A stretch of DNA of 64,000 nt, taken from positions 1 through 64,000 of the forward strand of contig JAQSYP010000011.1 in NCBI GenBank assembly GCA_029256085.1, in the 5' to 3' direction. Below the pieces are notes generated by a model that saw nothing but the letters and a program-made list of their open reading frames with translations, was not told the origin of the DNA and did not search any database. Numbering within the stretch: position 1 is the stretch's first letter; each line of letters begins with the position of its first letter. Made by a program: the position numbers and the translations under genes. Source of the DNA: Caryophanales bacterium (GTDB lineage Bacteria; Bacillota; Bacilli; CAJFEE01). This document shows positions 1-64,000 of this stretch, one piece after another.

Positions 1-14
1 TTAAGGCAAAATTA

Positions 15-47
15 AAAATGAGTCCGGTACAATACCGAACTCATTTT
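15..47. terminator. Intrinsic terminator-like hairpin at window edge
   Basis: AAAATGAGT-C-CGGTA and TACCG-A-ACTCATTTT form a long stem with loop CAA and one C/A mismatch. A-rich and T-rich flanks let it work on either strand. It probably ends a gene lying to the left of the window. Confidence 0.7.
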
Positions 48-164
48 ATCCAAGCTGCCTAATGAAATAACCGTGTCTAACTTTTAGGGGTCACTTCACT
101 AATTTACTGAAAGCTAGTTAGGGTAGGTAAGGGTTTTTAGGATATCAATCGTATGCTAATATAT

Positions 165-198
165 AAACATATAGGATTTTTTCTATATGTTTTTTTTT
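165..198 (+). terminator. Terminator-like hairpin upstream of the PhnA-like gene
   Basis: AAACATATAG pairs with CTATATGTTT and is followed by a run of about ten T. No gene is visible just upstream, so it either ends a leader transcript or attenuates the PhnA-like gene starting at 232. Confidence 0.5.
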
Positions 199-231
199 GA
201 AAAAAATAATAATGAATTGAGGAAATAGATT

Positions 232-564
232 ATGATAAATTTACCAAACTGTCCTAAATGTAATTCAGGTTATACATATGAAGATGGAACTAATTTCGTT
301 TGTCCGGAATGTGGGAATGAATGGACTTTAGATTCTACCATTGAAGAAACTAAAGTAGTAAAGGATTCTAATGGTAATATCCTTAATGATGGAGATTCAG
401 TAACTGTTATTAAAGATCTTAAAGTAAAAGGGAGTTCTTCAGTATTAAAAATGGGAACTAAAGTTAAAAGTATTCGCTTAGTTGAAGGTGATCATGATAT
501 AGATTGTAAAATAGACGGATTTGGTGCAATGAAATTAAAGTCGGAGTTTGTAAAGAAGATATGA
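232..564 (+). CDS. PhnA/YjdM-family zinc-ribbon protein
   Basis: This 110-residue protein has the PhnA/YjdM layout. An N-terminal zinc ribbon (CPKC near residue 7 and CPEC near residue 24) is followed by an SH3-like PhnA domain with [20 protein letters not shown] and the closing [21 protein letters not shown] block. The family is often labelled alkylphosphonate utilisation protein, but it is not part of the C-P lyase and its real role is unclear. The start has a GAGGAAA ribosome binding site. Its stop overlaps the next gene's start in an ATGA, so the two are probably co-translated. Confidence 0.88.
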
Positions 565-1025
565 TGAAGATAGTTAGCATAAGAGAAAATCCAGAATATA
601 AACAAGAAGCAATCAAATATATACAAAGTAAATGGGCAAGTGAAAATAGTTTAATGGTTTATGAAGACTGTATTGAGAATTCCATAAAAACAGAATCTTT
701 ACTTCCGCAATGGTATGTATTATTTGTTGACAACACTATTGTTGGATGTGCAGGATTAATTACAAATGATTTTATTAGTAGAATGGATTTGTATCCATGG
801 TTATGCGCTCTTTATATAGAGGAGGAATATCGTGGTAAAAGTTTAGGTTCTAATCTACTCTCTAGAATTCGGGGTGATGCTGCATCTCTAGGGTTCAAAA
901 AGTTATATTTATGTACAGACCATGTAGGATACTATGAAAAATATGGTTATAATTTTATTGGAATAGGTTATCATCCATGGGGAGAGAGTTCAAGAATTTA
1001 CGAAATTGATACAAATAAAAGCTAG
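561..1025 (+). CDS. GNAT-family N-acetyltransferase
   Basis: A 154-residue single-domain GNAT protein. The acetyl-CoA-binding motif A is seen as [21 protein letters not shown] around residues 85-105 (R/Q-x-x-G-x-G/S type), followed by the motif-B region [20 protein letters not shown]. The substrate cannot be predicted. It overlaps the PhnA-like gene by four bases (ATGA) with only a weak ribosome binding site of its own, which suggests translational coupling. Its stop codon lies inside the terminator hairpin at 1017-1042. Confidence 0.88.
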
Positions 1026-1042
1026 GCATTACGCCTAGCTTA
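1017..1042. terminator. Bidirectional terminator between GNAT and antiporter genes
   Basis: AAGCTAGGC and GCCTAGCTT form a perfect stem around ATTAC. It lies between two convergent genes and contains the TAG stop of the acetyltransferase. Confidence 0.8.
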
Positions 1043-2620
1043 TTAATGTTCTTCTTCTAGTTTTGAAAGCTCGTTTATAATTTGGTCTTGTTCCCCGTAA
1101 GCAACTTCTGTAGAAATTATATCTTCTTTTAATAGTTTATCAATTGCTTCATGTTCAGCATACAATGAGTGTTTTAGTAGTATAGTCTGCTGTTTATTTT
1201 TAAGTTCAGGATACTTTTGAAACAATTGTTCAATCTCGTTCTGTAATTTATTAAGTCTAAGTTCATGTTGCGCAATTATTTCCTTGGAAACGGGTTCAGT
1301 TATAAATAAGTTCTTTTTAACTTTATTTATTTCAGAGATAGCTACTTCCGACCTATGTCCTTGCGCTAGAAGTTGCTCATATTCTATAAACCCTTCTTCT
1401 TTTTGATTAACTCCCAAGTATGCTAATAAAGGTTTAATAGATAATCCTTGGATAACTAATGAAAATAAAACTACGCTAAACGCAAAGATTAGAATTTCTT
1501 CCCGCCCATTAAAATTTCTCGGTAAACTCAAAACTAATGCAATAGAAAGTGATCCTTTTAATCCACCCCAATTTATAATATGTTTCCATGGATTTGGAAA
1601 CCCTTTAATAAAAAATAGGCTAGTATATACTGCAAAGCTTCTAGCAATTAAAACAATAAGCAATGCTATTAATATTAACCCCCATTTATCTGAAATATGT
1701 ATTACTTTTATTTCTAAACCAACCATTAAAAAGACTAGAGAATTTGCAAGTAATGCAGCTACATCCCAAAAGTTATTAATATTTAGTTTAGTCGTAGGAC
1801 TCATACCTATTTTTGCACCATAATTTCCAAATATAAGAGCTGCAACAACAACTGCAATAACTCCTGAAGCATGAACACTTTCAGCAAGTAAGAATGAGCC
1901 GTAAAATAGTATGATACTAAAAATAATTTCTAAAGGATAGTCATCAAAGTATTTTGTCAGTATTGAAAATCCATATCCGAGTGCTCCACCTATTATTAAA
2001 CCTAAAGAGATAACTTTAATAAATTCAAATAAACCAGAGGCGATACCACTAAAACCTGCATCAATATAGGATAAGAGATAAAACGCAGATATTTTAAATA
2101 AAACAACCGCTAATCCATCATTAAATAAACTCTCGCCTTCAATAACTGTAGCAAGCTTTTTATTAACCCCAACGCTTTTAAAAATTGACAACACGCTTAC
2201 TGGATCAGTTGCACTCATTAATGCAGCAAATACAAAGGCGGCGGGAATTGAGAAATTTAAAAGCCAGATTGATGAAAAGCCGATAATAATAAAAGATAAA
2301 AGCGTACCTCCGAAAGCCAAAGCAAGAATAGGATTCTTATTTTCTCTTAAATGAGAGAATGGGAGCTTTAACGAGGCTTCACCTAATAATGCTGGTAGAA
2401 AAATTGTAATAATAACAAAGTTGAAAACTTCTCCCTCAGTAATAAATCTTTTTAAAGGCTCTAATGCTGGAATATTAACAAGCCCGATGATAGCACCTAC
2501 TATTACAAGTGCAATTGGATAGGGTTGTCTAAATTTCTTAGATATTGCAGTAATGCCAGCAGCTATCATAACAAGGATTAGACCAAGTTCGAATGTATGA
2601 TGTAAATCTAAATCATGCAT
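1043..2620 (-). CDS. CPA1-family Na+/H+ antiporter (NhaP-like)
   Basis: A membrane protein of about 525 residues with roughly 12-13 hydrophobic segments through residue 400, then a soluble charged tail of about 125 residues. The CPA1 core is visible as FAALMSATDPVSVLSIFK around residues 132-150, with the ion-binding Asp of the family, and as EGESLFNDGLAVVLFK around residues 160-178. It should exchange cytoplasmic Na+ or K+ for protons and help pH and salt homeostasis. I prefer the ATG at 2620 over the TTG at 2623, because GGGAGTG is better spaced to it. It is transcribed alone and ends at the shared terminator. Confidence 0.92.
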   Translation of the reverse strand: MHDLDLHHTFELGLILVMIAAGITAISKKFRQPYPIALVIVGAIIGLVNIPALEPLKRFITEGEVFNFVIITIFLPALLGEASLKLPFSHLRENKNPILALAFGGTLLSFIIIGFSSIWLLNFSIPAAFVFAALMSATDPVSVLSIFKSVGVNKKLATVIEGESLFNDGLAVVLFKISAFYLLSYIDAGFSGIASGLFEFIKVISLGLIIGGALGYGFSILTKYFDDYPLEIIFSIILFYGSFLLAESVHASGVIAVVVAALIFGNYGAKIGMSPTTKLNINNFWDVAALLANSLVFLMVGLEIKVIHISDKWGLILIALLIVLIARSFAVYTSLFFIKGFPNPWKHIINWGGLKGSLSIALVLSLPRNFNGREEILIFAFSVVLFSLVIQGLSIKPLLAYLGVNQKEEGFIEYEQLLAQGHRSEVAISEINKVKKNLFITEPVSKEIIAQHELRLNKLQNEIEQLFQKYPELKNKQQTILLKHSLYAEHEAIDKLLKEDIISTEVAYGEQDQIINELSKLEEEH

Positions 2621-2623
2621 CAA

Positions 2624-3032
2624 ATCACTCCCACTATAAATTTAATTAAACGATACTATTACTATTATGTAATTAAGTAACACCAAATGAAAGTAATAAG
2701 GGTAACTTCTAAAAGACAAGTGCCAATCTTAATAGAATACTTTATTATTACTTAATAATTTTTTTAAGTTTATTTTATGAGAAAAGCATGTCGTAATACC
2801 TATAAAAAACTAGAATTTAGAAGTTTGACTATAGTCTTATAGAGTATAAATGACTATATAAGAACAATGCTATAGTAGTGTTTTTAGAAAAACTAGGTAA
2901 AAAGGTTTATAACTTACTGTTTAGGAATATCCAGTAGTTTAAAAAATATAAGCCTAATGTCGCATTCTTTTTCTACAATAATAATCTTATAATAAGGACA
3001 AGAGATTAGTCGGAGAAGTAATTATATACGAT
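2624..3032. other. 409-bp AT-rich intergenic region, leader promoter zone
   Basis: There is no convincing ORF here. It must hold the antiporter promoter (leftward) and the promoter for the riboswitch-led Tad operon (rightward). The best rightward -10 is TATAAT at 2988-2993, with no good -35 at the right spacing. A 10-bp palindrome GACTATAGTC lies at 2827-2836. Nothing else is recognisable. Confidence 0.4.
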
Positions 3033-3131
3033 CTATTTCTCGATAAAGGCAAAGCTAATGAAAATTAGTGACGCAAAACTAAAGGGGCTACGGTGCATTG
3101 CACTACGCCAGCCAGTTACCGAAGGATATAG
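3033..3131 (+). promoter_or_regulatory. Cyclic di-GMP-I (GEMM-I) riboswitch upstream of the Tad operon
   Basis: The class I c-di-GMP aptamer signature is present in order: GGCAAAGC, a short GAAA-capped hairpin at about 3052-3069, GACGCAAA at 3070-3077, a P3 stem region closing with CTACG, then GCCAGCCAGTTACCGA at 3108-3122. A closing stem P1 can form between 3033-3042 and 3120-3131. A strong terminator follows at 3200-3231, ahead of the first gene of the pilus operon. Known members bind c-di-GMP and control adhesion and motility genes. The direction of control is inferred rather than seen. Confidence 0.93.
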
Positions 3132-3134
3132 GGT

Positions 3135-3194
3135 GTCAATAATAATATTCCGTTATGCTGTAGAACTAAGCCTACTAGAATATTAGATATTGAC
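3135..3194 (+). other. Long hairpin between riboswitch aptamer and terminator
   Basis: The 16 bases at 3135-3150 (GTCAATA...ATATTC) pair almost perfectly with 3178-3194 (GAATATTA...TTGAC). The hairpin would bring the aptamer's 3' edge next to the terminator, so it is probably part of the expression platform. Confidence 0.6.
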
Positions 3195-3199
3195 TTATT

Positions 3200-3231
3200 A
3201 ACCCCCCTTTCGGTAAAGGCGGGGTTATTTT
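3200..3231 (+). terminator. Riboswitch-controlled terminator before the Tad operon
   Basis: AACCCCCCTTT and AAAGGCGGGGTT form an 11-bp stem with one bulge and a CGGT loop, followed by ATTTTAATT. The loop side TTCGGTAA (3209-3216) is the exact complement of TTACCGAA (3116-3123) in the aptamer, giving a plausible antiterminator pairing. Confidence 0.8.
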
Positions 3232-3252
3232 AATTAAACTGGAGGTGGAAAA

Positions 3253-3597
3253 TTGAAGCTAGTAAACCTGAGTAACGAGAGAGTAATTGCCGAGAAACTA
3301 GAAGGCGCTTATCATTTCTTTCAACGATTAAAAGGATTGATGTTTACAGAAAGTCTCGGCTCAAGAACTGGTTTACACATAAAACCCTGCCGGTCCATTC
3401 ACACGTTCTTTATGAGTTATTCTATTGATGTTCTATATGTAAACAATCAGAATATAGTAATTGCTATTGATGAGAGACTTGAACCTGGGAGAGTGGGCAA
3501 GCTTTATGCTGATGCCACGTCCGTTATAGAGTTACCTGCTGGAACGGTAGAGGAGACAGGTACATGTATTGGGAACGAGTTACATTTTGAGAACTGA
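3253..3597 (+). CDS. DUF192 family protein, first gene of the Tad operon
   Basis: A 114-residue DUF192 (COG1430-type) protein. The family core is seen as FFQRLKGLMFTESL around residues 22-35, the HIKPCRSIHTFFMSYSIDVLYVN block around 42-65 and VIELPAGTVEETG near 91-103. Function is not established, but DUF192 genes recur in Tad loci. It begins with TTG at 3253 behind a strong GGAGGTGG site. No signal peptide is evident with this start. It directly follows the c-di-GMP riboswitch terminator and lies 40 bp before flp, so it should share the riboswitch control. Confidence 0.88.
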   Translation: MKLVNLSNERVIAEKLEGAYHFFQRLKGLMFTESLGSRTGLHIKPCRSIHTFFMSYSIDVLYVNNQNIVIAIDERLEPGRVGKLYADATSVIELPAGTVEETGTCIGNELHFEN

Positions 3598-3637
3598 CAA
3601 AAATTTCATATAAAAGAAAATTTAGGGAGGAATTTAA

Positions 3638-3823
3638 ATGTTAAATAAGTTAAAAGGATTAGTTGTGGAAGAAAAAGGTCAAGGTATGACTGAATATGGG
3701 CTAGTACTTGGAATTATAGCGGTAGCAGTAGTTGGTTCATTAGCACTATTACGTGGTGAAATTATAACTATGTTTACTAACGTTGTAAACTCAGTAACAG
3801 GACAAGATACAGGTACTAACTAA
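3638..3823 (+). CDS. flp: Flp-family type IVb pilin
   Basis: A 61-residue Flp prepilin, the major pilus subunit. The short leader ends in EEKG14, followed by the class IVb motif QGMTEYGLVLG. Cleavage after Gly14 puts Glu at +5 and Tyr at +6, as required by TadV-type prepilin peptidases. A single hydrophobic helix fills residues 20-41, then a short Gly/Thr-rich tail. The ribosome binding site is AGGGAGGAA. A strong intrinsic terminator follows at once (3850-3882), which would make pilin mRNA more abundant than the downstream machinery genes. Confidence 0.95.
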   Translation: MLNKLKGLVVEEKGQGMTEYGLVLGIIAVAVVGSLALLRGEIITMFTNVVNSVTGQDTGTN

Positions 3824-3849
3824 TATCAATTCAATTTTTTAGTCAAGTC

Positions 3850-3882
3850 AAAGCCTTACGTACAAGTACGTGGGGCTTTTTT
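3850..3882 (+). terminator. Intra-operon terminator after flp
   Basis: AAGCC-TT-ACGTAC and GTACGT-GG-GGCTT pair across an AA loop, followed by TTTTTT. It lies between flp and the peptidase gene, so partial read-through would set a high pilin-to-assembly-protein ratio. Confidence 0.85.
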
Positions 3883-3926
3883 CAAAGAATCAGCTTAGAA
3901 AATTAGGTTTATTGTGAGGGATTGTA

Positions 3927-4445
3927 ATGATTCTACTCGATATTTTACTTTTTACTGTATTAATAATTTGCATCATCACTGATATAAAGGTTAGGAAAAT
4001 TTATAACAAAGTTATACTACCTTCACTATTAATCTCAATAACAATTCATTTGTTTAATTCAGGGTTATTAGGACTAATAGATTCGTTAAAGGGGGTTTTA
4101 GTTGGGCTAGGAGTACTTATTTTACCTTACTTTCTAGGTGGTATGGGAGCTGGAGACGTAAAGCTTCTCGCTTTGATTGGAGCAATTAAAGGATCAGGTT
4201 TTGTACTTGTAACCTCAATATATATGGCACTATTTGGAGGACTTATGGCGATTGCCTTTTTATTGTTCCAAAAGGGTGTATTTCAAAAATTGAAAATAAT
4301 AATATATTCAATTTGTGGAGTTAGGTTTGGTATTAAAATCCCCCTTGCTATTAGTAAAGAAAGAAAGGCGACGTTACCCTACGGAGTAGCTATTGCAGCA
4401 GGCGCATTTATGAGTCTATGGTTGAAAGGGGTGTTGTTCATATGA
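3927..4445 (+). CDS. cpaA: A24-family prepilin peptidase (CpaA/TadV)
   Basis: A 172-residue polytopic membrane aspartic protease. The two catalytic aspartates are visible: one in IITDIKVRKIYN near residues 15-27 and one in the GxGD motif GGMGAGDVKLLALIGA near residues 71-86. It should cleave the leaders of Flp and the TadE-type pseudopilin at the inner leaflet. It lacks the N-terminal methyltransferase domain of PilD/ComC, as is usual for TadV. A GAGGGA site precedes the ATG. Its stop overlaps the next start in ATGA at 4442-4445. Confidence 0.92.
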   Translation: MILLDILLFTVLIICIITDIKVRKIYNKVILPSLLISITIHLFNSGLLGLIDSLKGVLVGLGVLILPYFLGGMGAGDVKLLALIGAIKGSGFVLVTSIYMALFGGLMAIAFLLFQKGVFQKLKIIIYSICGVRFGIKIPLAISKERKATLPYGVAIAAGAFMSLWLKGVLFI

Positions 4446-4825
4446 TTAGGAAAGAAAGTGGACAATCCCTTGTAGAAACCGCATTGGTAATACCAATCCT
4501 ATTAATTTTACTTGTTGGAATAATAGACGTTGGTAGATTGCTCTATTTTTATTCTCACATTCACCTTGCAACGCAAGAAACGGTAAGAATAGGCGGATTA
4601 GGTAAAAGTGATAATGAAATAATACTATTTGCAAAGGATTATATTAATTTTGAAAAACCTGAACTGTTAAATATTACAATTACTCCGACAGAATCCACAC
4701 GTGTTTCAGGAGAATATTTAACCGTTGAGTTGAGATATCCGTTTGAAGCTATAACGCCAATGATTGATAAACTAATACCAGGGCCACTTCAGGTTAAAGC
4801 TGACTCGACAATTCGGGTGGAATGA
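4442..4825 (+). CDS. tadE: TadE-like pseudopilin
   Basis: A 127-residue TadE-family protein. The N-terminus carries a prepilin-like site, KESG|QSLVE, with Glu at +5, followed by a hydrophobic helix (ALVIPILLILLVGIIDVGRLLYFY). TadE proteins are processed by TadV and act as minor pseudopilins in pilus assembly. I start it at ATG 4442, with AAAGGGGTG just upstream and an ATGA overlap with the peptidase gene. An upstream in-frame ATG at 4418 lacks a ribosome binding site and lies inside the peptidase gene. Confidence 0.9.
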   Translation: MIRKESGQSLVETALVIPILLILLVGIIDVGRLLYFYSHIHLATQETVRIGGLGKSDNEIILFAKDYINFEKPELLNITITPTESTRVSGEYLTVELRYPFEAITPMIDKLIPGPLQVKADSTIRVE

Positions 4826-4835
4826 GGATTTTATT

Positions 4836-5750
4836 ATGGAAAAGTTGAAAAATCTAATTCTCAAAGAGAATGGTAATTCTTTGATACTCATGGCTTTTAG
4901 TATGATAGGGTTACTATTAGCAGCAGGTATCGCAATTGATGGTGGAACTATTTATATGACAAAGAGTGAGCTTCAAAAAGTTGCGAATGCATCTGTGTTA
5001 TCTGGGGCTCAAGAATTAGTAAACAATGATACTCGTGTAACAGATATAGTTAATGAAGTTGTTAGCAAACATGGTAAAGATATTAAAATAGTAAACTTGC
5101 AGATAGACATTAATAGAAAAGTAACTATAAAGCTTGAGAAAGAAGTAACTCTAGCTTTTATGAGTATAATTGGAAATGAAACAGCAACAATAGATGCCAA
5201 TGCAGCAGCAGAACTTGGAATAATGGGTAGAGCTACTGGAGCAGTGCCTCTAGGTATTGATGAGAACATTCAGTTAGATTTCTACAAAGAGTATAAATTA
5301 AAAGTTGACTCATCAGGAGTTGAATATGGGAACTTTGGAGTTCTTGCTCTAGGTGAGGTAGGTGCAAAAACATATGAGTACAATTTGCGTAATGGTTATG
5401 ATAAAGAGTTGAAAGTAGGAGATGTATTAGATACTCAAACAGGAAATGTTGCGGGTAAAACCAGAAGTGTAATAGATGAGAGAGTAAATGGGTGCTATGA
5501 AAATCCGAGAGACGTAAATTTAAGAAACTGTTCAAGAGTTGTTTTAATACCAGTATATACACCAGAAAAAATAGACCAAAATCAACTGAAACAAGTAAAA
5601 ATAAAGGGGTTTGCATATTTCTATATAACAAATCCTATGAGTTCTACAGATACATCTATAACAGGAATTTTTATTAAACGTACAGGTACAGGCTTCGAAG
5701 AACCAAATGCTAGTGACAGAGGTGCATTTAGCATTAGATTAACAGAGTAG
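4836..5750 (+). CDS. tadG: TadG-like pilus assembly protein (Tad domain)
   Basis: A 304-residue protein with an N-terminal Tad domain: a pilin-like hydrophobic helix NSLILMAFSMIGLLLAAGIAIDGG (about residues 14-37) followed by TIYMTKSELQKVANASVLSGAQEL, typical of TadG/TadE-G proteins. The rest is predicted extracytoplasmic. Position +5 after the Gly is Leu rather than Glu, so processing by the peptidase is doubtful. Family members are pseudopilin-like components that anchor or tip the pilus. It starts 10 bp after tadE with a GAGG site and runs straight into cpaB. Confidence 0.85.
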   Translation: MEKLKNLILKENGNSLILMAFSMIGLLLAAGIAIDGGTIYMTKSELQKVANASVLSGAQELVNNDTRVTDIVNEVVSKHGKDIKIVNLQIDINRKVTIKLEKEVTLAFMSIIGNETATIDANAAAELGIMGRATGAVPLGIDENIQLDFYKEYKLKVDSSGVEYGNFGVLALGEVGAKTYEYNLRNGYDKELKVGDVLDTQTGNVAGKTRSVIDERVNGCYENPRDVNLRNCSRVVLIPVYTPEKIDQNQLKQVKIKGFAYFYITNPMSSTDTSITGIFIKRTGTGFEEPNASDRGAFSIRLTE

Positions 5751-5759
5751 GTGAAAAAG

Positions 5760-6467
5760 ATGCGATCAAAACTAATTTTGATTATGGCTCTAGTTATGGG
5801 CAGTATAACAACTTTTCTATTTTTTAATTATATGAAGAAATTTGATGAGGCGAAAATTGTAAATCAGAATATGATTGATGTTGTTGTCGCCAATGGAAAA
5901 ATTCTAGAGAATGAAAGAATAACAAATGAAAAAATAAAGGTTATAAAAATACCAAGTAAAGGATTACATTCTCAGTCTATTAAAAACACAAATGAAGCTG
6001 TGGGCAAATATGCAACAGCAGAAATAGAATCAGGTGAAGTTTTACTAGGACACCGTATTAAGAGTTCAAAGGATGAAATTGTATTCGTTTCAAGAAAGAT
6101 TAAAGAGGGTTATCGTGGGGTTTCAGTAGGCGTGAATTTTATCCAATCAGTTTCAAATCTAATTGAACCAGGAGACACAGTAGATGTAATATCAAATGAA
6201 GTCCTTAAGGAAGGAAATAGAAATATTGTAAAGACCGTTCAAATACTATCAAATGTTAATGTCCTAGCTGTTGGAAGAAAGATGATAACTGTAAAAGAGG
6301 AAGAGGAAAAATACGCTGAATACTCATCTGTGACCTTAGAATTATTACCGGAAGACGCAATTAAAGTTGTAAATTTCTCGGAAAGAGGAAATATTCAATT
6401 AACAATTCACTCTAAAATAACTAACGCTGCAGGCTCCACTAAAACAACGGACTCTATGAAGGAATAA
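5760..6467 (+). CDS. cpaB: Flp pilus assembly protein CpaB/RcpC
   Basis: About 235 residues: one N-terminal membrane segment (LILIMALVMGSITTFLFFNYM), then a SAF-like domain (VVANGKILENERITNEKIKVIKIP ... EIESGEVLLGHRI) and an RcpC region (GYRGVSVGVN ... IEPGDTVDVI). In diderms CpaB works with the secretin. Here no secretin gene is present, as expected for a single membrane. I prefer ATG 5760, with AGGTG at 5749-5753 as ribosome binding site, over GTG 5751, which has none. It runs directly on from tadG. Confidence 0.88.
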   Translation: MRSKLILIMALVMGSITTFLFFNYMKKFDEAKIVNQNMIDVVVANGKILENERITNEKIKVIKIPSKGLHSQSIKNTNEAVGKYATAEIESGEVLLGHRIKSSKDEIVFVSRKIKEGYRGVSVGVNFIQSVSNLIEPGDTVDVISNEVLKEGNRNIVKTVQILSNVNVLAVGRKMITVKEEEEKYAEYSSVTLELLPEDAIKVVNFSERGNIQLTIHSKITNAAGSTKTTDSMKE

Positions 6468-6479
6468 GGAGGGATCCGT

Positions 6480-7334
6480 ATGACAACGACCTCTACTGAA
6501 GAAACTCAATCAAAAAAACAAAAGCGTGGAGAAATGCTTGCGGTATGTAGCGCAAAGGGTGGTATTGGTAGAACATCATTAACAGTAAATCTAGCGATAG
6601 CGCTTTTCAAAAAGAACATAAAAGTAAGTGTATTGGATGGAGATTTTCAATTTGGGGATGTTGGACTTGCAATGGACTTACAGTCTACTTTTACGATAAA
6701 GGACGTAATGGAAGAAATAGATAAACTAGATGGTTATTCACTTAGCAATTATCTTTGCAAACATGACTCAGGTGTAAAAGTATTACCCGCACCTGATAGA
6801 CCAGAGTATTCGGAGTTAGTTACAAAGGAAGGTCTAAATAGAGTCATCGATCTCCTTTTACAACAGAACGATTACTTATTAGTAGATACTGAAGTTGGAT
6901 TACAAGAAAAAACTATAGACTTCTTAGAGAAAGCAGATCAAATCTTATTAGTTACGAATCTAGAAATCGCTGCTTTGAAAAACACAAAACTAATGATAGA
7001 AACCATAGACTTACTAGGGTTTAGGGATAAATTACAGTTAATAATTAACAGGTCAACTATGGAAAGTGTTATTAATGCTGTAGAAGTTTCTGATATTCTT
7101 GGAATCAATGATCCAGTCTACATTCCAAACGATTTTCAAACAGCCTCACAAGCACTGAATTTAGGAATTCCTTTTGTTATTAACCAAGGAAAAACTGAAA
7201 TAGCAAAATCTGTTTATAAAATGGCAGAATTATTAACTTCTAGAAGAGATATTTCCTTGTTTAAACCAAAAGGGCCATCCGTTTTCTCTAAAATATTTGG
7301 ATTTAATCGCACAAAGGAGGGGACTAAAGAATGA
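6480..7334 (+). CDS. cpaE: MinD/ParA-like ATPase, CpaE/TadZ
   Basis: A 284-residue P-loop ATPase of the MinD/ParA class, the protein that positions the Tad machine in the cell. It shows a deviant Walker A loop KGGIGRTS (about residues 27-34), SVLDGDFQFGDVG and a Walker B-like LLVDTEVG. The signature Lys at the loop start is present, but the canonical second Lys of KGGxGKT is Arg. The receiver-like N-terminal domain of longer CpaE proteins is missing. The ribosome binding site is AGGAGGG, and the gene overlaps cpaF by ATGA. Confidence 0.88.
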   Translation: MTTTSTEETQSKKQKRGEMLAVCSAKGGIGRTSLTVNLAIALFKKNIKVSVLDGDFQFGDVGLAMDLQSTFTIKDVMEEIDKLDGYSLSNYLCKHDSGVKVLPAPDRPEYSELVTKEGLNRVIDLLLQQNDYLLVDTEVGLQEKTIDFLEKADQILLVTNLEIAALKNTKLMIETIDLLGFRDKLQLIINRSTMESVINAVEVSDILGINDPVYIPNDFQTASQALNLGIPFVINQGKTEIAKSVYKMAELLTSRRDISLFKPKGPSVFSKIFGFNRTKEGTKE

Positions 7335-8761
7335 GTCTACTAAAAAGAATTCATGGGGTATCAAATCTTAATGAACAAACTACAAATATTCCTAAAGAAG
7401 AAGAGGAAGTTTTTGAAAGTAAGTCCCCTCCTAAGAAAGATATAATAAATGTTTTTCGGGAAAATCGATCAAGTGACAAAAGTAACCGAAAGAAAACACT
7501 AGATAAACATCAGGAATTAAAGGCTATTCTTCATAAAAAAATCCTTAATGAGATAAAAAATAATCAAGAAGTCGAAGAAATAATTCCAAAGATTGATGGA
7601 ATGGCTATTGAAATAATTAAAGAAGATGAGACATTTCGAGGGAAAATTGAAAGAAAAAAAGTAGTCGATGAGTTAATAAATGACTTAACTGGATTTGGAC
7701 CAATAAATCCGTTGCTTTTGGATGAAGATGTGTCTGAAGTGATGGTTAATGGACCAAGGCACGTATATTGTGAGCGTAAAGGTAAGATAGAGTTAACTTC
7801 AATTACATTCCGTGATGATGAACACGTGATGAGCGTAATTGAAAAAATTGTTTCGCCTTTAGGTAGAAGAATAGATGAAAGTAGCCCGATGGTTGATGCT
7901 AGATTGCCAGACGGTTCTCGTGTTAATGCAATAATCCCACCACTAGCATTAAATGGACCTGTAATTACAATTAGAAAGTTTGCTAAAGATGCGTTAACAA
8001 TTGATAATCTAGTAGAGTTTGGTACTTTAAGTAAAGAGATGGCAATTTTCCTAGAAGCTTGCGTTAAGGCCCGACTAAATATATTTGTAAGTGGTGGTAC
8101 AGGTTCTGGGAAAACTACAACGCTAAATGTTTTATCAAATTTTATACCTAATGATGAGAGAATTGTAACGATTGAAGATGCAGCTGAACTTCAGCTTGTT
8201 CAAGAGCATGTTGTTTCGTTAGAATCTAGACCACCTAATATTGAAGGTAAAGGACAAATATCAATACGGGATTTAGTTAGAAACTCACTAAGAATGAGGC
8301 CCGATAGAATTGTAATTGGTGAAGTCCGTGGTGCAGAGGCACTTGATATGCTTCAGGCGATGAACACAGGTCATGATGGTTCACTTGCTACAGGCCATTC
8401 AAATAGTCCAAGGGATATGTTATCGAGACTTGAAACAATGGTGTTGTTAGCAGGAGTGGAATTACCTGTTAAGGCTATTAGGGAGCAAATTTCAGGCGCT
8501 ATAGACGTTATAATTCAACAATCACGCCTTAAAGATGGATCAAGAAAAATCGTAAACATAACTGAAGTTCAAGGTCTTGAAGGCGATGTTATAATTTTAC
8601 AAGATATATTTAGCTATCAGCAAACGGGAGTAAATGAAGATGGTAAGATAATTGGAAAATTGAACCCAACAGGAGTAAGACCAAAGTTTTATGAACAATT
8701 GGAAACTTCTGGGATATTTATACCCGCTAGTGTTTTTATAGAAGGAGATGACTGGTCATGA
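7331..8761 (+). CDS. cpaF: Tad pilus secretion ATPase CpaF/TadA
   Basis: A 476-residue type II/IV secretion ATPase of the CpaF branch, the motor for Flp pilus assembly. After a charged N-terminal stretch of about 120 residues comes VMVNGPRHVYCERKGKIELT (N-domain), RIDESSPMVDARLPDGSRVNAI, Walker A GGTGSGKTT (about residues 255-263), the Asp box TIEDAAELQL, Walker B region RPDRIVIGEVRG and the His box TGHDGSLATGHS. All are intact. It overlaps cpaE and tadB by four bases each, so translation is tightly coupled. Confidence 0.95.
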   Translation: MSLLKRIHGVSNLNEQTTNIPKEEEEVFESKSPPKKDIINVFRENRSSDKSNRKKTLDKHQELKAILHKKILNEIKNNQEVEEIIPKIDGMAIEIIKEDETFRGKIERKKVVDELINDLTGFGPINPLLLDEDVSEVMVNGPRHVYCERKGKIELTSITFRDDEHVMSVIEKIVSPLGRRIDESSPMVDARLPDGSRVNAIIPPLALNGPVITIRKFAKDALTIDNLVEFGTLSKEMAIFLEACVKARLNIFVSGGTGSGKTTTLNVLSNFIPNDERIVTIEDAAELQLVQEHVVSLESRPPNIEGKGQISIRDLVRNSLRMRPDRIVIGEVRGAEALDMLQAMNTGHDGSLATGHSNSPRDMLSRLETMVLLAGVELPVKAIREQISGAIDVIIQQSRLKDGSRKIVNITEVQGLEGDVIILQDIFSYQQTGVNEDGKIIGKLNPTGVRPKFYEQLETSGIFIPASVFIEGDDWS

Positions 8762-9720
8762 TTTGGTGGCTATTAGTTTTAGTTTTATTTTCTTCCTTCT
8801 TGTTATTTACTGCGGTTTTCCAATTAATATTTTTATCCGATAAAAGGATGAAAAATCGATTAAAAAAATATCTTGATCAAAATGAGAAAAAAGGCTTTAA
8901 TCCTAAAAAATTTAACATGTTAGTACAGATGCAATTAACAACTAGCAAGATTAAAAGTAATGTTCTTTCTAAAGATAAAAATACAAAGTTAGAAACAAAC
9001 TTAAATAGAGCAGGAGTCCCATTAAAACCAGAAGAGTACGTATTGCTACAATGGATGTCAACAGCAATGTGTGGTGGATTACTTTATATAATAGCTGGTA
9101 ATGTCATATTTATTGTTATTGGTAATATTATAGGGTTTTTAGTACCTGGTTGGTATATAAAGAAAAAAGAACGTAAACGGGTAAATAAGTTTAATGAGGC
9201 ATTACCAGATATGATTTCGACTATAGTTGGAGCTCTAAGAGCGGGTTTTAGCTTTCCACAAGCTTTAAAAACAGTTGTCGACGAGTCACAGTCGCCTATT
9301 AAAGAAGAAATAGAGACAGTACTTAGAGAAATGCAATATGGTGGGAGTATGGAAGAATCACTTCAGGGACTATACGAAAGAATGCCAAGTGAGGATCTTG
9401 ATTTGATGATACAAGCTATTTTAATTCAAAGGCAAGTAGGTGGAAATCTTGCAACTGTATTAGAAAGTATTGTAGATACGATTCGTGATCGTACTAAAAT
9501 TCAAAGACAAATCAGAACTCTTACTGCACAAGGAAGATTATCTGGGATAGTAATTGGATTACTTCCAATAATATTATCATTTGTTCTATATATAATTGAG
9601 CCAGAGTACATTGGAACACTTTTTACACATCCAATTGGGATGGGGTTAATTGCTTTCGGTGTTTTTTCCGGAAGTGTAGGATTCATACTAATTAGAAAAA
9701 TGACAACGATAGAGGTGTAG
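8758..9720 (+). CDS. tadB: TadB inner membrane platform protein
   Basis: A 320-residue membrane protein with a T2SSF domain (NKFNEALPDMISTIVGALRAGFSFPQALKTVVDE, about residues 142-175) and hydrophobic segments at residues 1-24, about 98-130 and 265-318. With TadC it forms the membrane platform driven by the CpaF motor. It overlaps cpaF by ATGA and is followed two bases later by tadC. Confidence 0.92.
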   Translation: MIWWLLVLVLFSSFLLFTAVFQLIFLSDKRMKNRLKKYLDQNEKKGFNPKKFNMLVQMQLTTSKIKSNVLSKDKNTKLETNLNRAGVPLKPEEYVLLQWMSTAMCGGLLYIIAGNVIFIVIGNIIGFLVPGWYIKKKERKRVNKFNEALPDMISTIVGALRAGFSFPQALKTVVDESQSPIKEEIETVLREMQYGGSMEESLQGLYERMPSEDLDLMIQAILIQRQVGGNLATVLESIVDTIRDRTKIQRQIRTLTAQGRLSGIVIGLLPIILSFVLYIIEPEYIGTLFTHPIGMGLIAFGVFSGSVGFILIRKMTTIEV

Positions 9721-9722
9721 CA

Positions 9723-10658
9723 ATGCTATATATTTCTTTCTTTTGTAGCGTTACTTTATTGTTATATAGTCTATTCGGGCTAAAATATGAAAAGAAGAAG
9801 AAGCTTAAATCTAGAATTTCAAATGTGTTTGATGCTGTAGCTGCCGATCCGCCATCTAGTATTGAAGAGGTTAATTCTAATAACCAATCTAAAAAAATAT
9901 ATAAAAGGTTGTTCAAATTTATAGTTGACCAACTAAAAAGAATCTTTAGCCGTAAACTAAATGATGAAAAAGAAGTAAAACTAGAATATAAACTATTAAG
10001 AGCGGGTAGCCCATTAGGAATGACAACGGTTGATTTTCGCCTAATCCAAATTGCTATGTTTATTATCGTACCATTTATTTCAATTGGATATGGATTAGTT
10101 TTGCAACTCAGATTAGGAATACTGATTCTATTAGGATTATTCGGTATAGCACTAGCTTCCTATTTGCCACATTATTATTTAAATAAAAAAATGAAGTATA
10201 GGAACAAGTTAGCATTAAGAGAATTACCTGACTTCTTAGATTTGTTAACCGTAAGTCTTGAGGCAGGTTTAGGATTTGATTCTGCAATAAGTAAGGTAGT
10301 TTCTAAGAAAGACGGAGTATTAAACCAAGAGTTTCGTAGATGTCTAGAGGAAATCCGTCTAGGTAAGACACGTCGAGAAGCTATGAGTGGTATTCGAAAT
10401 AGATTAACTTTAGATGAAGTTAAGTCATTTATAGGAAGCATAATTCAAGCTGAAAAGCTAGGTATTGGAATGGTTCAAGTACTAAGGGTACAATCAGTAG
10501 AAGTAAGAGAACAAAGGAAGCAGCGTGCTGAGGAAGAGGCTATGAAGGCCCCAATTAAAATGTTATTTCCACTAGTTTTATTTATTTTTCCAAGCCTATT
10601 TATCGTGCTTCTAGGACCTGCCGTAATTAATTTTATTGAAACCTTATCAAAACAGTGA
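9723..10658 (+). CDS. tadC: TadC inner membrane platform protein
   Basis: A 311-residue paralogue of TadB. A T2SSF core is visible around residues 155-270 (LRELPDFLDLLTVSLEAGLGFDSAISKVV), with hydrophobic segments near residues 1-17, 105-150 and 275-305. It is the last gene of the Tad operon. It starts two bases after tadB and is followed by the terminator at 10662-10691. Confidence 0.92.
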   Translation: MLYISFFCSVTLLLYSLFGLKYEKKKKLKSRISNVFDAVAADPPSSIEEVNSNNQSKKIYKRLFKFIVDQLKRIFSRKLNDEKEVKLEYKLLRAGSPLGMTTVDFRLIQIAMFIIVPFISIGYGLVLQLRLGILILLGLFGIALASYLPHYYLNKKMKYRNKLALRELPDFLDLLTVSLEAGLGFDSAISKVVSKKDGVLNQEFRRCLEEIRLGKTRREAMSGIRNRLTLDEVKSFIGSIIQAEKLGIGMVQVLRVQSVEVREQRKQRAEEEAMKAPIKMLFPLVLFIFPSLFIVLLGPAVINFIETLSKQ

Positions 10659-10661
10659 AGT

Positions 10662-10691
10662 AATCGGGTGAAAAATCACTCGATTTTTTTT
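10662..10691 (+). terminator. Terminator of the Tad operon
   Basis: ATCGGGTGA and TCACTCGAT pair across AAAA and are followed by seven to eight T. Confidence 0.88.
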
Positions 10692-10758
10692 GTCTTAGCT
10701 TCAAAACTAAAGGCTACTGCATACCTTAAAATAAAAATGCAAGGTGTGTGCATAAATT

Positions 10759-11835
10759 ATGAATGAAGTAGACGTTAGCCTTCCTAAGGATACAGGGATT
10801 CATAAAGAATCTAACATTGAGTGGTGGTATAATTTCGCGTTTCTAACTGGGGATAAGGGTGGTCGCTATGCCACAATGGCATCATTTTTCCAAGTTGGAG
10901 AACCACAGTTTAATAAAGGGAATTACTTAATTTATAGTCTGATTGACTTGAATAAAAAAACACAAAACAACTTTTCACTATACGATTCAAAGCTTAAATG
11001 GAATATGCTTATAATCTACTTACCTTTTTATTTATTACTAAACTCAAACAATAAAAAAATGAAAAATTTATTCAAAGAACTATTGTCAGGTAAAACACCT
11101 TATCCGCATAAGCGGCTTAGTAATGCAAAGGTAAGTAGTAAACCAACTACGATAAAGTATGGTGATAATGTATTAAGTTTTCTTGGAGAAAAAGAGGATA
11201 GTTTTGAAATGCATTTATTAGATAATTTTATTGACATTAACTTGGAATTTGCACCTTGTAAGCCAATTTCCCTAATCGGTGGTGATGGCAAACCTGATGA
11301 TTTATTTTACTACTCATTTACTAATAACCTTGTTAAAGGTCAAATTAGAACTGAGCAGGGGATTGAGAATGTAAAAGGGAAGGGTTGGTTCGATCATCAA
11401 TGGGGCCGAGATAAGGGCATCGCAACTGGGATTGGGTGGAACTGGTTTGGAATTCAGTTAGAAGATGGTAGGGAATTACTATTAAATGAAAAGCATTATA
11501 GCGGTTCAAAAAAGTTTGCTCAAATGGGAAATTTAATAGATGTTGACGGCATTGTAACGGTAACAAGAGATGTAATATTTCAAGAAATTAAATATTGGCA
11601 TAGTATAAATACGAAAACTAAATACCCAGTCGAGTGGAAAATTACAATTCCGGAATTCTCAATTGAACTATACGTTACTCCGGTTTTTTCGAAACAGGAG
11701 ATGCCGGTGTTAGGGCCACTTCAAGCAATTTGGGAAGGGGCGTGTACGGTTACTGGGCACGAATTGTTACCTGTGGGAATAAGAAAACCTTTAAACGGTC
11801 ATGCATTTATGGAATTAGTAGGCTATGCTCTATAA
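10759..11835 (+). CDS. Lipocalin-like protein of the AttH/CrtC superfamily
   Basis: A 358-residue protein. Two landmarks suggest the AttH/CrtC (carotenoid 1,2-hydratase-like) double-lipocalin fold: NIEWWYNFAFLTG near residues 18-30, matching the family's EWWY motif, and GKGWFDHQWG near residues 208-217, matching its G-x-W-x-D-H-x-W-G motif. There is no signal peptide. The substrate is unknown, and no carotenoid genes are nearby. The ribosome binding site (AAGGTG, 12 bp upstream) is weakly placed, and no in-frame alternative looks better. It is a single-gene unit ending at a bidirectional terminator. Confidence 0.7.
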   Translation: MNEVDVSLPKDTGIHKESNIEWWYNFAFLTGDKGGRYATMASFFQVGEPQFNKGNYLIYSLIDLNKKTQNNFSLYDSKLKWNMLIIYLPFYLLLNSNNKKMKNLFKELLSGKTPYPHKRLSNAKVSSKPTTIKYGDNVLSFLGEKEDSFEMHLLDNFIDINLEFAPCKPISLIGGDGKPDDLFYYSFTNNLVKGQIRTEQGIENVKGKGWFDHQWGRDKGIATGIGWNWFGIQLEDGRELLLNEKHYSGSKKFAQMGNLIDVDGIVTVTRDVIFQEIKYWHSINTKTKYPVEWKITIPEFSIELYVTPVFSKQEMPVLGPLQAIWEGACTVTGHELLPVGIRKPLNGHAFMELVGYAL

Positions 11836-11845
11836 AATAATTTAG

Positions 11846-11880
11846 AAAGCACTTTTAATGATTATTATTAAAAGTGCTTT
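11846..11880. terminator. Bidirectional terminator
   Basis: AAAGCACTTTTAAT and ATTAAAAGTGCTTT pair around a short loop between two convergent genes. Confidence 0.85.
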
Positions 11881-11884
11881 AGCT

Positions 11885-13093
11885 TTACGTACGGTTATAT
11901 AGACTGTAAGCGTAGTTAGATTTATTTGAAATAACATCTCTTAAAATTTTTGCAAGGAGATTACTGTATACAAGACCATTGTCACCATATGAAAATAAAA
12001 AATACCAATTAGGAAACTCATCGTATTGTTTTAACATTGGCAACCCATCATGCGTTCCCCCAAAAAAGGCTGCCACATAAAAATCTGGCTGAACTTTTAT
12101 ATTGGGGAATAATTTGTTAAATTCATTAATTAAAAATTCTTTTTTACTAATAACTTTAGAATTACGGTCTTCTTCATTTGTTATATTTTCATCTAAACCA
12201 CCAATAATAATTCGATTATCACTTGTAGTCCTCATATAAATATAAGGTCGCGCTGTTTCCCATATTAATGTTCGCTTATACCAATTCTTAAAATCATCAA
12301 CTGGATTTGTAACAACAGTATAAGAACTAGATAGTACACAATTTTTTTCGACTTTAATTTCTAGGGTTTCATAACCAGCAGCAGCTATAACAAATCGGGT
12401 GTTTATAGAATGCCCGTTTTTTGTATATATTGTTGTTGAATCCTTCTTAACTAATTTTCCATTAACACTCGTATGTTCAAATATACGAACTCCATTTTTT
12501 GAAGCTTTCTCAAACAGTCCATGAGTATATTTAAATGGATTGATTTCCGCATCATCAGATAAATAAAGAGCCAAATCCTTTTTAAAATTATATTTTTCAT
12601 AAATTTGATCTTTATTAAGTAATTCAGCCTTAAAGTTATGACTTTTTAAATAACTAAAATCTTTTTTTATATTACTTACTCCTTCTACATCACTTGCATA
12701 ATAGAGAGTATCTCTAAGCTTGAATTCGCAGTCATAATCAATTGTACTTGATGTTTTTTCTATGTCTTTTATAGACTGCTCACATAATTTTGTATGTAAT
12801 ATTGCTTTTTCTTCTCCAAAACTGTTAACTAATTCGTGCAGCATCTTATCCCCTAAGTATTGAATAAGTGCAGTATTAACAGAGGTGCTACTATTAGCTA
12901 TTTTTCCCTTGTCTACAACGACAACTTTTAAACCAATATTACTTAAATAGTTTGCGCACATTGCCCCAGAACTTCCACCACCAATAATTAGTACATCACA
13001 TTTGATATCTTCTTCTAATGAAGGATACGATGGAGGATTAGTTAGTGTTGTGGGCCAATAAATTTTTCCGCTTAATAAATTCACAGGAGACAC
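11885..13093 (-). CDS. FAD-dependent oxidoreductase (DAO family)
   Basis: A 402-residue flavoprotein of the D-amino-acid oxidase-like (DadA/PuuB) family. The Rossmann FAD motif CDVLIIGGGSSGAMCANYL (about residues 32-50) is followed by VVVVDKG, with the second FAD region RFVIAAAGYETLE around residues 228-240. The C-terminus has FFGGTHDGLPMLKQYDEFPN and SYGDNGLVYSNLLAKIL, typical of the family. It likely oxidises an amine or amino acid, but the substrate is not evident. It is monocistronic and convergent with the AttH-like gene. Confidence 0.87.
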   Translation of the reverse strand: MSPVNLLSGKIYWPTTLTNPPSYPSLEEDIKCDVLIIGGGSSGAMCANYLSNIGLKVVVVDKGKIANSSTSVNTALIQYLGDKMLHELVNSFGEEKAILHTKLCEQSIKDIEKTSSTIDYDCEFKLRDTLYYASDVEGVSNIKKDFSYLKSHNFKAELLNKDQIYEKYNFKKDLALYLSDDAEINPFKYTHGLFEKASKNGVRIFEHTSVNGKLVKKDSTTIYTKNGHSINTRFVIAAAGYETLEIKVEKNCVLSSSYTVVTNPVDDFKNWYKRTLIWETARPYIYMRTTSDNRIIIGGLDENITNEEDRNSKVISKKEFLINEFNKLFPNIKVQPDFYVAAFFGGTHDGLPMLKQYDEFPNWYFLFSYGDNGLVYSNLLAKILRDVISNKSNYAYSLYNRT

Positions 13094-13268
13094 CCCTAAT
13101 GTAGTAAATAATTAAATATTATTTCCAATTTATATTGTAAAATTCAAATTATGATTATCTAAAGAATAATATCCTAGGGTTGTTCCCCAATCATTAACAA
13201 ACATAATATTTTTATATCTTAGTAATACCAGTTAAAATATAAGCAAATAATTTATATAAGGTGGCACT

Positions 13269-13928
13269 ATGAAGCAAGCTGAAAAACAATTTCCATTCTT
13301 AACAACAATTTCAGAAGATGATCTAAAACAAATACATTGGTTATTAGTTAAAAAAGGAGATTCTCTTTTTTTAGATGGAGAAGACTGCAATTATGCAGCG
13401 TTTTTATATGAAGGTGAGGTTAAGGTTAGTAAGACTGGTGTTAACGGTCGGGAAGTAAATTTATACAGAATACAACCTGGTGAAGCTTGTATATTAACAA
13501 TTACTAGTTCACTTTCAGGTCAACCTTATCCGGCTGAAGCATATACAGAAGCAGATTCGAAATTATTTTTAGTTGAAAAACAGTTGCTCAAAAGGTGGTT
13601 GAGCCAAGAAGTATTATTGCAGAATCAAATTTATGACCATATGGCCTCAAGATTTATTACGATGATGTCACTGTTTGATAGTCTCATTTTTAGTAAAATT
13701 GAACATAGAATAATAGATTTTCTTCTACAGAATTTAAACGAAAATGATTCGGTTTATCAAATAACACATGAGGAAATGGCAGTTGAGTTAGGTACGGCAA
13801 GAGAAGTTATTAGTAGAACATTGAAACAATTTGAGAATAAAAAACTGATAAAGTTGGCAAGAGGTAAAATAATAATGCTCGATCGTGATAGATTTGAGCT
13901 AGAATTTGACAATAATGTGACAGTGTGA
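13269..13928 (+). CDS. Crp/Fnr-family transcriptional regulator
   Basis: 219 residues: an N-terminal cyclic-nucleotide-binding-like domain (KKGDSLFLDGEDCNYAAFLYEGEVKVSKTG) and a C-terminal winged helix with ITHEEMAVELGTAREVISRTLKQFENKKLI (about residues 163-195), typical Crp/Fnr recognition residues. It lacks the cysteine cluster of oxygen-sensing Fnr, so the signal is unknown. The ribosome binding site is AAGGTGG. It precedes a DUF2892 gene by 76 bp, and a GTGAC-TTT-GTCAC palindrome at its stop codon could be an operator. Confidence 0.9.
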   Translation: MKQAEKQFPFLTTISEDDLKQIHWLLVKKGDSLFLDGEDCNYAAFLYEGEVKVSKTGVNGREVNLYRIQPGEACILTITSSLSGQPYPAEAYTEADSKLFLVEKQLLKRWLSQEVLLQNQIYDHMASRFITMMSLFDSLIFSKIEHRIIDFLLQNLNENDSVYQITHEEMAVELGTAREVISRTLKQFENKKLIKLARGKIIMLDRDRFELEFDNNVTV

Positions 13929-14004
13929 CTTTGTCACTGATTGAAATTCGATTATCTCCTATGATTCTAATAAGCAAGTTAGTTTAATTATAGGAGGTTT
14001 TATT

Positions 14005-14193
14005 ATGAATACAAATGTAGGTAACATAGACCGCATAATTAGGATTGTTACAGGGATTTTTTTATTAGGATTATTTTTCTTAGAAGGAAATATTAAGTAT
14101 TTTGGTGCTGTAGGAATAGTACTTATTCTTACAAGTTTTATACGCTTTTGTCCCCTGTATACTCTTTTTGGAATTAAAACATGTAAAAGATGA
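14005..14193 (+). CDS. DUF2892 small membrane protein (YgaP transmembrane-like)
   Basis: A 62-residue protein with two hydrophobic segments (about residues 13-28 and 32-47) and the family's opening NVGNIDRIIRIVTG and closing CPLYTLFGIKTCKR. This domain also forms the membrane part of YgaP rhodaneses, but no rhodanese is attached here. The ribosome binding site is TAGGAGG. It is probably controlled with or by the adjacent Crp/Fnr regulator. Function is unknown. Confidence 0.88.
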   Translation: MNTNVGNIDRIIRIVTGIFLLGLFFLEGNIKYFGAVGIVLILTSFIRFCPLYTLFGIKTCKR

Positions 14194-14205
14194 TAATTAA
14201 CATTT

Positions 14206-14232
14206 AAGAGCGGATATAACCGCTCTTTTTTT
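14206..14232 (+). terminator. Terminator after the DUF2892 gene
   Basis: AAGAGCGG and CCGCTCTT pair across ATATAA, followed by a T run. Confidence 0.88.
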
Positions 14233-14345
14233 AGCTAATAGGAAAGTATAAACTTTTGACTAGTTCATACTTTCCTAACGCATAAGTGCAACTACGGCTC
14301 TGCCGTCGCCCTTAAGGCTCGGCAATCGCCGAGTTTTCTTTAATA
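14233..14345. repeat. Interspersed intergenic repeat, copy 1
   Basis: About 112 bp, nearly identical to 57601-57693. It opens with AGCTAATAGGAAAGTATAAA and ends in GAGTTTTCTTTAATAT. It contains a perfect 9-bp hairpin stem GGAAAGTAT / ATACTTTCC (14241-14275). Relative to copy 2 it has about 20 extra bases (CTTAAGGCTCGGCAATCGCC). Both copies start directly after the T tract of a terminator. Confidence 0.85.
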
Positions 14346-14364
14346 TGATGATGTTTCGACAATG

Positions 14365-14448
14365 CGGTGCAAAAATATCTAATTACGGTGCATTTTTAGA
14401 TAAAAGCGGTGCAAAAATATTTATTTACGGTGCAATCACAAATAAGCA
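14365..14448. repeat. 21-bp tandem repeat, four units
   Basis: CGGTGCA heads occur at 14365, 14386, 14407 and 14428, exactly 21 bp apart. Units 1 and 3 continue with AAAAATAT and are the most alike. The array lies in a gene-free stretch before the DUF2935 gene. Confidence 0.85.
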
Positions 14449-14546
14449 AACTAATAAACTTTCTACCTTATCCTAAGGTTATAGTACAGCCCACATCGTT
14501 CATATATTAGCGTGGGTATTTACTATTTTTGAGATGGGGGAGAAAA

Positions 14547-15341
14547 ATGAACGGTGATTTTGTAACATTATCTCTTAAGGAAATAAGGTTTTGGTCTAGA
14601 ATTATGAAGGAACACCTTTTATTTTTAAAACTAGGTTTTACAGTAAATGATACGGAGTTAGTAAAAGAAGCAGATAGTCTATACAGCGTTTTTGCAAAAT
14701 TGGAAGAACAGGCAAATGCTTTGCCAAATAATTCTGATGCAACACAAATAAGAAATTTTAATAGCGCAGTTGCCGAGAGAGTTGCTGAAGTTTGGAGTTT
14801 TAAGAGGAAAATATTAGGCTTAGCTTTAACCTGTCAAATTAGAGGAAATAATTATCCATTACTAATCGATCACGTAAGTAGAGAAGCAGCATACTTCTAT
14901 AATCGCCTTATGCAACTGAATGCAGGCCAGTTAGATCCGCTTCCTGATGCAATTATAAATGAGAACTGTTTCTTTTTAAGAATTATGGCTGATCATGCTA
15001 AGTTTATAACGCATTTATTAGACCCATCAGAAAGAAAGTTTATAGACATGGCTAGAGAATTTAAGCACGATTTTGATCAATTATTATTTCAAGCTCAAGA
15101 CTTGGAGTCTATGAGCCCACAATCACAAACAAAACCTTTACTATCTCAGTTTTTAGATCAGAATAAAGTATCTGTTGCATCTCTTAGGGATTTCAAGAAA
15201 ACTTCTCGTGATTTAATAGCAGCGTGCAGAGTTAAGAGTAATATTCACCCATTATTAGCCGATCACACACTAAGAGAAGCAGAATGGTTCTTAAATATTA
15301 TTGATAGCTTTGAAAGACAGCTACTCACTCAACAATTATAA
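14547..15341 (+). CDS. DUF2935 domain protein
   Basis: About 264 residues, all-helical, built from two copies of a DUF2935 repeat. The first starts at LKEIRFWSRIMKEHLLFLKL and the second at NENCFFLRIMADHAKFITHLLDPSE. Each is followed by a R-x-N-x-H/Y-P-L-L-x-D-H motif (RGNNYPLLIDHVSREAAYF; KSNIHPLLADHTLREAEWF). The conserved His and Glu residues suggest metal or cofactor binding, but no function is established. I start it at ATG 14547 behind GGGGGAG; an in-frame TTG at 14529 lies upstream of that site. It is monocistronic. Confidence 0.87.
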   Translation: MNGDFVTLSLKEIRFWSRIMKEHLLFLKLGFTVNDTELVKEADSLYSVFAKLEEQANALPNNSDATQIRNFNSAVAERVAEVWSFKRKILGLALTCQIRGNNYPLLIDHVSREAAYFYNRLMQLNAGQLDPLPDAIINENCFFLRIMADHAKFITHLLDPSERKFIDMAREFKHDFDQLLFQAQDLESMSPQSQTKPLLSQFLDQNKVSVASLRDFKKTSRDLIAACRVKSNIHPLLADHTLREAEWFLNIIDSFERQLLTQQL

Positions 15342-15349
15342 AATATTAA

Positions 15350-15373
15350 AAAAACTCCTTTTAGGGGTTTTTT
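15350..15373 (+). terminator. Terminator after the DUF2935 gene
   Basis: AAAACTCC and GGGGTTTT pair around TTTTA and end in a T run. Confidence 0.8.
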
Positions 15374-15381
15374 AATTTCGA

Positions 15382-15446
15382 TTGACATTAGTTGCTTTTT
15401 TATGGTATTAAATTATTGATTAGCACTCATAATGATAGAGTGCTAA
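15382..15446 (+). promoter_or_regulatory. htpG promoter with CIRCE (HrcA) operator
   Basis: A -35 TTGACA at 15382-15387 and a -10 TATTAA near 15406-15411 are followed by a perfect CIRCE element, TTAGCACTC-N9-GAGTGCTAA, at 15420-15446. CIRCE is the HrcA repressor site, usually found at groE and dnaK operons. Here it overlaps the transcription start region of htpG. Confidence 0.95.
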
Positions 15447-15487
15447 AAAGAAATAATCAGATGATTTACTGAAAGGAGAAATTTCAA

Positions 15488-17368
15488 ATGAAAAAGAAGC
15501 AGTTTAAAGCAGAATCTAAAAGATTATTAGAGATGATGATTAACTCCATCTATTCTCATCGCGAGATATTCCTAAGAGAGTTGATTTCAAACTCTAGTGA
15601 TGCGATTGACAAAATATATTATAAGGCACTAACAGATGAAACAATTAGTTTTAATCAAGAAAATTATTACATAAAGGTAACTGCTAATAAAGAGGATAGA
15701 ACATTAACAATAGCTGATACTGGGATTGGTATGACTAAGGAAGAGCTTGAGAACAACCTCGGTATTATCGCTAAGAGTGGGTCGCTTGCTTTTAAAAATG
15801 AAAATGAAATTAAAGATGGACATGATATTATTGGACAATTTGGAGTAGGGTTTTACTCAGCTTTCATGGTGGCAGATGTTGTTACTGTTACAAGTAAAGC
15901 GCTAGGTGCAGATGAAGCATACAAATGGCAGTCTTCAGGAACAGAAGGATATACTATTGATTCTGTAGATAAAGATAAAGTTGGTACAGTAATTACTTTA
16001 AAGATTAAAGAAAACACTGAAGACGAAAGTTATGATGAGTTTTTAGAAGAATATCGCCTTCAATCAATTATAAAGAAGTATTCAAACTTTATACGCTATC
16101 CGATAAAAATGGATGTATCTTCGCGAAAGCCGAAAGAAGGTACGGAAGACGAGTATGAGGAAACTAAAGAAGAACAAGTAGTTAACAGTATGGTTCCTAT
16201 TTGGCGTAAGAATAAAAAGGAACTTACAACTGAAGACTACGAGAATTTCTACAGGGAAAAGCATTATGGATTTGATAAGCCAGTAAAACATATTCACCTT
16301 ACTGTAGATGGCGCTGTTAGATACAATGCTATATTATACATCCCAGAGAAAGTTCCTTTTGATTTTTACACTAAAGATTTTGAAAAAGGCCTAGAGTTAT
16401 ACTCAAATGGCGTGTTAATAATGGACAAGTGTTCAGACCTATTACCTGACTATTTCAGCTTTGTTAAAGGTATGGTTGATTCAGAGGACTTATCTCTGAA
16501 TATTTCTAGGGAAATTTTACAGCATGATAAGCAGCTTAAGCTAATTGCTAAGAATATTAAAAATAAGATTGCGAGTCAACTACAAAGTTTACTTAGAGAT
16601 GAGAGAGATAAATACGTTGAATTCTTTAATTCTTTCGGAAGACAACTGAAATATGGCATCTATAGTGATTTCGGAGCTAATAAAGAATCACTTCAAGAAT
16701 TAGTAATGTTCTATTCTTCTACCGAAAAGAAGCTAGTAACATTAGAAGAATATGTTTCAAGAATGCCGGAAGATCAAAAGTACATTTACTATGCTTCAGG
16801 TGAATCAAATGAGAGAATTGAAAAATTACCACAAATCGAATTAGTTTCAGATAAAGGATATGAAATTCTTTATTTCACAGATGAAATAGATGAATTTGCA
16901 ATTAAGATGCTAATGACTTATAAAGAAAAAGAATTTAAGTCGGTATCTAGTGGTGATTTAGGAATTGATTCTGATGATACTAAAGAGAACAACGACGCTG
17001 AACAAACTGAAAACAAAGAACTTCTAGAATATATGAAGAACATTTTGACTGGACAAGTAAAAGACGTTAAAATTTCAAAAAGATTGAAATCTCACCCAGT
17101 TTGTTTATCTACTGAAGGCGAGTTAACAATTGAGATGGAAAAAATCTTGAAGTCGATGCCTAACAACCAAAATATTCAAGCGGAAAAGGTTCTTGAAATT
17201 AACGCAAATCACGAAGTGTTTAAATCACTAAAGACAGCATTTGAAAGTGATAAAGAGAAATTAGACTTATACACTAAGTTACTTTACAGCCAAGCACTAC
17301 TAATTGAAGGATTGCCAATAAATGATCCATTAGAATTTACGAATGATATTTGTAAGATTATGAAGTAA
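15488..17368 (+). CDS. htpG: Molecular chaperone HtpG (Hsp90)
   Basis: A full-length bacterial Hsp90 of 626 residues. The GHKL ATPase domain has [15 protein letters not shown] (about residues 26-40), the [15 protein letters not shown]-lid start, and [17 protein letters not shown]. The middle domain has [16 protein letters not shown], with the catalytic Arg in the loop. The C-terminal dimerisation region extends to the end without the eukaryotic MEEVD tail. It folds or remodels client proteins with DnaK. It is monocistronic, with an AAGGAG site. The upstream CIRCE implies HrcA-dependent heat induction, unlike B. subtilis htpG, which is not in the HrcA regulon. Confidence 0.97.
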
Positions 17369-17373
17369 ATATG

Positions 17374-17407
17374 AAAAGAACGTAAGAAGGTGCTTACGTT
17401 CTTTTTT
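17374..17407 (+). terminator. htpG terminator
   Basis: AAAAGAACGTAAG pairs perfectly with CTTACGTTCTTTT, followed by a short T run. Confidence 0.9.
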
Positions 17408-17432
17408 ATATGTTAAAGAAAGTATAAATTAT

Positions 17433-17569
17433 TACTCTTAAAAACTGCTCGCATTCCGCGGGCACGGCCTCAGGCTTTTTTTGCAAGTTTCACTTGCAAA
17501 AATGGATTTTCGGCTCGTGCTGTTTCCGCTGGGGAAATGTATACATTTCCAGCAGTTTTTCTTAGAGTT
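17433..17569. mobile_element. MITE-like palindromic element
   Basis: About 137 bp with terminal inverted repeats: ACTCTTAAAAACTGCT at the left and AGCAGTTTTTCTTAGAGT at the right, differing by a small gap. Inside are further stems: TTTTTGCAAGT / ACTTGCAAAAA (about 17477-17501) and the 18-bp palindrome GGAAATGTATACATTTCC (17533-17550). It has no ORF. The GCATTCCGCGGGCACG and TTTCCGCTGG stretches resemble repeats common between genes in Bacillaceae. Mobility is inferred from structure only. Confidence 0.6.
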
Positions 17570-17683
17570 TTAATCTATCTCTATTTCTTAAAAGGACTTG
17601 GCTTTGCCAAGTTTATTTTGTTTAGTTTTTTTCCAGTGAACCTTTTATACTTGAACTAGGTCTAATAGTATGAGGTGAAAAAT

Positions 17684-18163
17684 TTGAGTTTAAATTCAGC
17701 AAAAGAGGAATTACTGATAAGAACTATTTATGATAATAAAAACTATTTTTATAGAATTGCCAAAAGAATGTTACATAACGAGCATGATGTTGAAGATGTT
17801 ATACAAGAAACTATTTATAGATCATTTAAATCTTTAAACAAATTAAAAGAGGATAAGTATATTAAAACTTGGATAACAAGGATATTAATTAATCTTTGTA
17901 GTGATTATCTTAAGAAACAAGTAAAGAATCAAGAGCTGTATTTCGAAGAGGGTTCTAATGATAAAAATTATCAAAACTATGAAATTATTGATCTTATAAA
18001 CAAACTTAATAGTGAGTTAAAAACTATTTCTATACTGTTTTATTATGAAGATTTGCAACAAAGTGAAATTGCTGAAGTTTTAGATATACCTGTCGGAACA
18101 GTTAAGTCTAGGTTGTCTAGGGCAAGAAGTGAATTAAAACGGATGATAGACATGGAGGTGTAA
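17684..18163 (+). CDS. ECF-type RNA polymerase sigma factor
   Basis: About 159 residues with region 2 (FYRIAKRMLHNEHDVEDVIQETIYRSFKSLNKLK, then KTWITRILINLCSDYLKK) and region 4 (LKTISILFYYEDLQQSEIAEVLDIPVGTVKSRLSRARSELKRM), the classical ECF layout with no region 1.1 or 3. It directs RNA polymerase to a stress regulon that cannot be read from this window. TTG 17684 is preferred because GAGGTG lies six bases upstream; GTG 17675 overlaps that site. The next gene, a membrane protein, is the likely anti-sigma factor. Confidence 0.9.
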   Translation: MSLNSAKEELLIRTIYDNKNYFYRIAKRMLHNEHDVEDVIQETIYRSFKSLNKLKEDKYIKTWITRILINLCSDYLKKQVKNQELYFEEGSNDKNYQNYEIIDLINKLNSELKTISILFYYEDLQQSEIAEVLDIPVGTVKSRLSRARSELKRMIDMEV

Positions 18164-18167
18164 AAAC

Positions 18168-19307
18168 ATGGAAGATAAAGACTTTGATGAATTTATTAAA
18201 AGTAAAATTAACAAAGAACTGCAAATAAGACCTCAGCTTAATATAGAAAAATTGCTACAAGAATCTATTAATAAATCAAAAATAAAAAAATCCAGAATCA
18301 TAAAGCAAGTATTTGCATATGTAGCTGCCTTAATATTGATTGTAAGTGGTGTGATTTTAGTAACAAATAAAGACGAAAAAGTTGCTACGAAAACTCCAGA
18401 AACAATAAATTTAAGGGAAAACAAAAAACCAGATATAGAATTATTAAAGAAACAATTCGCTAGTGAAGGGTATAAGGTGAATAGTTCTGAGGTTAAAGCA
18501 ATTGATCCTGGAAATGAAGGAGATCCGACTGCCCAATTTGACATAGCTTTTATACCTACATTGAAAGATTATGTTTTTAATTCTGATTTTATTGTTAGAG
18601 GCAGAGTTATAGGTGTGAATTACTTAATAAAAGATAAAGTTGCTTATACCAAGGCGAAAATATTAGTAGAAAAAAGCTACTTAGGTCAAAAAAAGGTTAA
18701 CGAGATTGTTACGATAACGCAAACGGGTGCAATTATTTCCCATTACGATCAAATAATATTACATGAAATAGATAAAAAATTTAATATGTCAAAAGAAGAA
18801 CTAGAAAAAACTAAGAAAGATTATGTAATAGAAGGGGCTTTTGATGGAGTGCTATTACGACCTGAAGATAGTGTCGTAATTTTTGCGGGACAACCATGGA
18901 TAGAGGATAATGTAAATCATATAACTGGAACGACTATGAAATTTAACGGACAAAATATAATTAATGCAAACGAAGGTGCTCATTTTGAGTATTTAATAGA
19001 TAAGGAAATTCAAGACTTGGACACAGAGCAAGAGCTTGAGGAGAAATTAATAAAATATAAATATGAGAAGAAAAATTATTCTAGAGAAAAAGCAATAAAT
19101 GTTGCACTCAACGAACTAGCAAAGAATGGTTATTCATCATTTACTAAAGAAAGTTCTAGAGTATATTACCATTCGAATTGGGGTGGTATTGGTGAAAAAT
19201 CCCCTTCAATAGATGTGGATTTTGAGAACAAAGATGGCGACCACCTCAGTATAACTCTCTCAGAGAACTATGAAATAATAAGAAAGCATCTACCGTCTAT
19301 AAGGTAG
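18168..19307 (+). CDS. Putative membrane anti-sigma factor
   Basis: A 379-residue protein with a short cytoplasmic part (residues 1-45), one membrane helix (VFAYVAALILIVSGVILV, about 47-64) and an extracytoplasmic domain of about 310 residues containing SDFIVRGRVIGVNYLIKD and DSVVIFAGQPW. It starts four bases after the ECF sigma stop behind GGAGGTG, so the two form an operon. Topology and position suggest it holds the sigma factor at the membrane and senses the envelope. No ZAS-type zinc motif is seen, so this is inferred from context. Its stop lies inside the shared terminator. Confidence 0.72.
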   Translation: MEDKDFDEFIKSKINKELQIRPQLNIEKLLQESINKSKIKKSRIIKQVFAYVAALILIVSGVILVTNKDEKVATKTPETINLRENKKPDIELLKKQFASEGYKVNSSEVKAIDPGNEGDPTAQFDIAFIPTLKDYVFNSDFIVRGRVIGVNYLIKDKVAYTKAKILVEKSYLGQKKVNEIVTITQTGAIISHYDQIILHEIDKKFNMSKEELEKTKKDYVIEGAFDGVLLRPEDSVVIFAGQPWIEDNVNHITGTTMKFNGQNIINANEGAHFEYLIDKEIQDLDTEQELEEKLIKYKYEKKNYSREKAINVALNELAKNGYSSFTKESSRVYYHSNWGGIGEKSPSIDVDFENKDGDHLSITLSENYEIIRKHLPSIR

Positions 19308-19313
19308 ATGCTT
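19281..19313. terminator. Bidirectional terminator overlapping two convergent gene ends
   Basis: AGAAAGCATCTACC and GGTAGATGCTTTCT-like arms form a long stem containing the stop codons of both convergent genes. Confidence 0.85.
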
Positions 19314-20022
19314 TCCTACTATTTTTAGGGCAATAAGGACAAGTTGACTGTTCTGGTAGTTCATAATAATAACAACAAGTTATTCTTTTGTAAGATTTTA
19401 CAGCTTCGAAAACTGAATATTCACCTAGAAACTTTTTAAAAGGAGACTCTTTTTCAATACCACACCAGACATTATTATCTAAGAGAATTGTTAAGTCTCT
19501 TTCTACTCTATTAGAAAGGTCTGGTTCAGTTAACAGCTTTGAATACATCCACAGGGTATATCCCCACACGTTTTCCCATAATACAAGCTTTGAAATCTTA
19601 GCATCGGCTTCTAGAGGTGAGAAAAGGGAATTACCTAACTCATTTAATAGTCTATGAAATGCAAATTCTACATTGCTTTCTTCAATGCTTGACCAAGTAT
19701 CAAAATTTATAGCAAAAGTTGGTGACCATGTTTCGTGTTTTGAAATAATATCATCTTTCATAAATACATTTTCTAACTTTCCGTTCCAAGCTAATCGATG
19801 CTTACTAATCATCAACAAGAGGGCGGTTAATAAAGAAGAGTATCTTCGGATTAACATTGAAGCAGCGACACGGCTATTATCCGTTTCGAGTTTATGTTTA
19901 GTGTGATTTAATAAGAAGTCTATATTATTTGAGAAACTAATATAGGGTCTATTAGGATCACTTATTATTGAAACTTGATAAGCATCTAATTCTTTTACTA
20001 GATTAGGGGGTAAATTCAACAT
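19297..20022 (-). CDS. FhuF-like siderophore ferric reductase
   Basis: A 241-residue protein of the FhuF/IucA-C-terminal type. The C-terminus has ITCCYYYELPEQSTCPYCPK, the C-C-x10-C-x2-C arrangement that binds a [2Fe-2S] cluster in FhuF. Such proteins reduce ferric siderophores in the cytoplasm to release iron. It is the last gene of the Fur-type iron operon, 11 bp after the permease. Its 3' end overlaps the convergent anti-sigma gene by 11 bp. Confidence 0.87.
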   Translation of the reverse strand: MLNLPPNLVKELDAYQVSIISDPNRPYISFSNNIDFLLNHTKHKLETDNSRVAASMLIRRYSSLLTALLLMISKHRLAWNGKLENVFMKDDIISKHETWSPTFAINFDTWSSIEESNVEFAFHRLLNELGNSLFSPLEADAKISKLVLWENVWGYTLWMYSKLLTEPDLSNRVERDLTILLDNNVWCGIEKESPFKKFLGEYSVFEAVKSYKRITCCYYYELPEQSTCPYCPKNSRKASTL

Positions 20023-20033
20023 TGTTAAATCCT

Positions 20034-21041
20034 CTATTTTTTTAATAATAAATATACGAAGTAAGGAGCACCAATTAAAGCAACCATAACACCAGCAGGT
20101 AGATTACCTGAATCCACAACATTTCGAACAATAGTGTCTGATATTAGTAGTAACCAACCTCCGAATAGAATTGAGATAGGAACAAATAATTGATGTCTTG
20201 GACCTACCAACGATCTAGCGATGTGAGGTGACATTAGTCCGATAAAAGAGATGCCTCCCGTTACTGATACTGCTGCAGCAGCAAGCGCAACGGCAGTTAA
20301 TAGCATGACGATTCTCTCTCTTTCAATAGAAACCCCAACCCCAACAGCAACAGGCTCGCTTAATCCAAGGATATTTAAGCGATTAGCTTTATATAAGGTA
20401 AACGGTATTAGTACAATTAACCAAGGTAAGAGTGCCCAAATAAATGGCCAGTCTGTTCCCCAAATACTACCAGATAACCACTTAGCAATAAAATCTACTT
20501 TTGCACGTTCTGCTGATGAAATTAAGACAATCATTATACCTGATAGAGATATTGAGAAACCAACACCTACTAAAATAAATCTAACAGGTTGAAGACCTAC
20601 TTTCTTGTCGTACGAAACTAGGTAAATAATAGCTCCTGTCAGTACTGCACCGGCAAAAGCAACTAAAGGAAGCATATAAATAAAAGACCCACTGTCTAAA
20701 GGAAAAAACAAGAAAAACACAGCAATAGCTACTCCAGCTCCTGAATTAATACCGATAATCCCAGGATCTGCTAAATCATTACGAGTAACTCCTTGGAGAA
20801 TAGTTCCTGATAAGGCGAGCGCCATACCTGCAAGGACAGTAATAATTATACGTGGTAAACGTATGTCAAATAGAATAAACTCCTCTTTAAATGTACCCTG
20901 TCCTAAAATAGTAGGGATTAGTCTATCAAAACTTAGTGACGAGTAACCAAGTCCCATACCTATAACAACTGTACTAAATATAAGAACTAATAATGAACAT
21001 AAAATTATTCTTTGCTTTCTTATTAAAGAAGGATGAATCAT
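20034..21041 (-). CDS. FecCD-family iron-siderophore ABC permease (second subunit)
   Basis: 335 residues with about nine to ten membrane segments and the FecCD signatures IRLPRIIITVLAGMALALSGTILQGVTRNDLADPGIIGINSGA (about residues 58-100) and SFIGLMSPHIARSLVGPRH near residue 265, the coupling region for the ATPase. It pairs with the preceding permease to form a heterodimeric channel. Its start overlaps the stop of the other permease by one base. Confidence 0.93.
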   Translation of the reverse strand: MIHPSLIRKQRIILCSLLVLIFSTVVIGMGLGYSSLSFDRLIPTILGQGTFKEEFILFDIRLPRIIITVLAGMALALSGTILQGVTRNDLADPGIIGINSGAGVAIAVFFLFFPLDSGSFIYMLPLVAFAGAVLTGAIIYLVSYDKKVGLQPVRFILVGVGFSISLSGIMIVLISSAERAKVDFIAKWLSGSIWGTDWPFIWALLPWLIVLIPFTLYKANRLNILGLSEPVAVGVGVSIERERIVMLLTAVALAAAAVSVTGGISFIGLMSPHIARSLVGPRHQLFVPISILFGGWLLLISDTIVRNVVDSGNLPAGVMVALIGAPYFVYLLLKK

Positions 21042-22048
21042 TAGAATGAAGTACCCCCTTTTCGTACGATAAATAAGAAGAAAGGTAATCCTAACATCGC
21101 AACAATTGCTGCAACGGGCGTCTCGTACGGAGCATTAACTGTTCTGCCGAGTGTATCTGCTAAAAGCATAAAGGACGCACCTATTATTGCAGACATTGGA
21201 ATTATGAAACGATAATCAGTTCCAACGATTGCTCGAACGATATGAGGAACCATTAATCCAATAAATGCCATATTCCCAACAAGAGCTACGGAAGCGCCAG
21301 CAAGTAGAATAATAACTATAAAAAGAATTATTTTAATTTGGGTTGTTTTCTGTCCTAGGCCAACGGCCACTTCTTCATTTAAACTAAGAATTGTTAGCTG
21401 CCTAGAGAGAATAAGTGAAATCAATATACCAATAGTAACAATCGGGATGATTATTTGGAGTTGGCCCCATGTAGTACCGATCATTCCTCCTGCAGTCCAC
21501 ATTGATACATCTTTAGAAATTTTGAAAAAGATACCAGCACCTTCAGAAATAGCAAATAAAAATGCAGAGACTGCAGATCCAGCTAATACAATTCTAAGCG
21601 GGGCAAACCCACCTTTTCTTAAAGCACCAATACCAAAAACAAGACTAGCCCCAACACCAGCTCCTATGAAGCAAGCAATTGTAATTCCGAAATAGCTTAT
21701 TGATGGATAAATTGCTACTGAAAGTGCTAAGGCGGCATTAGCACCTGCTGTTAAGCCTAATAAACCTGGGTCTGCTAAGGGATTTCGTGTAATTCCTTGC
21801 ATGATGGCACCAGAAACTGCAAGTGCAGCACCTACAAATATAGCAGCCACTTCGCGTGGTAATCGTATTTCACGAATAATATTAAGTGTATCTCCTTTAG
21901 CATTTGAGAGTAATGCGAGTGATACATCCTTAATTGAAATATCAGCAGCTCCAAATACCATGGCGATTGCAAACATACCAATAAAAACAAATATGCTAAT
22001 GATAAATTTTATTGTGAATGATAAGGAATTTTGTGTATCTATAGTCAT
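21041..22048 (-). CDS. FecCD-family iron-siderophore ABC permease (first subunit)
   Basis: 335 residues with the same family signatures: IREIRLPREVAAIFVGAALAVSGAIMQGITRNPLADPGLLGLTAGA (about residues 58-103) and AFIGLMVPHIVRAIVGTD near residue 265. It has about nine membrane segments. It lies 113 bp downstream of the substrate-binding protein gene, and the gap holds a terminator-like hairpin that may lower permease expression relative to the binding protein. Confidence 0.93.
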   Translation of the reverse strand: MTIDTQNSLSFTIKFIISIFVFIGMFAIAMVFGAADISIKDVSLALLSNAKGDTLNIIREIRLPREVAAIFVGAALAVSGAIMQGITRNPLADPGLLGLTAGANAALALSVAIYPSISYFGITIACFIGAGVGASLVFGIGALRKGGFAPLRIVLAGSAVSAFLFAISEGAGIFFKISKDVSMWTAGGMIGTTWGQLQIIIPIVTIGILISLILSRQLTILSLNEEVAVGLGQKTTQIKIILFIVIILLAGASVALVGNMAFIGLMVPHIVRAIVGTDYRFIIPMSAIIGASFMLLADTLGRTVNAPYETPVAAIVAMLGLPFFLFIVRKGGTSF

Positions 22049-22123
22049 AAGTCACTCAACTTTTCTTCTTATTTATAAGGCTGTCTAGTGTGTCAATGGG
22101 GATATTAGCCTTTTATAAAAGTA

Positions 22124-22152
22124 AGAGGAATTCTTAAAAATAAGAATCCCTC
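22124..22152 (-). terminator. Attenuator-like hairpin between binding protein and permeases
   Basis: AGAGGAATTCTTA and TAAGAATCCCTCT-like arms pair across AAAA. The downstream T tract on the minus strand is poor, so a partial terminator or mRNA processing/stability stem is more likely than a full stop. Confidence 0.5.
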
Positions 22153-22160
22153 CTTTAATC

Positions 22161-23084
22161 TTAGTTTCCTAGAAATGCTTTTTCAAATTCTTTAAGTAAT
22201 ATATCAAGAGTAATAGGATCACTGAAAGAAGCAACCTCAGCATCTACTTCAAAAACACGATTGTTTTTAACTGCTGGGATATTTTTGTATGTTTCAGTTT
22301 CTTGGAATGAGTTATCGGCAGTACCACGCTTACTGAAAACAACGTAATCTCCAGCATATTCAGGTAGAACTTCGGCAGAAATTGCAAAGTATCCTGGTTT
22401 TAATGCCGTATCAATTACCTTTTGAGGCATTTTTAATTTCATTTCTTGGTATAAAATTTCTGTTCCACGAGCCCAATTGTCCCCGAATACGTACATTTGT
22501 TTGTCATATGTTTCAATAACAGATACAGTTGCATCTTCACCAATTTTAGCTTTAATTTTTCCGCCAAGTTCTGTTGCACGGCTCTTATAATCGTCTATCC
22601 AGCTTTGAGCTTCTTTTTCTTTATTTAGTAGTTTACCAATTTCTAAATGTTGAGTTAAGTAGTCTACCTTACCCCAAGTGTAAGTTACAGTAGGTGCAAT
22701 TTCTTTCAACTTGTCTACATTCTTAATATTTGATAAACCAATTATTAAATCAGGATTTAATTCAATAATTTGCTCTAAGTTTTCATCAGATACTTCAGCA
22801 ACAGCCTTCAATTCTTCTTTGAAAGTTGGATTTGCTTTTGACCATTTATCGATACCAACAATATTTACATCTAAAGCAACAACATTACCAGTAAAACCAG
22901 ATAGTAAAACTACACGTTGTGGATCAGCAGGTACTTCTACGGGACCATTCTCAGATTGGTATGTGATTGTTCCAGTTTTCTTTGGTTCTTCTTTAGCTGT
23001 TTCCTCTTTTTTAGCGGTTTCAGTCCCGCAAGCACTAATAATTAAAACTAATAACAACATGAATGGTAGTAAAATTTTCTTCAT
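22161..23084 (-). CDS. Iron-siderophore substrate-binding lipoprotein
   Basis: A 307-residue class III binding protein. The lipobox is LIISACG, with Cys near residue 19, and it is followed by a Lys/Glu-rich linker. Then come DPQRVVLLSGFTGNVVALDVNIVGIDKWS and the ELNPDLIIGLSNIKNVDKLKEIAPTV segment of the FepB/FhuD fold. It captures a ferric siderophore outside the membrane and delivers it to the two FecCD permeases; which siderophore is not evident. It starts three bases after the ATPase gene stop. Confidence 0.93.
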   Translation of the reverse strand: MKKILLPFMLLLVLIISACGTETAKKEETAKEEPKKTGTITYQSENGPVEVPADPQRVVLLSGFTGNVVALDVNIVGIDKWSKANPTFKEELKAVAEVSDENLEQIIELNPDLIIGLSNIKNVDKLKEIAPTVTYTWGKVDYLTQHLEIGKLLNKEKEAQSWIDDYKSRATELGGKIKAKIGEDATVSVIETYDKQMYVFGDNWARGTEILYQEMKLKMPQKVIDTALKPGYFAISAEVLPEYAGDYVVFSKRGTADNSFQETETYKNIPAVKNNRVFEVDAEVASFSDPITLDILLKEFEKAFLGN

Positions 23085-23087
23085 TTT

Positions 23088-23879
23088 CTATTCTCCTCTT
23101 AGTAAATTATATGTTATACACATTGGTTTGTTTGTCCGTGGATCTCTGCCGATTTCAGCATTTATGCTAAATACTTTTTTTAGAACTTCATGACTAATTA
23201 CTTCTTCACAATTTCCGGACTTAACTATTTCTCCATCCTTTAATGCAATAATGTAATCAGCAAAACGCGCGGCTTGGTTAAGATCATGTAATACCATAAC
23301 GATTGTTCTTTCTTGTTCTAAATTAAGTTTTTGTAGAAGCTCGAGGACTTCTAGCTGATGAGCCATATCTAAGTAAGTTGTAGGCTCATCGAGAAAAATA
23401 ATATCTGTTTCTTGTGCAAGTGCCATGGCAATCCAAACTCTTTGTCGTTGTCCACCCGAGAGTGCATCCACAGGTCGAAACTTAAAATCCGTTGTACCAG
23501 TAACTTCCAAAGCCCAATCAATTACATCATAATCTTTTTTAGTAAGTCGACCGAAACCCTTTTGATAAGGGAATCGTCCGTAAGAAACAAGCTCGCCTAC
23601 AGTTAGCCCACTAGCACTCTCCGGCGTTTGTGGTAAAATGGCCATTTTTTTTGCAAGTAATTTAGTGTTTTCCTTTGATATGTTTTCTCCGTCTAGAATC
23701 ACAGTTCCAGACTGATGAGATATAATTCTTGTTATTGCTTTCAAAAGAGTAGATTTACCGCACCCATTTGAGCCAATAATAGTGGTGATTTTCTTATCAG
23801 GGATTTCTACACTTAGTTTTTTTACAATTAAGCGTTCACCATAGCCAATGCTTAAATCATCTGTATATAGGCGAACCAT
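23088..23879 (-). CDS. Iron-siderophore ABC transporter ATPase (FecE/FhuC-like)
   Basis: 263 residues with Walker A GSNGCGKST (about residues 37-45), Q-loop LPQTPE, signature LSGGQRQRVWIAMAL, Walker B IIFLDEPTTYLD and H-loop VLHDLNQA. It energises uptake by the FecCD permeases. It is the first gene of the operon, which is an unusual order (ATPase, binding protein, permease, permease, FhuF), and it sits directly downstream of the Fur box. Confidence 0.94.
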   Translation of the reverse strand: MVRLYTDDLSIGYGERLIVKKLSVEIPDKKITTIIGSNGCGKSTLLKAITRIISHQSGTVILDGENISKENTKLLAKKMAILPQTPESASGLTVGELVSYGRFPYQKGFGRLTKKDYDVIDWALEVTGTTDFKFRPVDALSGGQRQRVWIAMALAQETDIIFLDEPTTYLDMAHQLEVLELLQKLNLEQERTIVMVLHDLNQAARFADYIIALKDGEIVKSGNCEEVISHEVLKKVFSINAEIGRDPRTNKPMCITYNLLRGE

Positions 23880-23920
23880 TATCTTACCTCCAATAAAATA
23901 ATATGTAACAAGGCTAAATA

Positions 23921-23941
23921 AAAATGATAATCATTATCGTT
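23921..23941 (-). promoter_or_regulatory. Fur box of the siderophore-iron operon
   Basis: On the minus strand the sequence reads GATAATGATTATCATTTTT, matching the 19-bp Fur consensus GATAATGATTATCATTATC except near its last bases. A TTGTCA or TTGAAT -35-like sequence overlaps the upstream edge, so Fur binding would block the promoter when iron is plentiful. Confidence 0.88.
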
Positions 23942-24011
23942 GACAATTCAAATGATAAGCGTTTTCACTGGAGCCGTCAATATAATATTTTAATTGTTAA
24001 AAAATTAGACA

Positions 24012-24041
24012 CAAAAAAGCGTGGGGGATTCCCACGCTTCA
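24012..24041 (-). terminator. Terminator of the sensor/CheY-like operon
   Basis: On the minus strand GAAGCGTGGG and CCCACGCTT form a stem followed by TTTTT, just beyond the CheY-like gene. Confidence 0.88.
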
Positions 24042-24052
24042 AGCCAACATAT

Positions 24053-24415
24053 TCACATTTTTAAACATAAATTTACAACTTCAGCTACTTTTTCAGCCTT
24101 GATTGGCTTAATAATATAGTGTTTAGCACCACTCATTACAGCTTGAAATACTAACTCTCTATGAGAGATAGCGCTAATCATAATAATTTTTGCGTTCGGA
24201 TATCGCTTAGTTAATTCTCTCACAGCATCAATACCATCAAGATCAGGCATAGTTATATCCATTGTTACTAAATCAGGTTGAGTTTGCTCATATTTTAATA
24301 TTGCCTCATTTCCATTTGTAGCTTCACCTACTACTCTATGTCCTAACTCAGTAAGTATTCTATTAAGAGTAGATCGAATTAGTAGGTTATCATCTACTAC
24401 TAATATATTTGCCAT
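24053..24415 (-). CDS. CheY-like response regulator (receiver only)
   Basis: A 120-residue stand-alone receiver domain with VVDD (acidic pair), phosphoacceptor Asp in DLVTMDITMPDLDG (about residue 53), the conserved Ser/Thr position in MISAISH and Lys in YIIKPIKA. It has no output domain, so it probably acts by protein contact. It lies 15 bp downstream of the kinase fragment and was presumably phosphorylated by that sensor. If the kinase is really broken by the frameshift, this regulator is orphaned. Confidence 0.9.
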   Translation of the reverse strand: MANILVVDDNLLIRSTLNRILTELGHRVVGEATNGNEAILKYEQTQPDLVTMDITMPDLDGIDAVRELTKRYPNAKIIMISAISHRELVFQAVMSGAKHYIIKPIKAEKVAEVVNLCLKM

Positions 24416-24430
24416 AGTTATTCCTCCGAA

Positions 24431-25525
24431 TTAATAATCTATTAATGGGATTTGGAAATCAAATGTTGTACCAAATCCAATTTCAGTTTTTATTTTTACA
24501 GTTCCTCCGAGTTCATCAAGAGCAGTTTTTACAGCTGTCAATCCTACCCCTCTACCAGACAACTCTGAAACGAAATTAGTAGAAGAGAAATCGTTTAACC
24601 ATATTAAATTAATAATTTCTTCATTTGAAAGTGCTTTTATAGTTTCAAAACTATAGATTTCTTTCTCTATTGCTTTACTTCTTATCTCATTAACATCTAT
24701 GCCTTTACCATCATCGGAAATTTGTATGTTAATTACGTTATCATCCTTACTAATTGAACAAGTAATAGTGCCTGCAACTGGTTTTTCTAGAGACAATCTA
24801 GTATCTTCTTGCTCAATGCCGTGCGAAACACAATTGCGGAACACGTGTATTAAACTTTTGGTAAATGCCTTGTAATTTTGCGCATTAACTGGAAATTCTC
24901 CACCATGAATTACAAGATTATTTACATTTTTATCTAGATGTTTACTTATCCGTGAAACATATGAGGGATAAGATTGAAGTAGATTCTTAAATTGTTTATA
25001 TTCTAACCTTTCTTTGGCTTCAGAAATTAAATAATTTTCACCAAGGAAATTTTTTATATGATCAATATCTGTATTTATCCATTCCAGTAGTTTATTAACC
25101 TTAAAGATACTCTTAATTTCATTAATATGATCTAATTGTTTGTCTCTTTTAGCTATTGCCAAAATGTTTTCAAATTCGTGGAGGGAGTTGACTAAATTAA
25201 ACATTTCTAGCTGACTAGCAATGCCTTTGAATGTATGTATAGATATAAATAAATCAGGGATTATATCTTCTATAGATTTTTCAGAATCTAATGATACGCC
25301 ATTACACTCATTTGCAAAATCTTTGTATTCCTTAACTAAGTCTAATAAGGTACTTTTGTTTGTTACTGCTTGAACAACCATTTTTAAAATATGTTTTTCG
25401 TTGTCAATCTGTTTTTGTAGCAAAATTTCAGCAGTTACATCCGTTAATATAATTAGTATTTTGTTACAAGACTCGTCATCAGTAATTAATTTGTATTCGG
25501 CTTTAATATATTTTTCATTAATCAT
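24431..25525 (-). pseudogene. C-terminal half of a frameshifted sensor kinase (Hpt/HATPase, CheA-like)
   Basis: 364 codons from ATG 25525. The Hpt-like helix has the phosphoacceptor motif SIHTFKGIASQLEM. It is followed by a CheA-like GHKL domain: HVFRNCVSHGIEQ (N box), ISDDGKGID, and LSGRGVGLTAVKTALDELGG. The first residues MINEKYIKAEYKLITDDE read as the end of a PAS-type domain, not a natural N-terminus. Reading upstream in the same frame gives HYIPLIPNEF before the ATG, so this is the continuation of the ORF ending at 25540, separated by a one-base frameshift. It could still be made as a soluble fragment. Confidence 0.8.
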
Positions 25526-25539
25526 AAATTCATTAGGAA

Positions 25540-26421
25540 TTAACGGAATATAATGCTGCGTTTGAATTCATCTTTTTCATCTAATACTTCTTTTAAAATC
25601 TCGCTAAAGTACTCAGCCTGCCGGTTATCATTAGTATAGGTTAAACCTGGAAAATGCTTGGAATAAATTTCTTGATTAAAAATATCATAGCAAGTTGAAC
25701 TGTATTCTTGATTTACACATAAATTTTTATCTAATGTTAAAAATCCTTGGTTTGTATTGTTAAGTATGTCTCGAAGTGATTTTGTGCTTTTTTGTAGTTC
25801 AGATTGCGCTTTCTTTCTATTAGAGTTTTCTATAATTAATCTCCAGATTAGAAATGAATATAAAACAATGGTGATTAGACAATAGAGAGCTATAATGAGA
25901 ATTCGATTGTTTAATTCTTTCATGAAAAAATCTTTATCTACATCTACTCCAACTGCACCAACAACTTCTCCGTCTTTGTTAATTATAGGTGTAATACCAG
26001 TTATCAATGTGCCCCAAATGGAGTAATCTTCTAATCTAGTATTTATACTTTCCTTATGTAAGTGTGCAGCGGGTATCGTATTTTTATCTATTTCACCTAA
26101 AGAATCTTTTTCAGCGTCAAATATATATTCGATTTGAGATTTTGATATCTTGTGCTCAACATATAAATATTTAACCCCTGTTTCTTTTTGAATCTTTAGG
26201 AAGTAATCTTGCATTTTATAAAAATAATCGTTGCGAAGCTTAGACTTGGTGATTTGTTCATATTTCTCTACATCAATTGAGTTTGCTACTACTTTAGAAA
26301 TGTTGGTTATATTTGAACCGATATCATCTATAGTTTTGTTATACCAGTAGCGAACAAAGCCTGCCTGCAAGATTGTTAACAATATAATGAAGTATATAAA
26401 TTTGCTTTGATTAAGTTTCAA
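25540..26421 (-). pseudogene. N-terminal half of the same frameshifted sensor kinase
   Basis: 293 codons: a membrane segment near residues 8-24, an extracytoplasmic Cache-like sensor region (VKYLYVEHKI, GTLITGITPIINKDGEVVGAVGVDVDK), a second membrane helix (ILIIALYCLITIVLYSFLIWRLII, about 172-195), a short coiled-coil and the start of a PAS domain (LRDILNNTNQGFLTLDKNLCVN). It ends prematurely at KRSIIFR. Restoring one T in the ATTATATT stretch (plus-strand 25549-25554) would give KRSIYIPLIPNEF and join it to the downstream half. Confidence 0.8.
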
Positions 26422-26599
26422 CTAAGATCACACTTTCAGTTATGATTTACAAAATAAATGTTAGACAATTTTGTCAATTCCGTCAAAACTATTTTATATA
26501 TTTAAGCTTGAACAAAGACTTTTTACATAAAAGTTTGAACTACTTGTGACAGTAGCTTATATTAAAGATATTAAAGGTTAAATGTTTGGGGGATTTTTA

Positions 26600-27163
26600 A
26601 TGTTAATAGATTTAAGTGTAAGAATAACAATTGAATCAAATAAAGAAGCGATGAAGAATTTAGAGTTAGCCTCGTTTGGACACTTAGGTACGCATTTTGA
26701 TGTTATGAACAAAGAATTCCCTCTTCATTTTATAAGAAGGAATGCAATTGTATTTGATGTGTCAGGGATTGAAGATAGAGATATTGGGATTAAAGATATA
26801 GATTTAAGTTTAGTAGAATCTGATATGTTTGTTGCGTTCTATTCTGGCTATATTGAGAAAGTTAGTTATGGATCAAAAACATATTTCACTTCACACCCCC
26901 AACTATCAAACGATTTAATTGATGAACTACTTATTCGGAAGATATCGATTATAGGGATCGATTTCGCTGGAGTTAGACGTGGTGCAGAGCATACACCAAA
27001 GGATCAATACTGTGCTGACCAAGGAGTGTTTATTATAGAAAATTTATGTAACTTAAGTGAAGTTTTAAATAATAGAAGTAACTGCACTTTTGTTGCTAAT
27101 ACGTACCCAATTAATTTCTCAGGAATGACAGGCCTACCATGTAGAGTAGTAGCCGAAATTTAG
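26600..27163 (+). CDS. Cyclase-family protein (kynurenine formamidase-like)
   Basis: About 187 residues starting MLIDLSVRI, the usual opening of the family. The metal-binding motif GHLGTHFDV (H-x-G-T-H-x-D) is near residues 27-35, with a second block IIGIDFAGVRRG further on. Members are metal-dependent hydrolases acting on amides or esters, including KynB. No tryptophan-degradation genes are nearby, so the substrate is open. I choose ATG 26600 behind TTGGGGGA rather than the in-frame ATG at 26582, which lacks a site. It is monocistronic. Confidence 0.85.
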   Translation: MLIDLSVRITIESNKEAMKNLELASFGHLGTHFDVMNKEFPLHFIRRNAIVFDVSGIEDRDIGIKDIDLSLVESDMFVAFYSGYIEKVSYGSKTYFTSHPQLSNDLIDELLIRKISIIGIDFAGVRRGAEHTPKDQYCADQGVFIIENLCNLSEVLNNRSNCTFVANTYPINFSGMTGLPCRVVAEI

Positions 27164-27266
27164 AAACGACGTAGTTTAACAAATTAAATACATATAAAAG
27201 TAATTATATTTAAATATTTATACTACGATAAATAAAGGGACTATTTAATAAAGGAGGAACAGTTAT

Positions 27267-27692
27267 ATGAATAAACCATTAAAAATTTTTATTGTAATGG
27301 CTTTAGGAATAGCTCTGAGTTCTTGCAAAAACAAGGACGTTACTCCTGAAAATAAATCTAAAGAAGTCATAGAATCAAGCAAAACTGAAAGTGCAAAATA
27401 TGAAAACGAGGCTTTTAAAGACGTTATTGCTAATGTCACTGATGATGAAGTTATAATTACAGGTAAAGCCAGAGTATTTGAAGGTGTTTTTCAGTACGCA
27501 CTATTAACGCAGGACGATGAGGTTATGTTAACTGACCATTACCAAACAGAAGGAGCTCCAACGTGGGGTGAATTTGAAATTGTATTAGAAAAAGATATGA
27601 CAACTAATTCAGATGTCGTATTTGAATTATTCGCTAACTCACCAAACGATGGTTCAAAAATACACTCACTAAGAATACCTCTAAAGAATTAA
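27267..27692 (+). CDS. Lipoprotein with Gmad2 immunoglobulin-like domain
   Basis: A 141-residue lipoprotein. The signal peptide ends in a lipobox ALSSC (Cys at about residue 20), then a charged linker, then a Gmad2 domain: VIITGKARVFEGVFQYALLTQDDEVML, YQTEGAPTWGEFEI, and the closing HSLRIPLKN. Gmad2 is known from GerMN-containing spore and envelope proteins. Here it stands alone with no GerMN domain. The role is unknown. The ribosome binding site is AAAGGAGG, and the gene ends in its own terminator. Confidence 0.85.
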   Translation: MNKPLKIFIVMALGIALSSCKNKDVTPENKSKEVIESSKTESAKYENEAFKDVIANVTDDEVIITGKARVFEGVFQYALLTQDDEVMLTDHYQTEGAPTWGEFEIVLEKDMTTNSDVVFELFANSPNDGSKIHSLRIPLKN

Positions 27693-27714
27693 ATACGTAA
27701 GTTGAATTCACGTT

Positions 27715-27743
27715 ACACCTACTACGCTTAGTAGGTGTTTTTT
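27715..27743 (+). terminator. Terminator of the Gmad2 lipoprotein gene
   Basis: ACACCTACTA and TAGTAGGTGT pair around CGCT, followed by a T run. Confidence 0.9.
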
Positions 27744-27867
27744 ACATTCTAAGAATTAAAAATCAAACCAGTTTTTTGACAAATTTCGATAAAATGTGAA
27801 CAATAAATGAACAAAATGTCGAATTATTATGCTATTATATTAATAAAAAAATATTGAGGTGAAGATG

Positions 27868-29646
27868 ATGAAGAGAATAAGTAGCAAGATTACTTTAGTT
27901 GTAGTTATTAATATTCTTTTGGCGGCAATAGTAATAGGTGGATTTAGTGCATACACTCTGTATAACGTAAATGAAGAAAATATTTCAAATCTCGAGGAGA
28001 ATTTATTGTACGATTATGACTTAAATATTAAAAATGCAACAGATTCATTAGTATCATCTCTAAACTCTGTAAAAGAGCAAATAAAAAATGGGAATTTGAC
28101 TAAAGTTGAGGGAGAGAAAATAGCTGCTGATATAATTAGAAATGCCAAATACGGTGATGGCGGCTATTTTTGGGCAGATACTATTGATGGTGTGAACGTT
28201 GTTTTACTGGGTAATAAAGAAGTAGAAGGCACAAGTAGACTAGCGCTCGAGGATAAAAAGGGAACAAAAATAATTGAAGAATTTATAAAAATTTCTAAAG
28301 ATAAGGGAGAAGGTTATCTAGATTACTATTTCCCTAAACCTGGAGAGACAGAAGCTTTACAAAAAAGAGGGTATATTAAATACGATAAAGATTTCAACTG
28401 GATAATTGGTACAGGAAATTACGTTGATGACATTGAAAAGAAAATTTCAGAAGAACGTAAGGTTGCAAAAAAGGAATTAAGTAAAGATATAACAATAATG
28501 ATTGGTGTTACATTATTAATTATTTCTCTTGCAATAATTGCGAGTATATTTATTAGTAAGACTATTACTAAACCACTACAGAAAATTACTAGTCTAGTAA
28601 ATAGAACTTCTGACTTAGACATTTCTGAAGACAATGAATTTAATGAAATTAAAAATTATAAAGATGAAACTGGAGAAATTGGACGAGCTGTAATTAATCT
28701 AAGAGGAAACTTGAGGCAAATAATAGTGACTTTGAAAGATAATGCCTTAATATTATCCAACTCATCTGAAGAAATGAAAGATATCACAGACTCTGGTTAC
28801 GAAACTATTAATGGCGTAAACAGCGCATTAGGAGATTTCGCTAAGGGAGCACAAGCACAAGCAAATGATGCACAGACAGGTTCTGAAAAATTATCAGACC
28901 TTGCTGAAGAAATAGAGCAAGGTGTTTCAGGTGCGGAAAGATTAAAAACTTATACCGATGAAGTAATAGATAATAACAACGAAGGATTAAAACTAGTAAG
29001 TGAATTAAATAATAAGTTTGAAGAAGCAATCAATACAACGAATGATCTTGGTAATAATGTATTAAGATTATCAGATAAATCAGCGTTGATTGGTAATATT
29101 GTAAACACAATTCAAGATATTGCTGGGCAAACTAATTTGCTTGCGTTAAATGCAGCAATTGAAGCAGCAAGGGCAGGAGAAGCTGGAAGAGGATTTGCAG
29201 TAGTTGCCGATGAAATAAGGAAACTAGCTGAACAAACATCTAAATCTACGGAACAAATTACTAATATAATTGGTGAAATACTTAGAGAAATCGAGAATAC
29301 TAATAGCAATATGAGTGTTTCGCAGAGTGCGGTTAATACTGCTTCAGGCGTTATGGGAGAGGTTCTCAAGGCGTTCGATTCAATTGATAAATCTATGAAT
29401 AGTACTGTTACACAGTTAAGTGGACTAGTTAATAATATCGATTCTATTGCGGCATCCAAAGAAATTGTTGTTACGTCAATTGAAGGGATTTCTGCTATTA
29501 CTGAGGAAAATGCAGCTACCGCTGAGGAAATTTCAGCAACAATGGATAATCAAATGAGATTCATGGAAGTAATAAAAACTAATTCTGGAGAACTTACGAA
29601 TATTGCTGAGAAGCTAAATTCTATTATTACTAAATTTAAAATTTAA
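27868..29646 (+). CDS. Methyl-accepting chemotaxis protein
   Basis: About 592 residues. A first membrane helix ([22 protein letters not shown]) leads to a periplasm-like single Cache (sCache_2) domain ([21 protein letters not shown] ... [23 protein letters not shown]). Then come a second helix ([22 protein letters not shown], about 210-231), a HAMP linker, and a signalling hairpin with [40 protein letters not shown], the CheA/CheW contact tip. GGYFWADT and GTGNYVDD are typical of small-carboxylate or metabolite sensors. ATG 27868 is best spaced to TTGAGG. ATG 27865 and GTG 27859 are in frame too. Confidence 0.94.
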
Positions 29647-29662
29647 TAATATAATAAAATGT

Positions 29663-29698
29663 AAAGCTTATAAGGATAGTATACCTTATAAGCTTTTT
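29663..29698 (+). terminator. Terminator of the chemoreceptor gene
   Basis: AAAGCTTATAAGG pairs perfectly with CCTTATAAGCTTT around an 8-base loop. Confidence 0.9.
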
Positions 29699-29730
29699 CA
29701 CTTTATTTATAAAGAGGGGGCACACTAACC

Positions 29731-30288
29731 TTGGATCTGTTTGAAATAAATTTTAATCTATTTAGAGCAATTAATAATTTAGGTAAACACTATACATATA
29801 TGAATCCATTTGCATCTTTTATTGCAGAGAATACTATTTACTTGTTATTTATTTTTATAATTTTATTTTTATTTAAGAGTAAAAAAGATAGATTAATGAT
29901 ACTATGTGGAACAATTTCCTTAATAATTGCAGAAATACTAGCCAAAATAGTGGGTAATTTGCACTCTAATAATCAACCATTTTCAGAATTAAGTAACGTT
30001 AATAAATTAATTGATGTTACGGTAAATAATTCGTTTCCAAGTGATCATACTATAATATTCTTTTCGTATTGTGTAATTTTCTGGTTATTTAAGAAAAAAC
30101 TCGGGTTGTTATGGGTTTTGTTAGCTAGTATAGTTGGTTTTTTTCGCATTTGGGTAGGTGTTCATTATCCTGCAGATATTTTAGTTGGAGCACTTTTAGG
30201 ATTTATTTCTGCCTTAATTGTATTTCTCATCACAAGTGTGAAATTTAAGGTATATAATAATAAACACTTTGATGTAGATATAAATTAG
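29731..30288 (+). CDS. bcrC: Undecaprenyl-diphosphatase BcrC (PAP2 family)
   Basis: A 185-residue membrane phosphatase with about five to six helices and PAP2 motifs: a degenerate KxxxxxxRP-like motif near residue 50, the central PSDHT (NNSFPSDHTIIFFSYC, about residues 96-111) and FRIWVGVHYPADILVGALLG (about residues 138-157), including the catalytic His. It recycles undecaprenyl pyrophosphate for wall synthesis and gives bacitracin resistance. Its start is TTG 29731, behind AGAGGGGG at about ten bases. Confidence 0.9.
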   Translation: MDLFEINFNLFRAINNLGKHYTYMNPFASFIAENTIYLLFIFIILFLFKSKKDRLMILCGTISLIIAEILAKIVGNLHSNNQPFSELSNVNKLIDVTVNNSFPSDHTIIFFSYCVIFWLFKKKLGLLWVLLASIVGFFRIWVGVHYPADILVGALLGFISALIVFLITSVKFKVYNNKHFDVDIN

Positions 30289-30302
30289 ACAATAAAAACA
30301 CA

Positions 30303-30324
30303 ACCGACACATTGTCGGTGGTTA
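30303..30324. repeat. Palindrome-bearing flanking repeat, left copy
   Basis: The 22-bp ACCGACAC...GGTGGTTA contains the hairpin CCGACA-CAT-TGTCGG. A close direct copy lies at 30541-30562, so the two frame a 260-bp gene-free block. Confidence 0.6.
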
Positions 30325-30327
30325 CAG

Positions 30328-30371
30328 ACTGTAGGCAAGCTCATACAATCGAGTTTGCCTACAGTTTTTTG
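30328..30371 (+). terminator. Strong terminator after bcrC
   Basis: ACTGTAGGCAA-G-CTC and GAG-T-TTGCCTACAGT form a 14-15 bp stem followed by TTTTTT. Confidence 0.88.
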
Positions 30372-30390
30372 AAGTTTAAGAAAATCATTT

Positions 30391-30456
30391 GGATTAAATA
30401 TCGTGAAAAGTGGATTAAATATCGTGAAAAGTGGATTAAATATCGTTAAAAGTTAA
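30391..30456. repeat. 21-bp tandem repeat, three units
   Basis: GGATTAAATATCGTGAAAAG units start at 30391, 30412 and 30433, exactly 21 bp apart, with a single change (CGTT) in the third. The array is non-coding. Confidence 0.92.
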
Positions 30457-30489
30457 TGATAAAGGTTATTAATTATAATTTTAAGATTA

Positions 30490-30525
30490 CAAAAGGCACC
30501 CAGAAGATACCCAGATGCCTTTTGT
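30490..30525. terminator. Hairpin, likely terminator of the metNIQ operon
   Basis: ACAAAAGGCA and TGCCTTTTGT pair around a 16-base loop that itself contains direct ACCCAGA repeats. On the minus strand TTTTGT follows the stem. Confidence 0.6.
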
Positions 30526-30540
30526 CGACAATATGAAACC

Positions 30541-30562
30541 ACCGACACACATCGGTGGTTAA
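30541..30562. repeat. Palindrome-bearing flanking repeat, right copy
   Basis: ACCGACACA...TCGGTGGTTAA forms the hairpin ACCACCGA / TCGGTGGT with the bases just before it and is a direct copy, with one small gap, of 30303-30324. It lies three bases beyond the dehydrogenase stop. Confidence 0.6.
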
Positions 30563-30565
30563 CTT

Positions 30566-31657
30566 TTAATAATCCAAAACAAATTTTTCTACAGTACAGA
30601 TTGCATTTTTCACGCGCTCAACAGTTATTTCACCTACAGGCATAACATGAATAGATTCATTTATATCTGTCGTCTTAATCGAAATTGATTCTATAGTTTT
30701 ATCATCAATCATTTTAACTCCTAATTCTTTTATTGAAGAAGGAAGGCCAATATTTTCATAGAAAGCCAGAAGTAAACTGATTTCGTTCCATTTATCTTCT
30801 AACGCTAGTTGAACAATAATTCCGTATGCAACTTTTTCACCATGTAGGGCATTATGTGTTTCTTCAAGTACTGTTAAACCATTATGAATTGAATGTGCCG
30901 CTGCAATTCTTCCATATTTGTCTCCGAATCCGCCAACCATACCACCAAGCATTATTATGGTTTCAATGACCCTGACAAAATCATCATTTAGCTGTTTGTC
31001 TTTAACCGCGAGCAATGCCGACTCAGAATGGTGGAGGAGATTATCTCGACAAAGACGAGCGGTATAATGTGAAATAGTTAGAGGTACTGATTTATTCTTT
31101 ATTACCTCCATTTGAACATCGGCTTCATACCACTTTGCAAGAGTATCACCAATTCCTGCTATTAACAGATTTATAGGTGCATCTAGAAGAATTAGTGGTT
31201 CAATTAATACTAAGCTAGTACTCGTAGGATAAATATCATACCTATCAAATGAACCTGAATCGTCATAGATAACACTGATTGGCGTCCAGGCTGAACAGTT
31301 AGAAGCGAGAGTTGGTACTAAGATTGATGGCTTTCTTGTAAAGTTACTAATTGCTTTTACTAAATCAAGTATCTTGCCACCGCCAACACCAATAACCGCA
31401 TCGAAAGAATTGTCTTGTACTTGTTGTGCGAGTTTATTAATGTTTTTCTGAGAACACTCACCAGTATGGGTATGTTCTATAAAATCAATTCGTGAGAACG
31501 AAGGCCAGAAAGGTTTTGCAGCTTCCCACGATTTTTGGCCATGTATTATCAGGACCTTATTTAATCCTCTCGCTAGCAGCTTATTTTCTAGTTGACTTAG
31601 AATACCCTCACGTAATATATACTCACTCGGAGCACCATGAACATTAATATTTTCCAT
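30566..31657 (-). CDS. GldA/HcxA-like iron-containing alcohol dehydrogenase
   Basis: A 363-residue group III metal-dependent dehydrogenase. It has the NAD-binding VIGVGGGKILDLVKAI motif (about residues 91-106) and a metal site formed by Asp in GIGDTLAKWYEA (near 172), His in AAHSIHNGL (near 255) and His in TVLEETHNALHGEKVAYG (near 272). These match glycerol dehydrogenase and the E. coli hydroxycarboxylate dehydrogenase HcxA (YbdH). It is the last gene of the SAM-riboswitch operon, 14 bp after metQ, so its substrate may be a 2-oxo acid linked to methionine or sulfur metabolism. That link is inference from position. Confidence 0.85.
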   Translation of the reverse strand: MENINVHGAPSEYILREGILSQLENKLLARGLNKVLIIHGQKSWEAAKPFWPSFSRIDFIEHTHTGECSQKNINKLAQQVQDNSFDAVIGVGGGKILDLVKAISNFTRKPSILVPTLASNCSAWTPISVIYDDSGSFDRYDIYPTSTSLVLIEPLILLDAPINLLIAGIGDTLAKWYEADVQMEVIKNKSVPLTISHYTARLCRDNLLHHSESALLAVKDKQLNDDFVRVIETIIMLGGMVGGFGDKYGRIAAAHSIHNGLTVLEETHNALHGEKVAYGIIVQLALEDKWNEISLLLAFYENIGLPSSIKELGVKMIDDKTIESISIKTTDINESIHVMPVGEITVERVKNAICTVEKFVLDY

Positions 31658-31671
31658 TATTTATCACTCAT

Positions 31672-32523
31672 TTAATTAGTTTTCATCCAAGCAGGTTTAC
31701 CAAACCCTTTAAATTGTTCATCTATTACTTTTTCAAATTCTTCCGATTCAATTACAGCTTTAATATCTTGAGCAAGTTGATCGTCTTTGTTAGCAGTTTT
31801 TACAGCAGCAACATTACGGTACTGATCTAACATATTTTCAAGAGCTATAGCATCAAGTAAATCCATTTTTGCAGCAAGAGCAAAGTTACCAGGAACGGCA
31901 GCTAGATCAGCACTATCAACAGAGCGAGGAAGTTGACCAGCTTCAATAGGTAAGAATTTAAGCTTTTTCTTATTGTCCTTAATATCTTTTTCTGAAATGG
32001 TAAGTGGGTCAGCATTAGGGTCTAACGAAACTAAACCTTGATCTTTAAGAATATTGAAAGCACGAGCTGCATTTGTTGGATCGTTAGGTATAGCTACAGT
32101 AGCGCCTTCTTTTAGATCATCAAATGATTTAACTTTATTAGAATAAATACCCATTGGTGCAGTTGGAACTGCGATTAATGCAGTTAGTTCCATATTATTT
32201 TCTTTAGAAAATTTATTTAAATAAATTGTGTGTTGGAATAAGTTTGCTTGAATATCCCCATTATCTAAAGCTTTGTTTGGTTGAATATAATCGCTAAATT
32301 CAACAACTTCAACTTCATATCCTTTTTCTTCAAGTCCTGGCTTAACAGCTTTAGTCACCATATCACTATATGGACCCGCAGTTGCACCAATCTTAATCTT
32401 TTTAACTTCTGATGCCGTTTCTTTACTGTCACTTGATTTTTTTGATGTAGTTTCATTACCTCCACAAGCTGTTAGTACACCTACAACAAGTAATAAAATA
32501 ATTCCATAAATCCACTTTTTCAT
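31672..32523 (-). CDS. metQ: Methionine ABC transporter substrate-binding lipoprotein MetQ
   Basis: A 283-residue NlpA/MetQ-family lipoprotein with lipobox VLTACG (Cys near residue 20). The family blocks include KIGATAGPYSDMV, GYEVEVVEFSDYIQPNKALDNGDIQANLFQH, VAIPNDPTNAARAFNILKDQGLV and VPGNFALAAKMD. It binds D/L-methionine and feeds MetNI. It lies between metI and the dehydrogenase, in the SAM-riboswitch operon. Confidence 0.95.
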   Translation of the reverse strand: MKKWIYGIILLLVVGVLTACGGNETTSKKSSDSKETASEVKKIKIGATAGPYSDMVTKAVKPGLEEKGYEVEVVEFSDYIQPNKALDNGDIQANLFQHTIYLNKFSKENNMELTALIAVPTAPMGIYSNKVKSFDDLKEGATVAIPNDPTNAARAFNILKDQGLVSLDPNADPLTISEKDIKDNKKKLKFLPIEAGQLPRSVDSADLAAVPGNFALAAKMDLLDAIALENMLDQYRNVAAVKTANKDDQLAQDIKAVIESEEFEKVIDEQFKGFGKPAWMKTN

Positions 32524-32546
32524 CTAAATATCCTCTTTTCTAATTT

Positions 32547-33218
32547 TTATTTTTTATTAACAACTTTGGCGATGATATCACCGAATAACTGAATTAATTG
32601 AACAAGAATAACAAGAATGGCAACAGTCGCAATCATAATCGTATTATCATAGCGATAGTAACCAAATCGAATAGCTAAATCACCAATACCCCCACCACCT
32701 ACAACTCCTGCCATTGCTGAGAAACCAACAAGGCTTATGAGAGTAAGTGTAATACCAGATATTATCCCAGATCGTGCTTCTAGGAGTAGAACGTCCTTAA
32801 TAATCATCCATGGCGTAGCACCAGATGCAATTGCGGCTTCAATTACCCCTTTGTCAATTTCACGCAAAGACGTCTCGACTATACGAGCAAAGAAAGGAAT
32901 TGCTGCTACCGAGAGTGAGACGCTTGCAGCAGTTGGGCCAATTGTTGTTTTAACTAAAAAATTTGTTAATGGTATTAATGCAACAAGCAAAATTATAAAT
33001 GGTACTGAACGGACCATATTAACAGTAAAACCAAGAATATTTCTAAATATTGTATTTTCCCAAAATAGTCCCTTATCAGTTATATAAAGGAGTACACCGA
33101 TTGGTAGTCCGATTAGAGTAGAAACTGATAAAGCGATAGCTATCATATAAATTGTTTGAAAAAATGCCTTATTAATATCAGGAAGTAACTCGATAAAGTG
33201 ATATATATCAAAGCCCAA
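32547..33218 (-). CDS. metI: Methionine ABC transporter permease MetI
   Basis: About 223 residues, five membrane segments, with the inner-membrane coupling motif EIDKGVIEAAIASGATPWMIIKDVLL (EAA loop). I start it at TTG 33218 (GFDIYHFIELLP), which has GGAGGTG seven bases upstream and gives the usual MetI length. The longer ORF to 33254 includes that ribosome binding site and lies inside metN. With this start it overlaps metN by 11 bases, consistent with translational coupling. Confidence 0.93.
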   Translation of the reverse strand: MGFDIYHFIELLPDINKAFFQTIYMIAIALSVSTLIGLPIGVLLYITDKGLFWENTIFRNILGFTVNMVRSVPFIILLVALIPLTNFLVKTTIGPTAASVSLSVAAIPFFARIVETSLREIDKGVIEAAIASGATPWMIIKDVLLLEARSGIISGITLTLISLVGFSAMAGVVGGGGIGDLAIRFGYYRYDNTIMIATVAILVILVQLIQLFGDIIAKVVNKK

Positions 33219-34221
33219 TGCGTAACACCTCCACATGTGCGGAACGACTCTCAATATACGTTATTGCCTCCTTAATACTTTCCTTTGAGCCTTTTAGTTC
33301 CATAATGAAAATCCCGAGAGGCAAATCTTGGATATACTCTATTGAACCATGCAAGAAGTTGCCTTTAACGGCAAATCTTTGAAGTGTATCTGAAATTACA
33401 CCTTCACCTGCTACTACACCTTTAAAAGTGACCTTCACTATTGCGCCAGAGCAGTTATTCAGAATCACCTCAGGTATTTCAAATGAGACTACGCTACTTA
33501 TGAACTCTTTAGTGAGATCTTTATTTGGATTAGCAAATATATCATAAACTGACCCTTCTTCAATAATTCTTCCTTCTTGCATAATTGCCATTCTATTACA
33601 TATTTCTTTAACTACGTTCATTTCATGAGTTATCAATACTATTGTTATATTTAACTCTCTATTAATTTTTTTTAGTAAAGATAAAATAGACTTTGTTGTA
33701 GTAGGATCTAATGCGGATGTCGCCTCATCGCAAAGCAGAACGGTGGGATCATTAGCTAATGCTCTCGCGATTCCAACCCTCTGTTTTTGTCCGCCGCTTA
33801 GCTGTGACGGATAAACATCACGTTTATCTAGGAGACCTACCATATCTAAAAGCTCATTTACACGACTTTTTATATCAGCAGACTGTGTTTTTGAAGCTTT
33901 TAATGAAAATGCAATGTTTTCAGCTACAGTTTTTTGGCTTATAAGATAAAAGTGCTGAAAAATCATACCTATCTTTAATCGTGCTAGTCTTAAAGATTCT
34001 CCCTTTAAAGTTACTAGATCGACACCATTTACTGTAATACTGCCCTCTGTTGGTCGTTCAAGCAAGTTGACACATCTAATCAGTGAGCTCTTGCCTGCAC
34101 CTGAATAACCAACAATACCAAAGATTTCGCCCTCATTAACTGTTAAGGAAACATCATCTACTCCGGTAACTATTCCACTTTTCGTTTTATAAACTTTAGT
34201 TAAATTTTTAATTTCAATCAA
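33208..34221 (-). CDS. metN: Methionine ABC transporter ATPase MetN
   Basis: About 337 residues: Walker A GYSGAGKSS, Q-loop IFQHF, signature LSGGQKQRVGIARAL, Walker B VLLCDEATSALD and H-loop ITHE, then the C-terminal ACT-like NIL domain (GVISDTLQRFAVKGNFLHGSIEYI), which senses methionine in MetN. I start at TTG 34221 (encoding MIEIKNLTKVY), directly behind GGAGGTGG. The ORF's upstream ATG at 34281 lies within the riboswitch terminator and is not plausible. Confidence 0.95.
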   Translation of the reverse strand: MIEIKNLTKVYKTKSGIVTGVDDVSLTVNEGEIFGIVGYSGAGKSSLIRCVNLLERPTEGSITVNGVDLVTLKGESLRLARLKIGMIFQHFYLISQKTVAENIAFSLKASKTQSADIKSRVNELLDMVGLLDKRDVYPSQLSGGQKQRVGIARALANDPTVLLCDEATSALDPTTTKSILSLLKKINRELNITIVLITHEMNVVKEICNRMAIMQEGRIIEEGSVYDIFANPNKDLTKEFISSVVSFEIPEVILNNCSGAIVKVTFKGVVAGEGVISDTLQRFAVKGNFLHGSIEYIQDLPLGIFIMELKGSKESIKEAITYIESRSAHVEVLRIGL

Positions 34222-34250
34222 GCTACCACCTCCGCCAAGAAAGATAAAAT

Positions 34251-34280
34251 AAAAAATGCCTCTTTCAACTGAAAGAGGCA
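34251..34280 (-). terminator. Terminator of the SAM riboswitch
   Basis: On the minus strand TGCCTCTTTC and GAAAGAGGCA pair around AGTT, followed by TTTTTT. It lies between the aptamer and metN. Confidence 0.95.
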
Positions 34281-34303
34281 TCGAGACATTATCTGTATCG
34301 CGG

Positions 34304-34405
34304 CTTATCTCTCAGAATGAAAGTCATTCTGCTGGAATTGGCACCTTCCCATATAGGGGGTTGCCGGACGTCATAGGGCCAAGTCCCTCGGTCACTCTTG
34401 ATAAG
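34304..34405 (-). promoter_or_regulatory. SAM-I (S-box) riboswitch of the metNIQ operon
   Basis: On the minus strand the aptamer starts CTTATCAAGAG, continues with GGGACTTGGCCCTATGA, CCGGCAACC, AAGGTGCCAATTCC, and closes with GAGAGATAAG, which pairs with the start (P1). These are the conserved S-box blocks in order. SAM binding stabilises P1 and favours the terminator at 34251-34280, shutting off methionine uptake when SAM is high. Confidence 0.97.
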
Positions 34406-34434
34406 TTCAAATATAAAATTTAAATTTAATTAGT

Positions 34435-34463
34435 ATATTACAAAGCAAATTTATAGCTGTCAA
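34435..34463 (-). promoter_or_regulatory. SigA promoter of the SAM-riboswitch operon
   Basis: On the minus strand TTGACA (34463-34458) and TAATAT (34440-34435) are separated by exactly 17 bp. Transcription should start about ten bases before or at the edge of the S-box leader. Confidence 0.88.
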
Positions 34464-34557
34464 CAAGAAATTTTTCCGTAAAAAATATAGGAAACGGTTA
34501 CATCACTTATGCAATAAGTGTTAAGTACATAAAAAATATTTTTAATATTTTAAAAAT

Positions 34558-35337
34558 TCAATCATACAAATCTGGTCTTCGGTCTTGAAAGACGGGAATG
34601 GTGTCTCTTACGCGAATAACTTCATTCAAATCTAGGTTTGCATAAGAAACACCTTCAGATGACTGGTTGCTCACGAGCAGTTCTCCCCATGGGGCTATTA
34701 CCATTGAGTGTCCATTAAATTCATTATTTGGATCAGATCCAACACGATTAACAGCAACAATATAACATTGATTTTCAATTGCTCTTGCTTGTAACAATAA
34801 TTGCCAGTGATCTATACGTTTCTTAGGCCATTGTGCTGGTATGAAGATAACTTTGGCACCACTTAAAACGTGTGTCCTAGTCCACTCTGGAAAACGCAAA
34901 TCATAACATATAATGCCTGCACAGTTAATACCATCGATTTCAAATAAATTTTTGGAGTTCCCTGGTTCAATATATTTGTGCTCATCCATCAGCTTAAAAA
35001 GGTGTACTTTGTTGTATTCAGCTATGATATCACCTTGTCTATTAAACGCGTACATAGTGTTATAAAATTCTCCATTTGTTTTAGTTGCGACAGAACCACC
35101 AACGATATTTACGCTATATTTCTTTGAAAGTTTAGATAGTAATTTTTTTGTACTAGCACCTGTATTATCTGCAAGTTCATCAAGATATTTTAGGGCATAT
35201 CCTGTGTTCCACATTTCGGGCAGTACAATAACATCTGGGTTTCCTTCGGCAGCTTCACATATATATTTTTCAACATTAGAAAAATTAGCATCTGGATTAC
35301 CAAATTCAATATTCATTTGGACACAAGCGATTTTCAT
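34558..35337 (-). CDS. mtnU: Carbon-nitrogen hydrolase MtnU (omega-amidase type)
   Basis: A 259-residue nitrilase-superfamily enzyme with the complete Glu-Lys-Cys triad: Glu in VIVLPEMWNTGY, Lys in YNKVHLFKLMDEH, Cys in GIICYDLRFPEW. Its neighbour mtnE suggests it is MtnU, which hydrolyses the 2-oxo-acid amide left by glutamine-dependent transamination in methionine salvage. It is divergent from mtnE with an 84-bp gap. Confidence 0.9.
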   Translation of the reverse strand: MKIACVQMNIEFGNPDANFSNVEKYICEAAEGNPDVIVLPEMWNTGYALKYLDELADNTGASTKKLLSKLSKKYSVNIVGGSVATKTNGEFYNTMYAFNRQGDIIAEYNKVHLFKLMDEHKYIEPGNSKNLFEIDGINCAGIICYDLRFPEWTRTHVLSGAKVIFIPAQWPKKRIDHWQLLLQARAIENQCYIVAVNRVGSDPNNEFNGHSMVIAPWGELLVSNQSSEGVSYANLDLNEVIRVRDTIPVFQDRRPDLYD

Positions 35338-35421
35338 ATCTTAACCCCCACTAGACAACTTTATTTAAAGATTATAAAATCTGATATAAAATCGCAAGGA
35401 CTTTTATTGAAGGAGGGACTT

Positions 35422-36585
35422 ATGGAACATTCAAATCGCATAAAAAAGCTACCAGTACAATTTTTTGCAACATTAGTTCAAAAAGTTGGAAAGGCAATCG
35501 CAGAAGGTAGAGATATTATTAATTTAGGGCAAGGGAATCCTGATCAGCAGACTCCTCCACATATTGTAAAAGCTCTTCAACAAGCTGCAGAAGACCCTAG
35601 TACACATAAGTATTCTCCTTTTAGAGGTTTAACAGAATTAAAACAGGCAGCGGTAGATTTTTATAAAAGTGAGTATGGAGTAGATATAAATGCTGAAACA
35701 GAAGTCGCAATATTATTTGGGACTAAAACAGGATTAGTTGAGCTACCTATGTGTTTACTCAATGAGGGAGATTTAATGCTACTCCCTGACCCAGGTTACC
35801 CTGACTACTTATCTGGTGTGGTGCTAGCGAACGTAGAATATAGGACATTTCCACTTAAAGCAGAAAATAATTTTTTACCAGACTATAATTCGATACCTAC
35901 AAGGCAAAGAGAATTAGCAAAACTAATGTACCTTAATTATCCCAATAATCCAACAGGTTCAATTGCTGACAAGGCTTTTTTTGAAGAGACTGTAGCTTTT
36001 GCTAAAAAAAATAATATTACAATTCTACATGATTTCGCTTATGGCGCTATAGGGTTTAATGGGAAAAAGCCAATAAGTTTTCTAGAAGTAGAAGGTGCCA
36101 AAGAAGTAGGGGTTGAGATGTATACATTATCAAAAACTTACAACATGGCAGGTTGGCGCGTTGGGTTTGCAGTTGGGAATTCTAAAATTATAGAGGCACT
36201 TAATATTATTCAAGATCATATGTATGTTAGTCTTTTTCCGGCTGTTCAAAAAGCAGCAGTTGAAGCTCTGTCTGGCAGTCAAGATTGTGTTCGTGAACTA
36301 GTAGCACGGTACGAGAGCCGCAGGAATGTTTTTATTTCAGCTTGTCGGGAAATTGGGTGGAATGTTACTGCACCTGAGGGTTCATTTTTTGCTTGGTTAC
36401 CTGTTCCTAACGGATTTACCAGTGAAGAATTTGCAGATTATTTACTAGAGAGAGCAAATGTTGTAGTTGCTCCGGGTAAAGGTTTTGGTGAATATGGTGA
36501 AGGGTATATAAGGGTTGGTTTATTAATAGATGAAGATAGGCTAGTAGAAGCTGTCGATAGAATAAAAAAATTAAATATATTCTAA
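35422..36585 (+). CDS. mtnE: Methionine-salvage aminotransferase MtnE
   Basis: 387 residues, fold-type I PLP enzyme. The PLP Lys lies in YTLSKTYNMAGWRVGFAVGN, with LMYLNYPNNPTG and HDFAYGAIGF forming the cofactor site and RVGLLIDEDRL at the end. It resembles B. subtilis MtnE (YkrV) across its whole length, and so likely transaminates 4-methylthio-2-oxobutyrate to methionine using glutamine. The true start is ATG 35422 behind AGGAGGG; in-frame codons further upstream overlap mtnU and lack a site. Confidence 0.93.
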   Translation: MEHSNRIKKLPVQFFATLVQKVGKAIAEGRDIINLGQGNPDQQTPPHIVKALQQAAEDPSTHKYSPFRGLTELKQAAVDFYKSEYGVDINAETEVAILFGTKTGLVELPMCLLNEGDLMLLPDPGYPDYLSGVVLANVEYRTFPLKAENNFLPDYNSIPTRQRELAKLMYLNYPNNPTGSIADKAFFEETVAFAKKNNITILHDFAYGAIGFNGKKPISFLEVEGAKEVGVEMYTLSKTYNMAGWRVGFAVGNSKIIEALNIIQDHMYVSLFPAVQKAAVEALSGSQDCVRELVARYESRRNVFISACREIGWNVTAPEGSFFAWLPVPNGFTSEEFADYLLERANVVVAPGKGFGEYGEGYIRVGLLIDEDRLVEAVDRIKKLNIF

Positions 36586-36696
36586 CGACTCTTGATAAAA
36601 ATAGTCCAATGCAAATAATGTAGTGGGCTATTTGTGTTGGTTAAATCCATTTTTTTCAAATAAAAAAATTTAATTATTTAAAGTTATGTGACATGA

Positions 36697-36702
36697 TATA
36701 AT
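36697..36702 (+). promoter_or_regulatory. Candidate -10 of the dlt operon
   Basis: A perfect TATAAT sits 58 bp before dltX. No good SigA -35 lies 17 bp upstream, so an alternative sigma factor or activator may be needed. Confidence 0.35.
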
Positions 36703-36759
36703 AAATTGTTAAAAAATTAATTAAACAGACTTAAATATTTTGAAAGGAGAAATGAAGCC

Positions 36760-36909
36760 ATGATTAGTAAGGTTAAAACGCTTTATTATAACGATAAGGC
36801 TAGGCTTGTTTCGCTCTTTTTATATTATCTCTTAATCCTGATTACGCTACTATTTATGTACGGATTTAATAGTGCAAACTCAGGGTCATATATATATAAC
36901 GAATTTTAA
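36760..36909 (+). CDS. dltX: DltX, teichoic acid D-alanylation accessory peptide
   Basis: A 49-residue single-span membrane peptide. A basic N-terminus (MISKVKTLYYNDKARL) precedes one hydrophobic helix (SLFLYYLLILITLLFMYGF), then a short tail ending NEF. This matches DltX, which lies ahead of dltA in Bacillales and aids D-alanine transfer to teichoic acid across the membrane. The ribosome binding site is AAAGGAG, and dltA follows 17 bp later. Confidence 0.9.
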   Translation: MISKVKTLYYNDKARLVSLFLYYLLILITLLFMYGFNSANSGSYIYNEF

Positions 36910-36926
36910 TCTGGAGGTTAACGGGT

Positions 36927-38432
36927 ATGCATTTATTAAAGACAATAGAAGACCATGTTTTAACAAATCCAGAAGCTATAGCATTCGTATCAAACGGTGA
37001 TCAAATATCTTACAAAGATCTATGGGAAAAATCTGATAATATTTCTGCTTCAATTATCCAAATGTCTTTAAAAGATTCATCTCCAATCCTTGTTTATGGC
37101 CATATGGAAACTGAAATGATTGTTTGCTTTTTAGCCTCGGTTAAGTCAGGACATCCATATATTCCGATAGATATTTCGATTCCTATTGATAGAGTAACTA
37201 AAATAATTGAAAGTTCTAAAGCTGAGCTAATTTTGAATGTATCTAAATTACCAATATCTATAAATAATAACGTTCAGGTTTATGAAGTAAATGAGATCGA
37301 GAAGTTATATTTGAATAATAATGTGGTGAGTGATTCCTGGGTAAAAGACGATGAGAATTTTTATATCATTTACACATCAGGTAGTACAGGAAATCCAAAG
37401 GGTGTTCAAATTTCCGCAAACAATCTTCAAAGTTTTGTTGATTGGATGCTTAAGGACTATCCAATAAATGAAAAATTAGTTTTCATTAACCAAGCACCAT
37501 TTTCTTTTGATTTATCAGTAATGGATATATATCCTGCATTAGCTAGTGGAGGAACAATATTTGCAATAACAAAAGATATGATTGCAAAGCCAAAGTTTTT
37601 ATTTGAATCACTAAGAGTATCCAAAGCGCAAGTTTGGACATCAACGCCATCGTTTATCCAAATGTGTCTTATGGATCCTTCTTTTACACAAGAATTACTA
37701 CCTGAAATTAGGGTGTTTCTTTTCTGTGGGGAAATTTTGTCGCCATCAATTTGTTACCAGTTAAGAGAGCGGTTCCCTAGTGCAAGGATATTTAATACGT
37801 ACGGGCCTACTGAAGCAACAGTAGCTGTAACTGGAATTGAAGTAACGGATGCCTTACTAAAATCATATCAGGTGTTACCAATAGGACTACCGAAAAATGA
37901 TACTAAAATAGTATTATTAGATGGAGATAAGTCCGTAGAAGATGGTGAAAAGGGCGAAATAATTATAGTAGGTCCAAGTGTAAGTAAAGGTTATTTAGGG
38001 CAAAAAGAAATGACGGAAAAAGCTTTCTTTGAGTACGAAGGAGAACCTGCTTACAGAACGGGAGATGCTGGTTTTATTAATAATAATACTCTTTTTTATA
38101 AAGGTAGAATGGATTATCAAATAAAACTTCACGGTTACCGTATTGAAATTGAGGATATTGAACACCAAATTTTAAAGACTAGCTATGTAAAAGCGACAGT
38201 TGTTATTCCGATAACTCAGAATGAAAAGGTTGAGTATATAATGGCCGCTATTGTTCCGACAGAGCATCCTTTTGAGAAAGAATTTCAACTTTCGGCTGCT
38301 ATAAAGAAGGAGTTAGGAGAAATCTTGCCAGCTTACATGATTCCGAGAAAATTTATTTATTGTGATGAGCTTCCAATGACACCAAATGGTAAGGTTGACC
38401 GAAAATTAATTAAAGAAAAGGTACTAGTATGA
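36927..38432 (+). CDS. dltA: D-alanine--D-alanyl carrier protein ligase DltA
   Basis: A 501-residue AMP-forming ligase. It has the adenylation P-loop IYTSGSTGNPKGV (about residues 149-161), NTYGPTEATV, YRTGD and GRMDYQIKLHGYRIE, and the C-terminal Lys in TPNGKVDRK. It activates D-alanine and loads it onto DltC. The operon modifies teichoic acids, lowering negative charge and raising resistance to cationic peptides. It overlaps dltB by ATGA. Confidence 0.96.
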   Translation: MHLLKTIEDHVLTNPEAIAFVSNGDQISYKDLWEKSDNISASIIQMSLKDSSPILVYGHMETEMIVCFLASVKSGHPYIPIDISIPIDRVTKIIESSKAELILNVSKLPISINNNVQVYEVNEIEKLYLNNNVVSDSWVKDDENFYIIYTSGSTGNPKGVQISANNLQSFVDWMLKDYPINEKLVFINQAPFSFDLSVMDIYPALASGGTIFAITKDMIAKPKFLFESLRVSKAQVWTSTPSFIQMCLMDPSFTQELLPEIRVFLFCGEILSPSICYQLRERFPSARIFNTYGPTEATVAVTGIEVTDALLKSYQVLPIGLPKNDTKIVLLDGDKSVEDGEKGEIIIVGPSVSKGYLGQKEMTEKAFFEYEGEPAYRTGDAGFINNNTLFYKGRMDYQIKLHGYRIEIEDIEHQILKTSYVKATVVIPITQNEKVEYIMAAIVPTEHPFEKEFQLSAAIKKELGEILPAYMIPRKFIYCDELPMTPNGKVDRKLIKEKVLV

Positions 38433-39586
38433 CACCATATGGATCGTTTACATTTTTCTTCATCATAGCTTTGCTATTAGCGCCAACTATTATTCTTGGG
38501 CTTAATGGAAGAAAAATTTATAATTACAATATTTTTGTTACGGTGATAGCGTTAGCCTTAATCTTTTCTAGTAATTTAAATGGTGTTGTAGCATTAGTTA
38601 TTTTTACATTATGGCAAGTGCTATTAATAAAAGGATATTTGTTTTATCGGCAAAATAACAACAAGACATGGGTATTCTGCTTAGCTGTTATCGGATCTAT
38701 TTTGCCGCTTTTTATATCTAAGCTCACACCGATATTAGGTGCTGAGAATTGGATAGGATTTCTTGGAATCTCGTATCTTACCTTTAAAGGAACACAGTTA
38801 ATAATTGAAACAAGAGATGGCTTACTGAAAAAAGGTTTACCAATTATAAAGCTTCTTTACTTTATTTTATTTTTCCCGACTATTTCTTCTGGGCCAATCG
38901 ATAGATATCGTAGATTTGAAAAGGATTTATCATTAGTCCTTACAAAAGAACAATATAAAGTAATGTTATTTGAAGGTACTAACAAAATTTTCTTAGGGTT
39001 TTTATATAAGTACATTATCGGATATTATATAAACCAAAATATTATTGCAAAGCTTCATCACATCGCGGAAAGTGAGTTTCAGGACCACCTGTACTACATG
39101 TACGCTTACAGTATGTATTTATTTTTTGACTTTGCGGGTTATACAGCATTTGCAATTGGTGTGAGCTATATTATGGGAATAAAATCACCAGAAAACTTTA
39201 ACAAACCATTTATTAGTAAGAATATAAAAGACTTCTGGAACCGTTGGCATATGAGCCTTTCATTCTGGTTTCGTGATTATGTGTATATGAGGTTTGTTTT
39301 TTGGATAACTAAGAACAAACTAATAGAAAATAAAATAGTTGTATCAAATCTAGGCTATATATTACTTTTTTTATTAATGGGAGTCTGGCATGGTTTAGAA
39401 ATTCAGTATGTTATTTACGGAATCTATCATGCGTTCCTAATGGTTGCGTACAATTCTTTTGAACGTTTTAATAAACAATATAAATGGTGGCCGCAAAACA
39501 AAGTGACACACATTATAAGCATTATAATTACTTTCCACGTGGTTTGTTTCGGTTTCTACATTTTTTCAGGAAAATTATTTCATTAA
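38429..39586 (+). CDS. dltB: D-alanyl transfer membrane protein DltB (MBOAT)
   Basis: 385 residues, about ten to eleven membrane segments, MBOAT fold. The core signature DFWNRWHMSLSFWFRDYVYMRF and the invariant His in LLFLLMGVWHGLEIQYVIYG are intact. It moves D-alanine from DltC across the membrane. It starts inside the dltA stop and ends 14 bp before dltC. Confidence 0.95.
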   Translation: MTPYGSFTFFFIIALLLAPTIILGLNGRKIYNYNIFVTVIALALIFSSNLNGVVALVIFTLWQVLLIKGYLFYRQNNNKTWVFCLAVIGSILPLFISKLTPILGAENWIGFLGISYLTFKGTQLIIETRDGLLKKGLPIIKLLYFILFFPTISSGPIDRYRRFEKDLSLVLTKEQYKVMLFEGTNKIFLGFLYKYIIGYYINQNIIAKLHHIAESEFQDHLYYMYAYSMYLFFDFAGYTAFAIGVSYIMGIKSPENFNKPFISKNIKDFWNRWHMSLSFWFRDYVYMRFVFWITKNKLIENKIVVSNLGYILLFLLMGVWHGLEIQYVIYGIYHAFLMVAYNSFERFNKQYKWWPQNKVTHIISIIITFHVVCFGFYIFSGKLFH

Positions 39587-39600
39587 GGAGAAGGTTATAA

Positions 39601-39837
39601 ATGGACTTTAAACAAGAAGTACTTGAACTATTAGCAGAAATATGCAAAGAAGATGTAGTAAAGGAAGACACAAATATAGATTTATTTGAAAATGGACTAC
39701 TAGACTCATTTGGAATAGTTGAGTTTCTAGTAAAAGTTGAAGAAAAATTTAATATTACTGTTCCTATTACAGAAGTTGATAGGGAAACGTGGAATACACC
39801 AAATAATATAGCGAATCAACTGGAAGACTTCAGATGA
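39601..39837 (+). CDS. dltC: D-alanyl carrier protein DltC
   Basis: A 78-residue acyl-carrier-like protein. The phosphopantetheine Ser is in LLDSFGIVEFLVKVEEKF (about residue 36). It carries D-alanine from DltA to DltB. It overlaps dltD by four bases. Confidence 0.95.
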   Translation: MDFKQEVLELLAEICKEDVVKEDTNIDLFENGLLDSFGIVEFLVKVEEKFNITVPITEVDRETWNTPNNIANQLEDFR

Positions 39838-41030
39838 GGAAGCCATTATTTTTGCCATTAGGATTAGCAGTGATAATTGTAGTTCTAATTATGTTAGTTC
39901 CTAATGGATATTTAATTAAAAAAATTCCTGATGAACGAGTAAGCCAAGCGGCAACCGAACTAAACCCGTTTATGTTTCAAGGAAAATATATTCAAGAAAA
40001 AATGATGAGCAATGATAAGTATTTACCGATTTACGGATCTTCTGAGCTGTCTCGATTGGACAGATTTCATCCCTCTAATTATTTTGAGGTTACTGGTGAG
40101 AAATTTACGCCTTTTTTAATTGGACGTGGAGGTTCAGTTTCTTTGGTTCATTTTCTAGCAATGGCAGAGCATAAGGACAAACTAAAGGGTAAGAAATTGG
40201 TTTTTATAATCTCGCCTCAGTGGTTTCAACCAGAAGGGACACTTGAAGCACAATTTGCACCTAATTATTCCTCACTTCATGGATATGACTTTGCTTTTAA
40301 TAAGGAAATATCCCCTAGTCTTAAGAAAAGGGCTATTAAGCGTTTATTAGAATTTCAAACGGTTTCTTCTGATCCGATGTTAAGTACTCTTTATGAATCT
40401 GAATTATCAAACAGTAAGTGGATTGACCAAAAAGCTAGAATTGTTAAGCCGATTGCTAATAACTACCGAAATCTATTAATAAAGAAAGATTTATATTATG
40501 TTCTGTTAGGTGGAAAACCACGTGAACGTAGTATAAGCAAAAAAGTAAGAAATAAATCTTGGGAAGAATTAAACATTATGGCCGAGAAAATCGGAAAAAA
40601 AAATTCACGCTCAAATGATTTCAAGATTGTTGATACTCAATATGAGAAAATGAAATTGCGAGTTCCAGATTTAAAGGACTCAAAAATAGATGCATCATAT
40701 GGAACATCTAAGGAATACGATGACTTCCAACTGGTTTTAGATTTACTTAAGGAAGCAGAGGCTGAACCATTATTTATTTCTATTCCTGTAAACGGAGACT
40801 GGTACGATTACACTGGCTTTCCTAGAAAAGGCAGAACCGATTACTATAAGAAAATAAGATTGCAAATTGAAAAATCAGGATTTGCAATAGCTGATTTCTC
40901 TGACCATGAATATGATCCTTACTTTATGAAAGACTCGATTCATATTGGTTGGAAAGGTTGGGTTTATACAGATAAGGCAATTAAAGAATTCTATGATAAT
41001 GGTAATATAAAAGCAGCCGCCCAGAATTAA
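39834..41030 (+). CDS. dltD: D-alanyl-lipoteichoic acid transfer protein DltD
   Basis: 398 residues: an N-terminal membrane anchor (PLFLPLGLAVIIVVLIMLV) and an extracellular SGNH-like domain with the nucleophile Ser in PIYGSSELSRLDRFHPSNYF and the closing catalytic block KDSIHIGWKGWVYTDKAI. It completes D-alanine transfer onto teichoic acid. It is the last gene of dltXABCD and ends in a bidirectional terminator. Confidence 0.95.
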   Translation: MRKPLFLPLGLAVIIVVLIMLVPNGYLIKKIPDERVSQAATELNPFMFQGKYIQEKMMSNDKYLPIYGSSELSRLDRFHPSNYFEVTGEKFTPFLIGRGGSVSLVHFLAMAEHKDKLKGKKLVFIISPQWFQPEGTLEAQFAPNYSSLHGYDFAFNKEISPSLKKRAIKRLLEFQTVSSDPMLSTLYESELSNSKWIDQKARIVKPIANNYRNLLIKKDLYYVLLGGKPRERSISKKVRNKSWEELNIMAEKIGKKNSRSNDFKIVDTQYEKMKLRVPDLKDSKIDASYGTSKEYDDFQLVLDLLKEAEAEPLFISIPVNGDWYDYTGFPRKGRTDYYKKIRLQIEKSGFAIADFSDHEYDPYFMKDSIHIGWKGWVYTDKAIKEFYDNGNIKAAAQN

Positions 41031-41047
41031 ATTCGGGCGGTATTTAA
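41017..41047. terminator. Bidirectional terminator after dltD
   Basis: CCGCCC and GGGCGG form a stem with an inner AATT/AATT extension. It includes the dltD stop and ends with a weak T run. Confidence 0.7.
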
Positions 41048-42036
41048 TTTATAGTGTCTCTTATTAGAGGTAGTGTAAGACAGTGTATTCCACCACCTAG
41101 TTTGAAAAATTCGGATATATCAACCGGAATAACATTTAAACCTTGATTCTCTAACAGTTTCAGTGTTCTTTTTTCAGAGCTAGGAAATAGTATTTTTCCA
41201 GGGGATATTGGTAATGCGTTAACAGCTAAAGGACGATCTTCAGGATCTATATGGATTAATTCTATTTCAAGTTTGTGTAGTTCATCGAGAAACCAAAAAG
41301 GAAGAAGAGCCTTATTTATTAGAGCTTTATTTCTATCCAATAGCAAAAATGCTTCATCCAAGTGAATGATAGTAGATGGGATATCTACTACTATAAGTTT
41401 TATGTTTTGAATAGCAAGAATGTTTTTCAATTGTTCAATTCCACTTAAGCTTATGCGTTCTGACCTTCCAATAACTGCAGTCTTTTCATTTATAAAAGTA
41501 AAACTTCCACCTTCTATAAAACCATCACCTTGAATAGTTCCTAAGATTGGCATACCAATTTTACTAAGTTCGTCGTAAGCTAAACGAATTTCACCATATC
41601 GCAAATACAATGCTGGGCGACTAAGTATGATACCACCAGGGACTACTACTCCTAAATCTCTAGTAAAAGTTAAGTCAGGCCAACTACAACCGTCATCATC
41701 AATATTTATAACTTCAATCCCTTCTGTTCTTAAAATATCAGTAAGGGCATTGTGTTGGAAAATGAGTTTATCTAAATCTGGTGATTTAGATGAACTATAG
41801 TCAACTCGCGTTCTTCCAATAATATTCCCACTAAGAACGGATTCAGATTCTATACGAGAGACGTTTTCTTGTAATTTCAGTATCTCTTTTCCTGGTCTGT
41901 GCATTAAAATTTTTCTTATGCGACCTAAATCATTTGTAACTCCCCACTCATTACCCCATATTTCATTTAACAAGGTTTTATCATGAAAAGATTCAGATAC
42001 AAGGTCTTTTCTAAGAAATCGATTCGACGAATTCAT
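41044..42036 (-). CDS. Arginine deiminase/amidinotransferase-family protein (DDAH-like)
   Basis: About 330 residues of the guanidino-modifying superfamily. It has an Asp-rich substrate region DDDGCSWPDLTFTRDLGVVVPGG, a central GDGFIEGGSFTFINEKTAVIG, catalytic His in STIIHLDEAFLLLD and nucleophilic Cys in GGGIHCLTLPL. It probably hydrolyses or transfers the amidino group of an arginine derivative. I choose ATG 42036 behind AGGAGGAACG over the upstream ATG at 42084, which lies ahead of that site. It is monocistronic. Confidence 0.85.
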   Translation of the reverse strand: MNSSNRFLRKDLVSESFHDKTLLNEIWGNEWGVTNDLGRIRKILMHRPGKEILKLQENVSRIESESVLSGNIIGRTRVDYSSSKSPDLDKLIFQHNALTDILRTEGIEVINIDDDGCSWPDLTFTRDLGVVVPGGIILSRPALYLRYGEIRLAYDELSKIGMPILGTIQGDGFIEGGSFTFINEKTAVIGRSERISLSGIEQLKNILAIQNIKLIVVDIPSTIIHLDEAFLLLDRNKALINKALLPFWFLDELHKLEIELIHIDPEDRPLAVNALPISPGKILFPSSEKRTLKLLENQGLNVIPVDISEFFKLGGGIHCLTLPLIRDTIN

Positions 42037-42122
42037 ATTTCGTTCCTCCTGACTTTTCACTCGATAGTTAAAGAATTCCCACAATCATACTTTAAATTCA
42101 TTTAATAATAGAAAAGTACGAT

Positions 42123-42176
42123 TTCACTGCTACTTCATATTGTCTTCACGCTAGCTTCATCATGCATGAACATAAT
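42123..42176 (+). promoter_or_regulatory. Four 11-bp-spaced TTCAY direct repeats and -10 element
   Basis: TTCAC, TTCAT, TTCAC and TTCAT start at 42123, 42134, 42145 and 42156, exactly 11 bp apart. A CATAAT -10 follows at 42171-42176, and no -35 hexamer is seen. Same-face direct repeats covering the -35 region are typical of OmpR/PhoB-type activators. Confidence 0.6.
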
Positions 42177-42214
42177 AGGAGATGTAATAGAAAACTTTTT
42201 AAGGAGGAAAATAT

Positions 42215-42754
42215 ATGCCTAACAAAAAAATGGTAAGTTACATTATCACTGGTGCAGTTACTTTAGGGATACTTGGAGCATCGATTATCCCAACATTTGC
42301 TGCTACTGAGGCCCAACTAGATAATTCTGCAAAGAAAAAGTACAAGTTCGAACAAAACTTGAATGAGGAAACTAAAGCTAAAGTTAAGTCGATAATGGAT
42401 GATGCGAAGTCACAATTAAAGACATTAGGTGTAGAAATGCCAGAAAGAGGTTCAAAAGCAGGTTTATTTGAGAAGCTTGATGAGGCCTCAAAAGAAAAAG
42501 TTAAGCTGATTATGGAAAATAAAAGGAGTGGAAAAATTACACACGAAGAGGCCCATACACAACTCAAGGCCTTAGGTATAGAAATGCCAAAAAAAGGTCC
42601 AAGAATAGATCCGTTTGCTAATCTTGACGCTAATACTAAAGCTAAGGCACAAAAAATAATGGAGAATGCTAGAGAGGAAATCTCAAAATTAGGAGTCGAC
42701 TTCCCTTTAAAAGGTGGTCATTTGCACCAAAATGATAAAAGTGTTGTTCAATAA
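42215..42754 (+). CDS. Secreted helical repeat protein of unknown function
   Basis: 179 residues with a signal peptide (cleavage likely after TFAA near residue 30) and three imperfect repeats of about 38-47 residues. Each runs like L-x-x-x-T-K-x-K-x-x-x-I-M-x-x-A and ends in L-K-x-L-G-V/I-x-M/F-P-x-x-G (VEMPERG, IEMPKKG, VDFPLKG). The middle repeat is lengthened by KRSGKITHEEAHTQ. It is rich in Lys and Glu, with no cysteine. I recognise no named function. An AAGGAGG site and an array of TTCAY repeats precede it. Confidence 0.75.
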   Translation: MPNKKMVSYIITGAVTLGILGASIIPTFAATEAQLDNSAKKKYKFEQNLNEETKAKVKSIMDDAKSQLKTLGVEMPERGSKAGLFEKLDEASKEKVKLIMENKRSGKITHEEAHTQLKALGIEMPKKGPRIDPFANLDANTKAKAQKIMENAREEISKLGVDFPLKGGHLHQNDKSVVQ

Positions 42755-42770
42755 AATAGAATAGAAAAAA

Positions 42771-42809
42771 ATAGAAGGGTACATTAAGCGTACACTTCTA
42801 TCTTTTTTT
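42771..42809 (+). terminator. Terminator of the secreted repeat protein gene
   Basis: ATAGAAGGGTAC and GTACACTTCTAT pair around ATTAAGC, followed by a T run. It extends into the end of the convergent rluF-like gene. Confidence 0.85.
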
Positions 42810-43514
42810 GGGTTCATAATTAAGTTGTTTAAATAAACCACTTAATTCATCTTTTGTTAAATCGCGCCATTGTCCTGTTTTAAGGCCATCTAAATAAATA
42901 TTCATTATACGAGTTCTCTTTAATTTTTGGACTTGGTATCCTAGTGCAGAACACATTCTGCGTATCTGTCTATTCAAACCCTGGGTTAGGATAATCTTAA
43001 ATACATATTTTGAAATTTGCGTTACTTCACAAGGTAACGTCACTGTATCTAGAATCTCTACTCCAGTTGACATTGATTTTAGAAAAGTTGAAGATATTGG
43101 CTTGTCTACGGTTACTAAATATTCTTTCTCATGTTTGTTTTCAGCTCTTAAAATTTCGTTCACTATATCCCCGTCATTTGTTAAGAGTATTAATCCTTCA
43201 GAATCTTTGTCCAAACGGCCAACATGAAATATTCGAAGTGGGTGGTTTACAAAATCTACTATATTACCTTCTATATGTCTTTCAGTTGTACTAGTAATTC
43301 CTACTGGTTTATTAAGCGCTATATAAACGTTTTTATGTTCAATTGATATTGGATTGTTATCTATACGTACATCGTCACCTTCAATGACTTTGCTACCTAA
43401 TTCAGCAATATTTCCATTAATAGTAACTCGTTTTTCATTTATCAATTTATCTGCCTGTCTTCTAGATGTAAAACCAGTCTCACTAATATACTTGTTAATT
43501 CTCAAAGAAAACAC
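42798..43514 (-). CDS. rluF: 23S rRNA pseudouridine synthase, RluF-like
   Basis: 238 residues: an N-terminal S4 RNA-binding domain ([31 protein letters not shown]) and a pseudouridine synthase domain with the catalytic Asp in [20 protein letters not shown] (about residue 101) and the closing [25 protein letters not shown]. It belongs to the RsuA/RluB/E/F group; the exact target uridine cannot be read directly. It is monocistronic. Confidence 0.92.
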
Positions 43515-43886
43515 ACCTCTGCTATTTATATATGTTATTAAAATACCCCATTTTTGACCTTATGTACAGTTTTGATACTACCAAAAACAATCATGTATAA
43601 AAATTCATTATTTTAAATATATATTCACCGGAGTTAGAAAACGAATTTTTAGATTTTTAAAATATATTAATAAATCTTTATATATTATACTAACTTAAAA
43701 ATGTACATGAGTGATTAATATAGTAAGTGAAGTATTGATATTACAATATCCGTTAGATTTTTTACAAAATTTGGACTATTATGAAAATTATTAATTAAGA
43801 AAAAAGTGTATATTTTTGCATAAAAATGTATTAATCTATATTTTAAATAGATAAAAAATAAAAAAGTAGAAAAGAGGAGAGTTCAG
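43515..43886. other. 372-bp AT-rich region holding the putP promoter
   Basis: There is no ORF. A possible rightward SigA promoter is TTGCAT at 43817-43822 and TATTTT at 43840-43845 with a 17-bp spacer, about 40 bp before putP. No riboswitch or strong repeat is recognised. Confidence 0.35.
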
Positions 43887-45350
43887 ATGGATTTTACATT
43901 AATTGCTTCCGTAACTATCTATATGATTGGGATGTTACTAATCGGGTACTATGCCTATAAACGTACGTCAAACCTATCTGATTACATGTTAGGGGGAAGA
44001 GGACTTGGTCCTGCTGTAACAGCTATAAGTGCTGGGGCTTCAGACATGAGTGGATGGTTACTTATGGGATTACCAGGCGCAATGTACACTAGTGGTTTAA
44101 GTGCATCATGGATTGTTATAGGATTAACTTTAGGAGCTTGGGCTAACTGGAAGTTTGTAGCGCCAAACCTAAGAACTTATACAGAAGTAGCAAATGATTC
44201 AATTACTATTCCAAGTTTTTTTGAAAACCGATTTGGTGATACGTCGAAAATACTTAGAATTATTTCAGGATTAGTTATAATTATTTTCTTTACATTCTAT
44301 GTATCAGCGGGCATGGTTTCTGGTGGTGTATTATTCCAAAGTACTTTTGGAATGGATTATCACACTGGTCTTTGGGTTATCTCAGGTGTTGTAATTGCAT
44401 ATACACTGTTTGGTGGTTTCTTAGCAGTAAGTTGGACTGATTTTGTTCAAGGATTGATAATGGTTATCGCATTAGTACTAGTACCAATTGTTACGATTAC
44501 ACAAGTTGGTGATGTAGACAGTACAATAAGCACAATTAAAGGGATTAATCCTGATTTACTAGATATTTTTAAAGGTACAAGCGTGTTAGGTGTAATTTCT
44601 TTATTTGCTTGGGGACTAGGTTATTTCGGCCAACCACATATTGTAGTACGTTTTATGGCAATTACTTCTCAAAAGGAAGTAAAAAGTGCACGCCGTATTG
44701 GAATGAGTTGGATGTTATTTACAACTATTGGAGCAATGTTAACTGGATTTGTAGGTATTGCCTATTTCGCAAATACAGGGACTCAATTAAGTGATCCAGA
44801 AACTGTATTTATAAAATTAGGTGAAATATTATTCCACCCAATAATTACTGGGTTTATTATCTCAGCTATATTAGCAGCGGTTATGAGTACAATCTCATCT
44901 CAACTACTTGTTACTTCAAGTTCTTTGACGGAAGATTTATATAAAGTATTTTTCCGTAGATCAGCTTCAGATAAAGAACTAATTTTTGTAGGTAGATTAT
45001 CAGTTTTATTAGTATCTCTTATCTCAATATCGCTTGCTTGGTCAAAAAATGCTACTATTCTAGATTTAGTAGGATATGCATGGGCAGGATTTGGTGCTGC
45101 TTTCGGCCCGGTAATTATTTTAAGTTTATACTGGAAGCGTATGAATAAATGGGGTGCTCTTGCAGGTATGATTGCTGGTGCTTCAACAGTTATTATATGG
45201 TCAAATATGGGGCTTTCAGATACGATGTACGAAATGGTTCCTGGCTTTATCGCTTGTCTAGTTGCCGTTTTTGCAGTGAGTCTTGCAACTGCTAAGCCTT
45301 CATCAGAAATAGAAGCACAATTCGATAATTATAAAAATATTATGGAATAA
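43887..45350 (+). CDS. putP: Sodium/proline symporter PutP
   Basis: 487 residues, SSS family, about 13 membrane segments. PutP landmarks: GGRGLGPAVTAISAGASDMSGWLLMGLPGAMYTSGLSASWI (about residues 36-76, the Na+ and proline site), FGQPHIVVRFMAI, and ISAILAAVMSTISSQLLVTSSSLTEDLYK (about 332-360). It imports proline as nutrient or osmoprotectant. It is monocistronic with an AGAGGAGAG site and its own terminator. Confidence 0.95.
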   Translation: MDFTLIASVTIYMIGMLLIGYYAYKRTSNLSDYMLGGRGLGPAVTAISAGASDMSGWLLMGLPGAMYTSGLSASWIVIGLTLGAWANWKFVAPNLRTYTEVANDSITIPSFFENRFGDTSKILRIISGLVIIIFFTFYVSAGMVSGGVLFQSTFGMDYHTGLWVISGVVIAYTLFGGFLAVSWTDFVQGLIMVIALVLVPIVTITQVGDVDSTISTIKGINPDLLDIFKGTSVLGVISLFAWGLGYFGQPHIVVRFMAITSQKEVKSARRIGMSWMLFTTIGAMLTGFVGIAYFANTGTQLSDPETVFIKLGEILFHPIITGFIISAILAAVMSTISSQLLVTSSSLTEDLYKVFFRRSASDKELIFVGRLSVLLVSLISISLAWSKNATILDLVGYAWAGFGAAFGPVIILSLYWKRMNKWGALAGMIAGASTVIIWSNMGLSDTMYEMVPGFIACLVAVFAVSLATAKPSSEIEAQFDNYKNIME

Positions 45351-45365
45351 CAATATTTTGCTAAC

Positions 45366-45411
45366 ACTGACTTAATGGGTCGTTCAAAACGTCCTTTTAA
45401 GTCAGTTTTTT
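45366..45411 (+). terminator. putP terminator
   Basis: ACTGACTTAA and TTAAGTCAGT pair around a 21-base loop, followed by TTTTT. Confidence 0.85.
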
Positions 45412-45440
45412 ATTTGTAAAAAAATTGATTAAAAATATAC

Positions 45441-45638
45441 TTGGATCAAAAATACCGTATTTTGGATTAAAAAATAATATTTTGGATTAAAAAATAATAT
45501 TTTGGATTAAAAAATAATATTTTGGATTAAAAAATAATATTTTGGATTAAAAAATAATATTTTGGATTGAAAAAAATTATTATGGATTAAAAAAATGTAT
45601 TTCGGATTAAAAAAATGTATTTCGGCTTAAAAATGTTT
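45441..45638. repeat. 20-bp tandem repeat array, about ten units
   Basis: The unit TTTGGATTAAAAAATAATAT is repeated with exact 20-bp spacing. Five units (45461-45560) are identical, flanked by one degenerate unit on the left and about four progressively changed units on the right. The array is non-coding, extremely AT-rich and A-tract phased. Confidence 0.95.
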
Positions 45639-45718
45639 ACGAGGGCACTGAAAAAGTATTTAAAACGACATGCTTTTCCCAGTGCCAGGAAAGCGATCAG
45701 ATTCATCACACCAATCAC
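45637..45718 (-). mobile_element. Possible insertion-sequence remnant
   Basis: The minus strand reads open for about 28 codons (starting VIGVMNLIAFLALGK) after a stop and has no start of its own. The region has G+C and codon use unlike its flanks, and an inverted repeat GGCACTG (45644-45650) / CAGTGCC (45680-45686). GGGCACTGAAAAAGT resembles ends of IS1182-type elements that I know from Bacilli. The family is inference only. Confidence 0.3.
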
Positions 45719-45721
45719 TCA

Positions 45722-45771
45722 TTGACCAAATTAGTCAATAGTAATATAATAATATTGACCACATGAGTCAA
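45722..45771 (+). promoter_or_regulatory. TetR-gene promoter with twin operators
   Basis: TTGACC (45722-45727) and TATAAT (45745-45750) are separated by 17 bp. Two copies of the palindrome TTGAC-N7-GTCAA lie at 45722-45738 (covering the -35) and 45755-45771 (covering the start site), their centres 33 bp apart. This arrangement points to autorepression by the TetR protein encoded next. Confidence 0.85.
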
Positions 45772-45796
45772 CAACAAAAATTGGAGGTCCTGTTAC

Positions 45797-46420
45797 TTGT
45801 ATTCAAAATTTTTCAACCTAAGAACTGAAAAACAAGAACGAATAATAAATGCTGCAGTATATGAATTTGCAAATAAAGGATTTGATAATGCATCTACAAA
45901 TGAGATAGTCAAAGCTGCTGGCATCTCAAAAGGTTTATTATTTCACTACTTTAATAATAAAAAAGATCTATATTTATTTCTTTACGATTATTTTTTAGAG
46001 GTTTTAATGGAAAAATTCAATCCGAAAATTGATGGAGATGAAAAGGATTTCTTAAAAAAATGTAGGGATGTAACTATTCTGAAATTAGATCTGATCAAAA
46101 TATACCCAGATATGTTTAACTTCCTTAGTAATGCTCACTTTGAAGAATCAGTAGAAATTAAAGATGATTTAGATAAAAGAGAAAAGAAGATGATTACTGA
46201 GAGCTTTAGTAAACTATACTCGAATATTGACTATAATCTATTTGCAGAAAATATAGATATAGAAAGTGCTCTGAAAATAATTATGTGGACGCTTGAGGGA
46301 TTTTCAAATCAACAGCAACAGAAAATAAAAGGCAAATCATTAATAAACTTAAATAGTGAGGAAATTATTCCAGAAATGGATAAATATTTAGATACGCTTC
46401 GAAAAACTTTATATAGATAA
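45797..46420 (+). CDS. TetR/AcrR-family transcriptional regulator
   Basis: 207 residues with an N-terminal helix-turn-helix (RIINAAVYEFANKGFDNASTNEIVKAAGISKGLLFHYFNNKKDLYLFLYDYF, about residues 14-66) and a helical ligand-binding domain. It starts at TTG 45797 behind GGAGGTCC. It is the first gene of an operon with an ABC ATPase and two ABC-2 permeases, which it probably represses through the twin operators until an inducer binds. Confidence 0.92.
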   Translation: MYSKFFNLRTEKQERIINAAVYEFANKGFDNASTNEIVKAAGISKGLLFHYFNNKKDLYLFLYDYFLEVLMEKFNPKIDGDEKDFLKKCRDVTILKLDLIKIYPDMFNFLSNAHFEESVEIKDDLDKREKKMITESFSKLYSNIDYNLFAENIDIESALKIIMWTLEGFSNQQQQKIKGKSLINLNSEEIIPEMDKYLDTLRKTLYR

Positions 46421-46437
46421 TGGAGGGGGAAAAGAAA

Positions 46438-47322
46438 ATGAATGTGATCGAAATTAATAATCTTACAAAGATGTATGGCAAAGCCAGAGGTATCGAAAAT
46501 GTAAGCTTTAATGTTGAACAAGGAGAAATTTTTGGTTTTATTGGGCCTAATGGAGCAGGAAAGTCTACTACTATAAGAACGCTACTCTCACTTATTTATC
46601 CGACAAGTGGAAGTGCAAAAATTTTTGGTAAAGACTGCATTGAATTTGGTCCAGAAATAAAAAAAGAGATAGGATACTTACCTTCAGAAGTTTTTTACTA
46701 TGACAATATGAAAGTTAAAGATTTACTAAAGTACTCAGCTAGCTTTTATGGGAAAGATTGCAGTAAGAGAATAAAGGAATTAGCTGAAATTATGCAATTA
46801 GACTTGAACAAAAAGATTGATGATTTATCTCTTGGTAATAAAAAGAAAGTTGGAATAGTCCAAGGGTTACTTCATGAGCCAAAACTTATTATCTTAGATG
46901 AGCCAACAAGTGGACTAGATCCTCTAATGCAACAAAAGTTTTTTGAACTGCTTGAAGAAGAAAATAGAAAAGGGGCTACAATTCTGTTTTCGTCTCACAT
47001 CCTAACTGAGGTTCAAAGGTTGTGCAATCGAGTAGCTATTATAAAGGATGGAAAAATAATTACAGTTGAGAAAATAAGTACCTTACAAGAAAATAATTAT
47101 AAGAAATTCAAGCTATTAACTTCTGTAACAGTAGATAAAGAATATTTTGATATGAATGGCGTTAGTAATCTAGTACTAGAAAATAATACTGTTAGTTTTT
47201 TATTTAAAGGCAATGTTAACCCTGTAATGAAAAAACTTGCGGACATTGAAATTCAGAATATTTGGGTTGAAGAACCTGACTTAGAAGAAATATTCATGCA
47301 CTATTATGAAAAGGAGGAGTAG
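46438..47322 (+). CDS. ABC-2-type transporter ATPase
   Basis: About 294 residues: Walker A GPNGAGKST, Q-loop YLPSE, signature LSLGNKKKVGIVQGL, Walker B LIILDEPTSGLD and the SSHIL H-loop, with a C-terminal extension typical of exporter ATPases. It powers the two downstream membrane proteins, probably exporting a toxic compound or peptide. I choose ATG 46438 behind GGAGGGGG. The longer ORF from 46420 would start on the TetR stop and include the site. Confidence 0.92.
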   Translation: MNVIEINNLTKMYGKARGIENVSFNVEQGEIFGFIGPNGAGKSTTIRTLLSLIYPTSGSAKIFGKDCIEFGPEIKKEIGYLPSEVFYYDNMKVKDLLKYSASFYGKDCSKRIKELAEIMQLDLNKKIDDLSLGNKKKVGIVQGLLHEPKLIILDEPTSGLDPLMQQKFFELLEEENRKGATILFSSHILTEVQRLCNRVAIIKDGKIITVEKISTLQENNYKKFKLLTSVTVDKEYFDMNGVSNLVLENNTVSFLFKGNVNPVMKKLADIEIQNIWVEEPDLEEIFMHYYEKEE

Positions 47323-47327
47323 TTCGT

Positions 47328-48125
47328 ATGAATATTTATACTCATGAATTAAGAGCGTATACGAAGTCGACAATTATTTGGACAATATCTCTTGTTGCTT
47401 TAGTTATACTATTTATGTCAATTTTTCCAGCCTTTTCAAAGGATGCTGAGGAGTTTAAAAAGTTACTTGAAGGATACCCTGAGCCAGTTAGAAAAGCAAT
47501 AGGATTAAATTTAGAAAGTTTTACATCCCTATTAGGTTTTTATTCATATGTATTTTTATATTTTTCTTTATGTGGTGCAATTCAAGCTATGAATATTGGC
47601 ACATCAATTTTATCTAAAGAAGTACGAGAGAAAACTGCAGATTTTTTATTAACTAAGCCAGTTTCAAGATCGAAAATAATTACTTCAAAGATTTTAGCAG
47701 GGGTTACTTCAATAGTTATCACAAATATATGTTTTTTAATTGCCGTAACTTTTATGGCATCATATGTAAAGAATGATAGCTATGATCAGGGCACATTCCT
47801 AATGATTTCAATTACTCTATTGTTTATTCAGTTAATTTTTCTAGCAATTGGTACTTTTGTATCAGTAATAGTCTCAAAGATTAAGTCGGTTATTGCTGTA
47901 TCACTAGGAACGGTATTTACCTTTTTTATAATTGGAATGCTCGCTTCAACAAGTGATGATGAGAAATTAAGGTATCTATCACCATTTAAGTATTTTGACT
48001 CAGCTTACATTATAAAAAATTCTTCGTATGAAACTCCTTTTGTAATTTTAGCAATTTTAATTATAGGGGCTTCAATATCAGCGGGCTATATAATTTATAT
48101 TAAAAAAGATATCCATACCGTATAG
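47328..48125 (+). CDS. ABC-2-type transporter permease (first)
   Basis: 265 residues with about six membrane segments and the ABC-2 hallmark ILSKEVREKTADFLLTKPVSRSKIITSKILAGV (about residues 90-123), where the cytoplasmic coupling helix sits. It follows the ATPase by five bases and precedes a paralogous permease, so a heterodimeric exporter is likely. Confidence 0.9.
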   Translation: MNIYTHELRAYTKSTIIWTISLVALVILFMSIFPAFSKDAEEFKKLLEGYPEPVRKAIGLNLESFTSLLGFYSYVFLYFSLCGAIQAMNIGTSILSKEVREKTADFLLTKPVSRSKIITSKILAGVTSIVITNICFLIAVTFMASYVKNDSYDQGTFLMISITLLFIQLIFLAIGTFVSVIVSKIKSVIAVSLGTVFTFFIIGMLASTSDDEKLRYLSPFKYFDSAYIIKNSSYETPFVILAILIIGASISAGYIIYIKKDIHTV

Positions 48126-48141
48126 TTAGGAGGTATTTTGG

Positions 48142-48939
48142 ATGAATATAATTATTAAAGAATTGAAATCACATAGAAAGTCTCTAATTATTTGGTGTAT
48201 AGGAGTTATTTTTATGATTTCTTCAGGAATGGGGAAATACGTAGGCCTTTCTTCATCTGGTCAGTCAATGAATAATTTAATGGCCGATATGCCCAAATCG
48301 ATGCAAGTTATAATGGGAACGGGTTCTCTAGATTTATCAAAAGCTAGTGGGTACTATGGAATTCTATTTTTATATTTAGTATTAATGGGAACAATCCATT
48401 CTGCAATGTTAGGTTCAAATATAATAGCTAAAGAGGAACGTGACAAGACTTCGGAATTTCTATTTGTAAAACCGATATCAAGAACAAAAATAGTTATGTC
48501 AAAGTTAGCTGCAGCATTCATAAATATAATTTTATTTAATTTCGTGACGTTGGTTACATCAATACTATTAGTACAAAAATATGGTAAAGGAGAGGAAGTG
48601 ACTAGAGATATTATAATGTTGATGTTAGGACTATTTTTATTACAGATACTCTTTTTGTCAATTGGTACTGCTATAGCTGCAGCAAAGAAGCATTCTAAAA
48701 CAGCAACATCTTTATCGACAGGTATTTTACTCTTTACGTTTATTCTCTCAATAGTCATTGATTTAAATGAAAAGATAGAGGATTTAAAGTTTCTAACTCC
48801 TTTTAAATATTTTGAGGCGAAAAATATATTGTATGGTGGCCAGCTTGATAGTATGTATATCGTATTATCCCTTGTAATTAGCTGTATACTTATTTCTATT
48901 ACTTTCGTATCTTATAATAAAAGAGATTTATCCATTTAA
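48142..48939 (+). CDS. ABC-2-type transporter permease (second)
   Basis: A 265-residue paralogue of the preceding permease with the same length and the matching coupling region IIAKEERDKTSEFLFVKPISRTKIVMSKLAAAFI (about residues 94-127). It has about six membrane segments. It is the last gene of the TetR operon and ends in a strong terminator. Confidence 0.9.
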   Translation: MNIIIKELKSHRKSLIIWCIGVIFMISSGMGKYVGLSSSGQSMNNLMADMPKSMQVIMGTGSLDLSKASGYYGILFLYLVLMGTIHSAMLGSNIIAKEERDKTSEFLFVKPISRTKIVMSKLAAAFINIILFNFVTLVTSILLVQKYGKGEEVTRDIIMLMLGLFLLQILFLSIGTAIAAAKKHSKTATSLSTGILLFTFILSIVIDLNEKIEDLKFLTPFKYFEAKNILYGGQLDSMYIVLSLVISCILISITFVSYNKRDLSI

Positions 48940-48941
48940 CT

Positions 48942-48986
48942 AAAAAAGTGTATCAAGTGTAGATATCTACATTTGATACACTTTTT
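48942..48986. terminator. Bidirectional terminator after the exporter operon
   Basis: AAAAAGTGTATCAA-G-TGTAGA and TCTACA-T-TTGATACACTTTTT make a stem of about 20 bp with one mismatch, between convergent genes. Confidence 0.93.
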
Positions 48987-48990
48987 AACA

Positions 48991-49581
48991 TTATTTAATC
49001 AACTCATAAGCACCAGGATCTTTTGCGATTATAGGTTTTGAGGTATCCACGTGCCCTAGTGCTGTTTCAACAACAGAACCTTCAATTAGTATTTGCGTCT
49101 TGGAAAAACCAAATTGCTGTAATATCATAGATAGTTGTTCTATAAGTGCTAATTCACCAGATGACCCTAGGTTGGCATTTTTGATTTCTTTAGAGAAGCT
49201 CACATGTGCAACCCCGGCTACATCTTTAACATATTCAACGACTACACCTGGTGGAACTACGCCAGCTAAATCATCATATCCAGGGCCGGGCCCCTCTATC
49301 CATGCTTCTATTGCGACTTTTGGCAAATCATCCTTACTCTCTACTGTTACTTCTTTTTGTATTTTCTTAATAGACATCAAGTTAACATCTGAAAAATAAA
49401 GATATACATTCTCCTTAACTACAGTTTCTTGTTTATCGGCTTCTTGCTTCTTAGGTGAGATTGTTGATTCAGTGAGTTCTTTATTAGATTTTTCAGTAGA
49501 ATTTTTGTTACTTTGCCCGCAACCGAATAACGCGATAACTAAAATGCAAATAATTATTAAATGCTTAAAAAATACATTCAT
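48991..49581 (-). CDS. GerMN-domain lipoprotein
   Basis: About 196 residues: a signal peptide with lipobox ALFGCG (Cys near residue 20), a Lys/Glu/Ser-rich linker, then a GerMN domain (VYLYFSDVNLMSIKKIQKEVTV ... AIEAWIEGPG ... VSFSKEIKNANLGSSGELALIEQLSMIL ... QILIEGS). GerMN is found in spore germination protein GerM and other envelope lipoproteins. ATG 49581 has TTGGAGG upstream; the longer ORF start at 49602 lies ahead of it. No Gmad2 domain is fused. Confidence 0.88.
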   Translation of the reverse strand: MNVFFKHLIIICILVIALFGCGQSNKNSTEKSNKELTESTISPKKQEADKQETVVKENVYLYFSDVNLMSIKKIQKEVTVESKDDLPKVAIEAWIEGPGPGYDDLAGVVPPGVVVEYVKDVAGVAHVSFSKEIKNANLGSSGELALIEQLSMILQQFGFSKTQILIEGSVVETALGHVDTSKPIIAKDPGAYELIK

Positions 49582-49671
49582 ATTTATGACCTCCAATGTC
49601 ATTTTTTTGAGAGATATTAGAAATATCTTCTAATAAAATAATAGTTAAAGAATGTATCAGTGTAATTAATT

Positions 49672-50041
49672 TTATGTATCATTTTTGAAATATAACATTA
49701 TTTCAACATACGTACCAGTTCTAGGATTCGACTTAATAAGTATTTCACCATTATGTAACTCAACCATTTGCTTAACTATTGATAATCCCAAACCAGTTCC
49801 ATCACTATTCCACTGAATTGCATCATTTGATCTATAAAATGGTTCAAATATATAAGTTAAATCTTCCTTTTGTATTCCAATTCCATTATCACATATTTTA
49901 ATCTGGCACTGATTAATTTTGTATTGAACAGTAACAGTTACCTCGCCGCCACTCGGAGTATACCGAAGAGCATTAGAAATTAGATTATCCAATCCCATAA
50001 GCCATAACTTTTTCATCTTCAACTAGTAAAATCTTTGTCAT
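49672..50041 (-). pseudogene. Two-component system remnant (response regulator start fused to kinase end)
   Basis: On the minus strand, ATG 50041 (behind AAAGGTG) begins MTKILLVEDEKVMA, a typical receiver N-terminus. The reading frame stops at 49985 after 18 codons. In another frame the sequence continues as the C-terminal ATPase of a histidine kinase: LDNLISNALRYTP (N box), ICDNGIGIQKEDL (G1), FEPFYRS (F box), GTGLGLSIVKQMVELHNG (G2). About 200 codons of response regulator and most of the kinase are missing, so a deletion fused the two genes. The 116-codon ORF 49672-50022 may be expressed but lacks the His box. Confidence 0.82.
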
Positions 50042-50190
50042 AGTGGTATTCACCTTTTTAAAAAATTTTCAACTATATGAAAACTTTCGACAAAAAATTA
50101 CTAAATCCTTTGTATTTACACTAGTAATTAACAAAATAATGCGTATAGTAGAAATAAGTAATAATACATTTTACAAGACGAGGTTATTTA

Positions 50191-51636
50191 ATGAGCGAAA
50201 ATAATTTTTATAATTATAAACTTAGTGATGAAATATTAAAGGCTCTTAAAATTTTAAACTATAAGAGACCGACTGAAGTTCAGGAAAAAGTAATACCATC
50301 CGCACTTGAAATGAAAGATCTAATTGTTAAATCGCAAACAGGAAGTGGTAAGACAGCAGCATTTGCTATACCGATTTGTGAATTGTTGGAATGGGAAGAA
50401 AATAAACCTCAGACTTTAGTACTTACGCCAACAAGAGAATTAGCAGCACAAATCAGAGATGATTTTACAAACATAGGTAGATATAAGAGGATAAAGGCCA
50501 TTTCAGTTTATGGAAAGCAACCATTTGCTAAACAAAAACTAGAACTTAAACAAAAAGTCCATGTAGTTGTAGGAACTCCAGGCCGTGTACTTGACCATAT
50601 CCAAAAAGATACACTTAATCTAGAAAAACTAAAGTTTCTTGTTATTGACGAAGCAGATGAAATGTTAAATATGGGTTTTATTGAGCAAGTTGAGTCAATT
50701 TTAGTAGAGCTTCCAGACAATAGGGTGACAATGTTATTTTCTGCTACAATTCCGAAAGATATTGAGAGACTATGCCATAAGTACATTAAAAATCCATTAA
50801 ATATTGAAATGAAAACAAAAAGTTTAACTACAGAAAAGATACAACATTCTATTATTGAAGTAACAGAAGAAGATAAAGAAAAGGCTATTAGAAGTTTAAC
50901 TATAGTTGAGAATCCAGATAGCTGTATTATTTTTTGTAGAACACAAGAAAGAGTAGAAGAATTACAAAAATTCTTAAAAAAGTCAGGCTATTTTTCTGAT
51001 AAGTTACATGGAGGCATGTATCAAGAAGATAGATTTGAAGTAATGAATGACTTTAAGAGTGGTAAATTTCGTTACTTAATTGCAACAGATGTTGCTGCAA
51101 GGGGTATTGATATTGATAATGTTTCATTAATAATTAACTATGATGTTCCAATGGAGAAAGAAAGTTATGTTCATAGAACAGGTAGGACAGGTCGTGCGGG
51201 GAAATCGGGGAAGGCCATTACTTTAGTAACGCCTTATGAAAAAAAATTTCTAAAGGAGATTGAAGATTATATAGGCTTTGAAATTGACATAATGAATCTA
51301 CCCTCGGATGAAGAAGTTACAAAATCTAAATTAGAATTTGAGGCTAAGTTAAAAGCAAAACCTCAGTTAAAAAAGCACAAAAGCGAACAACTAAATAAAG
51401 GGATAATGAAATTATATTTTAATGGTGGAAAGAAAAAGAAGATTAGGGCAGTTGATTTTGTTGGAACAATTGCAAAGATACCAGGAGTTACTGCAGAAGA
51501 TATAGGCATTATAACTATACAGGATAACGTATCCTATGTAGAAATTTTAAACGGTAAAGGTATGGACGTCTTAAAGGCTATGAAAACAACAACAATTAAG
51601 GGTAAACTTCTAAAGGTGCACGAAGCCATTAAATAG
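50191..51636 (+). CDS. dbpA: DEAD-box RNA helicase DbpA/YxiN
   Basis: 481 residues. The helicase core has motif I QTGSGKT, Ia [33 protein letters not shown] and [13 protein letters not shown]. The C-terminal RNA-binding domain (about residues 405-480: [28 protein letters not shown]) matches the DbpA/YxiN domain that recognises hairpin 92 of 23S rRNA. It aids 50S ribosome assembly. It is monocistronic, ending in a bidirectional terminator. Confidence 0.94.
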
Positions 51637-51643
51637 ATTTCAG

Positions 51644-51687
51644 AAAAAAACTCTAAAAGAAAATAATTTCTTTTAGAGTTTTTTTTA
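51644..51687. terminator. Bidirectional terminator after dbpA
   Basis: AAAACTCTAAAAGAAA and TTTCTTTTAGAGTTTT form a perfect 16-bp stem followed by more T. It also serves the convergent diguanylate cyclase operon. Confidence 0.92.
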
Positions 51688-51690
51688 TTA

Positions 51691-52584
51691 TCATTGCGTA
51701 TATACTTCCAAACGGTTTCTGCCGTTCCTCTTTGCGGTATACAGTGATTCATCCGCCAGTTTAATCATTTCTTTCGGTGTGATTTGTGAATTAAAGTCAC
51801 TAATATAAGCACCTAAACTTATTGTAATTGAAATGGAGCTATCGCCAATATTAAAACTATAGTTTTCAATATTCTTTCGTATCCGCTCGCAAATTTCTAT
51901 AACCTCAGAACTATGTGAGGTTAATAATACAATTGAAAACTCCTCGCCACCGTAACGACCAACGATGTCACATGAACGAATTGACTCTAATAATATTTTA
52001 GATACATCCTTTAAGACAACATCACCTGCAGAGTGACCATACGTATCATTTACTTTTTTAAAGTGATCAATATCTAACATTACGAAAGTTAAGCCATCAC
52101 CATCGCGTTTCGTTTTAGCAAATTCTTTTTCGAAAAGATCAATGAGAAGGGCGTGATTATAGAGGCCAGTAAGGCTATCTTTCATAGCCATATCCCTGAG
52201 TATATCTTGGTATTCCTTAAGTCTAAGAGCAGACTGGATTCTTGCTAATACTTCACTCTCATCAAATGGTTTTTTCACATAATCATGGGCACCTAATTCT
52301 AACGCCCTTTTTATATCTGCACTCTCAGATTTAGCTGTTACCATTATTATGGGGATATTCTTTGTTTCATAAGTTGTCTTTAATAAATGGCACACTTCAA
52401 ATCCGTCTAAACCAGGCATCATAATGTCGAGTAAAATTACTTCTGGTTTGTTTATTAAAGTTGCATCGAGCACATCCGATCCATTATTAACAGAGAAGAC
52501 TTCATAGCCCTCATCTTCCAAAATATCAGTAAGTAATCTAACGTTTAACGGACTATCGTCAACTACTAATAATCTTTTACTCAT
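51691..52584 (-). CDS. Response regulator diguanylate cyclase (REC-GGDEF)
   Basis: 297 residues. The receiver domain has VVDDSPLNVRLL, phosphoacceptor Asp in VILLDIMMPGLDGFE (near residue 53) and Lys in HDYVKKPFDE. The GGDEF domain has DSLTGLYNHA, FVMLDIDHFKKVNDTYGHSAGD, the active-site GGEEF in VGRYGGEEFSIVL, and an intact inhibitory I-site RSCD five residues before it. It should make c-di-GMP when phosphorylated and be feedback-inhibited. It overlaps the upstream receiver gene by eight bases and is the output of the hybrid kinase module. Confidence 0.95.
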   Translation of the reverse strand: MSKRLLVVDDSPLNVRLLTDILEDEGYEVFSVNNGSDVLDATLINKPEVILLDIMMPGLDGFEVCHLLKTTYETKNIPIIMVTAKSESADIKRALELGAHDYVKKPFDESEVLARIQSALRLKEYQDILRDMAMKDSLTGLYNHALLIDLFEKEFAKTKRDGDGLTFVMLDIDHFKKVNDTYGHSAGDVVLKDVSKILLESIRSCDIVGRYGGEEFSIVLLTSHSSEVIEICERIRKNIENYSFNIGDSSISITISLGAYISDFNSQITPKEMIKLADESLYTAKRNGRNRLEVYTQ

Positions 52585-52954
52585 TTATAACCACCCACTT
52601 ATTAATAACCTCAACTAATTTGTCTTCATCAATTGGTTTTGAAATATAATCATCAAAAAAAGTTTGGAAATTCAGTTCGTCCTCTACAAGTGCGTGCGCA
52701 GTGACAGCAATAAAAGGAACATTAGTAAAGTTTGGATACTCCTTTAGTTTCTCAGTAATTTGAATACCGTTCATATCAGGAAGAGATATATCCATTAGTA
52801 CTAGGTTACAATTCTTTTTCTCAGCATCGAGGATTGCCTCAAAACCAGAAAAGGCTTTAATTAGTTGGATATCTGGACAAATATCTTCTAAAATTTGTTC
52901 TATTAAGCGCATATTATTTATTTGGTCTTCTACTACCATTACTGTATATATCAC
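52577..52954 (-). CDS. Stand-alone response regulator receiver
   Basis: 125 residues: VVEDQINNMRLIEQIL, phosphoacceptor Asp in LVLMDISLPDMNG (near residue 56), Thr in FIAVTAHA, Lys in YISKPIDE. The form resembles DivK-type single receivers. It lies between the hybrid kinase and the GGDEF regulator with one-base and eight-base overlaps, so it is probably a phosphorelay intermediate or an adaptor for the cyclase. Confidence 0.92.
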   Translation of the reverse strand: MIYTVMVVEDQINNMRLIEQILEDICPDIQLIKAFSGFEAILDAEKKNCNLVLMDISLPDMNGIQITEKLKEYPNFTNVPFIAVTAHALVEDELNFQTFFDDYISKPIDEDKLVEVINKWVVINE

Positions 52955-55587
52955 TAATTAGTCTTCTCCTTTATACGTTTTAAGACAATATTCATTACAC
53001 CATCAATATGAACTCCAGATTTTTCAATTATAAGATTAGTTCTCTTGTGTAGGTGTTCTTTTTCCTTTTTTGAAAGGTGTTTAGCTGTAACAATGATCAC
53101 TGAAATATCGTCCCATTCTGGTCGTCTGCTAAACTCCTCAAGAACATCAAAACCATCCTTAAATGGCATCATTATATCTAAAAGAAGTATGTTAGGTTTA
53201 TTATTATTTATTATTTCGATAGCCTCAACACCATTTTTTGCTAGTCTGTATGAAATAGAAGCGTCTTTTAAGAATTGGCCCATAAGGTTTAGATAGTTCT
53301 CGTCATCATCGGCTATTAAAACTTGAATATCATCGTCATTATTATTTATACAATTTTTAATTGCTGACATTAATTCCTCTTGTGATATAGGTTTTACAAG
53401 GAACTCATCAGCGTTCATCTTATAAGCTAAGTCTTTCTCGTTTAGTACGGATGCCATAATGACAGGAATATTTTTTGTCTGATTATTATCTTTGAGATCG
53501 GAAAGGATTTCCCAACCATCTTTATTAGGCAACATAATATCTAGAATTATTATTTCAGGATTAACTTCAGTAATAATTTTTAAAATATCTTCTCTACCAT
53601 CAAGTGAAATAATGTGATATCCCTTTTTATCTAGATATTGTTTATACAATCTTTGGACATTAGAATCATCATCAATACAAACAACATTGATTTTATTTTG
53701 TAGTCCAACCTCGTCATTTACAGGTATTTCCTCGGAAACTTTAGTATCTTGCGAAGTGATAGGTATTACAATAGTGAAGCAACTACCAACATTAACCTCG
53801 CTGGTTACTTCAATAGTACCATTTAGCATCGAGACTAAACGTTTTGTTATGGAAAGACCTAAACCAGTCCCACCGATCTTACGAGTATAGGAGCCATCTA
53901 CTTGCCTGAACTCGTCAAAAATATTAATTATATCCTGTTCAGATATGCCTACCCCTTGATCTTCCACGGATATTTTGTAGTAGCCATCTAATTGACGTAT
54001 AGAAAGTTTAATTATGCCTGTTTCAGAGTATTTAAAGGCATTACTTAGAATGTTAATAAGTATTTGTTTGATTTTGATCCTGTCAGAATATAAAGGAATA
54101 TACTCCGTATTAAAAAATTCCTCTCGATACTCGATTGATTTACCTTCTTTAAGATTATTAATCATTCCGTGTAATTCAGAAGTAATCTTAACTAAGTTAA
54201 TATTTTCCTTATGAATATCCATTTTTCCAGCTTCAATCTTAGAAAAATCTAATAAGTTGTTAATAAGCTCTAGTAAATGTTGGGCTTCATTCTTAACAAT
54301 TGTTAAGTTCTCTTTCTGAACAGAAGGTAGAATATCATCTGTTTTTTTCAAAACACGCGTAGTAAATCCAATAATTGAGTTTAAAGGTGTTCTGAGTTCG
54401 TGAGACATATTAGCTAGAAATTGACTTTTTAATACATTAGCCTGTATTGCTTCTGCTCTTTGAATTCTTAATTCACTATTGGTTTTCTCGAGGAGATCTT
54501 CTCGGATTCGTATAGCTGCTTGCATATGATTGAATTTATTTACGAGAATATCTAATTCACTATCTGTTTTAACCGATAATGGTTGCTGATAATTTTTTTC
54601 GGTTATATTATTAGTTGCGTTAATTAAAACTCCAATTGGTTTGATTATTCTGCTACTCAACCAAAAGGCTAATATTAAACCTATAAATGTTACGAATGCA
54701 CCTAAGACTATAACGACTTTATTAAGCTCAGTTAATGGCTTCATTACTTGAGTTTCCTTAAATTCTACAATTAGTCCTAATTGAAGTTTATCAAACCACT
54801 GATATGAACCTAATACTGATTCACCCATAAAGTCTTTGTAAATACTAGTTCCATCTTCTTTATTTAGTACTTTTTTAACAGCACTTGACTTAAATTTTAT
54901 TGTTTCATTAGCTTTGTCTTTACCGCCATCTATAAAGTTTTCGATATATGAACTACTTGTAATAGGATTACCTTCGGAATTTATTAGGTATGTATGACCT
55001 AAATTTCCAATACTTAAGCTTTCAGTAAGTTCCTTAAATTTAATAAGCCTAATATACCCTGAAATAACATATTTTGGTTTATTATCTACAAATATTGGTT
55101 CACTAATAGCCATTATCGGAACACCATCGGTTTTCTTACTTTTAATAAAATCTGATATATTTGATTTCCCACTAATAGCAGCTTGAAAGTAACTTCTATC
55201 AGATAAATTCACTTCTAAAGCACCTTCGCTAGAATTGATAACATTACCCTTTTCATCACTTATAGAAATATCATAATAGTTATTATTTGTTTTTATAATC
55301 TGTTGTATAGTATTAGTTACACTTTCTGATCTTAAGGTTGCATCATCTAGTTTTGATAAATGAAGCGCTTGGTTCTTTATATCGATTATACGATTAGAAG
55401 TCCATCTTTCAATTGTGTCTGAAGCTTGTGTTCTATAACCTTCAGCAATTAGTAAAGTTTGTTTCTTATAGGCGTTCTCGGTTAGAGTGAGAATAACACC
55501 AGAAATACTTAAAAACATAACAAAAATAATCGCAAAAAATGAAAAGAATTGATTTAGAAAAATTTTGCTTTTAAAGAAGTTTTTCAT
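52954..55587 (-). CDS. Hybrid sensor histidine kinase with two receiver domains
   Basis: 877 residues. A first membrane helix (about 13-33) leads to a dCache sensor (about 38-275, with YYDISISDEKGNVINSSEGAL and LSIGNLGHTYLINSEGNPI), then a second helix (VVIVLGAFVTFIGLILAFWL, about 291-310), HAMP, and HisKA with ANMSHELRTPLNSIIGF. HATPase_c follows (NILSNAFKYSETG, DQGVGI, GGTGLGLSI), then REC1 (VCIDDDS ... EIIILDIMLPNKDGW) and REC2 (LIADDDE ... ILLLDIMMPFKDGF). It heads a three-gene operon ending in the diguanylate cyclase, so an extracellular ligand should set c-di-GMP output. Confidence 0.94.
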   Translation of the reverse strand: MKNFFKSKIFLNQFFSFFAIIFVMFLSISGVILTLTENAYKKQTLLIAEGYRTQASDTIERWTSNRIIDIKNQALHLSKLDDATLRSESVTNTIQQIIKTNNNYYDISISDEKGNVINSSEGALEVNLSDRSYFQAAISGKSNISDFIKSKKTDGVPIMAISEPIFVDNKPKYVISGYIRLIKFKELTESLSIGNLGHTYLINSEGNPITSSSYIENFIDGGKDKANETIKFKSSAVKKVLNKEDGTSIYKDFMGESVLGSYQWFDKLQLGLIVEFKETQVMKPLTELNKVVIVLGAFVTFIGLILAFWLSSRIIKPIGVLINATNNITEKNYQQPLSVKTDSELDILVNKFNHMQAAIRIREDLLEKTNSELRIQRAEAIQANVLKSQFLANMSHELRTPLNSIIGFTTRVLKKTDDILPSVQKENLTIVKNEAQHLLELINNLLDFSKIEAGKMDIHKENINLVKITSELHGMINNLKEGKSIEYREEFFNTEYIPLYSDRIKIKQILINILSNAFKYSETGIIKLSIRQLDGYYKISVEDQGVGISEQDIINIFDEFRQVDGSYTRKIGGTGLGLSITKRLVSMLNGTIEVTSEVNVGSCFTIVIPITSQDTKVSEEIPVNDEVGLQNKINVVCIDDDSNVQRLYKQYLDKKGYHIISLDGREDILKIITEVNPEIIILDIMLPNKDGWEILSDLKDNNQTKNIPVIMASVLNEKDLAYKMNADEFLVKPISQEELMSAIKNCINNNDDDIQVLIADDDENYLNLMGQFLKDASISYRLAKNGVEAIEIINNNKPNILLLDIMMPFKDGFDVLEEFSRRPEWDDISVIIVTAKHLSKKEKEHLHKRTNLIIEKSGVHIDGVMNIVLKRIKEKTN

Positions 55588-55843
55588 AGGATGGATCTCC
55601 TGTATATTTAATTTGATATATTATTGAAAGCATATATTATATATCGGCTTTTTTTGATAATATTCAACATGGAAATTAGGGGGTTTTATAATAATCGATA
55701 TGTTGGGGAAAATATTTTTATTAAGCTGTGGTTTGAGGATTAAAGTTAGTCTCTTGGTATATTTTTACTAAGCTATATACAAGACCAAATAAAATTATTA
55801 TGTTATTATTACTATTAGCAAGTGATTTATAGGAGGTATTCTT

Positions 55844-56080
55844 ATGAGTTGTGGATGTTCAGAAGGTAAAGTAGGCAAGGAAGTAGTTGACCACGTAAGA
55901 GACAAGGGTAAGGACCACATGCCTACCAAAGTTGTACATGATATTAAATGTTCTTGTGGAAGTACATTTAAAATGACTACTGTTGTAGATAAATGCCCAA
56001 ATTGTGGCATGACTTATGGAGTAACACCGTGTAGTTCTGATGATATTTCTAAAATTCAAGCTGCAGGGATAAATTATTAG
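55844..56080 (+). CDS. Small Cys-rich zinc-ribbon-like protein
   Basis: 78 residues with eight cysteines: CGCS at the start, CSCGSTF near residue 36 and CPNCGMTYGVTPC near 51-63. Some of these pairs are spaced to bind zinc or an iron-sulfur centre. There is no signal peptide. Function is unknown. An AGGAGG site precedes it, and it ends in its own terminator 230 bp before a Cys/His-rich radical SAM gene, so a functional link is possible but unproven. Confidence 0.75.
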   Translation: MSCGCSEGKVGKEVVDHVRDKGKDHMPTKVVHDIKCSCGSTFKMTTVVDKCPNCGMTYGVTPCSSDDISKIQAAGINY

Positions 56081-56085
56081 AAAGA

Positions 56086-56115
56086 AGGCATCGCCATTTC
56101 GGTGATGCTTTTTTA
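56086..56115 (+). terminator. Terminator of the Cys-rich protein gene
   Basis: AAGGCATC-G-CC and GG-T-GATGCTT pair around ATTTC, followed by TTTT. Confidence 0.88.
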
Positions 56116-56309
56116 CTTCAATTAAAGGAGTAATAGGTATTTTGAATTTATTGATCCCTTATTGAGTAATATAAACCTATAAATGCATAAATTAACGATT
56201 AATTTGTAAATTAATTGTAACAATTTTTTCACTTTAACTTGTCCAACATTATTATAATAAAACTATATGTATAGTAGTAACTAAAATAAAGAAAAGTATG
56301 GTGATATAA

Positions 56310-57557
56310 ATGCACGGTAAAGGACACCCACACGGAGCAGGTCATCCACACGCAACAGGACATCCTCATGGAGCAGGATCAGGTCATCCACATGCAGCAA
56401 AAAGCCCATTTGGAGCAGGTCATCCAGGAGGAGCACCTTCGATTGATTATAATGAAAACCCATTTATAGTAATTTGGGAAGTTACAAGAGCTTGTCAGTT
56501 AAAGTGTTTACACTGTAGAGCTGATGCGCAATTCAAACCAGATCCAAATGAATTAACCCACGAACAGGGAATTAAACTTTTAGATGAAATATATGAAATG
56601 AACAATCCGATGCTTGTTTTTACAGGTGGAGATTGTATGTTAAGAGAAGACTTATTCGAATTAGCAGACTATGCTGTTAAAAAAGGTATGCGAGTATCAA
56701 TGACACCAAGTGCTACAGATAATGTTACAAAAGAAAAAATGGAAAGAGCAAAAGAAGTTGGGTTATCTCGTTGGGGCTTCAGTTTAGATGGTCCAACACC
56801 TGAAATTCATGATCACTTTAGAGGTACTCCAGGATCTTTTGATTTAACACTAGAAAAGATTAAGTATTTAAATGAATTAAATATGCCACTTCAAATTAAC
56901 ACAGTTATTTCTCGATATAACTACGACTCATTAGAACAAATGTCTAAGCTAGTTGAAAAGCTTGGAGTAGTAATGTGGTATATCTTCTTACTTGTTCCAA
57001 CTGGACGTGGACAGATGGACGATTGTTTGACACCAGCAGAACATGAAAAGGTATTCCGTTGGTTATATGACTTAAGTAAGAAAGTTCCATATGATATTAA
57101 AACTACAGCTGCGCAACACTATCGTCGTGTAGTTGTTCAACAAAAGTCAAGAGAGAACCTTATTGAAAAAGGTGAAATCCGCTATGAAGACTCAATTACG
57201 GATACAGCTTCGTTAATTGATGGATTAAAGCGTGCTCCAAAAGGTGTTAATGATGGAGTAGGGTTTATTTTCGTTTCTCATACTGGAGACGTAATGCCTA
57301 GTGGACTTTTACCAATCGTTGTAGGAAATGTAAAAGAAAAACCATTGGCTGAAATATATCGCGAATCACCAGTATTAAAAGAATTAAGAGATCCTAACCT
57401 TTATAAAGGTAAATGTGGAGTATGTGAATATCGCTTTATGTGTGGCGGTTCTCGCTCAAGAACTTATGCGATAACTGGGGACTATTTAGAAAGTGAACCA
57501 ATGTGTGTTTACATTCCAGAAGCACTTAGAAAGAAAGCTGATTCTCCAACTGTATAA
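56310..57557 (+). CDS. Radical SAM/SPASM protein with His-rich N-terminus
   Basis: 415 residues. Residues 1-45 are a low-complexity Gly/His/Ala tail of repeated GHPHGA / GHPHA units. Then come a radical SAM domain with CQLKCLHC (C-x3-C-x2-C, about residues 62-69), FTGGDCMLREDLFELADYAVKKG, FSLDGPTPEIHDHFRG, and a C-terminal SPASM-type cluster region CGVCEYRFMCGGSRSRTYA...C. The layout fits the TIGR04053-type radical SAM/SPASM family and resembles heme-biosynthesis AhbD/NirJ proteins. The exact reaction is unknown. The His-rich tail probably binds metal ions. It is monocistronic. Confidence 0.85.
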   Translation: MHGKGHPHGAGHPHATGHPHGAGSGHPHAAKSPFGAGHPGGAPSIDYNENPFIVIWEVTRACQLKCLHCRADAQFKPDPNELTHEQGIKLLDEIYEMNNPMLVFTGGDCMLREDLFELADYAVKKGMRVSMTPSATDNVTKEKMERAKEVGLSRWGFSLDGPTPEIHDHFRGTPGSFDLTLEKIKYLNELNMPLQINTVISRYNYDSLEQMSKLVEKLGVVMWYIFLLVPTGRGQMDDCLTPAEHEKVFRWLYDLSKKVPYDIKTTAAQHYRRVVVQQKSRENLIEKGEIRYEDSITDTASLIDGLKRAPKGVNDGVGFIFVSHTGDVMPSGLLPIVVGNVKEKPLAEIYRESPVLKELRDPNLYKGKCGVCEYRFMCGGSRSRTYAITGDYLESEPMCVYIPEALRKKADSPTV

Positions 57558-57563
57558 ATTATT

Positions 57564-57597
57564 AAACACCTTCAATTTTAATTTGAAGGTGTTTTTC
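57564..57597 (+). terminator. Terminator of the radical SAM gene
   Basis: AAACACCTTCAAT and ATTTGAAGGTGTTT pair around TTTA, followed by TTTC. Repeat copy 2 begins directly after it. Confidence 0.9.
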
Positions 57598-57600
57598 TTT

Positions 57601-57693
57601 AGCTAATAGGAAAGTATAAACTTCTGAGTAGTTCATACTCTCCTAACGCATAAGTGCAACTAAGGCTCTGCCGTCGCCGAGTTTTCTTTAATA
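57601..57693. repeat. Interspersed intergenic repeat, copy 2
   Basis: About 93 bp, matching 14233-14345 with few substitutions but lacking a 20-bp internal block. It has the hairpin stem GGAAAGTAT / ATACTCTCC with one mismatch. It lies between a terminator and the end of the FNT gene, and its end overlaps that gene's stop. Confidence 0.85.
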
Positions 57694-58470
57694 TTCTTCA
57701 TAAAAAGGTTTATTAATGTAGTAATAGGTTAGCCCCATAAGTAATTGACCTCCAATCAAGTTTCCAAAAGTTACAGGAATTAAATTATGTATTACACCAT
57801 TAATAGAAATTGTATTAGGATGGTCAATGATGAGCGCAATTGCGAATGTACACATATTAGCTATACTGTGCTCATATCCGGAGATAAAGAAACAAAATAC
57901 AAATAATATCATCACGAAGAGTTTTGGACCATCGCCTCTAAGAGTCATTGGAATAAAAAAGGCCAGACAAACTAACCAGTTACATAATATACCACGAAAA
58001 AATAACTCAGAAGTTGAAGTATGGATTTTCTTCTCAGCTACAGTAAGAAGAAAACTGTTGGCGGTAGTATCATTAAATAATCCAGTAGAATAAATTAATA
58101 AAGCAAAAAGTACTGCACCAATTATATTACCAATATAGCTATAAGTAAGTAGCCTAAATGCAGAATCCCATTTCAACTTTTTTCTTAAGGCAGTTATAGT
58201 GAAATAAAATGTATTGCCTGTGAATAGATCTCCCCCTCCATATGAAATAAGAATGATACCCGATCCAAATGTGATTGCTGCCATTGGGTAAGCAAGAGGG
58301 GAGTGGTCTTGATAAAATAAGTTTCCAGTTTTAAAAGAAACGATTACCCCAAAACCGAGAAACATACTAGCTAAAATTGCTCTTAGCAAGTATATAGATT
58401 TACTAGTATTATAAATTTTGTATTTTTTTAGTGCTAACTTCTCAACATTTGCAATAGGTCTAATTTCCAT
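57688..58470 (-). CDS. Formate/nitrite transporter family channel
   Basis: 260 residues with six hydrophobic segments. FNT signatures include SYGGGDLFTGNTFYFTITAL (about residues 76-95), NWLVCLAFFIPMTLRGDGPKL near 160-182 and SGYEHSIANMCTFAIAL near 197-213, with the central His of the pore. It passes small monovalent anions such as formate or nitrite. No pyruvate-formate lyase or nitrite reductase gene is adjacent, so the substrate is open. Confidence 0.9.
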   Translation of the reverse strand: MEIRPIANVEKLALKKYKIYNTSKSIYLLRAILASMFLGFGVIVSFKTGNLFYQDHSPLAYPMAAITFGSGIILISYGGGDLFTGNTFYFTITALRKKLKWDSAFRLLTYSYIGNIIGAVLFALLIYSTGLFNDTTANSFLLTVAEKKIHTSTSELFFRGILCNWLVCLAFFIPMTLRGDGPKLFVMILFVFCFFISGYEHSIANMCTFAIALIIDHPNTISINGVIHNLIPVTFGNLIGGQLLMGLTYYYINKPFYEEY

Positions 58471-58549
58471 AAAACACCGTCCAAAAGCATAATAGTTATA
58501 CTGTATTTTTTCTTAAAACAGTTTTATTATGCCTTCAAAGCGTAAAAGA

Positions 58550-58575
58550 AAAACACTATCTTATTGATAGTGTCT
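58550..58575 (-). terminator. Terminator of the liv operon
   Basis: On the minus strand ACACTATC and GATAGTGT pair around AATAA, followed by TTTTCTTTT. It includes the livF stop. Confidence 0.88.
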
Positions 58576-59278
58576 AAGCTCCAAGATATGCAGATTTAAC
58601 TTTGTCATCGTGTAGTAAATCGTATGCATTACCCGATAAAACAACTTTACCTGTTTCTAAAACGTATGCTCTATTAGCTATTGATAAAGCTAAGTTAGCA
58701 TTTTGTTCTACTAAAAGTATAGTTGTACCATTCTTATTAATTTCAACAATCGTTTCAAAAATTTGCTTGATAACAATAGGTGCTAATCCCATTGAAGGTT
58801 CATCTAATAGTAGCAGCTTAGGACGATTCATAAGTGCCCTTCCAATAGCGAGCATCTGTTGTTCGCCTCCTGAAAGAGTACCTGCAACCTGACTAAGCCT
58901 TTCTTTTAGACGTGGAAACTTTTCATAAACCATTTCGTAATCGTTTTTAACATTTTGCTTATCTTTTCTTAGATAAGCACCCATTTCTAGGTTCTCTTTA
59001 ACAGAAAGATTGGCGAATATTTTTCGTCCTTCGGGTACGTGACCCATACCTTTACCGACTAATTTATGCGCTGCATTTCCTTTAATAGAAGCCCCATTGA
59101 ATGTAATATCACCACTTTTATATGGAATAAGAGCTGATATAGCCCTTAGCGTTGACGATTTACCAGCTCCATTTGCACCAATTAAGGTTACGATTTCACC
59201 TTCATTTACTTCTAATGAGATGTCTTTAAGAGCGTGAATTCCACCATAATAAACGTTTAAGTTACTAACTTTAAGCAT
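58574..59278 (-). CDS. livF: Branched-chain amino acid ABC ATPase LivF
   Basis: 234 residues with Walker A GANGAGKSS, signature LSGGEQQMLAIGRAL, Walker B LLLLDEPSMGLAP and H-loop LVEQN, the LivF form. It pairs with LivG to drive amino acid uptake. It overlaps livG by eight bases and is the last gene of the operon. Confidence 0.95.
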   Translation of the reverse strand: MLKVSNLNVYYGGIHALKDISLEVNEGEIVTLIGANGAGKSSTLRAISALIPYKSGDITFNGASIKGNAAHKLVGKGMGHVPEGRKIFANLSVKENLEMGAYLRKDKQNVKNDYEMVYEKFPRLKERLSQVAGTLSGGEQQMLAIGRALMNRPKLLLLDEPSMGLAPIVIKQIFETIVEINKNGTTILLVEQNANLALSIANRAYVLETGKVVLSGNAYDLLHDDKVKSAYLGA

Positions 59279-60053
59279 TTACAACCATGCCTCCCTCATC
59301 TGTCTCACCAAGGTAAGCTTCAATTACCCGTTTGTTGTTTTTAATCTGCTCAGGAGTGCCTTCAGCAATTTTTTTACCATAATCGAGTACTGCAATCTTC
59401 TCGCATATACCCATAACAAGTTTCATGTCATGTTCAATTAGCAATACTGAAACATTAAAATTATCTCTAATCCACCCAATAAGATTCATAAGTTCATGTG
59501 TTTCTTGTGGGTTCATGCCTGCAGCCGGCTCATCTAATAGTAGTAAGTCTGGTTCAGTAGCAAGTGCACGAGCAATTTCAAGTCTTCTTTGATCTCCATA
59601 CGAAAGATTTCTAGCAAATTCTTCGGCTTTACCGTCTAAATTAAAAGCTTTAAGTAACTCCATTGAAGCGTTTCTAATTCTAAGTTCCTCTCGTTGAAAC
59701 CTAGGAGTTCTTAGTACTGAATCAAGTAAATTATATTTTGTATTAAATCCATAAGAAATTTTTAAATTATCTAAAACTGTCAGATTTGAAAATAATCTAA
59801 TATTTTGGAATGTCCGTGCAATCTTCTTTTGAGTAATTATATAAGGCTTAAAGCCGTGTATATCTTTAGATTTATAATTAATACGGCCAGAAGTAGGTTT
59901 GTAAACACCAGTCAACATGTTAAATACAGTTGTTTTTCCAGCGCCATTTGGTCCTATTAATCCAACAATCTGTTTTTCAGAGATTGTTAAAGAAAAGTCA
60001 TCAACTGCTTTAAGACCACCAAATTGTATAGATAGGTTATCAACTTTTAGCAT
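59271..60053 (-). CDS. livG: Branched-chain amino acid ABC ATPase LivG
   Basis: 260 residues with Walker A GPNGAGKTT, the LivG-type NMLTGVYKPTSGRI, ARTFQNIRLF, signature LSYGDQRRLEIARAL, Walker B LLLLDEPAAGMNPQE and LIEHDMKLVMGICEKIAVLDYGKKIAEG at the end. It overlaps livM by 14 bases, with GGAGGTC as ribosome binding site inside livM. Confidence 0.95.
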   Translation of the reverse strand: MLKVDNLSIQFGGLKAVDDFSLTISEKQIVGLIGPNGAGKTTVFNMLTGVYKPTSGRINYKSKDIHGFKPYIITQKKIARTFQNIRLFSNLTVLDNLKISYGFNTKYNLLDSVLRTPRFQREELRIRNASMELLKAFNLDGKAEEFARNLSYGDQRRLEIARALATEPDLLLLDEPAAGMNPQETHELMNLIGWIRDNFNVSVLLIEHDMKLVMGICEKIAVLDYGKKIAEGTPEQIKNNKRVIEAYLGETDEGGMVVNA

Positions 60054-61008
60054 TTATTTGACCTCCTTTACTTTGTTTCTTTCCAGAAGTAAATTTCTTT
60101 AAGAATGCAAAGCTTATTTCTTTATCGCCCATAAGACCTTTAGGTCTAAAGAGCATGATTGCTATTAAGGCAACAGAATAAACAACCATCCTTAAATCTT
60201 GGAAATCTCTGAAAATTTCAGGTAAAAAAGTTAGAATAACTGTAGCAATTATTGTTCCTGTTATAGATCCCATACCACCAAGAACTACGAATGTAATAAT
60301 CTCGATAGACTTTAAAAAATTAAATGTAGCAGGATCTATAAAGCTATTGTAGTGTGCATACAATGCGCCACCTACACCAGCAAAGAATGCAGCAATTGCA
60401 AACGATAGAACCTTAAATTTAGGTGCGTTTACTCCCATTGCTTCTGCAGCAATTTCGTTCTCTCTAATAGCGATCATATTTCTTCCATGAGAAGATGTTA
60501 AGATATTTCTAACAACTACTATTGTTAAAATCATTAGGAAGAAACTCCATGCAAATGTTGTCTCAGGTAATACTCTAAAACCACGAGGACCACCAACATA
60601 ATCAATATTTATAAGGATTCCACGAATAACTTCACCAACACCTAGTGTTGTAATGGCAAAGTAATCACCTTTTAGTTTCAAAGTTGGTAAACCAATAATA
60701 AAGGAAATTAGTGCAGCAGCGAGTCCCGCAACGATAATTGCTAGAAAGAAAGGTAATTCAAGATTTCCAGTAATAATTGCAGAGCTGTAAGCACCTACTG
60801 CCATAAAACCAGCGTGACCTAAGCATAGTTGCCCAGTAAATCCTGCGATTAAGTTTAAAGATACTGCTAAAATAATATTGATACAAACTATCATGATTAT
60901 TCCGCCATAATAGCTATCAATAATGCCAGTTTCAAGTGAATAGTTTAATCCAAAGAATAGAGCAACTATCCAGATAGAGTTTAAAATTAATTTGTTGTAT
61001 ATTTTCAT
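60040..61008 (-). CDS. livM: Branched-chain amino acid ABC permease LivM
   Basis: 322 residues, about nine to ten membrane segments, with the LivM signatures LNLIAGFTGQLCLGHAGFMAVGAYSSA (about residues 51-77), LKLKGDYFAITTLGVGEVIRGI and FFAGVGGALYAHYNSFIDPATFNFLKSIEIITFVVLGGMGSITG. It forms the channel with LivH. It starts four bases after the livH stop. Confidence 0.95.
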   Translation of the reverse strand: MKIYNKLILNSIWIVALFFGLNYSLETGIIDSYYGGIIMIVCINIILAVSLNLIAGFTGQLCLGHAGFMAVGAYSSAIITGNLELPFFLAIIVAGLAAALISFIIGLPTLKLKGDYFAITTLGVGEVIRGILINIDYVGGPRGFRVLPETTFAWSFFLMILTIVVVRNILTSSHGRNMIAIRENEIAAEAMGVNAPKFKVLSFAIAAFFAGVGGALYAHYNSFIDPATFNFLKSIEIITFVVLGGMGSITGTIIATVILTFLPEIFRDFQDLRMVVYSVALIAIMLFRPKGLMGDKEISFAFLKKFTSGKKQSKGGQINAKS

Positions 61009-61012
61009 ATGC

Positions 61013-61891
61013 TTAAACCTTCTCTCTTGTTACTTTTCCTAATAACCCAGCTGGTTTTACAAGAAGTATTATTATTAAGATTGAAAAGGTAATAGCGTCT
61101 GAAAGTCTAGAAGTCATTTCAAATGATTTAGAGAAAGTTTCAGTGATTCCGATTAGAATCCCACCAATTAATGCACCTGGAATACTTCCTATACCACCTA
61201 ATACGGCAGCAACGAATGCTTTTAATCCTGGCATAATGCCCATATAAGGATCAATTGTAGTCCAAGCTAGTGCTACTAGAACACCTGCTGCCCCTGCTAA
61301 AGCAGAGCCTAAAGCAAATGTGAATGAAATTGTATTATCAACGTTAATCCCCATAAGGGATGCTGCTTCAGTATCGTGTGAAGCAGCACGCATTGCTTTT
61401 CCGGTTTTTGTCTTGAAGACAATAAATTCAAGAGCAATCATAAGGAAGATTGATACACCTAAAGTTAATAACTGTATATTACTAATTTGTAAGCCAAAGA
61501 AAGTATGAGAACTTTCATCTATTAAACTAGGGAAGGATTTCGGATCTGGACCAACAAGATAACGCATGCCATTCTCAAGTAAAAGCGAAACCCCAATAGC
61601 TGTTATTAGTAGTGTTATTCTAGGTGAATTTCTTAGTGGTTTATATGCAATCTTTTCAATTACTACACCAAAGATTACAGAAACAATCATCGCTAAGATT
61701 AAGGTAGGTATAAAGGACATATCTGCAGTGGTTGCAAAGTAAAATCCTGTAAACGCACCGATCATATAAATATCACCATGAGCAAAATTTATTAGTTTAA
61801 TTATTCCATAAACCATTGTGTAGCCAAGTGCTATCAGTGCATATATGCTTCCGAGAGACAGCCCATTTATCAATTGTTGTACTAGTTCCAT
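61013..61891 (-). CDS. livH: Branched-chain amino acid ABC permease LivH
   Basis: 292 residues, about eight membrane segments, with LivH signatures GLSLGSIYALIALGYTMVYGIIKLINFAHGDIYMIGAF (about residues 10-47), AASHDTEAASLMGINVD and AGVLVALAWTTIDPYMGIMPGLKAFVAAVLGGIGSIPGALIGG. It is the second gene of the operon, 27 bp after the binding-protein gene. Confidence 0.95.
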   Translation of the reverse strand: MELVQQLINGLSLGSIYALIALGYTMVYGIIKLINFAHGDIYMIGAFTGFYFATTADMSFIPTLILAMIVSVIFGVVIEKIAYKPLRNSPRITLLITAIGVSLLLENGMRYLVGPDPKSFPSLIDESSHTFFGLQISNIQLLTLGVSIFLMIALEFIVFKTKTGKAMRAASHDTEAASLMGINVDNTISFTFALGSALAGAAGVLVALAWTTIDPYMGIMPGLKAFVAAVLGGIGSIPGALIGGILIGITETFSKSFEMTSRLSDAITFSILIIILLVKPAGLLGKVTREKV

Positions 61892-61918
61892 GGAAATCCC
61901 TCCATTACTGTTAAAAAA

Positions 61919-63073
61919 TTATTCTGGATCTACCTTTGTATCTAATTCATACTTGTCGCCAACTACCTTTAAGATAGTTGCACTCTTTACAGCATTTCTA
62001 TTTTCGTCAAAGCTTAGCTTACCAGTAACCCCAGGGTATTCAACTTTAGCTAAAGCTTCACGTACTTTTTTACCGTCAGTAGTATCGGCATCATCAATTG
62101 CTTTGAACATAGTCTTAGCAGCGTCATATCCTAAAGCAGCAAGTGCATCTGGTTTTTTACCATAAGCTTTTTCATATGCTGCAACGAAATCAGAAACTTC
62201 TTTTGCTTCGTCACCTTGATAGTAATGGTTAACGAAAACTGCACCTTCTAAAGCATCTCCTGCAATCTTAGTTAATTCAGAAGAGTCCCAACCGTCTACT
62301 CCTAGTAATTGAGCATTTAAGCCTAGTGTCTTAGCTTGCTTTGCAATAACACCAACAACGTTGTAGTAATCAGGTAATAATAGTACATCTGGGTTTGCAC
62401 CCTTAATCTTTGTTAATTGAGCGTTGAAATCTTTATCGTCCTTGTTGTAGCTCATGTACTCTACAACTTTTCCGCCTTCAGATTCAAATTTTTCTTTGAA
62501 AGATTGAGCGATACCTTTTGAATAGTCATCTCCTACATTATAAAGAACTGCTGCAGTCTTCTTACCTAACTCATTTGCAGCATATCTTGCCATTGTCTTA
62601 CCTTGGAACGAATCAAGGTAACATGCTCTAAACATAAAATCTCCACCAACTTCTGTTACAGAAGGTTCTGTTGCAGTTGGAGTAAGCATTGGAATGTTCT
62701 TTTGTGTTGCTTTAGGCGCAGCTGCTGAAGTTGCTCCAGAAGTAACACCACCAATTATTGCAACTACCTTTTCTTTATCAACTAGCTTATTAAAAGCGTT
62801 AATAGCTTGGTTAGGGTTAGCTTGGTCATCTTCAAATACTAGCTTAACCTTGTTTCCATCAATACCACCAGCTGCATTAACTTCCTTTTCAGCTAATTCA
62901 ATTCCTTCTTTAACTGACTGACCGTATGTTGATACAGGTCCAGATAATGGTCCAAACATACCAATCTTAATTTCTTTACTTTCAGCGCCTTCTTCTTCTT
63001 TTTTGCCACATCCTACTAGTGACGATGCAACTAGAGAAAAGGCTAGTGCTCCAACAAATAGCTTTCTTTTCAT
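61919..63073 (-). CDS. livJ: Branched-chain amino acid-binding lipoprotein LivJ
   Basis: 384 residues, periplasmic-binding-fold type I. The lipobox is SSLVGCG (Cys near residue 22), followed by an acidic linker. Family blocks: IKIGMFGPLSGPVSTYGQSVKEGIELAEKEVNAAGGIDG, LVFEDDQANPNQAINAFNKLVDKEKVVAIIGGVTSGATSAAAP and ALAALGYDAAKTMFKAID. It captures Leu/Ile/Val or related amino acids for LivHMGF. It is the first and probably most expressed gene of the operon. Confidence 0.94.
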   Translation of the reverse strand: MKRKLFVGALAFSLVASSLVGCGKKEEEGAESKEIKIGMFGPLSGPVSTYGQSVKEGIELAEKEVNAAGGIDGNKVKLVFEDDQANPNQAINAFNKLVDKEKVVAIIGGVTSGATSAAAPKATQKNIPMLTPTATEPSVTEVGGDFMFRACYLDSFQGKTMARYAANELGKKTAAVLYNVGDDYSKGIAQSFKEKFESEGGKVVEYMSYNKDDKDFNAQLTKIKGANPDVLLLPDYYNVVGVIAKQAKTLGLNAQLLGVDGWDSSELTKIAGDALEGAVFVNHYYQGDEAKEVSDFVAAYEKAYGKKPDALAALGYDAAKTMFKAIDDADTTDGKKVREALAKVEYPGVTGKLSFDENRNAVKSATILKVVGDKYELDTKVDPE

Positions 63074-63145
63074 TTAAATTTCCCCCTACTGATTGATATC
63101 TGCATTATGATTTAACGCATTAAAGTTTAAGATTCTTAAATAATA

Positions 63146-63186
63146 ACAGAATATTATCAAAATTGAAACAATATTCTGTAAAATCT
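63146..63186 (-). promoter_or_regulatory. Candidate CodY site and inverted repeat upstream of livJ
   Basis: ACAGAATATT (63146-63155) and AATATTCTGT (63170-63179) form a perfect inverted repeat. The right arm with its flank, AATATTCTGTAAAAT, matches the CodY box AATTTTCWGAAAATT at 12 of 15 positions. A minus-strand TTTCAA-N17-TATTAT promoter would overlap it. CodY control fits a branched-chain amino acid importer but is unproven. Confidence 0.4.
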
Positions 63187-63334
63187 AAAAATTTTTACTG
63201 TATTAATTTTAAAAAGTAATTATCAAAAGTACTCATTGAATATTAATATTTTTTATGTGTTTTTATTTTAAATATCCTCTAAATTCCCTATATAAAAATT
63301 TCTTTGGCAGTATTATTATTAAGGTAAGAACTAA

Positions 63335-63428
63335 ACCAAGTGAAAAAGGCAAATCATTAGGAAACTATGAGACGCAAAGCCAAGGGCCTGCACCACAATT
63401 GTGGATGGTAGCCGGTTGCCACAAGGGT
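63335..63428 (+). promoter_or_regulatory. Cyclic di-GMP-I (GEMM-I) riboswitch upstream of the FN3 protein
   Basis: Aptamer blocks in order: GGCAAATC, a GAAA-capped hairpin (CATTAG-GAAA-CTATGA region), GACGCAAAGC at 63371-63380, the P3 hairpin CACCACAATTGTGG, then GGTAGCCGGTTGCC ending at 63420. P1 forms between ACC-AA-GTG (63335-63342) and CAC-AA-GGGT (63420-63428). It is the second class I c-di-GMP sensor in the window. Confidence 0.93.
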
Positions 63429-63475
63429 ACATAGCTAAAAAATCTATGAACCTTTGTTAAGGTTCTATTTTTTTT
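63423..63475 (+). terminator. Riboswitch expression platform: antiterminator and terminator
   Basis: The terminator is GAACCTT / AAGGTTC (63448-63465) with a TATTTTTTTT tail. An antiterminator can form between AAGGGTACATAG (63423-63434) and CTATGAACCTTT (63444-63455), which uses up both the 3' side of P1 and the 5' side of the terminator. A further hairpin GGTTCTA / TAGAACC (63461-63481) could also disrupt the terminator. Confidence 0.8.
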
Positions 63476-63514
63476 AGAACCCTTTTCACAATAAATTACG
63501 AAAGGGGAATTATA

Positions 63515-64000
63515 ATGAAGAAAATGCTCAGGAAAGTTCCGGTATTGTTAATTTCTATTTTATTAACATACCAAATACTGTTACCGGCAGTTAATGTTTA
63601 CGCAGCCTATACGGATAACAGTATATTGCCACCAAGTAATTTAACCCATCAATTTATTACTCCTGATGATGTTAAACTATCGTGGAGTTCTGTATTTGAT
63701 GCAAAGGGGTACAATATTTATTCAATTACTGAAGGGCAACTTAAACAAATTGCTACTACAACGAATACAAACTATACGTTTAATAACCTAGCAGAGGGTG
63801 ACTACACGTATGTTGTTTCGACGATTAGTAGTTTAGGTGAATCGGGACCCGGTGCGCCAATAACAATTACTGTCGATTATCCGATTATGGAAACACCTAC
63901 AAACCTATCTAGTCTCATAAAAAATGGGAATGATATAGTACTGTCTTGGGATGTTGTTACTTATGCTGATAGTTATAACATTTATTCAATTACTGAAGAT
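63515..64000 (+). CDS. Secreted fibronectin type III-repeat surface protein (partial)
   Basis: The 3' end lies beyond the window; 162 codons are visible. A signal peptide runs to about residue 31 (VPVLLISILLTYQILLPAVNVYA). Two FN3-like repeats follow: LPPSNLTHQFITPDDVKLSW...GYNIYSI...NNLAEGDYTYVVSTI, then TPTNLSSLIKNGNDIVLSW...SYNIYSITED, whose start copies the first. Such tandem FN3 modules are typical of surface or extracellular adhesins and polymer-binding proteins. The ribosome binding site is AAAGGGG. It lies directly under c-di-GMP riboswitch control. Confidence 0.85.
   Translation, partial: MKKMLRKVPVLLISILLTYQILLPAVNVYAAYTDNSILPPSNLTHQFITPDDVKLSWSSVFDAKGYNIYSITEGQLKQIATTTNTNYTFNNLAEGDYTYVVSTISSLGESGPGAPITITVDYPIMETPTNLSSLIKNGNDIVLSWDVVTYADSYNIYSITED

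Follow-up and report, generated by a model that had tools for sequence, protein, structure and literature searches.

In C. difficile, class I c-di-GMP riboswitches are described as uniformly OFF switches, including those of the flgB operon and of CD2797, which is annotated as an adhesion protein (PMC6366702, PMC8428550, PMC11477304). The exception is CD1990, a class I gene whose expression rises with c-di-GMP (Table 2, PMC8428550). Because of this increase, the C. difficile switches are better called mostly OFF than universally OFF. In B. thuringiensis, the Bc2 switch is turned ON by c-di-GMP and controls the wall-anchored collagen adhesion protein Cap (PMC4933901). Bc1, another B. thuringiensis switch, has a long expression platform with two terminators. 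Effects on both transcription and translation were proposed for this one leader, and its downstream genes were unresponsive to c-di-GMP (PMC11218506).

The locus described here lies at the 3' end of the window, the whole stretch of 64,000 nucleotides that was analysed (Table 1). Its best explanation, with a probability of about 0.72, is a transcription-OFF c-di-GMP-I riboswitch that silences a secreted surface protein of the motility phase. The aptamer match, the conserved expression platform, the pairing of switch and gene in orthologs and the gene order in relatives were all computed here. When c-di-GMP is scarce, the P1 3' strand would pair with the 5' arm of the terminator and form an antiterminator, which would allow read-through, synthesis of a 1707-amino acid protein and its Sec-dependent export. 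When c-di-GMP is abundant, bound ligand would keep the aptamer and P1 closed and weaken the antiterminator, so that the terminator would form and transcription would be switched OFF. The gene is proposed to stand alone, with a promoter and a riboswitch of its own, and to encode a conserved FN3/OmpL47 protein that is secreted in the motile state; in relatives it is often kept in the late flagellar cluster.

Table 1. Features of the leader and of the start of the downstream gene, with positions in the window
Feature	Position	Strand	Basis and remarks
CCTAT box, 5' of promoter	63287..63291	+	In 17/31 orthologous leaders vs 1.7 expected from shuffles
Likely -10 element TATTAT, two overlapping frames	63311..63319	+	Inferred
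c-di-GMP-I (GEMM-I) aptamer	63338..63423	+	RF01051, 67.8 bits, E 4e-11, model positions 1-87
P1 inner 5' strand GUG	63340..63342	+	Pairs with CAC 63420-63422; weak outer pairing 63335-63337/63426-63428
Antiterminator 5' strand, overlapping P1 3' strand	63421..63434	+	Folding and ortholog alignment
Antiterminator 3' strand, overlapping terminator 5' arm	63444..63457	+	Folding and ortholog alignment
Intrinsic terminator	63448..63475	+	7-bp stem 63448-63454/63459-63465, eight U 63468-63475
CCCUUUUCAC element	63480..63489	+	Complementary to aptamer 5' strand 63340-63349 and, over 8 bp, to Shine-Dalgarno; putative function
Shine-Dalgarno GAAAGGGG	63500..63507	+	Sequence
5' part of secreted FN3/OmpL47 protein gene	63515..64000	+	Frame ends at contig position 68638 (G000:C11:68638), past the window

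The aptamer was matched over its full length by cmscan of the window, at almost twice the curated threshold of 35 bits, in agreement with the preliminary description, which had called it complete. The GGC and CC columns are invariant across 31 aligned leaders, and from the Vc2 structure we take them to be the ligand-contacting G and C. The aptamer is presumed to bind c-di-GMP. It had also been counted as the second c-di-GMP-I switch, and the search of the whole 2.63 Mb genome (G000) raised the number to three. One of the others, at 3038-3123 (+) of the window, lies upstream of genes for a DUF192 protein and a type IV prepilin peptidase, and an OFF layout is predicted by folding. The third (G000:C7:66831-66917, L001) lies upstream of a secreted DUF5667 protein; in its predicted antiterminator, CCGAGG at the 3' end of the aptamer pairs with the terminator loop CUUCGG. 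The window also carries a SAM (S-box) riboswitch on the minus strand (34302-34407, 87.4 bits). That the genome has c-di-GMP signalling follows from 15 matches to GGDEF and 7 to EAL.

Upstream of the aptamer, TATTAT is the likely -10 element as judged by sequence, and its counterpart in orthologs, at a similar position, is mainly TATAAT or TATGAT. The -35 element of the window leader is weak. The CCTAT box lies mostly about 48-60 bases ahead of the aptamer stem in orthologous leaders, and in some of them it forms half of an AATAGG...CCTATT inverted repeat. It is a possible regulator site.

In the growing RNA, folding predicts the aptamer with P1 and then the antiterminator, which would appear ahead of the synthesis of the terminator 3' arm. 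Predicted folds gave -13.0 kcal/mol for the antiterminator and -8.3 for the terminator hairpin (63448-63465), and when the antiterminator 5' strand was shuffled 300 times, about 0.3% of the shuffles folded as well. The antiterminator had been placed earlier at 63423-63434/63444-63455; it is present and slightly longer (63421-63434/63444-63457), and the terminator was recovered exactly where it had been drawn. P1 had been considered mutually exclusive with these pairings, which holds only if P1 extends beyond its inner GUG/CAC pairs. When the 3-bp inner P1 alone was forced, P(terminator) of the window leader rose from 0.00 to 0.37, and the antiterminator was still favoured. Blocking of the P1 3' strand gives a P(terminator) of 0.94-1.00, varying with the extent of the block. 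The direction of the P1 effect on the terminator is clear in these models, while its size would be set by the extent of P1 and by the ligand, which folding programs omit. In addition, the terminator 3' arm (63461-63467) can alternatively pair with UAGAACC (63475-63481), with the U-tract as the loop (-8.4 kcal/mol). This pairing could keep the read-through RNA in a non-terminator form. The 3' arm can also pair with 63327-63332, provided that these bases are transcribed.

The pair of switch and gene recurs in 30 other leaders, which come from Bacilli and from two species of Clostridium. In a set of 61 related genomes, a single further class I leader precedes a gene for a homologous protein. A contig scan with the whole protein as query gave no matches, whereas a profile of its N-terminal part found orthologs. 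When 400 genomes of the class were searched with a profile of the FN3 units, 12 more proved to have an ortholog, and in 10 of these 12 a class I or I-GGC aptamer lies immediately ahead of the gene. Scanning of named genomes extended the set to Anoxybacillus, Peribacillus, Alkalihalobacillus, Fredinandcohnia, Cohnella, Paenibacillus and Tumebacillus, as well as to Mesobacillus, Halalkalibacter, Domibacillus, Paenisporosarcina, other Bacillus and the two Clostridium species. All named-genome orthologs with at least 47% identity have the aptamer, as scanned directly or through the other locus of the same genome. The riboswitch is directly upstream of every scanned ortholog except those of Brevibacillus dissolubilis, genome G127 and Neobacillus cucumis, where no remnant aptamer was detected at E <= 5. 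These three belong to one supported divergent clade, whose fourth member (G019) has the switch. In the tree, the Clostridium proteins are nested among those of the Bacilli, where they group with Tumebacillus at moderate support (91/94); this placement suggests that the unit was transferred between classes. In Paenibacillus sp. P25 (L219), the FN3 gene reads as several open reading frames despite a good riboswitch match and is probably frameshifted or a pseudogene. Mesobacillus subterraneus (L213:924-1258) and Bacillus sp. REN3 (L222:763-1111) each have a group I intron some 1.1-1.2 kb upstream of their riboswitch.

Alignment of the 31 leaders is good. It preserves the antiterminator pairs in 86.7% of cells, compared with at most 48.6% when the pairing is slid, and terminator and P1 pairs are kept in 94.3% and 88.4%, respectively. 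Covariation was considered as proof of the platform and proved weak: the leader sequence is so conserved that the antiterminator shows few compensatory changes. Of 29 terminator-bearing leaders, 27 fold a hairpin that opposes the terminator 5' arm, and 26 of these hairpins use at least three nucleotides of the P1 3' strand. Across the 29, the median P(terminator) moves from 0.23 in the free RNA to 0.98 when the P1 3' strand is blocked. As modelled, this layout is the standard OFF arrangement. An automatic OFF rule applied to 123 class I leaders called 46 of 63 OFF compared with 32.5 of 63 after shuffling; because the rule is therefore unspecific by itself, the ortholog set was used instead. 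The preliminary prediction that ligand binding favours termination is thus retained, since the same folding logic is conserved across the orthologous leaders. Taken as a model, the predicted sign, c-di-GMP = OFF, is well supported, and we infer the same sign in vivo.

A further layer of control, added to the transcriptional OFF switch rather than replacing it, is possible and should be regarded as tentative. After read-through, CCCUUUUCAC may capture the aptamer 5' strand, which would free the Shine-Dalgarno sequence and lock the aptamer open, and in ligand-bound RNA it may pair with the Shine-Dalgarno sequence instead; both pairings are suggestive only. The post-terminator stretch matched the complement of the aptamer 5' strand (GUGAAAARGG) better than shuffles did, at p <= 0.04, in 17 of 29 ortholog leaders, including that of the window, whereas control class I leaders showed the same complementarity at p <= 0.05 in just 3 of 20. 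Part of this complementarity may be a by-product, because the aptamer 5' strand resembles a Shine-Dalgarno sequence, and the related leaders are non-independent. In the window leader, the 8-bp hairpin with the Shine-Dalgarno sequence is present (p 0.00), but pairing of the Shine-Dalgarno sequence is not generally enriched (0.54 vs 0.46 in the null; p <= 0.05 in 3 of 27). Conserved sequestration as a general feature is unsupported by these values. Two Tumebacillus-family leaders lack both antiterminator and terminator, and their Shine-Dalgarno sequence is predicted to be paired at 0.06-0.07 in the free RNA vs 0.56-0.85 with the aptamer occupied. In these two leaders, capture of the aptamer 5' strand is the predicted route to free the ribosome site. 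The widest form of this idea is speculative: giant Sec-secreted FN3/OmpL47 proteins would form a family, new to science, that serves motile Bacilli and is silenced by c-di-GMP in two layers, namely the antiterminator/terminator switch and the capture of the aptamer 5' strand that frees the ribosome site and latches the message on, with the translational layer alone left in one Tumebacillus lineage.

The gene controlled by the proposed OFF switch encodes a complete protein of 1707 amino acids, which confirms the secreted FN3 protein noticed earlier. It has a Sec-type signal peptide, 13 FN3 units of about 89 amino acids each, four OmpL47-type domains and a conserved C-terminal part. The FN3 repeats had been described as near-identical, which is not the case: the units share 25-51% amino acid identity (mean 37%), and no DNA tandem array was found. 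Beyond position 64,000, where a sortase motif or further repeats had been considered, the additional FN3 units and the OmpL47-type domains were found; the protein ends in ...KTTLKVNK, with no LPXTG-type sorting signal, and a genome-wide search for the sortase family returned zero matches. A sortase-anchored MSCRAMM-type adhesin, such as Cap or CD2831, is ruled out by these two results. The Sec signal peptide argues against flagellar type III export as an axial part of the flagellum. In full-length alignment, eight orthologs are 46-54% identical to it and three divergent orthologs 32-35%, and the protein shares with the family the same type of FN3 array, the OmpL47-type repeats and the conserved C terminus.

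Flagellin was found in all 34 records (33 distinct genomes) of ortholog-bearing genomes searched. In 19 of 33 other genomes, the FN3 gene lies within about 12 kb of flagellin, where chance linkage is about 1.6% per genome; Anoxybacillus tepidamans is an example of a species with the gene in the flagellar cluster. The typical order on one strand is flgK-flgL-DUF6470-fliW-csrA-hag-[glycosyltransferases]-FN3-flaG-fliD-fliS. In both Fredinandcohnia genomes, the flagellin (G404:C33:172380-173065; G405:C5:473720-474404) gave a two-piece match split near residue 67, as if an intron or insertion interrupts it. In the source genome, the flagellar cluster is on contig C15 and the FN3 gene outside it, on contig C11; the genome contains two flagellin-family matches, so motility of the organism is likely. 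Because the switch-gene pair often sits inside the flagellar gene cluster, the protein is probably part of the swimming state rather than a biofilm adhesin. c-di-GMP would then silence the gene together with motility.

Under the OFF switch, the flagellar location could be incidental, reflecting a shared insertion place or an inherited neighbourhood of an unrelated secreted or matrix protein. Such a reading is unlikely, although some observations agree with it. Where checked, a strong terminator of its own ends the FN3 gene, and at several loci a separate sigma-D-like promoter serves flaG; the FN3 gene is therefore a separate transcription unit, and an operon with flaG-fliD-fliS is ruled out at these loci. 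Linkage to flagellin was also not seen in 14 of the 33 other genomes (most Tumebacillus, both Clostridium and several others, some on short contigs), nor in the source genome. Against it, the place of the gene inside the cluster varies (after hag, fliS, csrA or the glycosyltransferases), linkage by chance alone is very unlikely, and a motile-state protein is a fitting target for riboswitches of a class known to oppose motility. An ON-type adhesin switch, in which c-di-GMP promotes read-through and the surface protein is made in sessile cells, has a precedent in the class I switch Bc2, which acts as an ON switch for an adhesin (PMC4933901). Adhesive function is common among secreted FN3 proteins rich in repeats. 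Even so, this sign is improbable and is rejected for now, since the P1 3' strand lies in the antiterminator and not in the terminator 5' arm in the window and almost all ortholog leaders, neither sorting signal nor sortase was found, and the relatives place the gene in flagellar clusters.

The preliminary description had compared the gene with adhesins of the B. cereus group and had remarked that the opposite sign might be expected for an adhesin. The analogy is given up in view of the missing sorting signal, the flagellar neighbours in many relatives and the fact that Bc2-cap is ON and wall-anchored. For a protein without a sorting signal and with such neighbours, OFF is the expected sign. 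One giant secreted protein family thus carries the same predicted OFF switch across many genera, and more than half of the genomes examined keep its gene in the flagellar cluster. The family is a conserved target through which c-di-GMP riboswitches of Bacilli can be tested, and it points to a part of the swimming cell surface that is still undescribed. It is also a warning that switch-controlled repeat proteins are not all biofilm adhesins. With the Tumebacillus leaders that have lost the terminator, transcriptional and translational control by the same aptamer can be compared in natural sequences.

The switch class and the OFF mode are already known, whereas the conserved target family and its flagellar location are unreported in the literature searched, which lay outside most subscription journals and held no paper joining c-di-GMP-I switches with FN3 proteins in Bacillus or with flagellar clusters. 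The leader resembles C. difficile Cdi-1-3 (flgB operon) and Cdi-1-2 (CD2797) in having a class I aptamer, a terminator and an OFF response to c-di-GMP, which is predicted here. Cdi-1-3 governs the early flagellar operon itself, whereas the switch described here controls a single, separate gene for a giant secreted FN3 protein; the likeness to the annotated adhesion protein behind Cdi-1-2 is drawn from its description, not from sequence. Like Bc2-cap, the locus has a class I aptamer and a terminator ahead of a surface protein gene, but the predicted sign is opposite and the wall anchor of Cap is absent. It shares with Bc1 possible effects on transcription and translation in one leader; in contrast to the two terminators of Bc1, it has one terminator and a possible element that captures a strand of the aptamer.
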